Assembly (NCBI GenBank): GCA_026932145.1 | Contig: JAIXKT010000012.1 | Coordinates: forward strand, 11,900-65,112 | Source of the DNA: Bacteroidia bacterium | GTDB lineage: Bacteria > Bacteroidota > Bacteroidia > J057 > JAIXKT01 | Direction of reading: 5' to 3' | DNA length: 53,213 bases | Shown: positions 1 through 53,213 of the stretch, piece by piece | Layout: the number at the start of each line of letters is the position of its first letter | How positions within the stretch are numbered: position 1 is the first letter of the stretch | Position numbers and translations under genes: made by a program | The notes under the pieces: model-generated | Database searches by the model: none | What the model saw: the letters and a program-made list of their open reading frames with translations, nothing else | Told to the model about the DNA's origin: nothing

Positions 1-111
1 AGGTCTTTTATAAACATCCAATACATTTTCCATATGTGCTACAAACTCACTACTTTTTTCCGGTGGAATTACCCAACCTTTTACTTTCCAAGGCTTAAGT
101 TCATTTTTTTT
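1..111 (-). CDS. IS630-family transposase, ORFB (DDE half), N-terminal fragment
   Basis: In the -1 frame relative to ORFA, the minus strand reads KKNELKPWKVKGWVIPPE and then EFVAHMENVLDVYKRP up to the window edge. This is the family's conserved junction between the HTH half and the DDE nuclease half. The reading frame has no start codon of its own near the junction. It is entered at the A8 run on the coding strand (104-111), a typical -1 slippage site. The catalytic aspartates and glutamate lie beyond the edge, so activity cannot be judged. Confidence 0.75.
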
Positions 112-539
112 AAAACATTCCCAACCGAAACATAAGATATGCTGTCCACGTAATTCAGCTCTACCATCTTATCTGCTAACAATCGCAAAGACCATTTTGC
201 AAATCCTTTGGGTGGCTCGCTACAGCATAGTGCAACCAATTTAGCTTCCACCTCGCCGTCTATCTTTATTTCATATTTTCGGCTTGTCTGTCTGCGTTCC
301 AGCACTTGCTCGAAACCCTCTTCAATAAATTTTTTCTTAACTCTGTCTATGGTTCGCATCCCTACTTTCAGTACTTTACTAATCTGTTCATTGGTTACTT
401 TGTCAGAATATTCGCCTTCATCGCAGTTTAACAGAATATAAGCAGTACGGAATGTTTGTGAAGTATGGCTTCCTTTATTAATGATTGCCTGAAGTTCCTC
501 TACTTCTTCCTTTGTCAATTTAATCGTGTATCGTATCAT
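81..539 (-). CDS. IS630-family transposase, ORFA (DNA-binding half)
   Basis: The 152-residue product has the winged helix-turn-helix layout of IS630 ORFA. The visible motifs are NEQISKVLKVGMRTIDRVKK (about 50-69), the ERRQTSRKYEIK linker, and EPPKGFAKWSLRLLADKM, the usual second HTH of this family. It ends at TAA (81-83), shortly after an A8 run on the coding strand. The catalytic DDE part follows in the -1 frame, so the active enzyme is probably a frameshift fusion. A near-consensus -7 element (TATCTTTA, 550-557) sits about ten bases before the ATG. The gene is unrelated to neighbouring pgk and reads the same way. Confidence 0.85.
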   Translation of the reverse strand: MIRYTIKLTKEEVEELQAIINKGSHTSQTFRTAYILLNCDEGEYSDKVTNEQISKVLKVGMRTIDRVKKKFIEEGFEQVLERRQTSRKYEIKIDGEVEAKLVALCCSEPPKGFAKWSLRLLADKMVELNYVDSISYVSVGNVLKKMNLSLGK

Positions 540-627
540 TGTTTTTTTGTAAAGATACGAAATATATGCGTCATAACATATCTAACCTAACACTACTTTC
601 CTGAACCACAATTAACTACTGTGTTTG

Positions 628-658
628 CTCAAAGATATTCCGGTGGAATATCTTTGAG
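628..658 (-). terminator. Hairpin downstream of pgk
   Basis: Perfect 13-bp inverted repeat: CTCAAAGATATTC (628-640), loop CGGTG, GAATATCTTTGAG (646-658). It starts four bases after the pgk stop codon. No long U tract follows on the minus strand, so it may act as a weak terminator or as a 3'-end stabilising stem. Confidence 0.65.
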
Positions 659-661
659 TGA

Positions 662-1849
662 TTAATCTCCTAACGCGGCTATTCCAGGCAGTATTTTTCC
701 CTCTAAATACTCTAACAAAGCACCACCACCGGTAGATATATAAGTAACTTGCTCTGTGAGATTTGCTTTTTCCAAAGCTGCAGCAGAATCTCCTCCACCA
801 ACTAATGAAAAAGCTCCCTTAAAAGTGGCCTCCGAAACTGCCTTAGCAATATCGTATGTGCCCTTAGCAAAATTATCAAACTCAAACACACCCATTGGAC
901 CATTCCAAAGGATGGTTCTGGAAGGAACGATGTATTTGCGAGCATTTTCTATAGAAATCGGACCTATATCTAAGCCCATCCAACCTGTGGGTAAGTAATC
1001 ATTACTTTCGGCTTTGTAAATAGTATCATTGGAAAATGATTCGGCTACAATAGAATCTACAGGAAGAATAAAGTTAATACCTTTTTCCTTTGCTTTTTTC
1101 ATGATATTGCGAGCAATATCTAATTTGTCTTCTTCACAAAGAGATTTTCCGATATTTTTACCTTTGGCTTTTAAAAATGTATAAGTCATCCCTCCGCCTA
1201 TAATTAAGGTATCCACTTTTTCAATTAAGTTTTCAATCAGGTGGATTTTATCAGAGACTTTTGCGCCTCCAATAATTGCGGTAAAAGGGCGGTTTATTTT
1301 TTTGACGATTTTATCTGCATTTTTAATTTCAGTAGCCATCAGCAGCCCTGCATATTTCTTTTCAAAAAACTGGGCTATAATCGTTGTAGAGGCATGGGCA
1401 CGGTGTGCTGTACCAAAGGCATCGTTTACATAAATAGAGCCATAGCTTGCCAACTTCTTAGCAAACTCAACGTCTCCCTTTTCTTCTTCGGGATAGAAAC
1501 GTAAGTTTTCCAACAAAAGTACTTGCCCTGTAAGCAGTTTTGCCGCCATTATTTTGGTCTCTTGGCCTAAACAATCCGGTGCAAACTGCACTTCCCGAGA
1601 AAGCAATTTACTAAGATGCGACAAAAGGTGTTTTAGAGAGAACTTTTCTTCATATCCTTTTTTAGGTCTGCCGAGGTGGGACATCAAGACAACGGCACCG
1701 CCGGCATCCAAAATGTATTTAATGGTGGGGATTGATTCACGGATACGCTTGTCGTCAGTTATCTCAAACTTTTCGTTCAACGGTACGTTAAAATCAACAC
1801 GAACTAACGCTACTTGACGTGAAAATTCTCCTTGTTCTATGAATTTCAT
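662..1849 (-). CDS. pgk: Phosphoglycerate kinase
   Basis: Transfers the acyl phosphate of 1,3-bisphosphoglycerate to ADP in cytosolic glycolysis. The reaction is reversible in gluconeogenesis. The 395-residue length is usual. Family motifs seen are VRVDFNVPLN (16-25), SHLGRPKKG for substrate binding, LLLENLRFYPEE, YVNDAFGTAHRAHAST, the nucleotide-binding IIGGAKVSDKI, NGPMGVFEF, and the C-terminal GGGDSAAAL and STGGGALLEYLEGK. The ATG at 1847-1849 lies three bases after the stop of gap, so the two are almost certainly one transcript. The downstream hairpin marks the end of that unit. No anomalies seen. Confidence 0.98.
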   Translation of the reverse strand: MKFIEQGEFSRQVALVRVDFNVPLNEKFEITDDKRIRESIPTIKYILDAGGAVVLMSHLGRPKKGYEEKFSLKHLLSHLSKLLSREVQFAPDCLGQETKIMAAKLLTGQVLLLENLRFYPEEEKGDVEFAKKLASYGSIYVNDAFGTAHRAHASTTIIAQFFEKKYAGLLMATEIKNADKIVKKINRPFTAIIGGAKVSDKIHLIENLIEKVDTLIIGGGMTYTFLKAKGKNIGKSLCEEDKLDIARNIMKKAKEKGINFILPVDSIVAESFSNDTIYKAESNDYLPTGWMGLDIGPISIENARKYIVPSRTILWNGPMGVFEFDNFAKGTYDIAKAVSEATFKGAFSLVGGGDSAAALEKANLTEQVTYISTGGGALLEYLEGKILPGIAALGD

Positions 1850-1852
1850 AAT

Positions 1853-2875
<1,023 letters not shown>

Positions 2876-2936
2876 TTAATAAATTAATTTTTAATAACTT
2901 ACTTTAAAAGTGTCTTTATTTTTGCTAAAGCGTGCG

Positions 2937-2944
2937 CAAAGTTA
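2937..2944 (-). promoter_or_regulatory. Promoter -7 element of gap-pgk (TAACTTTG)
   Basis: An exact match to the Bacteroidota -7 consensus TAnnTTTG lies on the minus strand. A TTG that could serve as the -33 element lies at 2968-2970, 23 bases further upstream. It is the only exact match seen in the gap-gyrA spacer. Confidence 0.55.
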
Positions 2945-3008
2945 AATAAAGATTTAAATACCGTAAGCAAGATTTACTTTTTTCGGATGAAATTTTGTTT
3001 GCTAATAG

Positions 3009-5507
3009 TTATTCTGTGTCTTCCTGAAACAAGGTAGTATTTTCTTTGTCTGTATTTTCATTGGATTCAGCGAGTTTAGCTACGGCTGCTATTTCGCTAT
3101 CATCTTTCAGGCGAATTAGGCGGACTCCCATAGCATTTCGGCCGGTTTCTCGGATTTCTTTTACGGCTATTCTAAGAGTTATCCCAGAACGGGTAATTAT
3201 CATCAAGTCATTAGCATCAGTAACTTCCTTGATAGCAATTAATTTCCCTGTTTTTTCATTAATATTCATGGTAATAACGCCTTTTCCGCCTCTATTGGTA
3301 ATGCGGTATTCTTCTACGTGGCTTTTTTTGCCATAGCCTTTTTCTGAGACTACCAGCAGATTTGTGTCCTTGTGTTTTACCACAACCATTCCGATTACTT
3401 CGTCATTCGGGTCGCTTTCATCTAAGGTAATACCCCGAACACCCGTTGCCTGCCTGCCCATATCCCGAACAGCGTCTTCTTCAAAACGAATAGCACGTCC
3501 ATTTCGGCTTGCTAAGATTATATAAGATTGATTCTCAGTTAATTTTGCCTCTATTAATTCATCGCCTTCATTAATATTGATAGCGATAATGCCGGAAGAT
3601 CGTGGTCTGCTATAAGCTTCTAAGGGGCTTTTTTTGATTACTCCTCTTTTGGTGCACATCACTACGGAATATTTTTGTAATTCCTCCGGATCTTCAAGCG
3701 ATTTTACATTAATAAATGCTTTTATTTTATCGTCCTTAGCAATCGAAATCAGGTTTTGTATGGGTCTTCCTTTGGTTGTTTTGCCGCTTTCGGGTATCTC
3801 AAATACTTTTAGCCAGAAGCAGTTTCCTTTTTCGGTGAAGAACAGCATATAGTGGTGGGTGCTTGCAATAAATAGGTGTTCCAAGAAGTCTTCTTCTTTG
3901 GTCGTTGCGCCTACGGCACCCGTTCCGCCTCGCCCTTGTTTACGGTAGTTTGCTACCGGCGTCCGTTTGATGTAACCTTGGTGGGAAATGGTGATTACAA
4001 CGTCTTCGTCTGCTATCATGTCTTCTACGCGAAAATCTTCGGCAGAATAAACTATCTCTGTGCGTCTTTCATCGCCATATTTTTGAGATACTTCGGCTAA
4101 TTCATCTTTGATAATTTTCATACGCAGTGGCTCATTTGCCAGAACCTCCATATAGTATGCGATGAGGCGCATTACTTCTTGGTATTCTGCTCGTATTTTA
4201 TCCATTTCGAGGCCGGTAAGTCTCTGTAAGCGCATATCCAAAATAGCTTTTGCTTGGATTTCGGACAGCGAGAAGTTCGTTATCAAACCTTCTCTGGCGA
4301 TTTCGGGAGTTCTGGCTTCGCGAATCAAGCGAATTACGGCATCTAAGTTATCTAAGGCGATAATTAGCCCTTCCAAAATATGTGCTCTGGCTCTGGCCTG
4401 CTCTAAATCGTAGGTGGTTCTTCGGACAATAACCTCATGACGGTGTTCTACAAAGTAATGAATTTGATCTTTTAGGTTCAAAACCATTGGGCGATTTGCG
4501 ACCAGCGCGATATTATTTACGCCAAATGTTGTTTGTAAAGCTGTTTGTTTGTATAAATTATTAAGAACTACTTGCGGGTTTCCGTCTCTTTTAATGTCAA
4601 TCACGACCCGTAATCCGTCTCTATCAGATTCGTCTCTGATTTCAGCGATACCTTCTATTTTTTTATCGCCTACGAGGTCTGCAATTTTTTCTACGAGAGA
4701 AGCTTTGTTTACTTGATATGGGATTTCAGTGATAATGATACGTTCACGGCCATTTTTTTGGGTTTCGATGTTGGCTCGTGCGCGTGTGATAACTTTTCCT
4801 CTTCCGGTTAAAAAAGCTTGGCGCACTCCTTCATAACCATAGATAATGCCCCCTGTTGGAAAATCAGGGGCTTTAACGAATTTCATCAATTCTTCTATGG
4901 TTATGTCTCGGTTATCTATATAAGCAATAATTCCCTGAACGACTTCTCTTAGGTTATGAGGGGGCATATTGGTAGCCATTCCTACGGCAATACCGCTGCT
5001 GCCATTTATTAGTAGGTTTGGGACTCTGGCCGGAAGAACTATCGGTTCTGTCAAGGAATCGTCAAAGTTTGGGCGGAAATCAACGGTATTTTTGTTAATG
5101 TCTTCCAGAAGTTCTTCGGCTATCCTGCGCAATCTGGCTTCGGTGTAGCGCATAGCTGCGGGGCTATCTCCGTCTATAGAGCCAAAGTTACCCTGCCCAT
5201 CTACCAATGGGTAACGTAGCGACCATTCTTGTGCCATTCGCACCATAGTATCATAAACTGCGCTGTCTCCGTGCGGGTGATATTTTCCCAATACTTCCCC
5301 GACAATACGTGCTGATTTTTTGTGTGGACGATTGCTGGCTAAACCTAATTCGGACATTCCGTATAACACACGCCGATGAACGGGCTTTAACCCGTCTCGA
5401 ACATCCGGTAATGCGCGGGATACGATAACTGACATTGAGTAATCAATGTAAGCCGTCCGCATTTCTTCCTCTATGGTTCTAAGTATGATTTTGTCGCTAT
5501 TTGACAT
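3009..5507 (-). CDS. gyrA: DNA gyrase subunit A
   Basis: Breakage-reunion subunit of the type II topoisomerase that introduces negative supercoils. An upstream TTG in frame would add six residues, but that TTG lies inside the promoter element, so the ATG at 5505-5507 is chosen (832 residues). The catalytic tyrosine is in [10 protein letters not shown]. The quinolone-resistance region reads [17 protein letters not shown], with the usual Ser and Asp at the positions equivalent to E. coli 83 and 87, so no resistance substitution is visible there. The C-terminal half shows repeated beta-pinwheel blades and a GyrA-box-like QGRGGTG, which favours GyrA over ParC. gyrB is not in the window. Confidence 0.96.
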
Positions 5508-5522
5508 ATTAAAAGCAGAACG

Positions 5523-5530
5523 CAAAGTTA
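5523..5530 (-). promoter_or_regulatory. Promoter -7 element of gyrA (TAACTTTG)
   Basis: An exact TAnnTTTG match on the minus strand, 15 bases before the chosen gyrA ATG. It predicts a very short leader and argues against the upstream TTG start. No clear -33 TTG was found at the expected distance. Confidence 0.55.
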
Positions 5531-5596
5531 GTTAAAAAGCAGCCTCTCTCGTCATAAATAGACTTGCTTTTAGTTCATTACTTTGTAATCAAGATA

Positions 5597-8500
5597 TTAG
5601 CTACTGATTCCCATAAATTTATCTTCTGCAAGTTGTAGTTTTTCAAAATCTACGGGAAGTACTTTGGAAACGCCTGCTTCTTCCATCGTAACGCCAAAAA
5701 TCGTATTGGTTGCCATCATGGTGCGTTTATTGTGTGTAACGATGATAAATTGGGAATTTCCTGAAAAATCTCTGATAATATGGTTGAATTTATCAATATT
5801 GGTATCATCTAAGGGGGCATCTACTTCGTCAAAGATACAGAACGGGGCCGGCTTGAGTAGATAAATAGCGAATAATAACGATATTGCCGTTAAGGTTTTT
5901 TCGCCGCCGGAAAGTTGGTTGATTGTTAAGGGGCGTTTTCCTTTAGGCTGTGCCAAAATGTCAATGGGTGATTCTAATGGGTCATTGGGGTTTAGCAGCA
6001 CGAGATTGCAGGAATCCTTTTCGGTAAAGAGGCTTCTAAATACTTGGATAAAGTTTTTTTGGATGGCTTGAAAGGCTTCCATGAATCGGGTTTGGGCGGT
6101 TTCATCAATTTCTTGAATGGTGTTTTTCAGGTCAGTTTCAGCGGATAGTAAATCTTGTCGTTGTGCCTGCATAAAGTCATAACGTTCTTTTATTTCTCGG
6201 TGGGTTTCGATTGCTGTTAGGTTTACTTCGCCGAACTCGGCAATTTTGGTGCGTAATGAAGTTATTTCTGCTTGCAGTTCATCTATAGAAAGAGCTGGCC
6301 GCCCATTTTTAAACAAGGATTCTTCTGTTAGTTGAGAAAATTCTAATTGAAATTCAACGCGCAGCCGTTCTTCGAGGGCACTTATTTTCAAACTAACTTC
6401 AGTGCGTTTGTCTTTATTTTGGTTTAAACTTAGCTCTAAGTCTTCTTTTTGTTTCCGTTTTTTATGAATCTCGGTTTCTAATATCTGGGCTGTATGCAAT
6501 GCAGTTTGGTAATGTTCTTCCTGTGCCTGTTTTTGGGTTTCTACCTTTTTTAAATTTTCATAAGCATTTAGCAGCGTATTATCTGGAATTTCCGGTGTTT
6601 GTATCAGGGTATTTAAGTTTTTTGTAATTTCCTCTTTTTCAGCTTGATATTGATTAATTGCGGTGATTCGGACATTTTTTTGTTCTCTGATGAAGCGGAT
6701 TTCTTGCTTTGAGGCTTGAATAATACTTTTGACTTGTTCAAATTGGATGAGGGCGTGATTCAGTTTTTGCTGCTCAGAAGATAGCTTAGTTTGTTTAGCA
6801 TCTAAGTTTTTTTGAAGGTTTTCGCATTCTTGGGTTAAGGTGTCTAAGATGCTGTATGCTTCTTCTATTTGTGGGGCGATGGTCGTGATTTTGCTTTGGA
6901 TTTGGTCGAGTTTACGTTGGGTTTCTTGGGCGCGGGTTTCTGTTTGCTGTATCAGTTTTTGAAAATCATGTTCGCGGGCTTGTAAAACGTGTAAATCTCG
7001 CTGTTTTAGCTGTAGTTGCTTATTTAGGGTTTCAATTTGCTGGGTTGGTTTTTGGGTTATGGACTCTTGAAGTTTTGTTTGGGTTTGGTTAATTTGGTTT
7101 TGCAGGGTTTGGTTTTTGTTGGTTATTTCGGCTATTTCGGCCTCGAGTTGCTCTAATTGTAAGGCTCTTCCGATTCTTTTTCCTTCAAAAAGTCCGGCTT
7201 TCCCGCCGCTTAATTGTCCGTTTCCAAGCCAGATTTGACCATTATGCAGTAAAATGTTATCCGTAGCAGAAATCGCTAACCAATCCGAAATATGTTCATG
7301 AAATTGAGTTTTTTGAAATAGAAACTGCGCCAATAGTTGATACTGCGGCTGACAGTGAATTTGGTTTAACAGAGAATATTCATTTATATTTTGTTGATTA
7401 TCAACAAGTTTTTTTATGTCATCTAAGATAAAAAAGCGTGCTCTACCTACGCCTTGCTGTACCAGCAAGGCAATGGCTTCAATGGCTTCTTGTCGTGTTT
7501 GAACCACAAAATAGCTCAAATAGGGTTCTAAAAAATGTTCTACGGCGGTTCGGTAGGCTTCTGTACAGGAAAAAATATCTGATAACAACACAGTATTTGC
7601 TGTCCAGTGCTTATTTTTTTTCAAAAATCGAACACTTTCGGGGAATCCTTCTAAGCTATTAACTAAGCTGCTGAGTAGTTTTCGTTCATTATTTTTAGCA
7701 TCCAAGGTTCGCGTAGCGTTTCGCAAAGTTTCTTGCAAAACTTCTAACTGCTGCTTATGCTCTTTTATGGATTCTTCTATTTGGCTTTGGGTATTTTGTG
7801 TGTCTTTTAGTTCCTGCTGTAATTGAGCAATATCGTGCTGTAGAGTGGCGATGTTTTGGGCTACTTCATCGGTAGTTTCCTGACGGGAATTAACGTCCTG
7901 CTGTTTTTGTTTTAGCTCATTTTCAAGGCTTTGGAGTGTCGTTTTTAAAATATCCAGTTCTCGATTTTGCTTAGCGAGGTCTTGCTCTCTGTGTCTTTTT
8001 TGGGATAAAGCGTTATCTAAATTTATTTTGATTGTTTTTGAATGGCCTTGTAATTGAGAAATGCTCTCTTCGAGTTCCTGAATCAAGTATTCGTGCTGGT
8101 CATAACGTTCATTAGCAGAGTCAATAGTAGTTTCCAAGGTGAGTTCTTGGGCAGAAAAATTTTCTATTTCAACTTGATATTTTTGGTAATTTGTTTCAAT
8201 TTCCGCTGCTCGTTGGTTTAAGTGCTTAACTTTTTCGGTACGCAGGTTTTTTTCATATTCTTTCTGGCGAATAACATCCATTAGCTCCGTAATTTGCTCT
8301 TGAATATGGGCAGCATTTTCTCTGGTAGTTAATGTTTGTTGTTGAAAATTAGTTAGTTGTACTTCTTTTGTGGAGATTAATGTTCTGGTTTGGGTAATTT
8401 GGTCTTCTAAATTTTGGGCTTCTTGGGTTAGTTTTTGGCTTGTTGAGCGCAGGGTTTCTGTACTTAAAAAAGTGAATTGTAGCGAAGCCCGTTTATATTG

Positions 8501-9160
8501 CTGGCGAAATTCCTGATATTTTTCGGCACGTTTTACTTGCTTGCTTAGGGTATTGAGGCTTTTTTCTACTTCATAAATGATGTCATCTAAGCGCAATAAG
8601 TCGTTTTGAACGTCCTCTAACTTTCTAAGGGTTTCCTTTTTGCGTAATTTATATCTGGAAATTCCGGCTGCTTCTTCAAAGAGATTTCTACGTGAATTTT
8701 CTTTATCATTCAGGAGTTCGTCCACCATTTTCAGCTCAATGATTGCATAAGAATCTGAGCCAATTCCGGTGTCTAAAAATAGCGCATGGATGTCCTTTAA
8801 GCGGCAGGAAACATTATTGATTAGATATTCGGCATCTCCGTCTCGATAAAGTCTTCGGGTGATGCAAACGGTTGGAAATTCCGGCGGGAGTAATCCGCGA
8901 TTATTTTCAAAGGTAATGCTGACTTCGCAGATATTTGCGCGTTTTCTCTTTTCGGTACCATTAAAAATAACGTTTTCCATTTTATCGGAACGTAGGTTTC
9001 GGGTTTTCTGCTCCCCAAGAACCCAACGGATAGCATCAATGACGTTGGACTTTCCGCACCCGTTTGGCCCCACTATTCCGGTTACTCCTGAATCAAAATA
9101 TAGTTTAGTTTTATCGCTAAAACTCTTAAATCCCTGAATTTCAAGCGACTTTAACAGCAT
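5597..9160 (-). CDS. smc: Chromosome segregation protein SMC
   Basis: ATPase that dimerises through a hinge and loops DNA for chromosome compaction and segregation. The 1187-residue length is typical. The N-terminal Walker A is GPNGCGKSN (31-39). Two long heptad-rich coiled coils, very rich in Gln, Glu and Lys, flank a hinge at about 500-660. The C-terminal head has the ABC signature LSGGEK (1083-1088) and Walker B FCIFDEVDA (1107-1115), followed by the D-loop PLDDTN. The ATG at 9158-9160 directly precedes LLKSLEIQGFKSF, the canonical N-terminus. ScpA and ScpB are not nearby. It is separated from sprA by about 110 bases. Confidence 0.97.
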   Translation of the reverse strand: MLLKSLEIQGFKSFSDKTKLYFDSGVTGIVGPNGCGKSNVIDAIRWVLGEQKTRNLRSDKMENVIFNGTEKRKRANICEVSITFENNRGLLPPEFPTVCITRRLYRDGDAEYLINNVSCRLKDIHALFLDTGIGSDSYAIIELKMVDELLNDKENSRRNLFEEAAGISRYKLRKKETLRKLEDVQNDLLRLDDIIYEVEKSLNTLSKQVKRAEKYQEFRQQYKRASLQFTFLSTETLRSTSQKLTQEAQNLEDQITQTRTLISTKEVQLTNFQQQTLTTRENAAHIQEQITELMDVIRQKEYEKNLRTEKVKHLNQRAAEIETNYQKYQVEIENFSAQELTLETTIDSANERYDQHEYLIQELEESISQLQGHSKTIKINLDNALSQKRHREQDLAKQNRELDILKTTLQSLENELKQKQQDVNSRQETTDEVAQNIATLQHDIAQLQQELKDTQNTQSQIEESIKEHKQQLEVLQETLRNATRTLDAKNNERKLLSSLVNSLEGFPESVRFLKKNKHWTANTVLLSDIFSCTEAYRTAVEHFLEPYLSYFVVQTRQEAIEAIALLVQQGVGRARFFILDDIKKLVDNQQNINEYSLLNQIHCQPQYQLLAQFLFQKTQFHEHISDWLAISATDNILLHNGQIWLGNGQLSGGKAGLFEGKRIGRALQLEQLEAEIAEITNKNQTLQNQINQTQTKLQESITQKPTQQIETLNKQLQLKQRDLHVLQAREHDFQKLIQQTETRAQETQRKLDQIQSKITTIAPQIEEAYSILDTLTQECENLQKNLDAKQTKLSSEQQKLNHALIQFEQVKSIIQASKQEIRFIREQKNVRITAINQYQAEKEEITKNLNTLIQTPEIPDNTLLNAYENLKKVETQKQAQEEHYQTALHTAQILETEIHKKRKQKEDLELSLNQNKDKRTEVSLKISALEERLRVEFQLEFSQLTEESLFKNGRPALSIDELQAEITSLRTKIAEFGEVNLTAIETHREIKERYDFMQAQRQDLLSAETDLKNTIQEIDETAQTRFMEAFQAIQKNFIQVFRSLFTEKDSCNLVLLNPNDPLESPIDILAQPKGKRPLTINQLSGGEKTLTAISLLFAIYLLKPAPFCIFDEVDAPLDDTNIDKFNHIIRDFSGNSQFIIVTHNKRTMMATNTIFGVTMEEAGVSKVLPVDFEKLQLAEDKFMGISS

Positions 9161-9269
9161 TTTTAATAAAAATAGTTATTACAAAATTGCATTTCTCTAT
9201 GCTAAGGTTATGCACAAAAGATTCACAAAATAGATTTGGTGATTTTTTGACTATAAATATTTTTCGTTT

Positions 9270-12200
9270 TTAGCGAATGGTGAAGCGAACTTGCACCCCA
9301 AATGCTGAAAATGTAGTGGGAAAGGAATTTGACATAACCGGTTTATTCCGGTTAAATTCATAATAAACCCGAACTGTCAGTTGTGTACTAACCATATAAT
9401 CTATTGATGGCTTGATAATTAGCCCAAAATTACCGCCTGTGAAATCCGGCGGAGCAGTAGAGTCTAAGCGGCGGTTTTGATTCTTGGAATTACGAAGGGT
9501 TACTTCAAAACGAGTAGTTATGGCGTTTTTAATCTCAAATTCTTTTCCGAATAAATTTATCGGAAACAGAAATTTGTCCTTTCGCCAACTTAAATTCAAG
9601 GTGAGTTCTGTATTTTTGGTTTCAGCCAATTGTAAAGCACCTACGTTAAAAGTTAGATTTCTGTCTTTTTTTAAATCTACCGTAGCTCCGATTCCGTTTT
9701 TCATGGTAAGATTAACCCCCAAAATTGGGGCAAACTGTTCTGAAATTGTTACCGTTTGAATATTATAAATCGGCTCAAAATTAACCAATTGCACAGTTGA
9801 ACCGGTAATAGACCTTCCGGCAGAGTCCACTACATAAGTTTGTTGGGAAAATTTATCTCCTAAATTGGCTCTCGAACGTAAGTTATAGATAAAGTTTGTA
9901 GAATAAGTGGAGCGATAGCTATGTGTAAACGTAATTGCACTAAAAACATCCTTAAATGATTCCGAGAGGTTTAGGCCATTAAAGGTAACTGTCCAATTAG
10001 GCATCGGGATTCCAGAAAACGGTGATAATGAAACACTTCCTGCCTTTTTACCGCCGTAAGCCGCCAAAAAGGCAGGAATTAGCACATCTTGGGAGGTAGC
10101 ATTGTAGCCATTAAAATATCCGCGATTAGTTTCTCCGGTATAAGATAGCAATGGCTGGTTAGGATTAGCAAGTGCCAAACGCCGTGAAATCTCCCGTCTA
10201 TTTTCTGCAAATGCCAAAAAAGCTTTGGATTCATTATTGGTGTTGCTTTCCCAAGCAGTCCCAATAGCTAAAAAAGAACTTGAAAAAGTACCTGTTGCTA
10301 CTTGGTTAAAGCTATTAAAGTCTTGTTTTGCGTTATCCCAAGCAAAGAGTTCGCTATAATTTTTTGAGTTAGAGCGATTTACATTAAAATCTATTTTAAA
10401 CCCTTTGAACACATTCATAGAGAGCCGTCCGGTTATTTGTTCATTGAAAGTGGTTGTATATTTGCTGGTTAGGAGGGTATCTCGCGTTATCCAGCCTGCT
10501 TCTGCGGCTTTTCGGCGAATGTCTTTTTGGTCGCCTAAGATAAAACCAATTCCCGGAGCCATTGTAAAGGGTCGGTTGAGACCCAACGAATCTCGAAAGC
10601 GGAAGTCTAAGCCAAAGTTATCCGTTTGGGGCAAATAACCCGGCAGAATAGTGGTTTCTGTTCGGTTATAGGATAAATCTGCTGATTGGACGCTAAAAAT
10701 CAGCCGGACAACTTCTTTGGCGAACCCGCGCAATGCGATGTAGGTGTCGTCCCCCTCTTTTCTACTTGAGTCTGCTTTGCTGATAATATTTTTTTTAGGG
10801 GTAGGCTTGAGAAATGCTTCAACTTTTTTGAACTTTTTGTAAAACTGTGCAAAATTCATTTGCCCGGTAGCTTGTATGCCACGGGAGTTGCTAATAGTAT
10901 TTCCAAAGTTTTGGTTCTGCAATGCGGCTGTTTGCCACGTAAATGCCGCATTATAGGTAACGTTAGAGGAAATCCAGTTTAGTGGTTTTACTTTATCAAA
11001 AGGCAAACGATAAGTTGCCTGAATGGTTTGATTGTAGTTTAAGGTTCTCCCAAAATTGATTTGCCGGTACTTCCCATTAGCCTCATCTCGGCCAAAACTC
11101 AATATATTTCGGTACAGAGTATCTTTCTTTTCGGGAGAATTTATCAGTCCACGTGGTTCATCCACACGGCCGGTATTGGTAGCATTAAAGGTGAAGCCCA
11201 GAGATTTTGTAATATCCCAGCGGAGGCTATAAGTTCTATTTAAGGTAAAATTTTGTACAAAAGTAGGTGTGATAATAATGCCGTTAGCCGTTGGTCGCAT
11301 CTGATTTTGCTCAAACATCCGGTTGCCATCTAATTTAACCGAAATTGTTTTGGGAAAGAGGTAGAAGTTAAAAGCTGTAATTAGATTGGTTTTTGCTTTT
11401 TTACCTTTAAATGGCTGATAGTTTTTGGGTGTAAAGCTGTAGTTATAGGCTATGGAAGCGAGGTGTTGGGTATTTAGCCGATAAGCTGTTGTGGAATTAT
11501 GAGAAAATATTTCGCTGTAGCTTAGTGTTAGTGCTAAGTTTTCTACGTCCCAGAGGTGAGGTTTTGCCTTAGAGTTTGTTTTTATTTTTCGGGCGTTATT
11601 TAGGGAGAAGCTGCGGTTAGAGGTGTAGTCTTGGGCGGCGCGGCGCGTAGAATCTCTGTCATGTTCATCACGGGCAGCTTCAAGGCGGGTAACCATCTTA
11701 ATATCAGGGTCTAAGGGGTTATATTGGGGGTCAGTCCAACGTTCGCCAACGGCATAATAGATAGGCAGTTCAAGTCCTATTTTTTTGGGGAGAAGTTTTC
11801 CTAAGTTAGAAGACACCGTCAGGTCATAGCGGGTCATATTTTCGCGGCTTCGTTCGTTCAGTCTTTTTTCGATGCCGCCAAATCCCGGTGTACTTCTGGC
11901 AGCCGCGACAGTTACCTGCGCTAAGTCCGCTAATTTCAGGTTTAGTCGAGCATTTGCAGCCCAGCCGGGAAACTCATCAAAGTCCGTAACCCGCAATTCA
12001 TTGATCCATGCTTCTAAACAAACCGGTAGGCCGTCATTCTTGGGATTTCGGATACCTATCAAAATCGTTTTAACGTTATTTAGCTGGGGGTTTCCCAGCA
12101 CCGTTATTTTATGTCCTTTTTCATTCACATAGACATAACGTTCGTTATATGAAAGCATTCGGATATTACGTTCTTGCTTCGCCCTATTTAATTCTTCCAG

Positions 12201-15200
12201 TGCAAAATTTAGCTGATTTTCTTCTAACCAAATATTTTCTGCAGTGTTAATACTTAAATTTGAGGGAGTTAGAGGAATTTCATATTCGTAATAGTTATTC
12301 ACATAATCTGTTCCTAAGCGGATAAAGCAGGTTACATCGCCTCGTTTGTTAAAGTTAGCGGGATAATTTCCATTCAAGTTAGGTTCTGCGTGTATCCACA
12401 TTTTGAGGTGTTTATAATTACGCAAGTCAAAGTTGATATTTTTGAAAACTGCGTTTGCATAGCCATCTTGGAGGCCGCAAACGCTCATTACCAACGATTG
12501 TTCGTTTTGAAGGATGCCGGGAACCGGAGAGTTATACTGTTGCTGGCGGATAATATTTGGCGGGATAACATAACCCAGCGGCACTCTACCGGAGTTTTCT
12601 TCAATATTAACCGTAGCGATATTAAAGTCAGCGGAAACGGAATCTGTAGGGGGAAACACTACATCTTCCGGGCCAATGGTGTTGGTATAACGCCGCCACT
12701 GGGTAGCTACCAACTGAACTTTAGCAAACCGCATGATAGTTTCTTTATCAAAGTTATTTAGATATAGCCGGATAAAGTCTATAGCTTTAAAGTTCTGGAT
12801 TCCATTTATCGGGATGCCGGAACGTAATGGCACTCTAAACTGATACCATTTAACCCGTTTATCTGTATTATTTTCCATCTTTAAGATGGTATCTACCTGA
12901 CTTACAATATAGTTTCTGCCGACCACCAAATCTTCTTTTCGGATACTGATTTCGTAATCATAAAATTGCTCTGCCGAACTTAACGTTCCGTCTGCGTTTA
13001 GGTCTTCTACATCCGGTGTAGTTGTAGCCGAGCGGGTAAATTTATCACCCGGGTTAGCTATGGGTGAGTTTCCTTCTGTGCCGTTGTAGTGTACATAGCG
13101 GGAAATAATATCTGTGCCGGAGGGGTAAGCTGCATCATCTCTAAAAAACACAAAGTCATCAGAGCTTGGGTCATTGTTGATTTTAGCGATACCCACAGCA
13201 TCCGTAACCACAGTTGAGGCTTTGTTTAGATAGTCCTGAAAAAATGTTCTTTCTTTTTCTGAAGAAAGCCCGTCTAAGCCAACGTCCTGAAACTTTCGTG
13301 CACTTGGGTTGTTATCAAAAGATTGGATAGGTAAAGTAGCATCTGAAACGCGCCCCCAAGGAGTTGTCGTTAAGTTTAAATTATTATTATCATCATTTTC
13401 ATTGGTTGGGAGGCCATTTTCAAAGCTCCGGCGGTTATCTGGCAGCACGTCTTCGCTGATTTTTCCCAGATTAAGGTGCATATTTCCACCGGTATTTGAG
13501 GAGTCTTCGGCAAAGGGGTCTAAGAGCCAAAATTCAATAAATTCAAAGTTTGCGGCTTCAAAGTCGGTGTTACCACTGGTTCTGCGCATGATACCAGCCC
13601 AGTTTTCACGAGGATTTATGAAACTGCCTTTTGAATTAATTTTTCCGCCGTCTGTTTGGTAGTTATATGGCCCCCGAACACTTGGAAAATAGTGCAGGTC
13701 TAATGTAGCCAATAAGTTAGTGCCCGGTCCTGGTGTAGATTTGGGGAAAACTTCCTGCGGCGTTATTCGGCGGCTTGCATTTAGGTTCAAGGCAGGTGAG
13801 TTTTTGTCTAAACCAAAATCTTTAGGCTGAGTATAAAAGATAGCATCTATTTGATACCAAGCTAATTTAGAACGGGTAAATCCGGCTGAAGTAGGGTCTG
13901 AGCCGGCCGGCCTTGGTAAATTTGACGGAAAAGAGGCTAACTTCCATAAATTAGCATTGGTAATATCTGAAACATTTTTAGTACCTTCAAAATCATCTAA
14001 GTAGGCAATTCCCTTTTCGTCCCCTGTTTGAATTTGGCGCGGGTGGCCAGGAATCATTTGGGCAAACTCTCCGTTAAATGTAACCTGAGAAGGCTCTTTT
14101 GTGTTTATCAACGGAAGTTTATCTATTATTTTGGTAATGAGCTTAGATTGTTTATTAAAACTTACATCTGCACCCCAGATTGTATTAGAAAGCGGCTCAT
14201 CTCCGATGTTAATCTTGTTGATTAAGGGGCGTTCATTTAGGTGCAATATTGTTGCCCCTAACTTAATGTCTTTGTTAAATTTATAGTCAATTCGGGAGCC
14301 AACCATTGTTTTTTGGTCAATCCCAAATAATGTATTACTTTCATATTTGACTTTTATTTCTTGGCCGGAGTTGATAATTCCTTGATTCAGGATGGTAACT
14401 TTTCCGATATTGTAATCTACGATATAGTCAGATCCTTCTGTTAATTGGATTCCGTTGGCAGTAACTTTGATGGAGCCTTGTGCTATCTGAACGGCATTTA
14501 GCTGGATTTCCGAGCTGGATGCGCCTTGATACGTTCCTTTCATTTTAAAGCGGTTTAGCTGTGGAAAGAACTGGCTTGCATCCACTTGGGTCATGCTGTA
14601 TAATTGTGGATAGGCATATTTAGCCGAATCTGATTCTCTGTTGGTGATAAACTTGTCTATCAAGCCCTTACCAAAAGGCTCTAACTTCGGGAAGATAATT
14701 AACCCTTTTTCGGTAATAACGGTAAGGTTGGGTAAAAAGTCAAAACGGTTATCAGCACCGGCCTCCATATTGTTGGTTAGCCGGTCTAAGCTAAGTACTT
14801 GTATGAGCGGAATGTTTTTGACATCTGAAGTAGGTAAGTAATTTATATCGCCGGCTCCTCCGGTAGATTCGTACCAAACATCTAATACAAAATTATCTTT
14901 ATTTAAGTTGTAGCCTCCGATGCTATAAATATTTTTCATCATCAAATCCCAAGTCGGATACGGTCTGTTGTTAAGAGCCGGGCGGGTAGAAGACGGTTTT
15001 AGCATTTTTAGAAATAATACATTGGTATTATTGGCGTTAGAAGGTTGGTCTATGGAAAACTCCCCTACTCTGAACACAGTAGTATCTCCGGTAACGGTGT
15101 ATTCATAAGCTACATACAGAACGTCATTTTGCTGAAGTTTTGTGTTTAAGGATATGTAGCCAAGTTGTGGGTGGAAGCGATATTCTTGTTCATTAAGGCG

Positions 15201-16523
15201 CTTCATATTTTCGATAAGTTCAAAGTCTTCTCCATTTTTCAGGCCGGAGGCTTCTAAGTTAGCTACTGCATCATTCCGTAAGCGGGCATTTTGAATCGTT
15301 TGATAAATATGGTTAGCGGAGTTATTTGGGTATAGTTTGGTGGGGTTAGCTACTGTTGGGTTCCAAAGAACGCCGCCGTTGGACGTTATATTTTCCCCCA
15401 AATCTACAAAACCTATGGCATTACGGTTGTTTGTTAGAGAAGAGTTTGAGCGGTTTGTAACCCAAACTTCTACTCGGGTTACGTTAATATTTGAGGTAAG
15501 TACGGGAAAATTAGCAGTGGCTCGTTCATAAACGCTTCGGAAATAATGATTTAGGAAAAAGTGGCGGTTTTCGTCATATTCATTTACTTTTTTGGAAAAT
15601 TCTGTTTTTTGGGCACCGCCGGTAGCTGTTACCTCATTGGTTTTTCCGCGTTGCTGAGAGGCAATGCTAGTGATAAATACCGGGCCAAATTGAGCCGCTA
15701 CTTTTACCCCAAAAAGATTTTGCCCTCCGGTAATCAACGACCCGTTTAGCGGTAGGCTCACATTACCGGCTTCTATTTTTTTGATAATGTCATCTTCGCC
15801 GCCCTCATAACCGGTTAAAAAAGTATTCTCAAAATTAAAGTTAGACTTAGTATCCCAATTTGCCCGTAGTTTTAGCTTTTCGCCGATTTGCCCTACTACA
15901 TTTAGCTGAATTTGTTGGTCAAAATTAAAGGTAGAGTTTCGTTGATTTGCCAATGAGTTTGCCGGATTTTGATTTTTATTTATCCGATAGGATAAATCTA
16001 AGAGAACAGATCCGCTGGGTTTTATATCTACTTTTCCGCTGCCGAATATATCCCGAAATAATGCCGAGTTAATATTCAGCTTTGGTATCAATGACTTAGA
16101 AACGGGCGAACCGCTTTGTTGTGCACTTTTTAGCCGGAAGTAGCTGGTGGTCTGCTTCCGTTTGAGCATATCTAAATATTCCTCGCGGGTGATATACGAG
16201 GGTGGCTTTACGTCTATCCCGCCTACGCGCTCATGTACATAATATCCTTTCCCGTCTTCATCTATTTCATAGATAGTTTCTACATTAGAAGGGTTGGGAG
16301 CATATAGAGGCGACTCATGATCTGTGTTGGTTGGGTTTATAGAATTATCTTTCCGCCTAAAAGTTATTCTTTTACGCTTTTCGTTGCTATCTGGGAGAAA
16401 AAAACGATATTCCCTCCGCTGATTGTTGTTTTTTTCTAATATAACTAACTTCTTGTTGGTTTCTTCTTGATGAAACCACGGTGTTAGAATAGAAAAAATA
16501 AAAAGAATTACTGCGTGTAGCAA
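9270..16523 (-). CDS. sprA: T9SS outer-membrane translocon SprA (Sov)
   Basis: SprA is the giant single-chain beta-barrel through which T9SS cargo crosses the outer membrane. It is also needed for gliding in motile relatives. At 2417 residues the length is typical. A short hydrophobic N-terminus (HAVILFIFSILTPWF) fits a signal peptide. The N-terminal part has the SprA landmarks GSVLLDLSYRINKNQNP and LRANWDTKSNFNFENTF. Further on come KSRPALNNRPYP-like strands and many alternating aromatic strands, ending in the barrel-like AFGVQVRFTIR. The start is taken as TTG (16521-16523) because an in-frame TAA lies two codons upstream and no ATG occurs in the first 170 or so codons that would keep the signal. 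Cargo of this system is encoded at 48690-50201. Confidence 0.95.
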   Translation of the reverse strand: MLHAVILFIFSILTPWFHQEETNKKLVILEKNNNQRREYRFFLPDSNEKRKRITFRRKDNSINPTNTDHESPLYAPNPSNVETIYEIDEDGKGYYVHERVGGIDVKPPSYITREEYLDMLKRKQTTSYFRLKSAQQSGSPVSKSLIPKLNINSALFRDIFGSGKVDIKPSGSVLLDLSYRINKNQNPANSLANQRNSTFNFDQQIQLNVVGQIGEKLKLRANWDTKSNFNFENTFLTGYEGGEDDIIKKIEAGNVSLPLNGSLITGGQNLFGVKVAAQFGPVFITSIASQQRGKTNEVTATGGAQKTEFSKKVNEYDENRHFFLNHYFRSVYERATANFPVLTSNINVTRVEVWVTNRSNSSLTNNRNAIGFVDLGENITSNGGVLWNPTVANPTKLYPNNSANHIYQTIQNARLRNDAVANLEASGLKNGEDFELIENMKRLNEQEYRFHPQLGYISLNTKLQQNDVLYVAYEYTVTGDTTVFRVGEFSIDQPSNANNTNVLFLKMLKPSSTRPALNNRPYPTWDLMMKNIYSIGGYNLNKDNFVLDVWYESTGGAGDINYLPTSDVKNIPLIQVLSLDRLTNNMEAGADNRFDFLPNLTVITEKGLIIFPKLEPFGKGLIDKFITNRESDSAKYAYPQLYSMTQVDASQFFPQLNRFKMKGTYQGASSSEIQLNAVQIAQGSIKVTANGIQLTEGSDYIVDYNIGKVTILNQGIINSGQEIKVKYESNTLFGIDQKTMVGSRIDYKFNKDIKLGATILHLNERPLINKINIGDEPLSNTIWGADVSFNKQSKLITKIIDKLPLINTKEPSQVTFNGEFAQMIPGHPRQIQTGDEKGIAYLDDFEGTKNVSDITNANLWKLASFPSNLPRPAGSDPTSAGFTRSKLAWYQIDAIFYTQPKDFGLDKNSPALNLNASRRITPQEVFPKSTPGPGTNLLATLDLHYFPSVRGPYNYQTDGGKINSKGSFINPRENWAGIMRRTSGNTDFEAANFEFIEFWLLDPFAEDSSNTGGNMHLNLGKISEDVLPDNRRSFENGLPTNENDDNNNLNLTTTPWGRVSDATLPIQSFDNNPSARKFQDVGLDGLSSEKERTFFQDYLNKASTVVTDAVGIAKINNDPSSDDFVFFRDDAAYPSGTDIISRYVHYNGTEGNSPIANPGDKFTRSATTTPDVEDLNADGTLSSAEQFYDYEISIRKEDLVVGRNYIVSQVDTILKMENNTDKRVKWYQFRVPLRSGIPINGIQNFKAIDFIRLYLNNFDKETIMRFAKVQLVATQWRRYTNTIGPEDVVFPPTDSVSADFNIATVNIEENSGRVPLGYVIPPNIIRQQQYNSPVPGILQNEQSLVMSVCGLQDGYANAVFKNINFDLRNYKHLKMWIHAEPNLNGNYPANFNKRGDVTCFIRLGTDYVNNYYEYEIPLTPSNLSINTAENIWLEENQLNFALEELNRAKQERNIRMLSYNERYVYVNEKGHKITVLGNPQLNNVKTILIGIRNPKNDGLPVCLEAWINELRVTDFDEFPGWAANARLNLKLADLAQVTVAAARSTPGFGGIEKRLNERSRENMTRYDLTVSSNLGKLLPKKIGLELPIYYAVGERWTDPQYNPLDPDIKMVTRLEAARDEHDRDSTRRAAQDYTSNRSFSLNNARKIKTNSKAKPHLWDVENLALTLSYSEIFSHNSTTAYRLNTQHLASIAYNYSFTPKNYQPFKGKKAKTNLITAFNFYLFPKTISVKLDGNRMFEQNQMRPTANGIIITPTFVQNFTLNRTYSLRWDITKSLGFTFNATNTGRVDEPRGLINSPEKKDTLYRNILSFGRDEANGKYRQINFGRTLNYNQTIQATYRLPFDKVKPLNWISSNVTYNAAFTWQTAALQNQNFGNTISNSRGIQATGQMNFAQFYKKFKKVEAFLKPTPKKNIISKADSSRKEGDDTYIALRGFAKEVVRLIFSVQSADLSYNRTETTILPGYLPQTDNFGLDFRFRDSLGLNRPFTMAPGIGFILGDQKDIRRKAAEAGWITRDTLLTSKYTTTFNEQITGRLSMNVFKGFKIDFNVNRSNSKNYSELFAWDNAKQDFNSFNQVATGTFSSSFLAIGTAWESNTNNESKAFLAFAENRREISRRLALANPNQPLLSYTGETNRGYFNGYNATSQDVLIPAFLAAYGGKKAGSVSLSPFSGIPMPNWTVTFNGLNLSESFKDVFSAITFTHSYRSTYSTNFIYNLRSRANLGDKFSQQTYVVDSAGRSITGSTVQLVNFEPIYNIQTVTISEQFAPILGVNLTMKNGIGATVDLKKDRNLTFNVGALQLAETKNTELTLNLSWRKDKFLFPINLFGKEFEIKNAITTRFEVTLRNSKNQNRRLDSTAPPDFTGGNFGLIIKPSIDYMVSTQLTVRVYYEFNRNKPVMSNSFPTTFSAFGVQVRFTIR

Positions 16524-16570
16524 GATTATTTTAGAATAGAATTAGCTGAGAGAACTCCCCAATAAGCCGG

Positions 16571-16578
16571 CAAAAATA
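16571..16578 (-). promoter_or_regulatory. Candidate sprA promoter -7 element (TATTTTTG)
   Basis: The minus-strand TATTTTTG matches TAnnTTTG about 47 bases before the sprA TTG start. A TTG at 16604-16606 is rather far upstream for a -33 element, so support is moderate. Confidence 0.4.
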
Positions 16579-16832
16579 AGGAATATCTAAAATACTTTTG
16601 TATCAATCCTTGAATTGTACTTTTGAAAACGGGTTAAATTACTGGTTTTTGCAAAATTATAGTTCGGTTTTCGGTTAAATAGTAAGTTTCAAAACGGACT
16701 CAAGCTGTGTACATTAATCTATTTCACCAAAAGTATGATTTTTGTATTTCTCTGAAATCACTTTGTTTGTTTTTCAAATGGCTGTATTCTGAGTGGGATT
16801 TTGGACAAAGCGAAACTCGCACATTACAGTAA

Positions 16833-16851
16833 GTGGTTTCTTAAAAACCAC
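16833..16851 (-). terminator. Hairpin downstream of the response regulator gene
   Basis: GTGGTTT, a five-base loop, AAACCAC. It lies 17 bases past the stop of the last gene in the AAA-hpt-yhhN-kinase-regulator run. On the minus strand only a weak T-rich stretch follows, so termination strength is uncertain. Confidence 0.45.
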
Positions 16852-16868
16852 AAAATCCCCTTAGGTAG

Positions 16869-17252
16869 TTATGGCAGATTCAGTACTCTTTTAATTGAAT
16901 TAGCAATTTGTTCCGGGCTGGCCGGTTTGGTTATATACTCTTGAATACCAATTTCTTTGGCAAATTGGGTAGAATAATCGTCCGTTTGGGCAGAAATAAT
17001 CACTATTGGAATTTTTATATCTTCAATAATGTATTTTGCTGTTTCTAAGCCATTTAGCCTTCCTTCGAGGTTAATGTCCATAATAACGACATCGCAATAG
17101 TTGGATGAAAACCACGAAAGTGCTTTTTCTCCGCGGGATACAGTTCCTACAACGTTAAAGCCGAATTCCTCCAAAGACTCTTTAATGTCTAAGGCGATAA
17201 TGCGGTTATCTTCTACTATTAGAACTTTTATATTTTTATTTTGGATGTCCAT
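16869..17252 (-). CDS. Single-domain response regulator (receiver only)
   Basis: A 127-residue CheY-like receiver with no output domain. Phosphoacceptor Asp59 is in VVIMDINLEG, the acidic pair Glu15-Asp16 in LIVEDNR, Ser88 in VIISAQT takes the Thr/Ser switch position, and Lys109 is in YITKPAS. All catalytic residues are present. The gene overlaps the 3' end of the upstream sensor kinase by 17 bases in another frame, which implies translational coupling and a cognate pair. With no DNA-binding domain, it probably passes phosphate to, or binds, another protein. The target cannot be read from the sequence. Confidence 0.92.
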   Translation of the reverse strand: MDIQNKNIKVLIVEDNRIIALDIKESLEEFGFNVVGTVSRGEKALSWFSSNYCDVVIMDINLEGRLNGLETAKYIIEDIKIPIVIISAQTDDYSTQFAKEIGIQEYITKPASPEQIANSIKRVLNLP

Positions 17253-18960
17253 CGGCTAAAAACAGTGCTAAATTAGAAAAATTAAGAATAACTTTACATC
17301 CTTTTTCAAAATTCCATGTAATTTCTCCTTCTAACTCACTTGTTAAAAGTTCAATAAAACTAATTCCAAATCCTTTTCGGGTAGGAGTTCCCTGTTGCGA
17401 GCTTTCTCCATTATCTGAATAGGTAAAAGCGGCAGAATCTTCTTTAATATCAAACAAAAGTTGTATTAATAAGTTACCTGAAGTCTTAATATTATGTTTA
17501 ACAGAATTTGTAATCAGCTCATTCACAATTAGTCCAAGGTACATTGCTCCATTTGGCAGAATATTAATATCCGGAAGATTATTCTCAATTTGAATATCTT
17601 TCTTTCCCATTGAGTTCATAACTTCGTTCCCAATATGATTAAGGTACTCATGTAAATTTACACTTTTGTTATTTAGTTTGAATAAATCTTCATAGAGGAC
17701 TCCCATCGTTAAAATTCTATTTTGAAGATTTTGGGCAAAATTTAGGGCATCCTGATTCTTGAGCTGGCGCATTTCCATTCTATTCAAGCTGGATAAAATC
17801 TGTAAATTATTTTTAACTCTATGCTGCAACTCTTTGAATAGTAGTAAGTTTTTTTCTTGCTCTTTTTTTAGCTCTTTATTCTTAGCTAAAACCTCCTTGT
17901 TTAATTTTCTTTCTTTCAGAAAGTTTATGGTGATAATAGAACCGGATATAAATAGGATAGCAAGTACAATTCCAAGCATCAGGAGCATTGCCTGTTTTAC
18001 TCGGAGGTCAGCTTCTTGCTCTAACATTTTCATCTCACTCGTTTTTAGCTGATATTGCGCTTCTAAGTCCTTAATTCTCTTCATGTAATCCTGTGATGAA
18101 ATTTTGTATTCCGCTTCACTTCGCTTTTGAGCCATTTTTAAGGCTTTTGGATAATTTCCTAAACTTTCATAGCATGATTCCGCAATATTGCTAAAATGAG
18201 CTGTTTTTGAGTAGCTTTCTTGAACCTCTTCTTGATCAAGCATACAGAGAACAAGCTCTAAGGCAGGTCTATAATCTTTCTTTTTAGTCCAAATTTCAAT
18301 TTGGGCATCAATTAGCTCTAATTCTAAGGTTTTGGCTAAATCATCGTCTGAGCAGGTAAATATTTTTCTTTGTGCAATACCCATATAATAGTCTGCACTA
18401 TCTGGTTTATTAATGTTGAGATAAGCAGAAATTATTCTGGGATAAATAGGTAGCGATATATTGTCTAAGGATAAAGAATCTGCTATCTTTAAAGCCTTCT
18501 TAAAAACCGCTATAGATTGTTCGGTTTTTTTAAACTTATGAATAATAACTCCTTTTACGATTAAGCATCTAATCAGATGTGTCGGTAAATTACAGCTATA
18601 GGCTTTTTTTTCAGCGCTTTGAATAATTATAAGGGCGGTATCTAAATCATTTTGGGCTTTGTTTATGGTTTCATACAAAATTGCTAATCTTCTAAGGGAG
18701 ATGACTTCTTCTGCGCAGTTTTTAAATAGCACAGCTTTATCATGATGTTCAAAAACCAACGTAAATGCTTTTGCATAGCCATCCATATCGCCTTTGCTGT
18801 AGTATTTACTAAACATCATTTCATAAGAATGCCAGTCCGGCTCTGTGGATTTTGATAAAATAAACTGAGCTTGTATCGTCTTGGCAGATAAGCTCAGAAT
18901 AATCGTAAAAAAAATCAGTTTGAATACTTGGTCGTAAGTACGCCCCGAACAATTAACCAT
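17236..18960 (-). CDS. TPR sensor histidine kinase, HisKA_2 type
   Basis: Layout of the product (numbering from the longest frame, start 19002): N-terminal hydrophobic signal-like segment (about 26-45, ending QAQ), a TPR-like helical repeat region (about 55-300), a short coiled coil, a membrane helix (339-361), a second coiled coil, the HisKA_2 motif ELQHRVKNNLQ with phosphoacceptor His394, and an ATPase domain with N-box NELITNSVKHN (Asn494) and G1 box YSDNG. HisKA_2 kinases are usually stress or light sensors. A periplasmic TPR region suggests protein or peptide sensing. The start is uncertain: the ATG at 18958-18960 overlaps yhhN by 46 bases, and the frame extends to 19002. The paired regulator lies downstream. 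Confidence 0.88.
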   Translation of the reverse strand: MVNCSGRTYDQVFKLIFFTIILSLSAKTIQAQFILSKSTEPDWHSYEMMFSKYYSKGDMDGYAKAFTLVFEHHDKAVLFKNCAEEVISLRRLAILYETINKAQNDLDTALIIIQSAEKKAYSCNLPTHLIRCLIVKGVIIHKFKKTEQSIAVFKKALKIADSLSLDNISLPIYPRIISAYLNINKPDSADYYMGIAQRKIFTCSDDDLAKTLELELIDAQIEIWTKKKDYRPALELVLCMLDQEEVQESYSKTAHFSNIAESCYESLGNYPKALKMAQKRSEAEYKISSQDYMKRIKDLEAQYQLKTSEMKMLEQEADLRVKQAMLLMLGIVLAILFISGSIITINFLKERKLNKEVLAKNKELKKEQEKNLLLFKELQHRVKNNLQILSSLNRMEMRQLKNQDALNFAQNLQNRILTMGVLYEDLFKLNNKSVNLHEYLNHIGNEVMNSMGKKDIQIENNLPDINILPNGAMYLGLIVNELITNSVKHNIKTSGNLLIQLLFDIKEDSAAFTYSDNGESSQQGTPTRKGFGISFIELLTSELEGEITWNFEKGCKVILNFSNLALFLADGHPK

Positions 18961-19604
18961 TGTGCCAGCAAATAAAAACCCATAACGAACAAGCGGCTCC
19001 AAGCAAAGCTATTTACAAAAAGTGCCCAAGCCAGAATATAATCAGAAACCACAAAAAAGAATGCCCCCAGCAAGCCACTTAAAAAACTATAATTCAAGTG
19101 ATGCACCAAAGCCATAGAAAACATTATGGAAATGACTAATACATAAGATATTACAGGGATTTTTATATCAATAACATGTGGTACAATGGTATAAACAGCA
19201 ATTAAGAATAGAATAACTCCCGGTAGAAAATGCAAGCTATTCCAAGATATTTTGGGCATACTTTTAAAAAAGGCATGAGAATACGCTATATGAGCCATCA
19301 AAAAAGCAAAAAGACCTAAGGCAAAAATCCGAAATGGGGGCATTAAAAGTACATCCCCAGCCCAAGAAAGAAGTAAGCCGGCTAATAACGACCAATCTGC
19401 TGATTGAAAATTAGGAACTAAGCTTTTGTAAAAACCCATTGCTAAAACGGGCATTACCAAAGGCTTTGTCAGTAACCGAAGTTGATAGCCAAATTCATTA
19501 TCAAACTCTAATAAAATTTCCGCAAAAATTTCTAAGAAACAAACTACTGCATAAACCCAAGTCCACCGATTAAAAACCGATTTTTCATATCTGGCTTGGC
19601 CCAT
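18915..19604 (-). CDS. YhhN/TMEM86 family membrane protein (lysoplasmalogenase-like)
   Basis: A 229-residue polytopic membrane protein with about seven to eight hydrophobic segments. Family motifs are TKPLVMPVLAMG, LLLSWAGDVLLM, FLMAHIAYSHAF and FFVVSDYILAWALF, with the conserved acidic residues in helices. Eukaryotic TMEM86B and a Legionella homologue hydrolyse lysoplasmalogen. The substrate here is unknown. The start overlaps the end of hpt by 20 bases and the 3' end overlaps the kinase gene, so it is embedded in the operon. The function inferred from family is membrane lipid turnover; the physical link to a membrane-bound kinase is suggestive only. Confidence 0.85.
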   Translation of the reverse strand: MGQARYEKSVFNRWTWVYAVVCFLEIFAEILLEFDNEFGYQLRLLTKPLVMPVLAMGFYKSLVPNFQSADWSLLAGLLLSWAGDVLLMPPFRIFALGLFAFLMAHIAYSHAFFKSMPKISWNSLHFLPGVILFLIAVYTIVPHVIDIKIPVISYVLVISIMFSMALVHHLNYSFLSGLLGAFFFVVSDYILAWALFVNSFAWSRLFVMGFYLLAQWLIVRGVLTTKYSN

Positions 19605-20133
19605 CTAATTGATAAATATCTGATAAATAGCGACCTTGTTCAGCATAATCCATACCGTATCCAACGACAAACAAATCAGAGATTTCAAACCCAGCCCAAT
19701 CCGGTTTATGGATACCCCGAAACGCACTCGGCTTAAATAACAAAGAGGCAATTCGCATAGATGCCGGCTGCATATCCTGTAATTGGTAGTGCAGCACATC
19801 TAAGGTTAAACCGGTATCCACAACGTCCTCAATAACAATAACTTCCCTGTTTTTTATTTCAGGCTGAATGGGAAAGTTGGTAATAACTTCATTTTGCGAA
19901 GCCATTCCAGAACCATATGAAGATAGTTTTGCAAAACGAACTTCATACGGAAAAGTCAACTTCACAAATAAGTCACTAAAAAAACGATAGGCTCCGGTTA
20001 ATACCGGAATTAAAACAGGAATAGTTTGGCTATCTGTATATTGTTGATTTAGCTCTCGGGCAAATTCAGCTATACGGCTATCTATCTGATTATGAGTGAA
20101 TAAAATCTTAAACTGTTTATCTTTAATCTGCAT
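19585..20133 (-). CDS. hpt: Hypoxanthine phosphoribosyltransferase
   Basis: Converts hypoxanthine or guanine plus PRPP to IMP or GMP in purine salvage. The 182-residue product has PVLTGAYRFFSDL (43-55), the SSYGSG loop (71-76), PRPP-binding signature VIVIEDVVDTGLT (98-110), and a C-terminal DLFVVGYGMDYAEQGRYL, all typical of bacterial HPRT. It starts five bases after the AAA+ gene and overlaps yhhN by 20 bases, so it is co-transcribed with both. No anomalies. Confidence 0.94.
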   Translation of the reverse strand: MQIKDKQFKILFTHNQIDSRIAEFARELNQQYTDSQTIPVLIPVLTGAYRFFSDLFVKLTFPYEVRFAKLSSYGSGMASQNEVITNFPIQPEIKNREVIVIEDVVDTGLTLDVLHYQLQDMQPASMRIASLLFKPSAFRGIHKPDWAGFEISDLFVVGYGMDYAEQGRYLSDIYQLDGPSQI

Positions 20134-20138
20134 AACTA

Positions 20139-21869
20139 CTAAATTTCGCGTTGGGCAATAACTCTTTTTAAGAGTTGCATTTTTTCCAGAACTTCTTCTC
20201 TTTTCAAGTCTCTGTACTTAGGGGGAAGCAGTTCTTTGGAGGTACATTCGATAACAGCAACAAGGTTCATAAGCTCAATTTCTTCTGGGTATGTCGGGGG
20301 GATAAAATCAGCAAACGCATACTGAACATCTTCGGGGGTTACTTGGGGTTTTCCGGCTGCAATTGCTTTGAATTTAGCACGAATCAAGGCAGCTTCCATA
20401 TCTGCGCCTGAGTTAATTTGCAGTTTTTCAAAGAACTCGTCATTAAATTGTTCTCCCTTTAGGTATGATAATCCTGTTTTTTTCAGCATAATCAGGAAAA
20501 AGTCTTTGCGTTCTTCTACGGTTTGTGGGTAAAATAAGGCGATGTGTTCTTCGGCGCGGCCTTGTCTTTTGAGGTCAACGGGCATTAAATCCGGGCGTGC
20601 CGTTAATAAAAACCATATTATTTTTCCTCGATGCTCTGTATTGCTCATAAAAGAAGCTATCATGGAGAAAACCCTTGAGCTTACGCCGCTGTCTCCGGAA
20701 TTACTTCGGTTACCTAAGTAGGCATCGGCTTCGTCAATCATAACAGCTACGGGAGTCATCGCTTCCAATAGCTTGAATACTTTTTCAAGGTTGGTTTCGG
20801 TAACACCAACCCATTGGGAACGAAAGTTTTTTAGGAGCAGCATCGGAATGCCAATTTCTCCGGCAAAACAAGTTACCATAAATGTCTTTCCGGTACCAAC
20901 CGGCCCATTAACGAGATAGCCCATTGGCAGCACTTCGCCGTGCCCACTTTTTAAGGCTTGAGCAGCCATTCTAAGATGACCTTTGGCTTGTGAATGGCCG
21001 GCAACGTTATCTAAGGTGAATTTAGTCTCTACAAACTCCAATAAGCCGCCGGATTCACTCTCGATAATAGTTTTTTTCTTTTCTGTAAGCTGCTTAAACG
21101 TAAATGGTTGCTTGTTTTCACTAATTTCATACAGTAGTGTTTTTAGGTGTACCAAATTGATTCCGGCAGTATGGTTAGCCAAAATATCCGGTGGCATCTC
21201 TAACAAGGTCGGAATATTGGGAAACTCCTGAATGCAGTAAGAGATATATTCAGAGCGTTCCTTTTCGTTCGGATAAGGAATTTCTATCTCACAAGTGTAG
21301 GGGTTTCTGACTAAAAGATGGTTGATTTCACTTAGGTTTTCGGCAACCAAGACAATGGTCATATCTGCATTTAAAAACTCAGCGTCTTTAGCCCATTTTT
21401 GGAGAAAAACGAGTACTGACCTATCTTCTGGGCTTAGGTTGGAGGTTGTTCCCATCGGAACGATGGTGTCGGCGTATTCGATGATGAAAGCTATCCGTTT
21501 TTTGTCCCGAACTCTAATTCGGAAGTAGTTATCCAGAATCATCAGTGCGCGGGCGGGGTCTCGCGGAAGCTGCCGCGCAAAAGTCGTTCCATGAAGCGTA
21601 TCGTATGCAGTAAGAGAACGACTAAAGTCTTCGCCGGTTTCTTTTTCCCGAAACAAAATACCGGAGGCACGGTCATAAGAAACTACTAAATCCCGCCTGC
21701 GAAATAAATCATACATTAAATAATCCCGCAATCTGCTGTATTTTAAAGTGTTATTACTTTTTGTACAGACAAAATCGGTGGTATTTCCGTATAAGATAAA
21801 CTGAGTAATGGTTCTGGTGTAATACTTACGTGCAAACGTTGTAACCCAATCCGGTACGTTATTTTCCAT
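20139..21869 (-). CDS. AAA+ ATPase with a degenerate N-terminal ATPase-like domain
   Basis: 576 residues, cytosolic. The C-terminal half is an AAA+ module: Walker A GPVGTGKTF (322-330), Walker B VAVMIDEADA (374-383), sensor-1-like LLTARPD (421-427), and a candidate arginine finger in KRQGRAEEH. The N-terminal 270 residues look like a second ATPase fold without a P-loop. RIAFIIEYADTIV (125-137) resembles a Walker B strand and TIVLVAENLSEI (171-182) a sensor-1 strand. Active plus inactive tandem layouts are known, for example in the Ycf46 group, but I cannot assign this protein to a named family. It heads the five-gene run with hpt, yhhN, kinase and regulator. Substrate unknown; it could be a remodelling factor. 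Confidence 0.85.
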   Translation of the reverse strand: MENNVPDWVTTFARKYYTRTITQFILYGNTTDFVCTKSNNTLKYSRLRDYLMYDLFRRRDLVVSYDRASGILFREKETGEDFSRSLTAYDTLHGTTFARQLPRDPARALMILDNYFRIRVRDKKRIAFIIEYADTIVPMGTTSNLSPEDRSVLVFLQKWAKDAEFLNADMTIVLVAENLSEINHLLVRNPYTCEIEIPYPNEKERSEYISYCIQEFPNIPTLLEMPPDILANHTAGINLVHLKTLLYEISENKQPFTFKQLTEKKKTIIESESGGLLEFVETKFTLDNVAGHSQAKGHLRMAAQALKSGHGEVLPMGYLVNGPVGTGKTFMVTCFAGEIGIPMLLLKNFRSQWVGVTETNLEKVFKLLEAMTPVAVMIDEADAYLGNRSNSGDSGVSSRVFSMIASFMSNTEHRGKIIWFLLTARPDLMPVDLKRQGRAEEHIALFYPQTVEERKDFFLIMLKKTGLSYLKGEQFNDEFFEKLQINSGADMEAALIRAKFKAIAAGKPQVTPEDVQYAFADFIPPTYPEEIELMNLVAVIECTSKELLPPKYRDLKREEVLEKMQLLKRVIAQREI

Positions 21870-21985
21870 ATATTTCGCTGCAATTTACTGGTATTTTTGA
21901 ATCATTATAAGCAGGATCTTGATAATTCGTAATTTTTGAATGGTCTCTTGTTGCTTGGTTGGGTGCTTTTGAGAATGATTGTTGG

Positions 21986-22381
21986 TTATTTTTTGGTAGC
22001 CAGCACCACAGATCCTTTGTTTTCGGCGATGTGGGCAATCACGAAGGCAGCTTGCTCCATCGTTACTTTTTTATCAGCACGAAGTGTGATAACTTTTTTC
22101 TTGGGGTCTTCCGTTTTTAGCGCTTCGCGAATTAAATTAGGAAGTTCCTCTTTATCAACCTGTTGATCATTCCAAAAAAAGTGGCTGTCTGCCGATATTG
22201 TAACGCTGTTTTGCCCCTGCGAGGGTTTCTCTGACTTACTTTGTGGTAGATCTACTTTTACGCCGGCTTGATGAACAAACGAAGAAGTTATCATAAAAAA
22301 AATGAGTAACAAGAATACCAAGTCAGACATAGAAGCCAAACTAAATTCAGTTGTTGGCTTATTTCGCTGTTGAATGCTCAT
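21986..22381 (-). CDS. exbD: Biopolymer transport protein ExbD/TolR
   Basis: 131 residues: a short cytoplasmic N-terminus, one membrane helix (ASMSDLVFLLLIFFMITSSF, about 17-36) containing the proton-coupling Asp, and a periplasmic domain ending in a conserved VVLATKK-like tail. With ExbB it forms the proton-driven motor that energises TonB-dependent transporters or Tol-Pal. It overlaps exbB by four bases (ATGA), which implies coupling. TonB is not in the window, so ExbD and TolR cannot be separated. Confidence 0.93.
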   Translation of the reverse strand: MSIQQRNKPTTEFSLASMSDLVFLLLIFFMITSSFVHQAGVKVDLPQSKSEKPSQGQNSVTISADSHFFWNDQQVDKEELPNLIREALKTEDPKKKVITLRADKKVTMEQAAFVIAHIAENKGSVVLATKK

Positions 22382-23052
22382 TTAGCAGGCTCTTGTAAAA
22401 GGTCAATAAACTGTGTAGCAGTAACTTCCATTTTAAAAATAACTTCTCCAATCATGGTCGTTAGGAAGTTAAACCCAATATAGGCGGGGATTCCGACTAT
22501 TAGGCCGGCTGCTGTTGTAAGCATCGCTTCATAAATCCCGCCCGCTAAGTCAGAAGGGCTTACGTTTCCTTCTAAGGTAGCGATTTGCATAAAGGCAGAT
22601 ATCATTCCGGTTACGGTGCCTAAAAAGCCAAGCATAGGAGCTGCGCCGGAAACGGTTGCCAAAATACTCAAATGCTTTTCCATACGATAAACCTCTAATT
22701 TCGCTTCGGTTTCTATGGAAGCTGAAATTTCGGATAGCGGCTGCCCTAAACGGCTGATTCCTTTTAGCACCATACGCGCAAATGGAGTATCTGTTATTTC
22801 ACACAAATTGATAGCTTTATCCAATGACCCGCCCCGAACAAAACTGGTAATCTGCTTCATAAAGGCATCCGGGCTTTGATTTACTTTTCTGATTGTTAAA
22901 TAACGTTCTATAAACACATAAATGCCCCAAGCAAGCAGCATCGCTATAGGAATCATAAACCACCCGCCTAAGATAACTAAATCGAATAAACTTACGGAAA
23001 CTTCTTTGGGTGCGGTTGCTAAACTATCTACCTGCAAAAACAGTAAACTCAT
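22378..23052 (-). CDS. exbB: Proton channel protein ExbB/TolQ (MotA/TolQ/ExbB family)
   Basis: About 224 residues from the ATG at 23050-23052. An alternative ATG start upstream (23115) would add 21 residues. The shorter form is favoured because a near-consensus -7 element (TAACTTCG, 23070-23077) falls inside the longer version. Three membrane helices: GGWFMIPIAMLLAWGIYVFI, the conserved SGAAPMLGFLGTVTGMISAF, and the third around TTAAGLIVGIPAYIGFN. The second and third line the proton pathway. Partner of the downstream ExbD in the inner membrane. Confidence 0.93.
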   Translation of the reverse strand: MSLLFLQVDSLATAPKEVSVSLFDLVILGGWFMIPIAMLLAWGIYVFIERYLTIRKVNQSPDAFMKQITSFVRGGSLDKAINLCEITDTPFARMVLKGISRLGQPLSEISASIETEAKLEVYRMEKHLSILATVSGAAPMLGFLGTVTGMISAFMQIATLEGNVSPSDLAGGIYEAMLTTAAGLIVGIPAYIGFNFLTTMIGEVIFKMEVTATQFIDLLQEPAK

Positions 23053-23267
23053 GGCCAGTTTTTTTGCTGCGAAGTTAGACGGCATACTACTTTTAGAAAA
23101 TACTTTTTCTCCCACAATGCTTATTTAGCCGGAAAATCCTATTGTGAATTTCTTTAACCCTAATAAAAAGTTTTTGGGGAAGTACCAATATTAAAATATA
23201 TTTTACTAAATACAAATACGTTGCCAAAATGCTGGATAAGGTTTGCGTTTAGCTTGCAAGAACCCTG

Positions 23268-23275
23268 TACCTTTG
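23268..23275 (+). promoter_or_regulatory. Promoter -7 element of pyrG (TACCTTTG)
   Basis: Exact TAnnTTTG match eight bases before the chosen pyrG ATG. TTTG at 23242-23245 is a plausible -33 element 22 bases upstream. The expected transcript would have almost no leader. Confidence 0.6.
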
Positions 23276-23283
23276 CGGAAATT

Positions 23284-24927
23284 ATGAATCAAGCTCCGCA
23301 TTGTAAATATATTTTTGTAACGGGTGGAGTTACTTCATCCTTAGGTAAGGGTATCGTTTCGGCTTCATTGGCAAAGTTATTGCAGGCACGCGGCTATTCT
23401 GTAACCATCCAGAAGTTTGACCCATACATCAATATTGACCCGGGTACGTTAAACCCCTACGAACATGGGGAATGTTATGTAACCCAAGACGGAGCTGAAA
23501 CTGATTTAGACTTAGGACATTATGAACGTTTTTTGAACACCCCAACGTCTCAAGCCAATAATGTAACTACCGGCAGAATCTATGAAACCGTTATCCGGCG
23601 AGAAAGATTGGGAGAATACGGCGGAAAAACTGTTCAGGTAATCCCACATATCACGGATGAAATCAAACGCAGAATGTTACTGCTTGGCCAAACTGGTGAT
23701 TATGAGATTGTTATCACTGAACTTGGCGGAACAGTAGGCGATATTGAATCATTACCATACATAGAAGCCGTTCGGCAACTGAAAAATGAACTAGGCAGCC
23801 ATGACTGTATCGTGATTCACCTAACCTTAATTCCTTATTTAGCTGCTGCGCAGGAGCTAAAAACAAAACCTACACAACATTCCGTAAAGCTACTGTTAGA
23901 ATCCGGCGTGCAGCCGGATATGCTTGTTTGCCGCACAGAGCATAAACTCTCCCGCGAAATCCGAATGAAAATAGGTCAATTCTGCAACATAAATGTCAAT
24001 GCCGTAATAGAAACCATAGATGCAGAAACCATCTATGACGTTCCCATCATCCTGAAACGGGAGCAAATGGATAGAGTGGTCTTGAGTAAATTAAAGTTAC
24101 CTTTTCGCCATGAACCGGATTTAAGTTCGTGGACAGACTTCTTAAACCGCTTAAAAAACCCCAAAGATGAAGTACGAATCGGGCTGATTGGCAAATATAT
24201 AGAACTAAAAGATGCTTACAAATCCATTAGCGAGTCTTTCGTTCACGCCGGAGCAGCTAATGAAATTAAAGTTCATCTGGACTTCATTCATTCTGAAGAT
24301 ATTAATGATGAAAATGCCGATAGGATACTGGGTAAACTACAGGGTATTTTGGTAGCACCCGGCTTTGGCCACCGCGGAATAGAAGGAAAAATAGCCGCAA
24401 CCCGTTTTGCCAGAATAAAAAAAATCCCTTTCTTAGGAATCTGTCTCGGAATGCAAATAGCCGTAGTAGAATTTGGTAGAAATGTCATTCATCTGGAAGA
24501 CTGTAATAGCATTGAATTTAAACCAGATGCAGCTAATCCAGTTATTACCATGATGGAGGATCAAAAACAGGTTACACAATTGGGCGGAACAATGCGCTTA
24601 GGATCATATCGCTGTGAAATTAAAAAAGACACACTCGCTTTTAGAATCTATAAAAAACAACTGATAGAAGAACGACACCGCCATAGATATGAATTTAACA
24701 ACGCCTACCGAGCGCAATTTGAAGCTGCCGGAATGGTTATGAGCGGAATTAACCCGGGAAACAACTTAGTGGAAATCATAGAGCTACAAAATAATCCATT
24801 CTTTATAGCCTGCCAATTTCACCCTGAATTACGCAGCACCGTAGAATCCCCACATCCGCTATTCGTTGCTTTGGTTAGAGAAGCATATCGCTGTAAAACC
24901 ACAACGAATCAACCAGTTAGCCATTAA
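23284..24927 (+). CDS. pyrG: CTP synthase
   Basis: Makes CTP from UTP, ATP and glutamine in pyrimidine synthesis. The frame is open 21 codons further upstream, but the promoter lies inside that stretch. The ATG at 23284 gives 547 residues, the usual length, and starts just before the canonical KYIFVTGGVTSSLGKG. The synthase domain has FDPYINIDPGTLNPYEHGE and GGTVGDIES. The C-terminal glutamine amidotransferase domain has the nucleophile Cys in FLGICLGMQ and the His-Glu pair in QFHPEL. No regulatory leader is visible. A separate promoter serves pyc downstream. Confidence 0.97.
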   Translation: MNQAPHCKYIFVTGGVTSSLGKGIVSASLAKLLQARGYSVTIQKFDPYINIDPGTLNPYEHGECYVTQDGAETDLDLGHYERFLNTPTSQANNVTTGRIYETVIRRERLGEYGGKTVQVIPHITDEIKRRMLLLGQTGDYEIVITELGGTVGDIESLPYIEAVRQLKNELGSHDCIVIHLTLIPYLAAAQELKTKPTQHSVKLLLESGVQPDMLVCRTEHKLSREIRMKIGQFCNINVNAVIETIDAETIYDVPIILKREQMDRVVLSKLKLPFRHEPDLSSWTDFLNRLKNPKDEVRIGLIGKYIELKDAYKSISESFVHAGAANEIKVHLDFIHSEDINDENADRILGKLQGILVAPGFGHRGIEGKIAATRFARIKKIPFLGICLGMQIAVVEFGRNVIHLEDCNSIEFKPDAANPVITMMEDQKQVTQLGGTMRLGSYRCEIKKDTLAFRIYKKQLIEERHRHRYEFNNAYRAQFEAAGMVMSGINPGNNLVEIIELQNNPFFIACQFHPELRSTVESPHPLFVALVREAYRCKTTTNQPVSH

Positions 24928-25049
24928 AAAACAATTCATTTTTACCAAAGCAAAAGAAAGCTATTTTGAATAAAAATATATTGACTTTATTGCGAATCAA
25001 TAGATTTTTCAAATAGGTATTTACTAAATTTTATTAAACTTCAAGAACT

Positions 25050-25057
25050 TAACTTTG
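25050..25057 (+). promoter_or_regulatory. Candidate pyc promoter -7 element (TAACTTTG)
   Basis: Exact TAnnTTTG match 16 bases before the pyc ATG in AT-rich sequence. No clear -33 TTG at the usual distance. Confidence 0.5.
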
Positions 25058-25073
25058 TTACAATCTTAATCTT

Positions 25074-28000
25074 ATGGACTTTACCACCCCACTTTTGATA
25101 AGAAAAATTTTGGTAGCCAATCGTGGTGAAATTGCTATCAGGGTGTTGCGCGCTGCGACAGAATTAGATATTCATACCATTGCAATTTATACTTACGAAG
25201 ATAGATATTCGTTACACCGTTACAAAGCAGATGAGGCGTATCAAATTGGAGAAAAAGATGACCCGCTCAAACCCTATCTGAATATCGAGGAGATTATCGC
25301 TTTGGCAAAAGCCACAGGTGCAGATGCTATCCATCCGGGTTACGGGTTTTTGTCTGAAAATGTACAATTTGCAAAACGCTGTGAAGAAAGCGGGATTATA
25401 TTCATAGGCCCAAATTCTGAGGTCATGGCTCGTTTAGGGGACAAAATCTCCGCAAAAAAATTAGCTGCCGGATTGCAAATTCCACTTATTGAAAGCAGTC
25501 AAGTGTCGCTAACTACCGCAGAAACAGCACTTTCAGAAGCAGAAAGAATTGGTTTTCCGGTGATTATCAAGGCATCGGCAGGCGGTGGCGGGCGTGGTAT
25601 GCGCGTCATTAGAAATCCAGAACACCTTATCCCAGCCTACCATGAAGCACAACGAGAAGCCCTGAATGCTTTTGGAGACAGTACCGTCTTTATCGAAAAA
25701 TATGTAGAAAACCCCAAACACATTGAAGTTCAAATATTAGGCGATAAATCCGGAAATATTGTTCATCTTTTTGAGCGGGATTGTTCCGTTCAACGACGGT
25801 TTCAAAAAGTAGTAGAAGTAGCTCCTGCTCCTAATTTGAGCCAAGCTATCAGACAGTTGATTTATGGCTATGCGCTCAAAATAGCACGCTCCGTAAATTA
25901 CTATAACGCCGGAACAGTTGAATTTCTGGTGGACCAACACGAAAACGTTTACTTTATCGAAGTAAATCCCAGAATCCAAGTAGAGCATACCGTAACCGAA
26001 GTAGTAACGGGAATAGACATCGTTCGTTCCCAAATATTGATAGCGGCAGGTTTAGACTTTCAGCATCCGCAAATCTATATTCCCAATCAGTCTTCAATTA
26101 GATGTAATGGTTTTGCTATTCAATGCCGTATTACTACCGAAGATCCTGAAAATCAGTTTAAGCCGGATTTTGGGCGGATTATAGCCTATCGTAATGCAGG
26201 TGGTTTAGGCGTTCGTTTAGATGAAGGAAGTTCGTATCCGGGTGTTCAGATTTCCCCTTTCTTTGATTCCATGCTGGTTAAGGTTACAACCTCCGGCAGA
26301 ACCCTAAAAGGAGCTTGCCAGCGCATGATCCGTACTTTACGTGAATTCAGAATTCGGGGGGTCAAAACAAATATTCCTTTTCTGCAAAATGTAGTAAACC
26401 ATAAAAGTTTCCAAAAGGGCCAAGCCAATGTCAATTTTATAGAAACGCACCCGGAGCTATTTGAGTTCGTTAAATACTATGATCGAGGCACTAGGACGAT
26501 TCAATATTTGGCAGAGATTACCGTAAACGGAAACCCTGATGTTGGCAAAATAAGTCCTCCGGTATTTCAGAATCCAATCATACCGAGCTATAACCGTTTT
26601 GAAAATCCTTCTTCCGGGACTAAACAACTATTAACCGAATTAGGGCCGGATAAGTTTGCAGCATGGTTGTGTGCTCAAAAAGAGGTCTTTTATACAGACA
26701 CAACGCTTCGAGATGCTCATCAATCACTATTGGCGACCCGCGTCCGAACAATTGATATGCTGAGTGTTGCAGAAAGTTTTGCTCATCATCATCCCAATTT
26801 ATTTTCAATGGAGGTATGGGGTGGAGCAACTTTTGACGTTTCAATGCGTTTTTTGCATGAAGACCCCTGGAAACGCTTGCAAGCACTGCGAAAAGCTGTC
26901 CCTAATATGCTGCTGCAAATGCTAACCAGAGGCTCTAACGCTGTTGGCTATGCTGCCTACCCGGATAACTTAATCGAAAAATTTATCGAAAAATCTTGGG
27001 AAAACGGAATAGACGTTTTCCGGATTTTTGATTCCTTAAACTGGCTGGAAGGCATGAAGGTCAGCATACAAGCCGTCCGAAAATATACCGGAGGCTTAGC
27101 AGAAGCCTGCATTTGTTATACCGGCGATATTTTTGACAAAAACAGACCAAAATATAACCTCAACTACTACTTAGACTTAGCTAAAAGGCTGCAAGACGAA
27201 GGGGCACATATTCTCGGAATCAAAGATATGGCCGGCTTGCTAAAACCCTATTCTGCTGAAACCTTGATAGGTGAGTTAAAACAGCATATCAGTATTCCGA
27301 TTCATCTGCACACACATGATACTTCTTCGGTTCAATGCGCTACTTACCTAAAAGCAATAGAAGCCGGGGTTCATGTGGTAGATGTAGCTCTTGCCTCTAT
27401 GAGCGGCCTAACTTCTCAACCTAACTTTAACTCCATTGTTGAAATGCTGAAAGGAACTCCCCGCGAAAATCCCGTAAATATCCAGAGTTTAAATAGATTT
27501 TCAGATTATTGGGAAAACGTTCGTGAATATTACTTTCCATTTGAATCTGGCCTAAAAGCAGGAACAGCAGAAGTGTATGTCCACGAAATTCCCGGTGGCC
27601 AATATTCTAACTTAAAGCCCCAAGCCGCTTCCTTAGGGTTATTAGAAAAATGGGAAACTATCAAAAATAACTTCAAGGTAGTCAATGAATTATTTGGAGA
27701 CATCGTTAAGGTAACTCCCTCATCTAAGGTTGTGGGCGATATGGCTTTGTATATGACAGCCCAAAACTTAACTGCCGATGATATTTTCAATAAAGGAGAA
27801 ACCCTCTCTTTTCCTGAATCCGTAAAGGGATTATTCCGGGGCGAAATTGGCCAACCCGAAGGAGGTTTCCCTATCACATTGCAAAAAATCATCCTCAAAG
27901 ACGAAGTTCCCTTTACCGATAGACCCAATGCCCACCTAAAACCCATTAACTTTGATAGCGATTTTGAGCAGTTTCAACAGCAATTTGGAAAAGAAACCGC

Positions 28001-28532
28001 TTTTGAAGATTATCTTTCATATCAGTTTTACCCAAAAGTATTTCAGGAATACCATGATTTCCAGAAGCAATTTGGGGATTTGAGTTTTTTACCTACACCA
28101 CAGTTTTTGTATGGCTTAAAACAGGATGAGGAGACCGTCATTGAAATAGAGCCGGGTAAAACCATCATTGTGAAGCTACTATACATAGAAACTCCTGATA
28201 AACAAGGTTTTCGCTTAGTTCATTTTATGTTAAATGGCCAAGATAGAAGCGTTCGGGTGCGGGATAAAAGCGTATTGAGTGTAGAAAAACTCAATGAAAA
28301 AGCAGATGCGAACAATCCTTATCACATTGCTTCGCCATTGCAAGGAAAATTAGCCAAAATCTTGGTTCAAGTAGGGGATAAAGTAGAGAAAAACCAAGCT
28401 ATATTTATCGTAGAAGCCATGAAGATGGAAACGACCGTAGTTACACCCATTTCCGGAATAGTTGCACAGCTAAAATTATCTGCTGGCAGCCTACTAACTA
28501 CCGGAGACTTAGTTGCAACACTGAAAGAATAG
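25074..28532 (+). CDS. pyc: Pyruvate carboxylase
   Basis: Biotin enzyme converting pyruvate and bicarbonate to oxaloacetate, replenishing the citric acid cycle. The single 1152-residue chain has all domains in order. The N-terminal biotin carboxylase has KILVANRGEIAIRV, the ATP-grasp loop KASAGGGGRGMRV and EVNPRIQVEHTVTE. The central carboxyltransferase has DTTLRDAHQSLLATR and the metal-ligand lysine in LGIKDMAGLLKP. The C-terminal biotinyl domain has EAMKMETTV, with biotinylated Lys1117. This is the single-polypeptide type, not the split type. It sits alone between pyrG and the accessory island. Confidence 0.97.
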   Translation: MDFTTPLLIRKILVANRGEIAIRVLRAATELDIHTIAIYTYEDRYSLHRYKADEAYQIGEKDDPLKPYLNIEEIIALAKATGADAIHPGYGFLSENVQFAKRCEESGIIFIGPNSEVMARLGDKISAKKLAAGLQIPLIESSQVSLTTAETALSEAERIGFPVIIKASAGGGGRGMRVIRNPEHLIPAYHEAQREALNAFGDSTVFIEKYVENPKHIEVQILGDKSGNIVHLFERDCSVQRRFQKVVEVAPAPNLSQAIRQLIYGYALKIARSVNYYNAGTVEFLVDQHENVYFIEVNPRIQVEHTVTEVVTGIDIVRSQILIAAGLDFQHPQIYIPNQSSIRCNGFAIQCRITTEDPENQFKPDFGRIIAYRNAGGLGVRLDEGSSYPGVQISPFFDSMLVKVTTSGRTLKGACQRMIRTLREFRIRGVKTNIPFLQNVVNHKSFQKGQANVNFIETHPELFEFVKYYDRGTRTIQYLAEITVNGNPDVGKISPPVFQNPIIPSYNRFENPSSGTKQLLTELGPDKFAAWLCAQKEVFYTDTTLRDAHQSLLATRVRTIDMLSVAESFAHHHPNLFSMEVWGGATFDVSMRFLHEDPWKRLQALRKAVPNMLLQMLTRGSNAVGYAAYPDNLIEKFIEKSWENGIDVFRIFDSLNWLEGMKVSIQAVRKYTGGLAEACICYTGDIFDKNRPKYNLNYYLDLAKRLQDEGAHILGIKDMAGLLKPYSAETLIGELKQHISIPIHLHTHDTSSVQCATYLKAIEAGVHVVDVALASMSGLTSQPNFNSIVEMLKGTPRENPVNIQSLNRFSDYWENVREYYFPFESGLKAGTAEVYVHEIPGGQYSNLKPQAASLGLLEKWETIKNNFKVVNELFGDIVKVTPSSKVVGDMALYMTAQNLTADDIFNKGETLSFPESVKGLFRGEIGQPEGGFPITLQKIILKDEVPFTDRPNAHLKPINFDSDFEQFQQQFGKETAFEDYLSYQFYPKVFQEYHDFQKQFGDLSFLPTPQFLYGLKQDEETVIEIEPGKTIIVKLLYIETPDKQGFRLVHFMLNGQDRSVRVRDKSVLSVEKLNEKADANNPYHIASPLQGKLAKILVQVGDKVEKNQAIFIVEAMKMETTVVTPISGIVAQLKLSAGSLLTTGDLVATLKE

Positions 28533-28551
28533 TAAGTTTTTAGTTACTATT
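28528..28551 (+). terminator. Weak hairpin at the pyc stop codon
   Basis: AATAGTAA (28528-28535), an eight-base loop, TTACTATT (28544-28551). The stem overlaps the stop codon and is AT-rich, so it is a weak candidate terminator. Confidence 0.35.
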
Positions 28552-28590
28552 AGATTCTTTGCCTGAAAGCATAATATAATTTTTATGAGA

Positions 28591-28649
28591 AAACTATCAA
28601 AAATACCATTGAAAATCAGATAGTTAATTTCATATAAACTTATTGTTCA
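28591..28649 (+). repeat. Direct repeat, left copy, upstream of the TraB/GumN gene
   Basis: About 58 bases that recur at 29813-29872. The inner 40 bases (28605-28644) are identical to 29828-29867; the flanks differ by a few substitutions and one indel. This copy also holds a short inverted repeat, AACTATC (28592-28598) and GATAGTT (28619-28625), as might be found at an insertion-sequence end. The right edge abuts the transposase remnant. Confidence 0.85.
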
Positions 28650-28650
28650 G

Positions 28651-28896
28651 GCTATTAAGGACTACAGAAGAATCACCAAAACACAGAAATACCCCAAAAA
28701 ACGAAGTCTGAAAGAACCGCTAACCAAAGTAGATAAAAAAGAGAATCAACGTATATCATTAAGTAGAGTAACAGTAGGAAATGTAATTTGTTCTATCAAA
28801 ATATTTAGGATTATGGCCGGAAAATACAGCCCCAGAAGAAAACAATTTACGCTTAGATTGAACCTGATAGCAGGAATATACAATTATCAATTATGA
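28651..28896 (+). pseudogene. IS5-like (DDE_Tnp_4 type) transposase, C-terminal remnant
   Basis: An 81-codon open stretch ending at TGA (28894-28896) encodes the tail of an IS5-related transposase. Recognisable parts are a linker KKRSLKEPLTKVDKKENQR, the VGNVICSIKIFRIM helix, AGKYSPRRKQF, and the terminal LRLNLIAGIYNYQL. Family members read very similarly here (KIFKIL..RYRNRRRRFGLRFNLIAGIYN). The catalytic N-terminal three quarters are missing and an in-frame stop lies just upstream at 28621-28623, inside the direct repeat. The element is therefore dead. Its stop overlaps the Shine-Dalgarno-like sequence of the next gene. Confidence 0.75.
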
Positions 28897-28903
28897 AGGA
28901 GGT
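28896..28903 (+). promoter_or_regulatory. Strong Shine-Dalgarno-like site before the TraB/GumN gene
   Basis: AAGGAGGT ends three bases before the ATG at 28907. Such strong sites are rare in front of Bacteroidota genes, and most genes here lack one. It overlaps the transposase stop codon, so it may be imported or fortuitous. Confidence 0.55.
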
Positions 28904-28906
28904 CTA

Positions 28907-29773
28907 ATGAAAGATATACTTAGCTTACTGGTTTTTTCTTTGATTACAAACTTTATAATCGCTCAAAATACTATTCTTTGGTCTATTAATAAAGTAAACT
29001 CTGAAAAGGTAGCATATATTATAGGGACATTCCACCAAATGGGAAATTCCTTTATTGACGAAAAACCTCTAATTAAAGAACTGCTAAGTAAATGCGAACT
29101 TGCAATTTTTGAATCCGTTGAAGATAAAAACGAAAAAATAATAACTGTAATGCTTAATAGAACAGACGATTTTTCGTATAAGGAGTTTTTGTACAAGGAG
29201 GATATTGATTTCTTGGAAAACTATACTAAAAATTGGAAAGTCCCTTTAAGCAAACATAAGCCGGGAGAACTGATTGTAAAATTGCAACAAGAATATATAA
29301 AAGAAAGTTGTGGAACAATAAAGCCAACGGACACTTCATATCATATGGATGATTACCTTATGTCAATAGCTGAAAAACAAAATATCAAAGTATTGGGTTT
29401 AGAAACCTATTCCAACCAATTTGATGCAATTAATATTGTGAATGGAGAAGAATTAACGTGGAAAAAAACCAAAAACATCATTCATCAGGTAATCAATAAT
29501 TTTAAGGACGACAAAAATCAAAAGAAGATTTGCGCGTCAGCCAAAGCATATATGGAAATGAAATTTAATTACCAATTCAAAGTAAAATGCGCTGATAGTG
29601 ACGGAATATTATCAAAGAGAAATGAAAAATGGATACCAACAATTATAAACTCAATAGAACAAAATAATTCTGTATTTATTGCAGTTGGAATGCTTCACTT
29701 ATATGGAGAATGTGGTATTATTTCGCAATTAAAAAAAAACGGATATGAAGTAACGACCCTAAAGCTAAAATAA
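28907..29773 (+). CDS. TraB/GumN family protein
   Basis: 288 residues with an N-terminal signal peptide (about 1-19, hydrophobic, ending IIAQ). Family landmarks are YIIGTFHQMG with the GTxH motif at 40-43, a mid-region LGLETYSNQFDAI, RNEKWIPTI, and the C-terminal FIAVGMLHLYGECGI followed by a GYEV strand. TraB/GumN (PF01963) proteins are related to Tiki-type proteases and pheromone-shutdown proteins. The bacterial role is mostly unknown, though metal-dependent peptidase activity is plausible. The coding sequence is A-rich compared with the flanking pyc and htrA. It is bracketed by direct repeats and preceded by a transposase remnant, which suggests acquisition by transfer. Confidence 0.85.
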   Translation: MKDILSLLVFSLITNFIIAQNTILWSINKVNSEKVAYIIGTFHQMGNSFIDEKPLIKELLSKCELAIFESVEDKNEKIITVMLNRTDDFSYKEFLYKEDIDFLENYTKNWKVPLSKHKPGELIVKLQQEYIKESCGTIKPTDTSYHMDDYLMSIAEKQNIKVLGLETYSNQFDAINIVNGEELTWKKTKNIIHQVINNFKDDKNQKKICASAKAYMEMKFNYQFKVKCADSDGILSKRNEKWIPTIINSIEQNNSVFIAVGMLHLYGECGIISQLKKNGYEVTTLKLK

Positions 29774-29812
29774 AAGTGAGTCGAGATTATGAACAGAAAG
29801 ATTTTTCTAAGG

Positions 29813-29872
29813 AAACTACTAAAAAACACCATTGAAAATCAGATAGTTAATTTCATATAAACTTATTATTCA
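29813..29872 (+). repeat. Direct repeat, right copy, downstream of the TraB/GumN gene
   Basis: Second copy of the repeat at 28591-28649, same orientation, 1.2 kb away, with an identical 40-base core at 29828-29867. The small inverted repeat is degraded here (AACTACT against GATAGTT). No transposase coding follows it. Confidence 0.85.
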
Positions 29873-30024
29873 TGATTTCTAATACCAGATAACAAGGTGT
29901 ATTGCCAAAAGATGGGCTAACGTGCTTCGTAGAAATATTAGTGATAGGTTCACCTTTCGTTCTTCGGTTGAACTTTTGTGCTAAAAATCCCAGCTTTCGG
30001 TAATACCCGGCTCAAAATACATAG

Positions 30025-30032
30025 TATTTTTG
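30025..30032 (+). promoter_or_regulatory. Candidate htrA promoter -7 element (TATTTTTG)
   Basis: TAnnTTTG match 21 bases before the htrA ATG. The -33 element is not evident. Confidence 0.45.
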
Positions 30033-30053
30033 CAAAACTTAATTTGCTAACTT

Positions 30054-31493
30054 ATGAAATTCGGGTCTGGTCATATTTTGGTACGGTTACTTGGAAGCCT
30101 AATATTCGGGATGGCAGGGGCAGCTCTCTATCACATCTTTTTTGTAAAAACACAAAGCCCGTATTACATAGAAGTAGGCCATGAAAATTCAATGCAATAT
30201 GCTCGTTACGAGCAAAATACAGGAATTGAGTTTATTACGGCCTCTAATGTATCAACGCCTTCAGTTGTTTTTATCAAGACGTTATCTAATTCAAATACCC
30301 GAATACATGATGATTTTTGGGGATTTTGGGACTTTTTTGGGAATAGAGGTCCGGCCACAAACTCCGGCTCAGGTGTGATAGTATCCCAAGATGGCTACGT
30401 AATAACCAATAATCATGTTGTAGATAAAGCGGATAAAATTGAGGTCGTTTTAAACAGTAAACAAACATACATCGCAAAGGTTATCGGCACAGACCCTTCT
30501 ACGGATTTAGCACTTCTTAAAATAGAAGCTGTTAATTTAAAGCCAATTATCATGGCTGCTAATTCAGACTTACTGCAAATTGGAGAATGGGTTTTGGCAG
30601 TAGGAAATCCTTTTAACCTAACATCTACCGTAACAGCCGGAATCGTAAGTGCAAAGGGCAGAAATATCAATGTAGTAGCTGGGCAGTTTCCTATAGAATC
30701 ATTTATTCAAACAGATGCAGCCATTAATCCGGGAAATTCCGGCGGTGCTCTCGTAAACCTAAAAGGAGAATTGGTCGGTATTAATACCGCCATTGCCAGC
30801 AAAACCGGCTCTTTCAATGGATACGGCTTCGCAATACCAATCAATATTGTAAAAAAAGTGATTCGGGACTTGCGCGAGTACGGAGAAGTCCAACGGGCTT
30901 TTGCCGGATTAGAAGTAATTGATATTGATGCAGATATTGCTAAAAAGATTGGAGATAATACTTTCTTGGGAGTTTTGATCAGTGAGGTTTTTTCAGATGG
31001 CGCAGCAGCACAAGCCGGCCTAAAGGCCGGAGACGTTATCCTGAAAGTTGATAACGTAGAAACAAACTCCAAAGCAATGTTTCTTGAACGTCTTTCTTAC
31101 TATCGCCCCGGCGAAAAAATAAAACTGTTCGTTAAACGAAAAGCCGGAACTACTGAATTTACTTTAACACTGACCAACAAAGAGGGTACTATCGGAGTTC
31201 TCAAAAACGAAACGATTACCTCCAATTCATTGGGTGCAGATTTTACCCCACTCTCCAAAGTTGAAAAACAAAAAATGGGCGTCGCCTATGGATATCGAAT
31301 CAGCAACCTAAAAAGTGGAAAAATAGCCAGTATGGGGCTACCGGAAGGGTTCGTAATCCTATCCATAAATCAAGTAAGACCTTCTACAATTGAAGAATTG
31401 ATAGGCTTGTTAGAAAGCTCCCGCGGTAGGCTGACCATCGAAGGAATGCACCCCAATGGCAGTAAGGGAACTTATTCTTTCTTCATGTATTAA
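30054..31493 (+). CDS. htrA: Trypsin-like serine protease HtrA/DegP with PDZ domains
   Basis: Periplasmic quality-control protease. The 479-residue product has an uncleaved-anchor-like N-terminal hydrophobic segment (about 9-30). A complete catalytic triad follows: His121 (VITNNHVVD), Asp151 (STDLALLKI) and Ser229 (INPGNSGGALVN). The first PDZ domain is recognisable by AAAQAGLKAGDVILKVDNV. A shorter second PDZ-like region (about 400-479) contains GLPEGFVILSINQVRPST. A segment rich in Phe, Trp and Asp (86-98) is the usual flexible LA loop. It is the first gene of a plus-strand run with the TPR protein, HD hydrolase and folK. Confidence 0.95.
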   Translation: MKFGSGHILVRLLGSLIFGMAGAALYHIFFVKTQSPYYIEVGHENSMQYARYEQNTGIEFITASNVSTPSVVFIKTLSNSNTRIHDDFWGFWDFFGNRGPATNSGSGVIVSQDGYVITNNHVVDKADKIEVVLNSKQTYIAKVIGTDPSTDLALLKIEAVNLKPIIMAANSDLLQIGEWVLAVGNPFNLTSTVTAGIVSAKGRNINVVAGQFPIESFIQTDAAINPGNSGGALVNLKGELVGINTAIASKTGSFNGYGFAIPINIVKKVIRDLREYGEVQRAFAGLEVIDIDADIAKKIGDNTFLGVLISEVFSDGAAAQAGLKAGDVILKVDNVETNSKAMFLERLSYYRPGEKIKLFVKRKAGTTEFTLTLTNKEGTIGVLKNETITSNSLGADFTPLSKVEKQKMGVAYGYRISNLKSGKIASMGLPEGFVILSINQVRPSTIEELIGLLESSRGRLTIEGMHPNGSKGTYSFFMY

Positions 31494-31525
31494 TTGCCGC
31501 ATTAGATTTTTACAGCTAAAATATA

Positions 31526-32758
31526 ATGATTCAGAAAATGATAGACTTTATCAAACGAACTAACTTTTTCTGGATTATGGTATTGTGGCTCTTTATCAAG
31601 TTTGATATACTGGCTCAAAACTTTTATACAGAAGATAACTTACTCAGGGATAGCACTTTTCAGCATAAAACAGCCGCTATCTTAAATCAAATATACGGGT
31701 TTCAATTTGCCAATGCCCAAAAGTTATTAGTGGATCTAAAAAGGCAGTATCCGGAACATCCTGCGGTGCCTTTTTTGTATGGCTTAATGTATTTTTGGAT
31801 TATAGACACTTATCATCCGGATAAGAGCCGAGATGCACTTTTTTTGAGCTATATGGATACCGTTTTGGCACTAACGACAAAAATGAAACAGCCGCCTAAA
31901 ACTGTAAACGTAGAGCGTGCTTTTTTTGAATTTTCAGCATTGGCTTTTAAAGCACGATTATATGCGCTTCGAGACCAATACATGAAAGCTATTAATCTGT
32001 GTATTAAATCATTACCGGCTTTTCAAACTGGACTCAAATATAAAAAATACAGCCCTGAGTTTTTGTTTTCCAGTGGGATGTATCTTTACTATGTAAAATG
32101 GTATGGAGAAACCAAGCCCATTACACGGCCATTTTTATCCCTCTTTCCACCTGGAAATAAAGAACTTGGTATCCAAGAAATGGAAAAATGCGTATCTGAT
32201 AACAATCTGGCATCCGCAGAATCAGCCGTTTTCTTGATGTTTATCTACCTTGATGAAAAAAAATATACGGATGCGCTCAGGCACGGGGAGCATTTAAGTA
32301 ATCTTTTTCCATACAACACTTTCATTGCGCTGCTATATGGAAAATCCTTATTGATGGCTGGCGAATATTCAAAAGCTGTCGCGCTTTTTTCAAAGGCTCG
32401 CATAGCCTTTGAAAAGACGGTTAATTGCTACACAACCCTTATTCCCATTTCTAAAAACCTTTGGACAAGCCAAGTCATGCAAAAAATGCTCTATTACGGT
32501 GCTATCTCCATTTATAAACAAGAAAACGACTATACCGAAGCCTTAGATTGGCTGGAAAAGTCGGCTAAAATAACCGAAATGCTTAAAAATGGTGAAAATG
32601 GCATGAACGCACTTATCGCCTTCCAAAAAGGTATTTGTTACGAACAATTACAGAAAAAGACGGAAGCAATTCAACACTATCGTTTGGCATTAGCTGCAGA
32701 TAATAATGCAGAAATAAAAAAACAGGCTGAATCAGCTATACAAAGATTAGAAAAGTAA
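31526..32758 (+). CDS. Secreted TPR-repeat protein
   Basis: 410 residues. The N-terminal hydrophobic stretch ending ILAQNFYTED fits a signal peptide. The rest is alpha-helical with TPR-like repeats: AKALVDLKRQYPEHP-type near 60-80, KYTDALRHGEHLSNLFPYNT, GEYSKAVALFSKARIAFEK, DYTEALDWLEKSAKI, and QKKTEAIQHYRLALAADNN at the C-terminus. Probably a periplasmic scaffold. No enzymatic motif or named family recognised. It begins 32 bases after htrA and ends 14 before the HD gene, so it is part of that transcript. Confidence 0.8.
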   Translation: MIQKMIDFIKRTNFFWIMVLWLFIKFDILAQNFYTEDNLLRDSTFQHKTAAILNQIYGFQFANAQKLLVDLKRQYPEHPAVPFLYGLMYFWIIDTYHPDKSRDALFLSYMDTVLALTTKMKQPPKTVNVERAFFEFSALAFKARLYALRDQYMKAINLCIKSLPAFQTGLKYKKYSPEFLFSSGMYLYYVKWYGETKPITRPFLSLFPPGNKELGIQEMEKCVSDNNLASAESAVFLMFIYLDEKKYTDALRHGEHLSNLFPYNTFIALLYGKSLLMAGEYSKAVALFSKARIAFEKTVNCYTTLIPISKNLWTSQVMQKMLYYGAISIYKQENDYTEALDWLEKSAKITEMLKNGENGMNALIAFQKGICYEQLQKKTEAIQHYRLALAADNNAEIKKQAESAIQRLEK

Positions 32759-32772
32759 AACAAATTAAGCCC

Positions 32773-33210
32773 ATGAATCTGAACGAGTTGTTAGAAAAAG
32801 CAATTTTATTGGCGGTTAAAAATCATGCCGGCCAAATTGACCGTTTCGGTGCTCCCTACATCTTACACCCATTGCGGGTAATGATTTCCGGAAATTGTAT
32901 GGAAACTAAAATCGTGGGAGTTCTACATGATTTGTTAGAAGATACTGCCGTTACGGCAGAAATGCTATTAGAGCAAGGGTTCCCCCCCAATATCGTAACG
33001 GCAGTTGTAGCCCTGACCAAACAAAAAAATGAACATTACGAAGCCTTTGTAGAACGAACCCTACAAAACCCATTAGCCCGAAAAGTAAAACTAAATGACC
33101 TGTATGACAACCTTAACTTACTTCGGCTAAAAGAACTCAATGAAACCGACTTAGCAAGGCTAAACCGCTACCTAAAAGCTATCCAAAAAATTCAGCAATT
33201 AGAAAATTAA
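32773..33210 (+). CDS. Small HD-domain phosphohydrolase (SpoT/MESH1-like)
   Basis: 145 residues. It matches the hydrolase half of RelA/SpoT proteins: AVKNHAGQIDRFGAPYILHPLRV (split as His18 and His32 ligands), HD motif LHDLLEDT (51-58), and the third ligand region KVKLNDLYDNLNLL. Small single-domain hydrolases of this kind can degrade (p)ppGpp or related nucleotides. Which substrate is used here is not clear. No synthetase or TGS domain. Its stop codon is one base before the folK ATG. Confidence 0.82.
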   Translation: MNLNELLEKAILLAVKNHAGQIDRFGAPYILHPLRVMISGNCMETKIVGVLHDLLEDTAVTAEMLLEQGFPPNIVTAVVALTKQKNEHYEAFVERTLQNPLARKVKLNDLYDNLNLLRLKELNETDLARLNRYLKAIQKIQQLEN

Positions 33211-33211
33211 G

Positions 33212-33712
33212 ATGCAAGGTTTTCTGGGAATAGGAAGCAACATCGGAGATAGACTTGATTATCTCAAAAAAGCTATTCAAGAAATACAAAATTCTGATAT
33301 ACAAATAATTAAATGTTCTTCTGTATATGAAACTTCGCCTTGGGGTTATACTCAGCAGCCAAATTTTTACAACTGCGTTATAGAAATCAAAACGAACAAA
33401 ATAGCTGTTGGTGAATTATTAACTATTTGCCAAGCTATTGAGAATGAATTTCTAAGAAAAAGAATTTTTCATTATGGGCCACGAACGCTTGATATTGATA
33501 TTTTGAGTGTGGGCATCATACAGATTCAGACACCGGAATTAATTATTCCGCATCCTAAAATTTCTGAACGGCTATTTGTCTTGAATCCTTGGGCAGAGAT
33601 TGCTCCCGACTTTTTACTTCCAAATAGCACCCAAACCATTCAAGAACTCCTCCAGCAGCTACCGGAAGAAACAATGCCCATAATATCTACATTAGAATTA
33701 AAACAGCACTAA
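33212..33712 (+). CDS. folK: 2-amino-4-hydroxy-6-hydroxymethyldihydropteridine pyrophosphokinase
   Basis: Transfers pyrophosphate from ATP to the pterin in folate synthesis. The 166 residues are typical. Motifs are GIGSNIGDRLDYL (6-18), SSVYETSPWGY (36-46), the signature GPRTLDIDIL (89-98) with metal-binding Asp residues, and IPHPKISERLFVLNPWAEI. Last gene of the htrA run; no clear terminator follows. Confidence 0.95.
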   Translation: MQGFLGIGSNIGDRLDYLKKAIQEIQNSDIQIIKCSSVYETSPWGYTQQPNFYNCVIEIKTNKIAVGELLTICQAIENEFLRKRIFHYGPRTLDIDILSVGIIQIQTPELIIPHPKISERLFVLNPWAEIAPDFLLPNSTQTIQELLQQLPEETMPIISTLELKQH

Positions 33713-33856
33713 CAAATAATGCTTAAAAATTGTGAGACCCAAATAGCACTGTGTTCCAAACAATGAATTGGTTTAATCTTTAAGATTTCGCTTTTTATCA
33801 GCCTTTTATTCTGTTTTTTGAATAAGCACAACAAGTTCATTTTGAGTAATTTATCA

Positions 33857-34750
33857 CTATCTCAATCGTTTTCCATTATTAAAAATCCAATAAATATTTC
33901 CGAAAATAGAAATAGGGACACCTGAATGTTTGGTTATATCATATACTGGCGGGTCAAAAATGCTGTATAAACCCAGTGAATAATGAAAATGCGCTTTGGC
34001 ATGTGTCCATGAAAGTGCTGCTAATCCAAGTCTTTTTGCTCCGCCCTCAAATCCGCCTAATGCGGTGCTGAGTACGAGGCAGTTTTTTTTGTTCAGCACA
34101 TAATTGAATTCGGTAGCTCCTGCATACCATTTCAGTTTTGCCCCAAAATCAATTGGCAAGACTAAGCCTCCAACTCCATTTCTGCCGATAACGGCACCGG
34201 CGGCTATTCCCCAATAGCCTAAATGAATTACCGAAGCACTTGACCGAACGGAAAAAGTGAGTTTACGTGATAGCGGAAAACTTAAATACAGTTTGGCATA
34301 ATAATCTGTTCCATAAAGCACGCCAATAGAACCTACACCTAATGCACCTCCCTGTAATAAAAGCCCCGTAGCTATTGCTATCGGAAAAACACCGGCACAA
34401 GCACCGCCCTCAATGGCAGAAGCAAAAAATCTTTTATCAATGAGTTTATATTTCAATGAGAAGTTAGGTGCTACGAAGAAGAGCGGTAAATATGTTGAAA
34501 ACTCTAATTTGTTGTTAAAAGCGAAACTGCTTCTGCCTATAATATTCAATCGTATTTCGTGGCGCTGTAATGTATAAGCATTTCCAAATTCAGGGGTGCG
34601 GTGGTCTTCCCACCCGATGTGCATTATCCTGAATTTCCCATTTTTAGAAATTGTATCACCCAAAAATTCATTGGCAAAAACTTTTTTCTGGGATATAAAA
34701 AAAATACAGCTAAAAATCAATAAGCGTACCATTGTTATTTGGATATTCAT
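33857..34750 (-). CDS. Putative outer-membrane or secreted protein of unknown function
   Basis: 297 residues. The N-terminal hydrophobic segment (about 5-26, ending VFAN) looks like a signal peptide. The remainder alternates Gly and aromatic-rich strands (for example YAKLYLSFPLSRKLTFSVRS and HFHYSLGLYSIF), as expected for a small beta-barrel, and ends IYWIFNNGKRLR. I do not recognise the family. It is transcribed alone, toward folK, and its upstream side is insulated by the strong hairpin at 34874-34921. Confidence 0.75.
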   Translation of the reverse strand: MNIQITMVRLLIFSCIFFISQKKVFANEFLGDTISKNGKFRIMHIGWEDHRTPEFGNAYTLQRHEIRLNIIGRSSFAFNNKLEFSTYLPLFFVAPNFSLKYKLIDKRFFASAIEGGACAGVFPIAIATGLLLQGGALGVGSIGVLYGTDYYAKLYLSFPLSRKLTFSVRSSASVIHLGYWGIAAGAVIGRNGVGGLVLPIDFGAKLKWYAGATEFNYVLNKKNCLVLSTALGGFEGGAKRLGLAALSWTHAKAHFHYSLGLYSIFDPPVYDITKHSGVPISIFGNIYWIFNNGKRLR

Positions 34751-34873
34751 ATTTTATTGTTTTGATTAATGGCTTAACAAGTTTCCCCTAAAAAGAGAAC
34801 GGCTTTTGATTTAGTAGTTCTTTTCAAGATACACAAATATTTTCATAGTTAGGGTATTGTTAGTCAGGAAAGC

Positions 34874-34921
34874 TATACAAAAACAGCCTCATAAGTCTAA
34901 TTATGAGGCTGTTTTTGTATT
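34874..34921. terminator. Strong bidirectional terminator hairpin
   Basis: A perfect 21-bp stem (34874-34894 with 34901-34921) and a six-base loop. The core is CAGCCTCATAA / TTATGAGGCTG flanked by A5 and T5 runs, so it can terminate in both directions. It sits 35 bases past the stop of the DUF4412-like gene. Confidence 0.9.
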
Positions 34922-34956
34922 ATTTTAAAATAATTTTTAGAATCTTTTTTGCCAAA

Positions 34957-35661
34957 TTAATCATCGCCGCCGCCGTATCCCTGCATCATTTTGGATGGGT
35001 CAAATTCTGAAACTTTATAGTTTTCGGGAACTTTAAATTCGGCATCATTTAGGTTTTCTTCTACTATTGAGAGTGCTGTCATCGTTACCGTCATTCCTTC
35101 CTTTGTGGTCATGATTTTGAGGGGAAATCCGTTTATTCCTTTACGGCCAAGTTTAGGCATCATAAAAGCGTCTTTTTTGTCATTATTAGCTAATTGTATG
35201 TCTTCGCATACCCACATCCACTCTACTTCGGGAGTTTTTGAGCCGTTATTAACCTCTACTTTATATTTTTGGCATTTTTTACCGGCTATGGTAATTACTT
35301 CGTTTAGTTTAATGGTTTTGACTGCTGAATCTGGTAGTTCTTTTTGTTTTTGGTCTGCTTTATTTAATACTTTTTGGGCACTTTTTTTCTGGTCATTAAC
35401 CAAATATACGGTTCCGGTTTTATCTACCATTACGTCTCCAAACATATTTGCCATCATTCCGCCTTCCATACGCATACGCATTTCGCCGCTATTTCTGAGC
35501 TTAAATATGTATTTATTGGGCATCATTCCGGCGTACATATTAACGTTTTCGCCAGTTATTTTGACATCAAATGTAACTGTACCTTGAAATGTCTTTTGGG
35601 CAAAGGCGTAATTTGAAAGTAATAATACTAAAGCAAAAACAAATTGAATATTCTTTTTCAT
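34957..35661 (-). CDS. DUF4412-like secreted protein
   Basis: 234 residues with a clear signal peptide (MKKNIQFVFALVLLLSNYAF, cut after AQ). It resembles DUF4412-type Bacteroidota proteins: a beta-rich body starting FQGTVTFDVKI, a Met-rich segment (MRMRMEGGMMANMFGDVMVD), a central IAGKKCQKYKVEV strand, and a VEENLNDAEFKVPENYKVSEFD end before a Gly-rich tail. The function is unknown. The Met-rich stretch could bind metal, but that is speculation. A near-consensus -7 element (TATCTTTA, 35676-35683) lies 14 bases before the ATG, and the strong hairpin follows the stop. Confidence 0.75.
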   Translation of the reverse strand: MKKNIQFVFALVLLLSNYAFAQKTFQGTVTFDVKITGENVNMYAGMMPNKYIFKLRNSGEMRMRMEGGMMANMFGDVMVDKTGTVYLVNDQKKSAQKVLNKADQKQKELPDSAVKTIKLNEVITIAGKKCQKYKVEVNNGSKTPEVEWMWVCEDIQLANNDKKDAFMMPKLGRKGINGFPLKIMTTKEGMTVTMTALSIVEENLNDAEFKVPENYKVSEFDPSKMMQGYGGGDD

Positions 35662-35705
35662 TTAGATGCTTAAAATAAAGATAAAAGTCTTTAAATATAC
35701 TCTTG

Positions 35706-35789
35706 TACCCGAGATCGGAGTCGAACCGATACACCATCACTGGCGGTAGATTTTGAGTCTACTGCGTCTACCAATTTCGCCACCCGGGC
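35706..35789 (-). tRNA. tRNA-Leu (anticodon CAA)
   Basis: 84 nucleotides folding into a class II tRNA. The acceptor GCCCGGG pairs with CTCGGGT using two G-U pairs. The D-loop is TGGCGAAATTGGTAGACGCA. The anticodon stem GTAGA/TCTAC encloses loop CTCAAAA, giving CAA. There is a long variable arm, and T-loop GGTTCGACTCC. The CCA end is not encoded as such. It lies five bases after hscB and is probably cut from a shared transcript. Confidence 0.93.
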
Positions 35790-35794
35790 AGCAA

Positions 35795-36295
35795 TCAGGG
35801 GGCAAAGGTAGAAAGTTTTTCTTGCGTACGCAAAAAATATTTGACCTCTGCTATTTTTTTTGCCGCTAAAATATTTTCTTCCGGTGCGTTCATCGCTAAA
35901 TGTTTCACTATCCCATCTATTATTTGGTTTATTTTAGCCTGAATTTGATATTTTAGTGCTTCAATTTTCTGGGTATCAGCAGTTTGCAAGGCATCTTCTA
36001 TTTCCATATTTAATTCAATAGAGGCCGTTAAAACGTTTTTTTCAATGGGTAGGTTAATGTCTTGACCGCGCAGGGTTAGGATATATTTTGCTCTTGAAAT
36101 AGGATTTTTTAAGGTTTGGTAAGCCGTATTAAGCAATGCGGTTGAAAGTCTTGCTTTTTCACGGGAGTCCGCTGTATTTAAGTCCGGGTGGGTTTCTCTC
36201 GAACATTTTAAATATGATTGGCGCAATTCTTCGTCAGAAATATCCATTGAAACAGCTATTCCTAAGATGGAAAAGTAATTATCTGCTGTATCCAT
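35795..36295 (-). CDS. hscB: Fe-S cluster co-chaperone HscB (Hsc20)
   Basis: J-domain protein that delivers the IscU scaffold to HscA. The 166-residue product has an N-terminal J-domain beginning NYFSILGI, with the HPD tripeptide at 36-38 (RETHPDLN), and LLNTAYQTLKNPISRAKYIL, the typical Hsc20 J-domain end. A C-terminal three-helix bundle binds the scaffold. No isc or hsc partner genes are in the window. It has its own promoter (36306-36313) rather than reading from yidC, although the stop of yidC is only 45 bases downstream on the template. Confidence 0.88.
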   Translation of the reverse strand: MDTADNYFSILGIAVSMDISDEELRQSYLKCSRETHPDLNTADSREKARLSTALLNTAYQTLKNPISRAKYILTLRGQDINLPIEKNVLTASIELNMEIEDALQTADTQKIEALKYQIQAKINQIIDGIVKHLAMNAPEENILAAKKIAEVKYFLRTQEKLSTFAP

Positions 36296-36305
36296 AATTA
36301 AGTAC

Positions 36306-36313
36306 CAAAGGTA
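36306..36313 (-). promoter_or_regulatory. Promoter -7 element of hscB (TACCTTTG)
   Basis: Exact TAnnTTTG match on the minus strand ten bases before the hscB ATG. TTG (36334-36336) lies 20 bases upstream, which is good -33 spacing. It overlaps the spacer after the yidC end. Confidence 0.65.
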
Positions 36314-36340
36314 GCGTGATGCCGCTATAAAAGCAATTGT

Positions 36341-38200
36341 TTACTTTTTCTTATTTGCATTAATTGCTGCTTGCTGCTTGTGTTGTTGATTCGCTATCCA
36401 AGCTGCTAACCCTGAAGGTTTTTTGTTTTTGTTGTTTTTAGCTAATTCAATTTCTGCAATTATCTTCTTTTCGTCCACAAAGAGTTTCATCAAATATGTT
36501 TGGGATATTGATAACACGTTTGCTAACAGGTAGTAATAGCTTAATCCGGCAGAGTAGTTGTTTAAAATTCCCAGAAAAATTACCGGCATGAAGTAACTCA
36601 TGTATTTGAATTGAGCCATTTGTGGATTTTTGTCTGAGCCTTGTGCCTGCTGAGTTAAGTAAGTGTATATCAGTGTTGAAATAGTCATTAACAAGGTAAA
36701 CAAGCTGATATGGTCTCCGTAAAATGGTATTTCAAAGCCAAAATCATAGATAGAATCATAGGTAGAAAGGTCATCTGCCCAGAGAAATGATTTTTGTCTA
36801 AGCTGAATAGATGATGGGAAAAAGCTAAACATGGCTATCAAAACCGGAAGTTGCAGCAACATCGGCAAGCACCCTCCAAAAGGATTCACACCCAAACGGT
36901 TCAATAAAGCCATTTTTTCTGTCTGTAGCTTTGTAGGGTCACTTTTATGTTTTGCCTCTAAGTTTTTCATCTCCGGTAACTCATTTACTACCTTCATCTT
37001 AATTTGAGATAAAGAGCTTTTATAGGTAAATGGAAGCGTAATCAGCTTGATTAATATTGCCAATACCAAAATAATGAGGCCATAATTTGAAGTTGCTTTC
37101 TGAAGCAAGTTAAAGCAGGGTAAGATAATCAAACGGTTAATCCAGCGCATAGGTCCGTATCCTAAATAAACCTGCCGTTCAAGCTCTAAATCATAATTTT
37201 GCAACACATAAAAGTCGTTAGGGCCTAAATATAACCGAAAACTGGTTGTATCATGTGGAGCGTGGTGGTAAGGAACTTGTAAAAAAGATTCTAAATATTT
37301 AATATTTGCGGGATTTTTAGGTATTGGATTTAGCTGTAAAGAGGCTGCTTCAAAATTTGTTTGGGAAATCAGGGTGGTGTTGAAGAACTGACTTTTGTGG
37401 GCAACCCACTTAACTGAACCGGTAATATGCTCTTTCTCAATGTCTTTTCCGGTAGCTTTTAGATGGTCAATATCGTCTGCATAATTGTAAAAAGTAGTTA
37501 CTTCTGGGAGCATATTATGTCTGGATTTCTCCGTTTTAGGAATATCCATCGCAAAGTGAATATCAAAATGATTATTTGTTATCAGTTCGGCTAAGCCCAC
37601 AAACCGATATTGACAAGCAACATCATAACGATTTCCGGTAAAAATATAATTGATTTCTAAATACTTACCGCTATCAACTGCTGCCCGATAGGTTAAAAAG
37701 TCTGTTTTTTCTCCCGAGATAAGTTCCGCAGGTTTGTGATAAACCTTAAAGTATAGGTTCTTTGTTTCAATAAGTCTATTTTGGTGTACAAATTGAAATG
37801 ATAGATAGTTATTGGGGTCATTGGGGTAAATAGGATAGTTCTTTTTATCGGAGGTAAAGAAGTTGTTCAGAAAAGCCGATTTAATGCTGCCTCCTTTTCC
37901 CGAAAAAGTAAAGGTGTGCATATCTGTTTTTACGGTTACATCTTCCGAGATTCCGGATGCTATGGTAGCAAACTTACCGTATTCTAAGGTAAGTTTTTTA
38001 TCTATGGAGGTAGTATCCGGCGTAGCAGGAGACAGCGTATCCGGGTTGGCGGGTTTTATCGGTACTTTCTGGGTAATTTTAACTGTATCTGCGTTATGAC
38101 CATTTTTTTGAGAGGGGGAACTCTCCGGGCCCAAAAAAGATGCCCAAATAATCACTAACAAGCTAATGAGAACCAGACCCGTAAGGGTATTCCTATCCAT
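36341..38200 (-). CDS. yidC: Membrane protein insertase YidC
   Basis: Inserts inner-membrane proteins with or without SecYEG. The 619 residues give the Gram-negative layout: an N-terminal membrane helix (TGLVLISLLVIIWASFLG), a large periplasmic beta-domain (about 80-360), then the conserved insertase core. The core includes NYGLIILVLAILIKLITLPF, LNRLGVNPFGGCLPMLLQLP, VLIAMFSFFPSSI and YFMPVIFLGILNNYSAGLSYYY (in segments). The Lys-rich tail is typical. It is divergent from the SRP RNA gene, so two parts of the membrane-targeting path share one intergenic region. Confidence 0.96.
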   Translation of the reverse strand: MDRNTLTGLVLISLLVIIWASFLGPESSPSQKNGHNADTVKITQKVPIKPANPDTLSPATPDTTSIDKKLTLEYGKFATIASGISEDVTVKTDMHTFTFSGKGGSIKSAFLNNFFTSDKKNYPIYPNDPNNYLSFQFVHQNRLIETKNLYFKVYHKPAELISGEKTDFLTYRAAVDSGKYLEINYIFTGNRYDVACQYRFVGLAELITNNHFDIHFAMDIPKTEKSRHNMLPEVTTFYNYADDIDHLKATGKDIEKEHITGSVKWVAHKSQFFNTTLISQTNFEAASLQLNPIPKNPANIKYLESFLQVPYHHAPHDTTSFRLYLGPNDFYVLQNYDLELERQVYLGYGPMRWINRLIILPCFNLLQKATSNYGLIILVLAILIKLITLPFTYKSSLSQIKMKVVNELPEMKNLEAKHKSDPTKLQTEKMALLNRLGVNPFGGCLPMLLQLPVLIAMFSFFPSSIQLRQKSFLWADDLSTYDSIYDFGFEIPFYGDHISLFTLLMTISTLIYTYLTQQAQGSDKNPQMAQFKYMSYFMPVIFLGILNNYSAGLSYYYLLANVLSISQTYLMKLFVDEKKIIAEIELAKNNKNKKPSGLAAWIANQQHKQQAAINANKKK

Positions 38201-38216
38201 ATTTTAGATGTGGCCG

Positions 38217-38224
38217 CAAAACTA
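38217..38224 (-). promoter_or_regulatory. Promoter -7 element of yidC (TAGTTTTG)
   Basis: Exact TAnnTTTG match on the minus strand, 16 bases before the yidC ATG, predicting a short leader. Confidence 0.5.
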
Positions 38225-38419
38225 ATAATTATACAGCAGCAAAATGCGATACAAAATCATCAATAAGCATAAATTTAGGATGAATCATTTTTTTCTAATA
38301 AAGTTATATGAAATTAAATCTTATTTTGGTTAGCAATTGGGTTGTATAGCGTTATGTCAGATATCTTATTTATTAAAAAAAAATTATTTTGGGGTAATGT
38401 TTTTTTAATAAAAAGTATT

Positions 38420-38427
38420 TATCTTTG
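38420..38427 (+). promoter_or_regulatory. Promoter -7 element of the SRP RNA gene (TATCTTTG)
   Basis: Exact TAnnTTTG match six bases before the RNA 5' stem, the right distance for a transcript starting at about 38433. Confidence 0.7.
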
Positions 38428-38432
38428 CAGCC

Positions 38433-38527
38433 GCAAGGCAGTACAACCAGATCCCTGCTAACCCCGCCAGGACCGGAAGGTAGCAACGGCCGCGGGTTGA
38501 TCGGTGTGATACGGCCTTGCTTTTTTT
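38433..38527 (+). ncRNA. ffs: Signal recognition particle RNA, small bacterial (4.5S) type
   Basis: The conserved apical domain reads CCGCCAGGACCGGAAGGTAG with CAACGG after it: a GGAA tetraloop and the Ffh-binding asymmetric loops. The ends pair through GCAAGGC (38433-38439) and GCCTTGC (38514-38520), followed by T7 (38521-38527), which makes a factor-independent terminator. At about 90 nucleotides it is the short, Alu-less form. It lies divergently next to yidC. Confidence 0.93.
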
Positions 38528-38634
38528 ATACTTCTTACAGCCGTTTTTCATCTGAAAAACGAACCCTTTCAAAGAAGTTTTTACCCCAATCAATTTCTTT
38601 GTTGTTCCTTTGTCCCCAAATTGACTCATTTTTT

Positions 38635-40005
38635 ATGAAATTCTGGCTTTTTGTTGTGTGCTTGCTGGGTGCTACCATGCCTCTAAATGCGCAAACTTCG
38701 CTCACTTTATCTCAGTGTTTAACACGTGGAATTGAAAATAATTTATCTTTTCAGCAAATACAGCTAATTAAAGAGCAGTCTGCCAATAATTTAGAGCAAA
38801 CAAAATTAGCTTTTTTCCCGAGCTTAAATGCAAATAATAGCTGGATGACCAATTTCGGTGCCTCTTTTGACCCACAAGTATTTTCCCGCATCAATAAAAC
38901 CACCCATTTTTCAAATCCCAGCCTTTTGATGAATATAACTTTGTTTAATGGTTTAATTCATCACTACGCAAATAAGCAAGCAAAGGCAAATCTAACAGCC
39001 TCCGTTCAATCAGAAGGAAAAATCCGTAATGACTTGCTGGCTAATATTGCCCTCACTTTTTTAAAAGTTGTGATTTCTGAATCCAATAAAGAAATTGCAG
39101 AAAGCAGGTACAAACTCATTAAAAATCAATTAGAAAGAACTAAGTTGTTGGTATCAAGCGGGTCTTTAGCCCAAGGAGAAGAGCTAAACGCTATCTCACA
39201 GTTAGCTACGGAAGAATCCAATCTGATTAATGTAGATTTACAGATAAAACGAGATAAGCTGACGTTAGCACAGTTATTAAACCTAAACCCATTAGAAAAC
39301 TATGTGTTGATCAAACCTGCCATTATGGATATGGCGGACTCCATACCCTCAGTAGAAAAGTTAATTAGTCAAGTATTAAACTCTTGGCCTGATGTGTTGG
39401 AGCAGCAAGCCCGCGTAGAAGCTGCTCTATGGGCGCAAAAACAAACCTTAGCCGGCAGCCTCCCCTCCTTATCCCTAAATGCAAGCCTAAACAGCAACTA
39501 TTCCTCTAACGGAGGAATTACCAAAGTTGACTCTATCGCTACGGTGCAGCAAGGGAGGCTCGTTACTTATCGAGAAAGAGCAAGCCTCCCCAATCAATTT
39601 GGCGATAATTTCAATCAATCTATAAACGTCAATCTTTCAATTCCGATTTTTAATCGGGGGCAGGTTCGCCAAAGCAAACAGAACGCTACTTTAAATATTC
39701 ATAATGCAGAATTACAACTTGATATTGTAAAGCAGCAAGTTACCCAAGAAGTTATTCAGGCTTGGACAGAGACTAAATCTGCAATGGCTGCTTTGCAGGC
39801 GGCACAAGCGCGGGAAACTGCCGCCAATACTGCCTATGATTATGCCGAAAAACGACACCAAAGCGGAAGCATCGACTTTTTTAGATACTTAGAAGCACTC
39901 AATAACTTAACAAACGCCCAGGTAAGCCGAACCATAACCCAATATGACTGGATGCTAAAACGAAAAATGTTAGATTTGTATTTGGGAAAAGAACTTACGT
40001 TCTAA
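38635..40005 (+). CDS. TolC-family outer-membrane efflux channel protein
   Basis: 456 residues from the ATG at 38635. The frame is open further upstream, but that part overlaps the SRP RNA and is not coding. A signal peptide (FWLFVVCLLGATMPLNAQ) is followed by the two-repeat outer-membrane-factor layout of long helices and strands. The first repeat contains SLTLSQCLTRGIENN and LANIALTFLKVVISESNKEI. The second contains LNVNLSIPIFNRGQVRQSK and RHQSGSIDFFRYLEALNNL. Such channels work with RND or ABC exporters. None is adjacent, so the partner and substrate are unknown. The stop precedes the next ATG by one base. Confidence 0.92.
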   Translation: MKFWLFVVCLLGATMPLNAQTSLTLSQCLTRGIENNLSFQQIQLIKEQSANNLEQTKLAFFPSLNANNSWMTNFGASFDPQVFSRINKTTHFSNPSLLMNITLFNGLIHHYANKQAKANLTASVQSEGKIRNDLLANIALTFLKVVISESNKEIAESRYKLIKNQLERTKLLVSSGSLAQGEELNAISQLATEESNLINVDLQIKRDKLTLAQLLNLNPLENYVLIKPAIMDMADSIPSVEKLISQVLNSWPDVLEQQARVEAALWAQKQTLAGSLPSLSLNASLNSNYSSNGGITKVDSIATVQQGRLVTYRERASLPNQFGDNFNQSINVNLSIPIFNRGQVRQSKQNATLNIHNAELQLDIVKQQVTQEVIQAWTETKSAMAALQAAQARETAANTAYDYAEKRHQSGSIDFFRYLEALNNLTNAQVSRTITQYDWMLKRKMLDLYLGKELTF

Positions 40006-40006
40006 A

Positions 40007-41119
40007 ATGTCTTTTGAACGCTATAGCCGTCATACGCTTCTGCCGGAATGGGATTTAACCGCACAGGAAAAAGTCCGGCAAGCCACCATCTTGGTCGTTG
40101 GAGCCGGAGGCTTAGGCTGCCCGGCTCTTCAATATCTCGTTGCTGCCGGCGTTGGAACTATTCATCTCTTTGATGATGACTCAGTATCAGAATCTAACCT
40201 CGCCAGACAAATTCTATACACAGCCAAAGACATCGGAAAACCCAAAGTAACCTGTGCAGCACAATACTTACAGCAGCTAAACCCGGAATCTACCGTGATT
40301 CCACATTTTGAAAAAGTTACCCCTAAGATATTGTCTGACTTTTTGCCACAGATTTCCCTTGTTATGGATGGCTGTGATAACTTCCAAACTCGCTATTGGG
40401 TAAATGATGCTTGTGCAATAATGACTAAACCTTTAGTGTATGGAGCTGTTTATCAGTATGAAGGCCAAATAGCAGTATTTAGCCGAATACTACCTAATGG
40501 ACAACAAACCGGCAATTTGCGGGATATTTTTCCAGATCAACCCACCGGAAAAATAGCTACCTGCGCAGAAGCCGGCGTACTTAATGCTCTTACCGGAGTT
40601 ATCGGCACAATGATGGCCGCAGAAGCCCTAAAAATAATCACCAACATTGGTGATTTAATGGAAAATACCTTGAAAATAATAAATTTAATATCTGGAACAA
40701 CACAAAATATCTACTTTAAACCCAACAACGTACCTATAAATTTCCCAAAAGAGCTTGATTCTCCTACTAACAATTGCTCTGTTTTAGACAAAAATACAGT
40801 AACGAATATTTTACCCAACCAAATTCTTTATTGGAAAAAAAACAATATTTCCTTTCAGCTTGTAGATGTACGCAGTTTAGATGAACGAAACCAATTTTCA
40901 TTAGGCGGGATTCACTGCCCCACCGAAAAGGTAGAAACTGTTATCACAACGCTGAACCCCGAAATTCCTACGGTCTTTTACTGCCATAGCGGCCAAAGAA
41001 GCTATTTCGTTGCCGAAACCTTTGCCGAAAAAGGGTATTTACAAACCTACAACCTCTCTGGAGGTATTCTTCGCTTCAAAAGTGAATATCCTGCTGAAAA
41101 CTCCTTAGACTTAACTTAA
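40007..41119 (+). CDS. ThiF/MoeB-type adenylyltransferase fused to a rhodanese domain
   Basis: 370 residues. The N-terminal E1-like domain activates a ubiquitin-like sulfur carrier. It has P-loop-like VVGAGGLGCPALQYL (31-45), ATP-binding Asp and Arg in DDDSVSESNLARQ, VMDGCDNFQTRYWVND, and catalytic Cys186 in IATCAEAGVLN. The usual zinc-binding CxxC pairs are absent; the first site reads NLRDIFPDQP. The C-terminal rhodanese domain (about 270-365) has its Cys326 loop in YCHSGQRS. This fits thiamine, molybdopterin or thiolation chemistry, but no ThiS or MoaD is nearby. It is translationally close to the TolC gene. Confidence 0.88.
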   Translation: MSFERYSRHTLLPEWDLTAQEKVRQATILVVGAGGLGCPALQYLVAAGVGTIHLFDDDSVSESNLARQILYTAKDIGKPKVTCAAQYLQQLNPESTVIPHFEKVTPKILSDFLPQISLVMDGCDNFQTRYWVNDACAIMTKPLVYGAVYQYEGQIAVFSRILPNGQQTGNLRDIFPDQPTGKIATCAEAGVLNALTGVIGTMMAAEALKIITNIGDLMENTLKIINLISGTTQNIYFKPNNVPINFPKELDSPTNNCSVLDKNTVTNILPNQILYWKKNNISFQLVDVRSLDERNQFSLGGIHCPTEKVETVITTLNPEIPTVFYCHSGQRSYFVAETFAEKGYLQTYNLSGGILRFKSEYPAENSLDLT

Positions 41120-41194
41120 AATACGATAACCGCTTATTTTTCAGTACAATATAACAAAGTGCTATTTCCACACCCAAAAACCCTTAAATCTACC

Positions 41195-41202
41195 TAACTT
41201 TG
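41195..41202 (+). promoter_or_regulatory. Promoter -7 element for the gene at 41207 (TAACTTTG)
   Basis: Exact TAnnTTTG match only four bases before the ATG, so the transcript should be leaderless or nearly so. No other ATG is available before the signal peptide. Confidence 0.5.
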
Positions 41203-41206
41203 TATT

Positions 41207-41914
41207 ATGGCCGATAGGTATCAGCATTCAATAACAAAACTATTCCGCAGACTATTTTTTTTTAGTTTACTTTTTGTTTATGTATCGGGTTTTTCTCAGC
41301 ATAATTCTTTGTCCGGAAAAACAGTAGCGGTGTATATCTCTAAAAAGAACCTGCTTTTTGATGCTGCCTATTTTAAGCCATTAGCATATTATTTACAAGT
41401 AAATGACTCATTAGGTTTATCAGAAGAAGATTTAAAGTTAGGTGTTAGTGTTAAATTAGGCTATTTTTTGCAGCAAGAAATAGCGCGTTTAACGGGTGCT
41501 CACGTAATATTCTTAAACGCTGACCCTGCATTAGCGAAGCCATTTTTAGAATATTATGACGATTCTCGCCCGAACCCGCGACTAAATACATACTTACCAA
41601 AAGTAGATTATATTTTTTATGTGTCTGCTATCAACCTGAGTACGATTACAGAGAGCCAATTATGGGTTATTTCCAATAAGTTGATCAATGAAAAGAAAAA
41701 GCGTTTTATTGGGAAAGCTACTTTTATTTGGGAAAAATCTGGCGATGTTAAGGCATATAAGCGGTCAGATTTAGTTTGGTCTAATGGTGCAACTACTCCA
41801 CCGGAAGGATTTCAGGATTTTTTTCAGGCACAAGAGCAATCCGGAGAGGCAGCTAAATTATTGGCTAACCTCTGCAACGCTTTCTGGACACAATTAGATA
41901 TGAATAACCCCTAA
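41207..41914 (+). CDS. Secreted protein of unknown function
   Basis: 235 residues. An N-terminal positively charged region and hydrophobic helix (RRLFFFSLLFVYVSGFSQ) look like a signal peptide. The mature part begins SGKTVAVYISKKN and contains LGYFLQQEIARLTGAHVIFL and KVDYIFYVSAINLST, an alternating alpha-beta pattern without motifs I recognise. It ends two bases from the convergent stop of the metalloprotease gene. The promoter lies four bases before its start, so it is not simply the tail of the TolC-ThiF run. Confidence 0.7.
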   Translation: MADRYQHSITKLFRRLFFFSLLFVYVSGFSQHNSLSGKTVAVYISKKNLLFDAAYFKPLAYYLQVNDSLGLSEEDLKLGVSVKLGYFLQQEIARLTGAHVIFLNADPALAKPFLEYYDDSRPNPRLNTYLPKVDYIFYVSAINLSTITESQLWVISNKLINEKKKRFIGKATFIWEKSGDVKAYKRSDLVWSNGATTPPEGFQDFFQAQEQSGEAAKLLANLCNAFWTQLDMNNP

Positions 41915-41916
41915 AC

Positions 41917-42471
41917 CTAACGGCGAGGTGGCGGATATAACAGCAACACCCAAGTCAGTTGTTTTAACAAGTTTTCTTCTTGTTTATAGTTCGGTAGATA
42001 GTTTTTTACCCATTCCCAAAACCGTGCAGAGTGATTCATTTCTCTTAAATGCATCAGTTCGTGAACCAGTACATAGTCAATGACGGATTTAGGCAGTAAA
42101 ATCAGCCGCCAATTTAAGTTAATATTTTTTTTACTTGAGCAGCTACCCCACTTTGACCGGTGCTCTTTTATTCGAGCAGTGTTATAAGAAAGTTGGCAAA
42201 ATTCGGCTATTTCTTGGAGGCGGTTTGTAAGATACCGACGAGCAATTTGTATTAAAACGTTTCTCAAAATAGCTTGATGATTAAGCGGAGGCTTAGGGAT
42301 ACCGACTACCAACGTTGATTGCTTAAAAGAAAAAGTAGGCACTTGAACACCTACTTGATAGTTTACCTCAGATACGTTTCCAAACAGCCATACTTGACGG
42401 GTTGCATTTTGGTGCAGTGTAGCTATTTTTGCCATTATTTCAACGCGGGAGGTAGCTGCGTTGTCAGTCAT
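41917..42471 (-). CDS. YgjP-type zinc metalloprotease (DUF45/M48-like)
   Basis: 184 residues, somewhat short for the family (often about 230). The C-terminal catalytic part is complete: EHRSKWGSCSSKKNINLNWR (103-122), zinc motif HELMH (137-141), third ligand His147 in MNHSARFWEWV. YgjP-like proteins are cytosolic Wss1- or SprT-like peptidases with poorly known substrates. It overlaps the end of the OmpA lipoprotein gene by eight bases, so the two are probably coupled. Confidence 0.86.
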   Translation of the reverse strand: MTDNAATSRVEIMAKIATLHQNATRQVWLFGNVSEVNYQVGVQVPTFSFKQSTLVVGIPKPPLNHQAILRNVLIQIARRYLTNRLQEIAEFCQLSYNTARIKEHRSKWGSCSSKKNINLNWRLILLPKSVIDYVLVHELMHLREMNHSARFWEWVKNYLPNYKQEENLLKQLTWVLLLYPPPRR

Positions 42472-43399
42472 TGGGTTTTAGCTGTTGATACAAAACATCT
42501 AATTTCGGTATCAAGATTAACTCTGTCCGGCGGTTTTGGCTTCTTGCTTCGGGAGTAGATGCCGAATTTTTGGGTAGATAGGAAGCTCTACCGGTAGCTA
42601 CCAGTCGTTTAGGCGAAACCTGACATTCATCCGTTAAAAAGCGAATTACCGCAGTAGCCCGAAAAACACTCAAATCCCAGTTATCTTCCACACAGTCAAT
42701 ATTTTTCACCATTTGGTCATCGGTGTGGCCTTCTACCGAAATAAGCCAATCTTTTTGTTTGTTGAGTACTTTCGCTATTTCACGTAAGGCTCGTTTGCCG
42801 TTTTTGTCTAAGCGGGCACTGGCAGAAGGAAATAATAATTGATTGGAGAGCGTAACATAGACGCGTCCATTTTTTACTTGGATATTTGGGGATTCGTTCG
42901 GGTTTCCCATACCTAATAATACTTCTGCGAGGCTTTTGCGTAGCTGCTCGTTGGCGGCATCGCGGGCTTTAAGGTCTTTTTCGGCAATTTTAAGGCGTTG
43001 CTCCCGCGCCAATAAATCTTTTTGCATTGCCTCCAATGAGCGAATCAGTTCCCGTACTTCACGCGAACTGCTATTTCGCAGCACCGAATATTGCTGCTGA
43101 ATTAAATTCAAGGAATCTCGTAGCTGCAGGGCAAGTTCAGATTGCCCTAAAACAGAATCCCTAACCGTTTGCAACAACGCTAAAAGGCTATCCTGTGTCT
43201 TTTTTTGAGAAATTCTTTCTGCATTTAAAACCGCATTTAAAGAATCACAAACCTGCGCTTGCTTACTCACATCGAGTTGCTGCTGACGCAATTTAGCATT
43301 TGCCTCTTGGTTCTTTTGAGCCAATGATTTGTATTTCTTTGATGAAACACAACTCCCAAGCAAACAAGTTATGATAGATAGAAAAATCCAGCTTCTCAT
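42464..43399 (-). CDS. OmpA-family peptidoglycan-binding lipoprotein
   Basis: 311 residues from the ATG at 43397-43399. An upstream start (43435) would add 12 residues before the signal. The lipobox LLGSC follows a typical hydrophobic segment, so it is a lipoprotein. A long Gln- and Leu-rich coiled coil (about 25-150) follows. The C-terminal OmpA domain has ISVEGHTDDQMV and the conserved Asp and Arg residues for diaminopimelate binding, LSVFRATAVIRFLTDE, and SQNRRTELILIPK. It anchors the outer membrane to the cell wall. A near-consensus -7 element (TACTTTTA, 43413-43420) is 13 bases upstream. Confidence 0.92.
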   Translation of the reverse strand: MRSWIFLSIITCLLGSCVSSKKYKSLAQKNQEANAKLRQQQLDVSKQAQVCDSLNAVLNAERISQKKTQDSLLALLQTVRDSVLGQSELALQLRDSLNLIQQQYSVLRNSSSREVRELIRSLEAMQKDLLAREQRLKIAEKDLKARDAANEQLRKSLAEVLLGMGNPNESPNIQVKNGRVYVTLSNQLLFPSASARLDKNGKRALREIAKVLNKQKDWLISVEGHTDDQMVKNIDCVEDNWDLSVFRATAVIRFLTDECQVSPKRLVATGRASYLPKNSASTPEARSQNRRTELILIPKLDVLYQQLKPND

Positions 43400-43576
43400 C
43401 TCTAAATTTGGGTAAAAGTACAGGTTTTTGACCAACTCAGGGGAAGATAAATTTCGACAACGAACCCAATAGTTCCCAATAGCTGTGTTGTTGATAATTT
43501 TAACTTCAATATTTTTGGCAACTATGTAGTTTATTTCAAGATTTATCTATCTATTCAATCTTTGATTTCCTGATTT

Positions 43577-44641
43577 ATGGCCGGTTTGTCTATATTTGTC
43601 AATAGAAAAGTGCTACAAACTTCCAGCTCCCCCCCCAATCAGGTAACTACGTTTCTGGTTATTCGTTTTTCAGCCATTGGAGATATAATTCTGACAACTC
43701 CGGTTTTGGCACTCATCAAAAAACATTATCCCGAAGCGCAAGTTCATTTTTTGGTAAAACCCAAATTTGCAACCGTACTTTCTAATATACCTTACATTGA
43801 CAAAGTAATTGTATTTAATACTTTCAGAAAAATTCTTTCGGAATTAAGGCAAAACCAATATAGCTATATTTTTGACTTACAAAATAGTTTACGTAGTTAT
43901 CTGCTGTGCAAGCTGTTACCTTTTCCATCAATAGCGGTAGATAAGCAGAATATTCAGAAATTTAGGATGACGTTTTTTAAACGCAGGCTTCAAGTTCCGC
44001 ATATTGTTATTCGTTATTGCAACGTATTGCAGCAAATAAATATCCAAGAAGCACCGGAGAAGTTACTCTTTTCATCAGAATCAACAACTGAAATTCAATA
44101 TCAGGTTTCTGAACTTAAAAAACATTCTCTACCTGTTGTTGCAGCGGTATTGGGTGCTACTCATTTTACCAAACGTTGGCCGTACGAATACTGGGTAACT
44201 GCTTTAAACCAAATAGGTTGGCCGGTTATTTTATTAGGTGGTCAGGCAGAACAAAAAGCTATTTCACATTTAATAAGCCGCTTAGAAATTCCGTCTTTTA
44301 ATGCTTGTGGGTTACTGACATTAGCTCAATCGGCGGCTTGTATTCAAGAAACCGATATTGTGATAAGCCACGATACCGGCCTGATGCATATCGCTGCCGC
44401 TTTTCAGAAACCCATTGTTTCTATCTGGGGAAATACCGTCCCCGAATTTGGAATGTATCCTTGGCAAACCAATTGGTTATCAGCAGAGGTAGAACTTTCT
44501 TGCAGACCTTGCCACAAAATCGGATACCCAAAATGCCCGCAGCAACATTTTCGATGTATGCTTGAAAATTACCCGGAAAAAATAGCCACCCTAACCAAAC
44601 AGCTATGGAACTATCACCTACAAAACCCTTATACAAAATAA
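43577..44641 (+). CDS. Family 9 glycosyltransferase (heptosyltransferase-like)
   Basis: 354 residues. The GT-B fold is typical of ADP-heptose:LPS heptosyltransferases: N-terminal LVIRFSAIGDIILTTPVLAL, then PEAQVHFLVKPKFA, a central ATHFTKRWPYEYWV, and the C-terminal donor site DIVISHDTGLMHIAAAFQKP followed by SIWGNTVPEFGMYPW. It most likely adds a sugar to the lipopolysaccharide core at the inner membrane. The exact sugar is not known in Bacteroidota. Its stop is three bases before the nuoD-like gene, so the two may share a transcript. Confidence 0.92.
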   Translation: MAGLSIFVNRKVLQTSSSPPNQVTTFLVIRFSAIGDIILTTPVLALIKKHYPEAQVHFLVKPKFATVLSNIPYIDKVIVFNTFRKILSELRQNQYSYIFDLQNSLRSYLLCKLLPFPSIAVDKQNIQKFRMTFFKRRLQVPHIVIRYCNVLQQINIQEAPEKLLFSSESTTEIQYQVSELKKHSLPVVAAVLGATHFTKRWPYEYWVTALNQIGWPVILLGGQAEQKAISHLISRLEIPSFNACGLLTLAQSAACIQETDIVISHDTGLMHIAAAFQKPIVSIWGNTVPEFGMYPWQTNWLSAEVELSCRPCHKIGYPKCPQQHFRCMLENYPEKIATLTKQLWNYHLQNPYTK

Positions 44642-44644
44642 CTT

Positions 44645-45796
44645 ATGAATATTCAGCAAAATAAACAACAAACGATTAACATTCGCCCTCAACTCCCAAC
44701 CTTACATGGGCTTCTGAATCTCGAAGTTACTCTTGAAAAAGAAACCATTACTTCGTTAGTTCCGCGAATAGGTTATTTACATCGTTGTTTTGAAAAATAT
44801 GCAGAACAATTGACATTCCCGCAAATTATCCCTTATGTGGATAGAACAGACTACACTGTAGCTATGAATAATGAATTCGCTTATGTTATGGGGGTGGAAC
44901 AAATGCTCGGGATAGCTGATAAAATCCCCAAACGTGTGGAATACATTCGAGTGTTGATTGCAGAACTAAATAGAATTGCATCACATTTATTATCAATAGG
45001 TTCTATGGGAATGGCTATGGATAAAATAGCTAAGTTTTCTTTTTGTTTTCAAGAAAGAGAAAAAATCCTGTCTTTATTTGAGCAAGCCTCCGGAGCCAGA
45101 TTGCTGTATAACTACATCTGGATAGGGGGTCTATTTTATGATGTTCCTCTAAATTTTGAAAAACGATGTCTGGAATTAGCTGATTATTTTGAAACAACGC
45201 TTTTGCCAAATTTAGAAAGAATTATTCGGGAAGGTTCTTTTTTGGAAAAAACGGTTGGTATTGGAATATTAATCTTAAATGATGCTTTGCAATATGGTGT
45301 AACCGGTCCAATACTACGTGCTTGCGGGTTAGGGCGAGATTTAAGAAAAGTTGATAATTACTCCATTTATGCTGAACTCGAATTTGGGATTCCTGTAGCA
45401 ACTGGGCAAAGTGGCGGGGTTTTAGGGGACACTTGGAGCCGGTGCTTTATTCGCATTGCCGAAATACAAGAATCAATACATATTGTTAAACAATGTGTTA
45501 GGCAGTTATTAGGCAGTCATAAACGTACTACGGACTTTGACCCGAGAGGTGCTTGCCCCAAAAGATGCCGCCCCACAGCACAAGAATACTATGCAAGATC
45601 CGAAAACCCACGAGGTGAACTTGCTTTCTTCTTTGTTACCCAAGGGAATACAGATATTCCCTATCGCTTAAAAGTACGGACCCCCAGTTTTTCAAACCTA
45701 AAAATACTCCCGTTATTAGCGCAGAAAAACCATATAGCAACCTTACCGATAATCTTAGCCTCGTTAGATTTGGTTGTCGGAGAAATTGACCGATAG
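44645..45796 (+). CDS. nuoD: NADH-quinone oxidoreductase subunit D, divergent and isolated
   Basis: 383 residues, homologous to the 49-kDa quinone-pocket subunit of complex I. Conserved parts are LPTLHGLLNL, with the quinone-site His, IPYVDRTDYTVAMNNEFAYV, VEQMLGI, LNRIASHLLSIG, ENPRGELAFFFVTQG, YRLKVRTPSFSNL, and the end ASLDLVVGEIDR. The usual GPQHPATHG reads RPQLPTLHG, and the usual YLHRGIEK reads YLHRCFEK. No other nuo gene is near. It could be a true but displaced subunit or a paralogue. The gene is preceded by a glycosyltransferase gene with a three-base gap. Confidence 0.85.
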   Translation: MNIQQNKQQTINIRPQLPTLHGLLNLEVTLEKETITSLVPRIGYLHRCFEKYAEQLTFPQIIPYVDRTDYTVAMNNEFAYVMGVEQMLGIADKIPKRVEYIRVLIAELNRIASHLLSIGSMGMAMDKIAKFSFCFQEREKILSLFEQASGARLLYNYIWIGGLFYDVPLNFEKRCLELADYFETTLLPNLERIIREGSFLEKTVGIGILILNDALQYGVTGPILRACGLGRDLRKVDNYSIYAELEFGIPVATGQSGGVLGDTWSRCFIRIAEIQESIHIVKQCVRQLLGSHKRTTDFDPRGACPKRCRPTAQEYYARSENPRGELAFFFVTQGNTDIPYRLKVRTPSFSNLKILPLLAQKNHIATLPIILASLDLVVGEIDR

Positions 45797-45934
45797 AAAA
45801 AATACAATTTATTAAAGTATATAATCATTTAATTCAAAGTTAGTTACATACAAAAAGTGTAATTATCTTTTTTATGTAACTCATTCACAACTGCTGGTTG
45901 TAAACCCAAATTTTCCGTAGTTATAAAAAGCGAA

Positions 45935-45955
45935 GGGGGCAGATAATCTGCCCCC
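45935..45955 (-). terminator. GC-rich terminator of the secreted-protein cluster
   Basis: GGGGGCAGA / TCTGCCCCC with a three-base loop. On the minus strand it is followed by TTCGCTTTTTATAA, giving a short U tract. It lies 30 bases past the stop of the last cluster gene. The outer AGCG/CGCT bases can extend the stem. Confidence 0.85.
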
Positions 45956-45969
45956 CGCTATACATTACA

Positions 45970-45982
45970 GAGAGAGAGAGAG
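45970..45982. repeat. (GA) dinucleotide tract after the stop codon
   Basis: Six and a half GA units lie between the stop of the 890-residue protein gene and its terminator. It is outside the coding frame, so slippage would not alter the protein. Confidence 0.9.
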
Positions 45983-45986
45983 TTCC

Positions 45987-48659
45987 TTACGGATTTGGGA
46001 AAGATGCGTAGTACAGATTCAATGAATTTGTATCTACTAAGTTAAAGTCTGTTGCACTAACATTGCCGTCCAAGTTTAAATCTGCATTATTGTAAACATT
46101 GGCTGCGTTTGTATCATTTTCAACTGAAACTATGTAGAAGTCGGATGCATTGCATTCGCCTCTATCAAAGCCGGCCATATTTGGGTAGGCATTACCTGCT
46201 GCCATACGAATTCTGCTGTTGTCTCGCATCATTGTATTTACGATGTCGTTACCCTCATAAACACTGGCAGGCGCAGTCAAATCCAATGCAGCCGGAATAG
46301 TCCTATCATAAGCATTTCCAGCATCAAAAGACTGAATCGAGATGTGATTGCGGTGTCTTATTACCACACGGTAGTTTCCATCAGGAGCTGCGCAGAATTG
46401 AGCATAACCGGTAGTTCCCGTAGCAAAATCCTTAATATCTCCATTGCTCATCAACCAAGCATAAGATTTATCCACAGGGTTATCGCTACCATCTCTAAGT
46501 TCTATTTCGATAATATCTACTACGTTGGCGGGTATTGGTGTAAAGCCTAAGGCAGTATCCATAACCGCAGTCGTTGGAATAAATCCGGTTGGGTCGCCTA
46601 CCGTAGCAGTATCGCAGAATGCAGCATTCATAGTGGCTCTAACTGCTACATTAGCATATAAGTTTGTAAACATCGTATCTCCCACCAAATCGTAAGGCCC
46701 ATCTAAGTATGTTTTAACAACTACTTTTAACGAAGGGTTAACGGTAACAACAACTGTGTCTATGGGGCCGTCGCAAGATCCATTGGTGCGAGCGACTACA
46801 AAACTATCATTAGCAGATGTAACTCCATCAGTATAAATTCCGGTATTAAATACCTGTGTAGATGTGGCCTTTAGCGCCCCAAGCATATCATACCAATTTG
46901 CGGCATAATCAGCAACTAAGGTGAAAGAACCGGCTCCACAGCGGCTTTGGTCAGCAACCGTAACAGCACCGGGTACCGGCTTAACTGTGATGGTGGTAGT
47001 ATCGGTTAGTGTATCACCGCAAGCAGGGAAGTCTGTATTGTAAACAAAAACCTTAATTTCATACGTAGAGTCAACGGTTCCTGTGTTCAACGTACCTGCT
47101 GGAATAGTAATATTCAGTGTTGCACCATTTCCAACAGCAGGTAATCCTATCTGGAATGGAATACCTTCATCTTGGCGGTAAGCATACGCTACGTAAGTCA
47201 TCTGAGCGTCTGTTGGGGTGTCTATTATAACGTTGAATGCCTGTGTAGCGCAAATGGTAGTATCTGGATCATCCGTAGAAACAATTAAAGTATTATCCGG
47301 AATTGGCATAATAACAAGCGTTTTCTCAACAAAGCATCCACCTTGGGTTGTAGTGTCAGTTACGGCACGAATAGTAATTGTAGTAGGTACTGAAACAGTT
47401 GGTAGTGTATAAGAAGTAGAATTACCTGTAGCGATATTAACGGAGTTGGTTATATCCCAGAAAGTTACCGAAACTGTGCTATCTTCTGTAAGAGCGGCTG
47501 AGGTACCAGAACAAAATGTATCCGGAGCAGCAATACTAAACGTTGGTACATAGTTTAAATTGATTGTAATAGAGGTGTCGCAACCTGCCGCAGTAACCAA
47601 TTGTATCTTTCTGCTTTCTTTTGCACCTCCATTAGCTCCATTTACACGAGATAAATTGATTGAAAAATTATTGCTGGCGGCTTGTAGCTGTACATTACCA
47701 TTATCTACGTCAAACCAATCTCCGGCAACATTACTTGTGAAGTTAATAAGAGAGCCATCACAGAAGTCATCTCCGTTAGCAGGCAATGTGATAATAGGCT
47801 TGGGATTAACTACAACCAGAACGGAATCAAAACAGCCTGATAAATCCGGGTCATCATTGTAAGCATAGACTGTATAATTTCCTGCGGTTGTAAATCTATA
47901 GCCGGCAGTGCTTATATATGAACCACCATCAATGTTTGTTATATCAACTTTCCAACGAGAGTCAATATCTGAAACAAAAGTGATAGAATCTCCCTCGCAG
48001 ATAGTATCATTAGGGGTTACGCTCGTGATAGTTGGCTTATAAACCAAAGATTGTGCAGGGGATATATAGCTGAAATTACTGGATAGAACTACTATAGGCA
48101 GGCCATAGTGTGCCTTTGTAATAGAGCCTTTCGGGGCGGCGTCAGTAGGCCTACGAATATCAATTATACTAGCGTCAATAGGGCCACCGGGACAAGTTTT
48201 TAAATCGAAGGAAATTGTTCCTACCAAAGTCCTAGTTGGACCTATTGGCACCCAATTGCCCACAGCCGCTATAGATGTTAGGGCTTTTACTTGAAGGTTA
48301 ATTATAGCGCCTTCAGCATGAGGAGACTTGCCTAAGCCCATAGCTAAATAACCTCCTGGATTTGAGGCTGCATCGTATGGCCCTCGTACATCAATCGTAC
48401 CAGAGTGAAAATTTATAATAGATGTATCCTTGATTGTAAATACGAAGTTAGCGTTTCCAAGACTATCTCCGTTTGGAGCCCCTGCTATATCTTCTACAAA
48501 AACATCTACAAAGACTTTCCCTGGGAAAGTAACATCCTTGCGTAGATCTACCGAATACTCGTATCCGATCTGGGCAAACGCAGTTGTACCTACTGCCCAT
48601 AGTACCATAAGCAGTACTATATGTGAGCATAATTTTCTGATTCTCATAATGTAAATCAT
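45987..48659 (-). CDS. Large secreted Ig-like repeat protein with a dockerin-like C-terminal module
   Basis: 890 residues. The signal peptide ends TTAFAQ (an internal ATG at 48647 is an alternative start). The N-terminal 190-residue beta module resembles that of the next protein upstream. Several PKD/Ig-like repeats follow: ITSVTPNDTICEGDSITF, CDTSITINLNYVPTFSI, PGAVTVADQSRCGAGSF. The last 240 residues contain SYAWLMSNGDIKDF, YRVVIRHRNHISIQS, ECNASDFYIV, and a calcium-loop-like DLNLDGNVSATDF. It is probably exported to the surface. It lacks a type A T9SS tail, so its route is unclear. It is the last gene of a four-gene unit. Confidence 0.82.
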   Translation of the reverse strand: MIYIMRIRKLCSHIVLLMVLWAVGTTAFAQIGYEYSVDLRKDVTFPGKVFVDVFVEDIAGAPNGDSLGNANFVFTIKDTSIINFHSGTIDVRGPYDAASNPGGYLAMGLGKSPHAEGAIINLQVKALTSIAAVGNWVPIGPTRTLVGTISFDLKTCPGGPIDASIIDIRRPTDAAPKGSITKAHYGLPIVVLSSNFSYISPAQSLVYKPTITSVTPNDTICEGDSITFVSDIDSRWKVDITNIDGGSYISTAGYRFTTAGNYTVYAYNDDPDLSGCFDSVLVVVNPKPIITLPANGDDFCDGSLINFTSNVAGDWFDVDNGNVQLQAASNNFSINLSRVNGANGGAKESRKIQLVTAAGCDTSITINLNYVPTFSIAAPDTFCSGTSAALTEDSTVSVTFWDITNSVNIATGNSTSYTLPTVSVPTTITIRAVTDTTTQGGCFVEKTLVIMPIPDNTLIVSTDDPDTTICATQAFNVIIDTPTDAQMTYVAYAYRQDEGIPFQIGLPAVGNGATLNITIPAGTLNTGTVDSTYEIKVFVYNTDFPACGDTLTDTTTITVKPVPGAVTVADQSRCGAGSFTLVADYAANWYDMLGALKATSTQVFNTGIYTDGVTSANDSFVVARTNGSCDGPIDTVVVTVNPSLKVVVKTYLDGPYDLVGDTMFTNLYANVAVRATMNAAFCDTATVGDPTGFIPTTAVMDTALGFTPIPANVVDIIEIELRDGSDNPVDKSYAWLMSNGDIKDFATGTTGYAQFCAAPDGNYRVVIRHRNHISIQSFDAGNAYDRTIPAALDLTAPASVYEGNDIVNTMMRDNSRIRMAAGNAYPNMAGFDRGECNASDFYIVSVENDTNAANVYNNADLNLDGNVSATDFNLVDTNSLNLYYASFPNP

Positions 48660-48689
48660 TTGGTTAAAGTGGTTTAAAAAAAGTATTAG

Positions 48690-50201
48690 TTATTTTCGTG
48701 TAAAAATAATTGGAAAAATTTGTTCTGTATCATATATTTTTAGTTTAAGCCAAAAAGTACCTACTGTGAGTTGTATCTTTTCTGCATCAATTCGGAATTG
48801 GTGTTTCCCAGCGGTGTAATAATCTTGCGCTATTTCTCTAACAAGTTGCCCAACAGGATTATAAAGTAAGATGGTAATAAACTGAGGGGACGTAAGTTCT
48901 ATGTACAAAGACGTTTGATCAAAAAATGGGTTGGGGTATATGTAAGCAGTAAATGGGAGTACATTTTGGATATTTGTAGGTAAATAAGTGATTGTGTTGG
49001 AGGTATCTGTGTCGCAATTATTTCCGGTAATCACGAAATAATCTCCTGGAAGTGTAGGTGTTAAAGTATCTTGATTAGCTCCGTTAATTAGTGTACCGTT
49101 AAAGTACCATTGTACGTTGCTACTTTCGGTAGTTTGCAGTTGATTTTGTGGGTTTAAAAAGAGGGTTGGGTCTGGGCTATCTCCTTGCAAAATGATATTT
49201 TGGATACTAATAGCAGCGCAATGAGAGTCAGATACAGTAAGAGACAAACTAGCATTTGGCAGTGTATCCCAATCTATTGTAACGATTTGGGTATTATTGG
49301 CTCCTACAATAGTTCCTCCGGAAACTACCCAGTTATAATCTAAGGCAGACACATTGGCTTGATACTGTGCAAGTTGATTTTGACAGGCTGTAAAGTTTCC
49401 TGTAAAAGAGCTATCTAAATTACAAATTTGCATTGGTATTAAGGTTAGTGAGTCGCTAAAATCGGATTCGCAGGAATAGTAGGTTGCTTTTGCGGTATAG
49501 GATCCGGCTTGGGTTGCGAGGAGTGTATCGCTATGCTGATTGGGTATCAAAGTTCCGTCGAGATACCAATTGCAAATTCCGTGATAGCTTGATATAAGGG
49601 TTACGCTACCGCCGGGTGGAATCTGCATTTGATTGGCTGTCAAGATAGGAATATTGGGAATACTACACAACGGGAAGTTGGGTGCTGGGTTTATGAAAGA
49701 TCCTTGGCTTTTAATATTTTGATTTGCAAAATTATAGACCCCCATTGGATTAAGCCTCCAAGAAACGGTATTAAATCCTGCTGGGTTAGTTATCGGAATT
49801 TTGAGCCTTCCTATGCGCGTGGAAGTTGTCGTTACCGGTTGTCCGGGTCCTGGGCCTCCAGTGTTTGATAAAACAGTTAAGTTTACATATCCATTTACAG
49901 CATTTGAGCCAAAGCTCATCAGATTATAGTTAGCTCCATCCGTCAATGCGTCCCAAGGACCTTTGGTTGTTTGATCTAATGAAACTGCCGCAACATCTAA
50001 ATTACTCGCTGTAACAAAGATAGAGAAATTGGACATTCCTAAATATAACGGGCCGGGTCCCGTTAGTGTAATGTAAAAATCTATCCACAACTCGCTTTGG
50101 TTAACTTTCTGCTCTACCGTTACTTGATATTGTTGCTGGGCATAAGAGTATATACTCGTAAAGCAAAGAACAAAAAGATATACAAATAGGAGTCGTTTCA
50201 T
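48690..50201 (-). CDS. Secreted protein with type A T9SS sorting domain
   Basis: 503 residues. The signal peptide ends IYSYAQ. The N-terminal module (about 20-170) shares LGMSNFSIF and TKGPWDALTDG patterns with the 890-residue protein. Two Ig-like segments follow (around 190-330), each with an NWYLDG or QWYFNG core, and a SLTVSDSHC strand. The C-terminal 85 residues are a classic T9SS type A domain: AYIYPNPFFDQTSLYIEL, ITILLYNPVGQLVREI, and a final FPIIFTRK. The sorting tail directs it through SprA and onto the surface. No enzymatic motif seen; an adhesive or matrix role is likely. Confidence 0.88.
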   Translation of the reverse strand: MKRLLFVYLFVLCFTSIYSYAQQQYQVTVEQKVNQSELWIDFYITLTGPGPLYLGMSNFSIFVTASNLDVAAVSLDQTTKGPWDALTDGANYNLMSFGSNAVNGYVNLTVLSNTGGPGPGQPVTTTSTRIGRLKIPITNPAGFNTVSWRLNPMGVYNFANQNIKSQGSFINPAPNFPLCSIPNIPILTANQMQIPPGGSVTLISSYHGICNWYLDGTLIPNQHSDTLLATQAGSYTAKATYYSCESDFSDSLTLIPMQICNLDSSFTGNFTACQNQLAQYQANVSALDYNWVVSGGTIVGANNTQIVTIDWDTLPNASLSLTVSDSHCAAISIQNIILQGDSPDPTLFLNPQNQLQTTESSNVQWYFNGTLINGANQDTLTPTLPGDYFVITGNNCDTDTSNTITYLPTNIQNVLPFTAYIYPNPFFDQTSLYIELTSPQFITILLYNPVGQLVREIAQDYYTAGKHQFRIDAEKIQLTVGTFWLKLKIYDTEQIFPIIFTRK

Positions 50202-50209
50202 TATTTGAA

Positions 50210-50923
50210 TTACTTATTCTCGGCAGTTGTGTATCGTAATGATAATGAGTGGTTTTCTACTATCCTTGCATCCTCTTCATTAACTATACCATCTAAGTTA
50301 AGGTCTTCTTTTATGAGTATTTCCGGTCTCTTCTCTGATATAGCAGCAAAAACGATAAACATATCCGCAGCATTAACTTCAGCATATAATTCATTGGGAG
50401 TATCATATACATTTCCTGCTATCATCATGGATAGTCCTTTGGGGTGCTTTATGTAAGAGTTTGGTTTAGCTATAGTTGGATTTGTAAGGTCTAAAATTGT
50501 TTGCCTTTGAATGGTAATTGGCTTGGCAGATGTAATCGGCAAATGATTGCGGTGCTTTACAATAATGTTGTAAGTTCCTTCGGGAGCTTCTAAGTAAACT
50601 TGGTTTCCGGCAAGATTGGTTACTTGGCCATTTTTAAGTAACCAGCCGGATAATGTATGCTGAACGGTATTGGTTTGGGGGTTTAAGAGTAAAACCGTGA
50701 TCATATCTACTGTTCCTGCGGGAGCTGGTATTCCGTAGCTACGCAACTGAACCTCCGGTAGGGTTTGCATTAAATCATCATTTTTCAAAGTATTTTGTGC
50801 AGGTCCTTCTAATACTACACGCAAATGCAATTCTTGCGCTATCAAAGGTATCTGAAACATCATTATCGACAAAAATACTATGCTTTTAAAGTAGCGCATT
50901 GCGTTTAAAGGGTTCTTTTTCAT
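50210..50923 (-). CDS. Short secreted protein made of the HRNH/dockerin-like module
   Basis: 237 residues. The hydrophobic signal ends PLIAQ; ATG codons at 50923 and 50899 are both possible starts. The mature part is almost only the C-terminal module of its neighbours: LHLRVVLEG, a DMITVLLLNP strand, GWLLKNGQVTNLAG, YNIIVKHRNHLPITS, LDLTNPTIA, MMIAGNVYD, EVNAADMFIV, and the calcium-loop-like DLNLDGIVNEEDARIV. It shows that the module can stand alone as a protein. Eight bases precede the next gene and six follow the previous one. Confidence 0.8.
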   Translation of the reverse strand: MKKNPLNAMRYFKSIVFLSIMMFQIPLIAQELHLRVVLEGPAQNTLKNDDLMQTLPEVQLRSYGIPAPAGTVDMITVLLLNPQTNTVQHTLSGWLLKNGQVTNLAGNQVYLEAPEGTYNIIVKHRNHLPITSAKPITIQRQTILDLTNPTIAKPNSYIKHPKGLSMMIAGNVYDTPNELYAEVNAADMFIVFAAISEKRPEILIKEDLNLDGIVNEEDARIVENHSLSLRYTTAENK

Positions 50924-50929
50924 ATCATT

Positions 50930-52639
50930 TTAATAAGGGACTACTGAATAGTATAAAAACTGGGAGTTCATATCCACAATAATCATATCAGCCGCATTCA
51001 CAACTCCATCTAAATTAAGGTCTTCCGGGTAATAAACACTTTCTGGGTTTAAGTCATTCATTATAGATGCTACAAAGTAGTCTGAAGCATTAATTTCATG
51101 AGCACCGTCATCCTCATAGGCATTGCCGGCTATCATTCCCACTTCTGATCCTGTTACATACGTAGTTCCCCATGTACCCATATAGACATTAGTTGGGTTA
51201 GTTAAATCAACCGTAATAGGATTTGAATAGTCTGATAACTTGGCTGTTGCAGACATAATAGGTAGGTGATTTCGGTGTTCTACAACAATATAATAATTGC
51301 CGGGGCCTTTATTGCGAAAACGAATATAGGGAGAAAGTCCTGTTTCAAAATCTCTAATTTCTCCATTAGATAGAAGCCAAGCATACGCAGAATCTACCGT
51401 TGTGTTGTAGGCTGTTCCGGTACGTAAATAAATATGTACCACATCAACAGCTCCTGCTGGAGAGTTATATGGATTTAACATTTTAGGATACCCTGAAATC
51501 ACACTTGCGCTTCCATAAAGGCTGTCTAAATGATATTGATAGGTAACAAAGTCTCCAAAATCATACGGATTTAGCTTTGTCCACATATTTCCACTTCCTC
51601 CGTCGAAAGCACCCTCTAAGTAAACTTTAATTTTTGTTTTAACAAAATCCCGCTCTCCAAAGCAATAAAAACCACTAAGTTTAGTTTGGTCAATGATAGT
51701 ATCAGTAGTAATACTATGATAGCTTATATCAGTGGTATCTAAGTTAGACACTCCCAGAGATTTAAAAAGTCCGTTATAACTTGGGGAATGTGCTATGCTA
51801 AGGAAATCATTTTGAGAAACATCTTCATCATCATCGTCATAGGTGAATGTGATTTTAGGATTAATCATCGTTAAACCTACTGGATTGATAAACGCAGATT
51901 TCCAATAGCGGTGCTCTGTAAGTGTAAAAAGAGATACCATAGCGGAATCTGGGGTGCCGGTAATTGGGTTAGCAACATTTGTGGAGGTAGAAAAGCGATA
52001 GTAACCTTTTGTGCCGGTTAAGCCTGAAACTGAAACCGGTGCATACTGCCCTTCATCACCAATAGGAAAAAAGAGTTCTCTATTTAAGGCAACTTCTACG
52101 GGACCACTTATGTAACTAAACATATTCCCTTCTGTTTTAGTAGAAGTTTGGGATAAACGAAGTGTATCGGTATCTTCGGTTTTTAAAACTCCTGCCCAAA
52201 AATGAATACTATCTCGAACAGTCCAGTTTCCTATCATATTTATTCGCGCAGGTTCTAAGGTCTTTAGGGATAACACATCTAAGGTATCTGTTTTGCTACT
52301 CGATGCCACAAAATCCCTTGGATGGGTTACAGATGTTAATTCTACTACTGAGCCGGGTGGCGAGATTATACTACCGGATGCTCCATAATAGTCCATTGAA
52401 AGAATAAGGGAATCTTTATTTATTAAAATTCCGTCATTTTGTAGCGGGGGTTCAAGATAGCTTTGGCCTTCATTCAACACATAGCCGTCCGATTTATTAT
52501 TGATAGAATTGATAGAATTATAGCCAACGAAGAAGTCTGTGCCGGGAGAAATATACAGCGTATCGCTAACCGACATCTGAGCAAGTAACCGTGTGCTTGT
52601 AAATAGGCCGCAAAACAAAAATAGTAAACCGTTTTTCAT
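50930..52639 (-). CDS. Secreted beta-rich protein with the HRNH/dockerin-like module
   Basis: About 569 residues from the ATG at 52637-52639. The frame extends to 52705, but the signal peptide (GLLFLFCGLFTSTRLLAQ) starts at the inner ATG. The N-terminal half has adhesin-like patterns in which a stretch reads SGPVEVALNRELFFPIGDEG and then YAPVSVSGLTG. The C-terminal 240 residues share the module: KIKVYLEGAFDGG, YAWLLSNGEIRDF, YYIVVEHRNHLPIMS, DLTNPTNVYMG, GMIAGNAYED, EINASDYFV, and DLNLDGVVNAADMIIV. First gene of the four-gene unit. Catalytic residues not recognised. Confidence 0.82.
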   Translation of the reverse strand: MKNGLLFLFCGLFTSTRLLAQMSVSDTLYISPGTDFFVGYNSINSINNKSDGYVLNEGQSYLEPPLQNDGILINKDSLILSMDYYGASGSIISPPGSVVELTSVTHPRDFVASSSKTDTLDVLSLKTLEPARINMIGNWTVRDSIHFWAGVLKTEDTDTLRLSQTSTKTEGNMFSYISGPVEVALNRELFFPIGDEGQYAPVSVSGLTGTKGYYRFSTSTNVANPITGTPDSAMVSLFTLTEHRYWKSAFINPVGLTMINPKITFTYDDDDEDVSQNDFLSIAHSPSYNGLFKSLGVSNLDTTDISYHSITTDTIIDQTKLSGFYCFGERDFVKTKIKVYLEGAFDGGSGNMWTKLNPYDFGDFVTYQYHLDSLYGSASVISGYPKMLNPYNSPAGAVDVVHIYLRTGTAYNTTVDSAYAWLLSNGEIRDFETGLSPYIRFRNKGPGNYYIVVEHRNHLPIMSATAKLSDYSNPITVDLTNPTNVYMGTWGTTYVTGSEVGMIAGNAYEDDGAHEINASDYFVASIMNDLNPESVYYPEDLNLDGVVNAADMIIVDMNSQFLYYSVVPY

Positions 52640-52907
52640 ATACCCCAAACTAAATTGTACAGACTTACAAAGAGCAAATTTCAGTATTTTTTCTGAAATT
52701 CCCAAGTAAATTCTGCATATCTACGTGTTTTTTTAAACTTTGTTATCCTACTCATTAAAAAATAGTACTGTTTATTTGAAATAATATATTACATTATTGA
52801 TTATCAGTATATTAAATTTAATATTTGTAATAAAGAGCTGCTATTATCGAGTAAGGCTAAGTTGGCTTAAAGGGATTGTTGTGTGGATGTAATACGATAA
52901 TGATATT
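52640..52907. other. 268-bp AT-rich spacer between the secreted-protein cluster and the IS630 fragment
   Basis: No coding frame, RNA gene or clear promoter match was found. It probably holds the outer end of the IS630 element and the promoter of the four-gene unit. A loose TAGTTTG-like stretch lies just upstream of 52639. Confidence 0.35.
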
Positions 52908-53213
52908 TTAATTAGACCAAAATGTATCTATATTCATATATTTGAATGTGCATATAGACATTACCATTTGAGGGCTTAGGTTCTTTATTGCTTGGTCAAA
53001 GAATGTGCTGATTTGTTCTAAATTTTCGAAATGTTTATTGGTAAACTTTCTTTTGATATGTTGCCATATCTTTTCAGCAGGGTTTAACTCTGGGCTGTAA
53101 GGAGGTAGAAATAATAGGAAGATATTTTTTGGAATGATTAGTTTTTTTGCCTTGTGGAATGCACCATTATCCAAAACCATTATTTTGTATTCTTCAGGCT
53201 CTTGCAATGAAAA
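52908..53213 (-). mobile_element. IS630-family element, 3' part, cut by the window edge
   Basis: The minus strand enters from the right edge with the C-terminal catalytic part of an IS630-type DDE transposase. About 100 residues are seen: YKIMVLDNGAFHKAKKL with the second catalytic Asp, then LLFLPPYSPELNPAEKIW with the final Glu, and an end at FWSN. The true start lies beyond the edge. This is a different IS630 subgroup from the element at the left edge, whose DDE part would not have this YSPELNPAE layout. Its outer end lies below 52908 in AT-rich sequence and cannot be located. Confidence 0.85.

Follow-up and report, generated by a model that had tools for sequence, protein, structure and literature searches.

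Cohesin–dockerin pairs are classical, and monovalent adaptor scaffoldins such as ScaC of Ruminococcus flavefaciens carry a cohesin at one end and a dockerin at the other. In Candidatus Stygibacter (Cloacimonadota), a T9SS-linked cellulosome-like complex has been proposed (PMC8542988). A 2018 study found no cohesins or dockerins, consistent with other Bacteroidetes genomes (PMC5831590), and dockerin hits have been listed for some Bacteroidota (PMC10266427). No description of a Bacteroidota T9SS cohesin–X-module-dockerin (XDoc) system was found in the literature searched. The four-gene operon described here probably encodes such a system, in which type II-like cohesins and XDoc modules would form a T9SS-based surface assembly that is not a cellulosome.

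The window (the whole stretch of DNA that was analysed, 53,213 nucleotides) contains four minus-strand genes, D, C, B and A, at the positions given by the sequence-only reading (Table 1), with intergenic gaps of 6, 8 and 30 bp along D-C-B-A. The operon encodes two XDoc proteins (D and C), a cohesin protein bearing a probable T9SS tail (B) and a putative adaptor combining cohesin and XDoc (A), and all four proteins have N-termini that, read by eye, resemble signal peptides. Gene D starts with ATG at 52639, and a longer frame with a TTG start extends to 52705. A scan for sigma-70 promoters found no more of them than in shuffled sequences; a terminator-like hairpin lies 3′ of A and probably marks the end of the operon. 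The outer-membrane channel of the T9SS, SprA, is encoded in the same window (9270-16523, minus strand) by a 2417-aa frame that scored 2308 bits to TIGR04189 and matched Pfam SprA_N. A transposase frame of the 'LPPYSPELNPAEKIW' type, IS630-like by eye and with a run of N inside that stems from the assembly, is located upstream of D and has the same orientation (window 52908-53213 and L006 4808-5926, minus strand).

Table 1. Features of the D-C-B-A operon (window positions)
Feature	Position	Strand	Description
Gene D	50930..52639	-	Beta-rich region of ~330 residues between a signal peptide and a C-terminal XDoc; lacks a T9SS tail (NCBIfam gave no T9SS family)
XDoc of D	50942..51631	-	HMM i-E 4e-65; canonical Ca loop 2 at 50987-51022
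Gene C	50210..50923	-	Signal peptide and lone XDoc module
XDoc of C (copy modelled)	50225..50842	-	Predicted structure, pLDDT 88.7; canonical Ca loop 2 at 50270-50305
Gene B	48690..50201	-	N-terminal cohesin behind a signal peptide, followed by an Ig-like region and a probable T9SS type A tail
Cohesin domain of B	49692..50129	-	Predicted structure, pLDDT 87.8; Foldseek, VIA
T9SS type A sorting domain of B	48735..48941	-	Pfam PF18962 E 0.002, residues 421-489; TIGR04183 E 3.5e-4; both below curated cut-off
Gene A	45987..48659	-	Cohesin-homologous domain behind a signal peptide, then Ig-like repeats and a C-terminal XDoc; lacks a T9SS tail
Cohesin-homologous domain of A	48063..48557	-	blastp to B E 3e-6; iterated HMM; homology only
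XDoc of A	46002..46718	-	HMM i-E 1e-55; canonical Ca loop 2 at 46047-46082
Intrinsic terminator-like hairpin	45934..45956	-	10-pair stem, directly after gene A

The sequence-only reading had proposed that A, C and D have a C-terminal module in common, and this stands: 44 columns of their alignment are invariant, HRNH, N-A-x-D and DLNLDG among them. When C was used as query against the whole genome, D (E 5e-22) and A (E 2e-18) were retrieved, with all else no better than E 0.06, so that the likeness of the three modules is far beyond chance; these three are the only clear XDoc copies in the genome. The second calcium loop, read earlier as intact, has the canonical pattern D-L-N-L-D-G-x-V-x-x-x-D in all three copies, and the first is altered, as had also been proposed, the canonical acidic pattern being absent from each copy, with an insertion and lost acids. 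Two canonical loops are present in 24 of the 93 XDoc family members.

According to an AlphaFold2 model built from 93 sequences, the module of C is an X-module-dockerin fold. Comparison of this model with the PDB (Foldseek, VIA-align 2) gave eight top entries (3kcp, 4wi0, 4fl4, 5g5d, 4u3s, 2b59, 5m0y and 5k39), all of them X-module-dockerin chains of cellulosomal scaffoldins, with Z 10.6-11.8, the next entry scoring 5.7. The best VIA match was 3kcp_A (Z 11.8, 144 aligned, rmsd 3.0), and 4wi0_B was matched by Foldseek at E 7.5e-7. Two helices are present in the predicted structure, in which DLNLDG is placed within the dockerin fold, ahead of a helix, and the HRNH motif forms part of the X-module. 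Pfam and NCBIfam gave only weak Dockerin_1 matches on the operon proteins (E 0.0015 and 0.019), and the XDoc family profile matched PDB dockerins by sequence (best 2b59_B, E 3.7e-5) rather than scattered beta-sandwiches. The fold and profile matches together bear out the earlier dockerin assignment and make it more exact, the module consisting of an X-module plus a dockerin. In the folded XDoc, loop 2 at the least would be expected to hold calcium, and binding of XDoc to cohesin would probably be calcium-dependent.

A and B are also related to each other at their N-termini, where blastp shows homology across 148 aa (E 3e-6), a point absent from the sequence-only reading. The N-terminus of B is a cohesin jelly-roll beta-sandwich as modelled by AlphaFold2 from 16 sequences: the best 48 PDB entries were all cohesins, the match to 4uyq_A (VIA) had Z 12.7 and rmsd 2.8 with 136 aligned of its 143 residues, and the best Foldseek E was 4.1e-6. 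Homology to B suggests that the N-terminus of A is likewise a cohesin. Pfam cohesin PF00963 did not match A or B, and profile A4 retrieved no cohesin from the PDB sequences; both of these searches are blind to the A/B domain, and it was the fold that revealed the cohesin. Identity of the B domain to solved cohesins is 5-17%, and the PF00963 miss is a detection limit of that model and not a defining property of the cohesin fold. Across the whole genome PF00963 gave one sub-threshold match (G000:C7:461367-461633, L161; 18.4 bits, cut-off 24.1), within a 1755-aa frame. The two-sequence profile A3 of the A/B domain identified four genes in the genome: A and B themselves and two more, coding for proteins of 628 aa (contig C37) and 2250 aa (contig C7). 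Neither of the latter genes (L137:7033-8919 and L138:7592-14344) has an XDoc gene beside it; one of the two proteins carries fn3 domains and a type A tail, the other a PKD domain and a type B (CHU_C) tail.

T9SS tails were distributed unevenly between the two kinds of protein. The tail assigned earlier to B was recovered as type A, its TIGR04183 score of 20.5 bits falling slightly below the curated cut-off of 23, and no T9SS tail family in NCBIfam matched A, C or D. Sixteen of the 17 cohesin proteins scanned possessed such tails (15 TIGR04183, type A; one TIGR04131, type B), the lone tail-less one (L054) stopping near the end of the available stretch. Among 45 XDoc proteins at most one had a T9SS tail, and there was none among the families listed with at least two members. 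No enzyme or CBM family was found in A-D with Pfam or NCBIfam. Membership of a cellulosome was rejected, as these four proteins include no enzymes or CBMs and XDoc modules number only three genome-wide.

The tandem arrangement noted from the sequence is conserved in relatives. A3 matched in only four of the 12 relatives searched (G002, G006, G008 and G010), and six of the eight matches adjoin module genes. Gene order is kept in relatives of two other families: as C-B-A in G002, where A is split over two contigs with a common end sequence, as C-B at a contig end in G008, and as D′-B′-A′ plus one further cohesin protein in G006 and G010. The profile did not detect a cohesin on A′ in the last two genomes. 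Individual genes have homologues as follows: B has a full-length homologue, B′, in another family (E 1e-47), likewise with a T9SS tail, C has a homologue in L008 (34% identity, E 1e-32) and D has a homologue, D′, in L011, the match being significant over the XDoc only.

Over 295 genomes of the class, cohesin was detected in 24, XDoc in 48 and both in 23 (Fisher p 7e-20, uncorrected for kinship between genomes that are not independent, and biased in that the A4 profile was built partly from loci chosen for carrying XDoc). A cohesin gene lay 0-1000 bp downstream of an XDoc gene on the same strand for 19 of the 45 cohesin hits, in eight families. Hits in families f50 and f27 are weak and partial. 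Cohesin and XDoc are also combined in one protein, as in A, in L054 (411 aa), L162 (two proteins) and L163, and three cohesins occur in one protein of L054 and in one of L165. Of 119 XDoc modules, 94 form the very end of their protein. Tandem arrays of ~1000-aa Saprospiraceae proteins with XDoc mid-protein, followed by ~500 residues, were observed in L013, L016, L018 and L019, and a Saprospiraceae MAG (L060:7837-11518) contains four tandem, nearly stand-alone XDoc genes (284-298 aa) that are C-like. XDoc was furthermore present in MAGs labelled Ignavibacteria, Cloacimonadota, Marinimicrobia, Calditrichaeota and Auribacterota.

XDoc occurred without a detected cohesin in 25 genomes. Genes 3′ of XDoc that lacked a profile-detected cohesin were compared by hhalign, and a flavobacterial-type group (seven genes) appeared related (E 3.6e-6, 87%); an ignavibacterial-type group was linked only via the flavobacterial-type group (E 2.6e-5, 75%; 1.6% against A4 directly). 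The L039 gene (97%) and one L040 gene (91%) also look related, four further genes (L030, L031, L061 and L070) gave no match, and seven unrelated genes were all <0.4%. This profile comparison suggests that more divergent cohesins exist, a result to be taken as a lead, since the groups were chosen by eye.

The surface assembly system envisaged in the sequence-only reading has gained its missing half, the predicted cohesins of A and B, and we infer the surface location. It is difficult to account for the near-complete co-occurrence, and for an adjacent gene order that is fixed across eight families, unless cohesin and XDoc pair; binding, its calcium dependence and location at the surface would follow from the families to which the domains belong. 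All four proteins would enter the periplasm via Sec, and B would then be sorted to the outside by its T9SS tail, its N-terminal cohesin serving as docking site and thereby as a surface receptor. The XDoc modules of D, C and A would plug into cohesins. With a cohesin and an XDoc at its two ends, A would act as an adaptor that joins itself or B and lengthens a daisy-chain, C might be a cap or plug and D could be the terminal cargo. Because the XDoc proteins have signal peptides and no T9SS tail, and their cohesin partners are tailed, it is conceivable, if rather unlikely, that XDoc proteins dock on the cohesin carrier already in the periplasm and leave through SprA as a folded complex, forming a daisy-chain filament via A afterwards. 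They may instead be captured only after export.

Other readings of the same data were weighed against a cohesin–XDoc assembly. XDoc might be mainly an export or surface-sorting signal, analogous to a T9SS tail, with no binding to cohesin. It mostly forms the very C-terminus of secreted proteins without a T9SS tail, a position typical of sorting tails, and its hosts are T9SS-bearing phyla; yet its predicted fold is that of an X-module-dockerin with calcium loops, cohesin genes follow directly downstream across families and, in some lineages, XDoc is internal with hundreds of residues C-terminal to it, all of which makes such a role improbable. We give still less credence to the idea that adhesins have kept the folds only to space their parts or to self-associate, neighbouring cohesin and XDoc not being partners, since the co-occurrence and gene order across eight families speak against it even if the low identity to solved cohesins and the two lone cohesin genes away from XDoc genes are in keeping with it. 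That the operon is part or a remnant of a cellulosome-like complex that degrades polysaccharides or proteins and has its enzymes elsewhere is barely credible: XDoc proteins of other genomes do include subtilases, leucine-rich repeat proteins, an alpha-amylase, a family 8 polysaccharide lyase, amidases and proteins with lectin-like domains, but the three XDoc modules of this genome are confined to the operon and none is on a recognised enzyme.

With the cohesin–XDoc assembly as the preferred reading, these findings point to the occurrence of a type II-like system in several families of Bacteroidota, its XDoc half extending to neighbouring phyla, and suggest that it has been overlooked so far because the sequences fall below curated models. 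Such a system would give the widespread 'HRNH' C-terminal module a testable function and could explain the surface retention of many secreted proteins without T9SS tails. It may also provide new coupling pairs for protein engineering, and it raises the question of piggyback export via the T9SS.

Compared with the monovalent adaptor scaffoldins, A has the same end-to-end layout, with Ig-like repeats between the two ends, and we know of no enzyme partners for it. A close parallel is the type II cohesin–X-dockerin pair found in clostridial scaffoldins (CipA/SdbA of Clostridium thermocellum; ScaA/ScaB of Acetivibrio): both predicted folds are alike, the X-module is fused ahead of the dockerin in both systems and the pair described here would likewise join non-catalytic proteins. 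In contrast to the clostridial pair, from which it differs at about 15% identity, the operon is without a cellulosome, enzymes or CBMs, possesses the HRNH motif and an atypical first calcium loop, and has a probable T9SS tail where the clostridial proteins have SLH or sortase anchoring. It shares with Candidatus Stygibacter dockerin proteins and a cohesin scaffoldin or protein with a T9SS-type C-terminal domain; that system, however, is built of enzymes, and standard models pick up its giant, CBM-bearing scaffoldin with multiple cohesins (PMC8542988), whereas here there are four smaller non-enzymatic proteins whose cohesins are undetected by Pfam. The pairs themselves are known; what appears to be new, judged by the literature searched, is a non-enzymatic, operon-sized cohesin–XDoc version in Bacteroidota that is invisible to the standard cohesin model.
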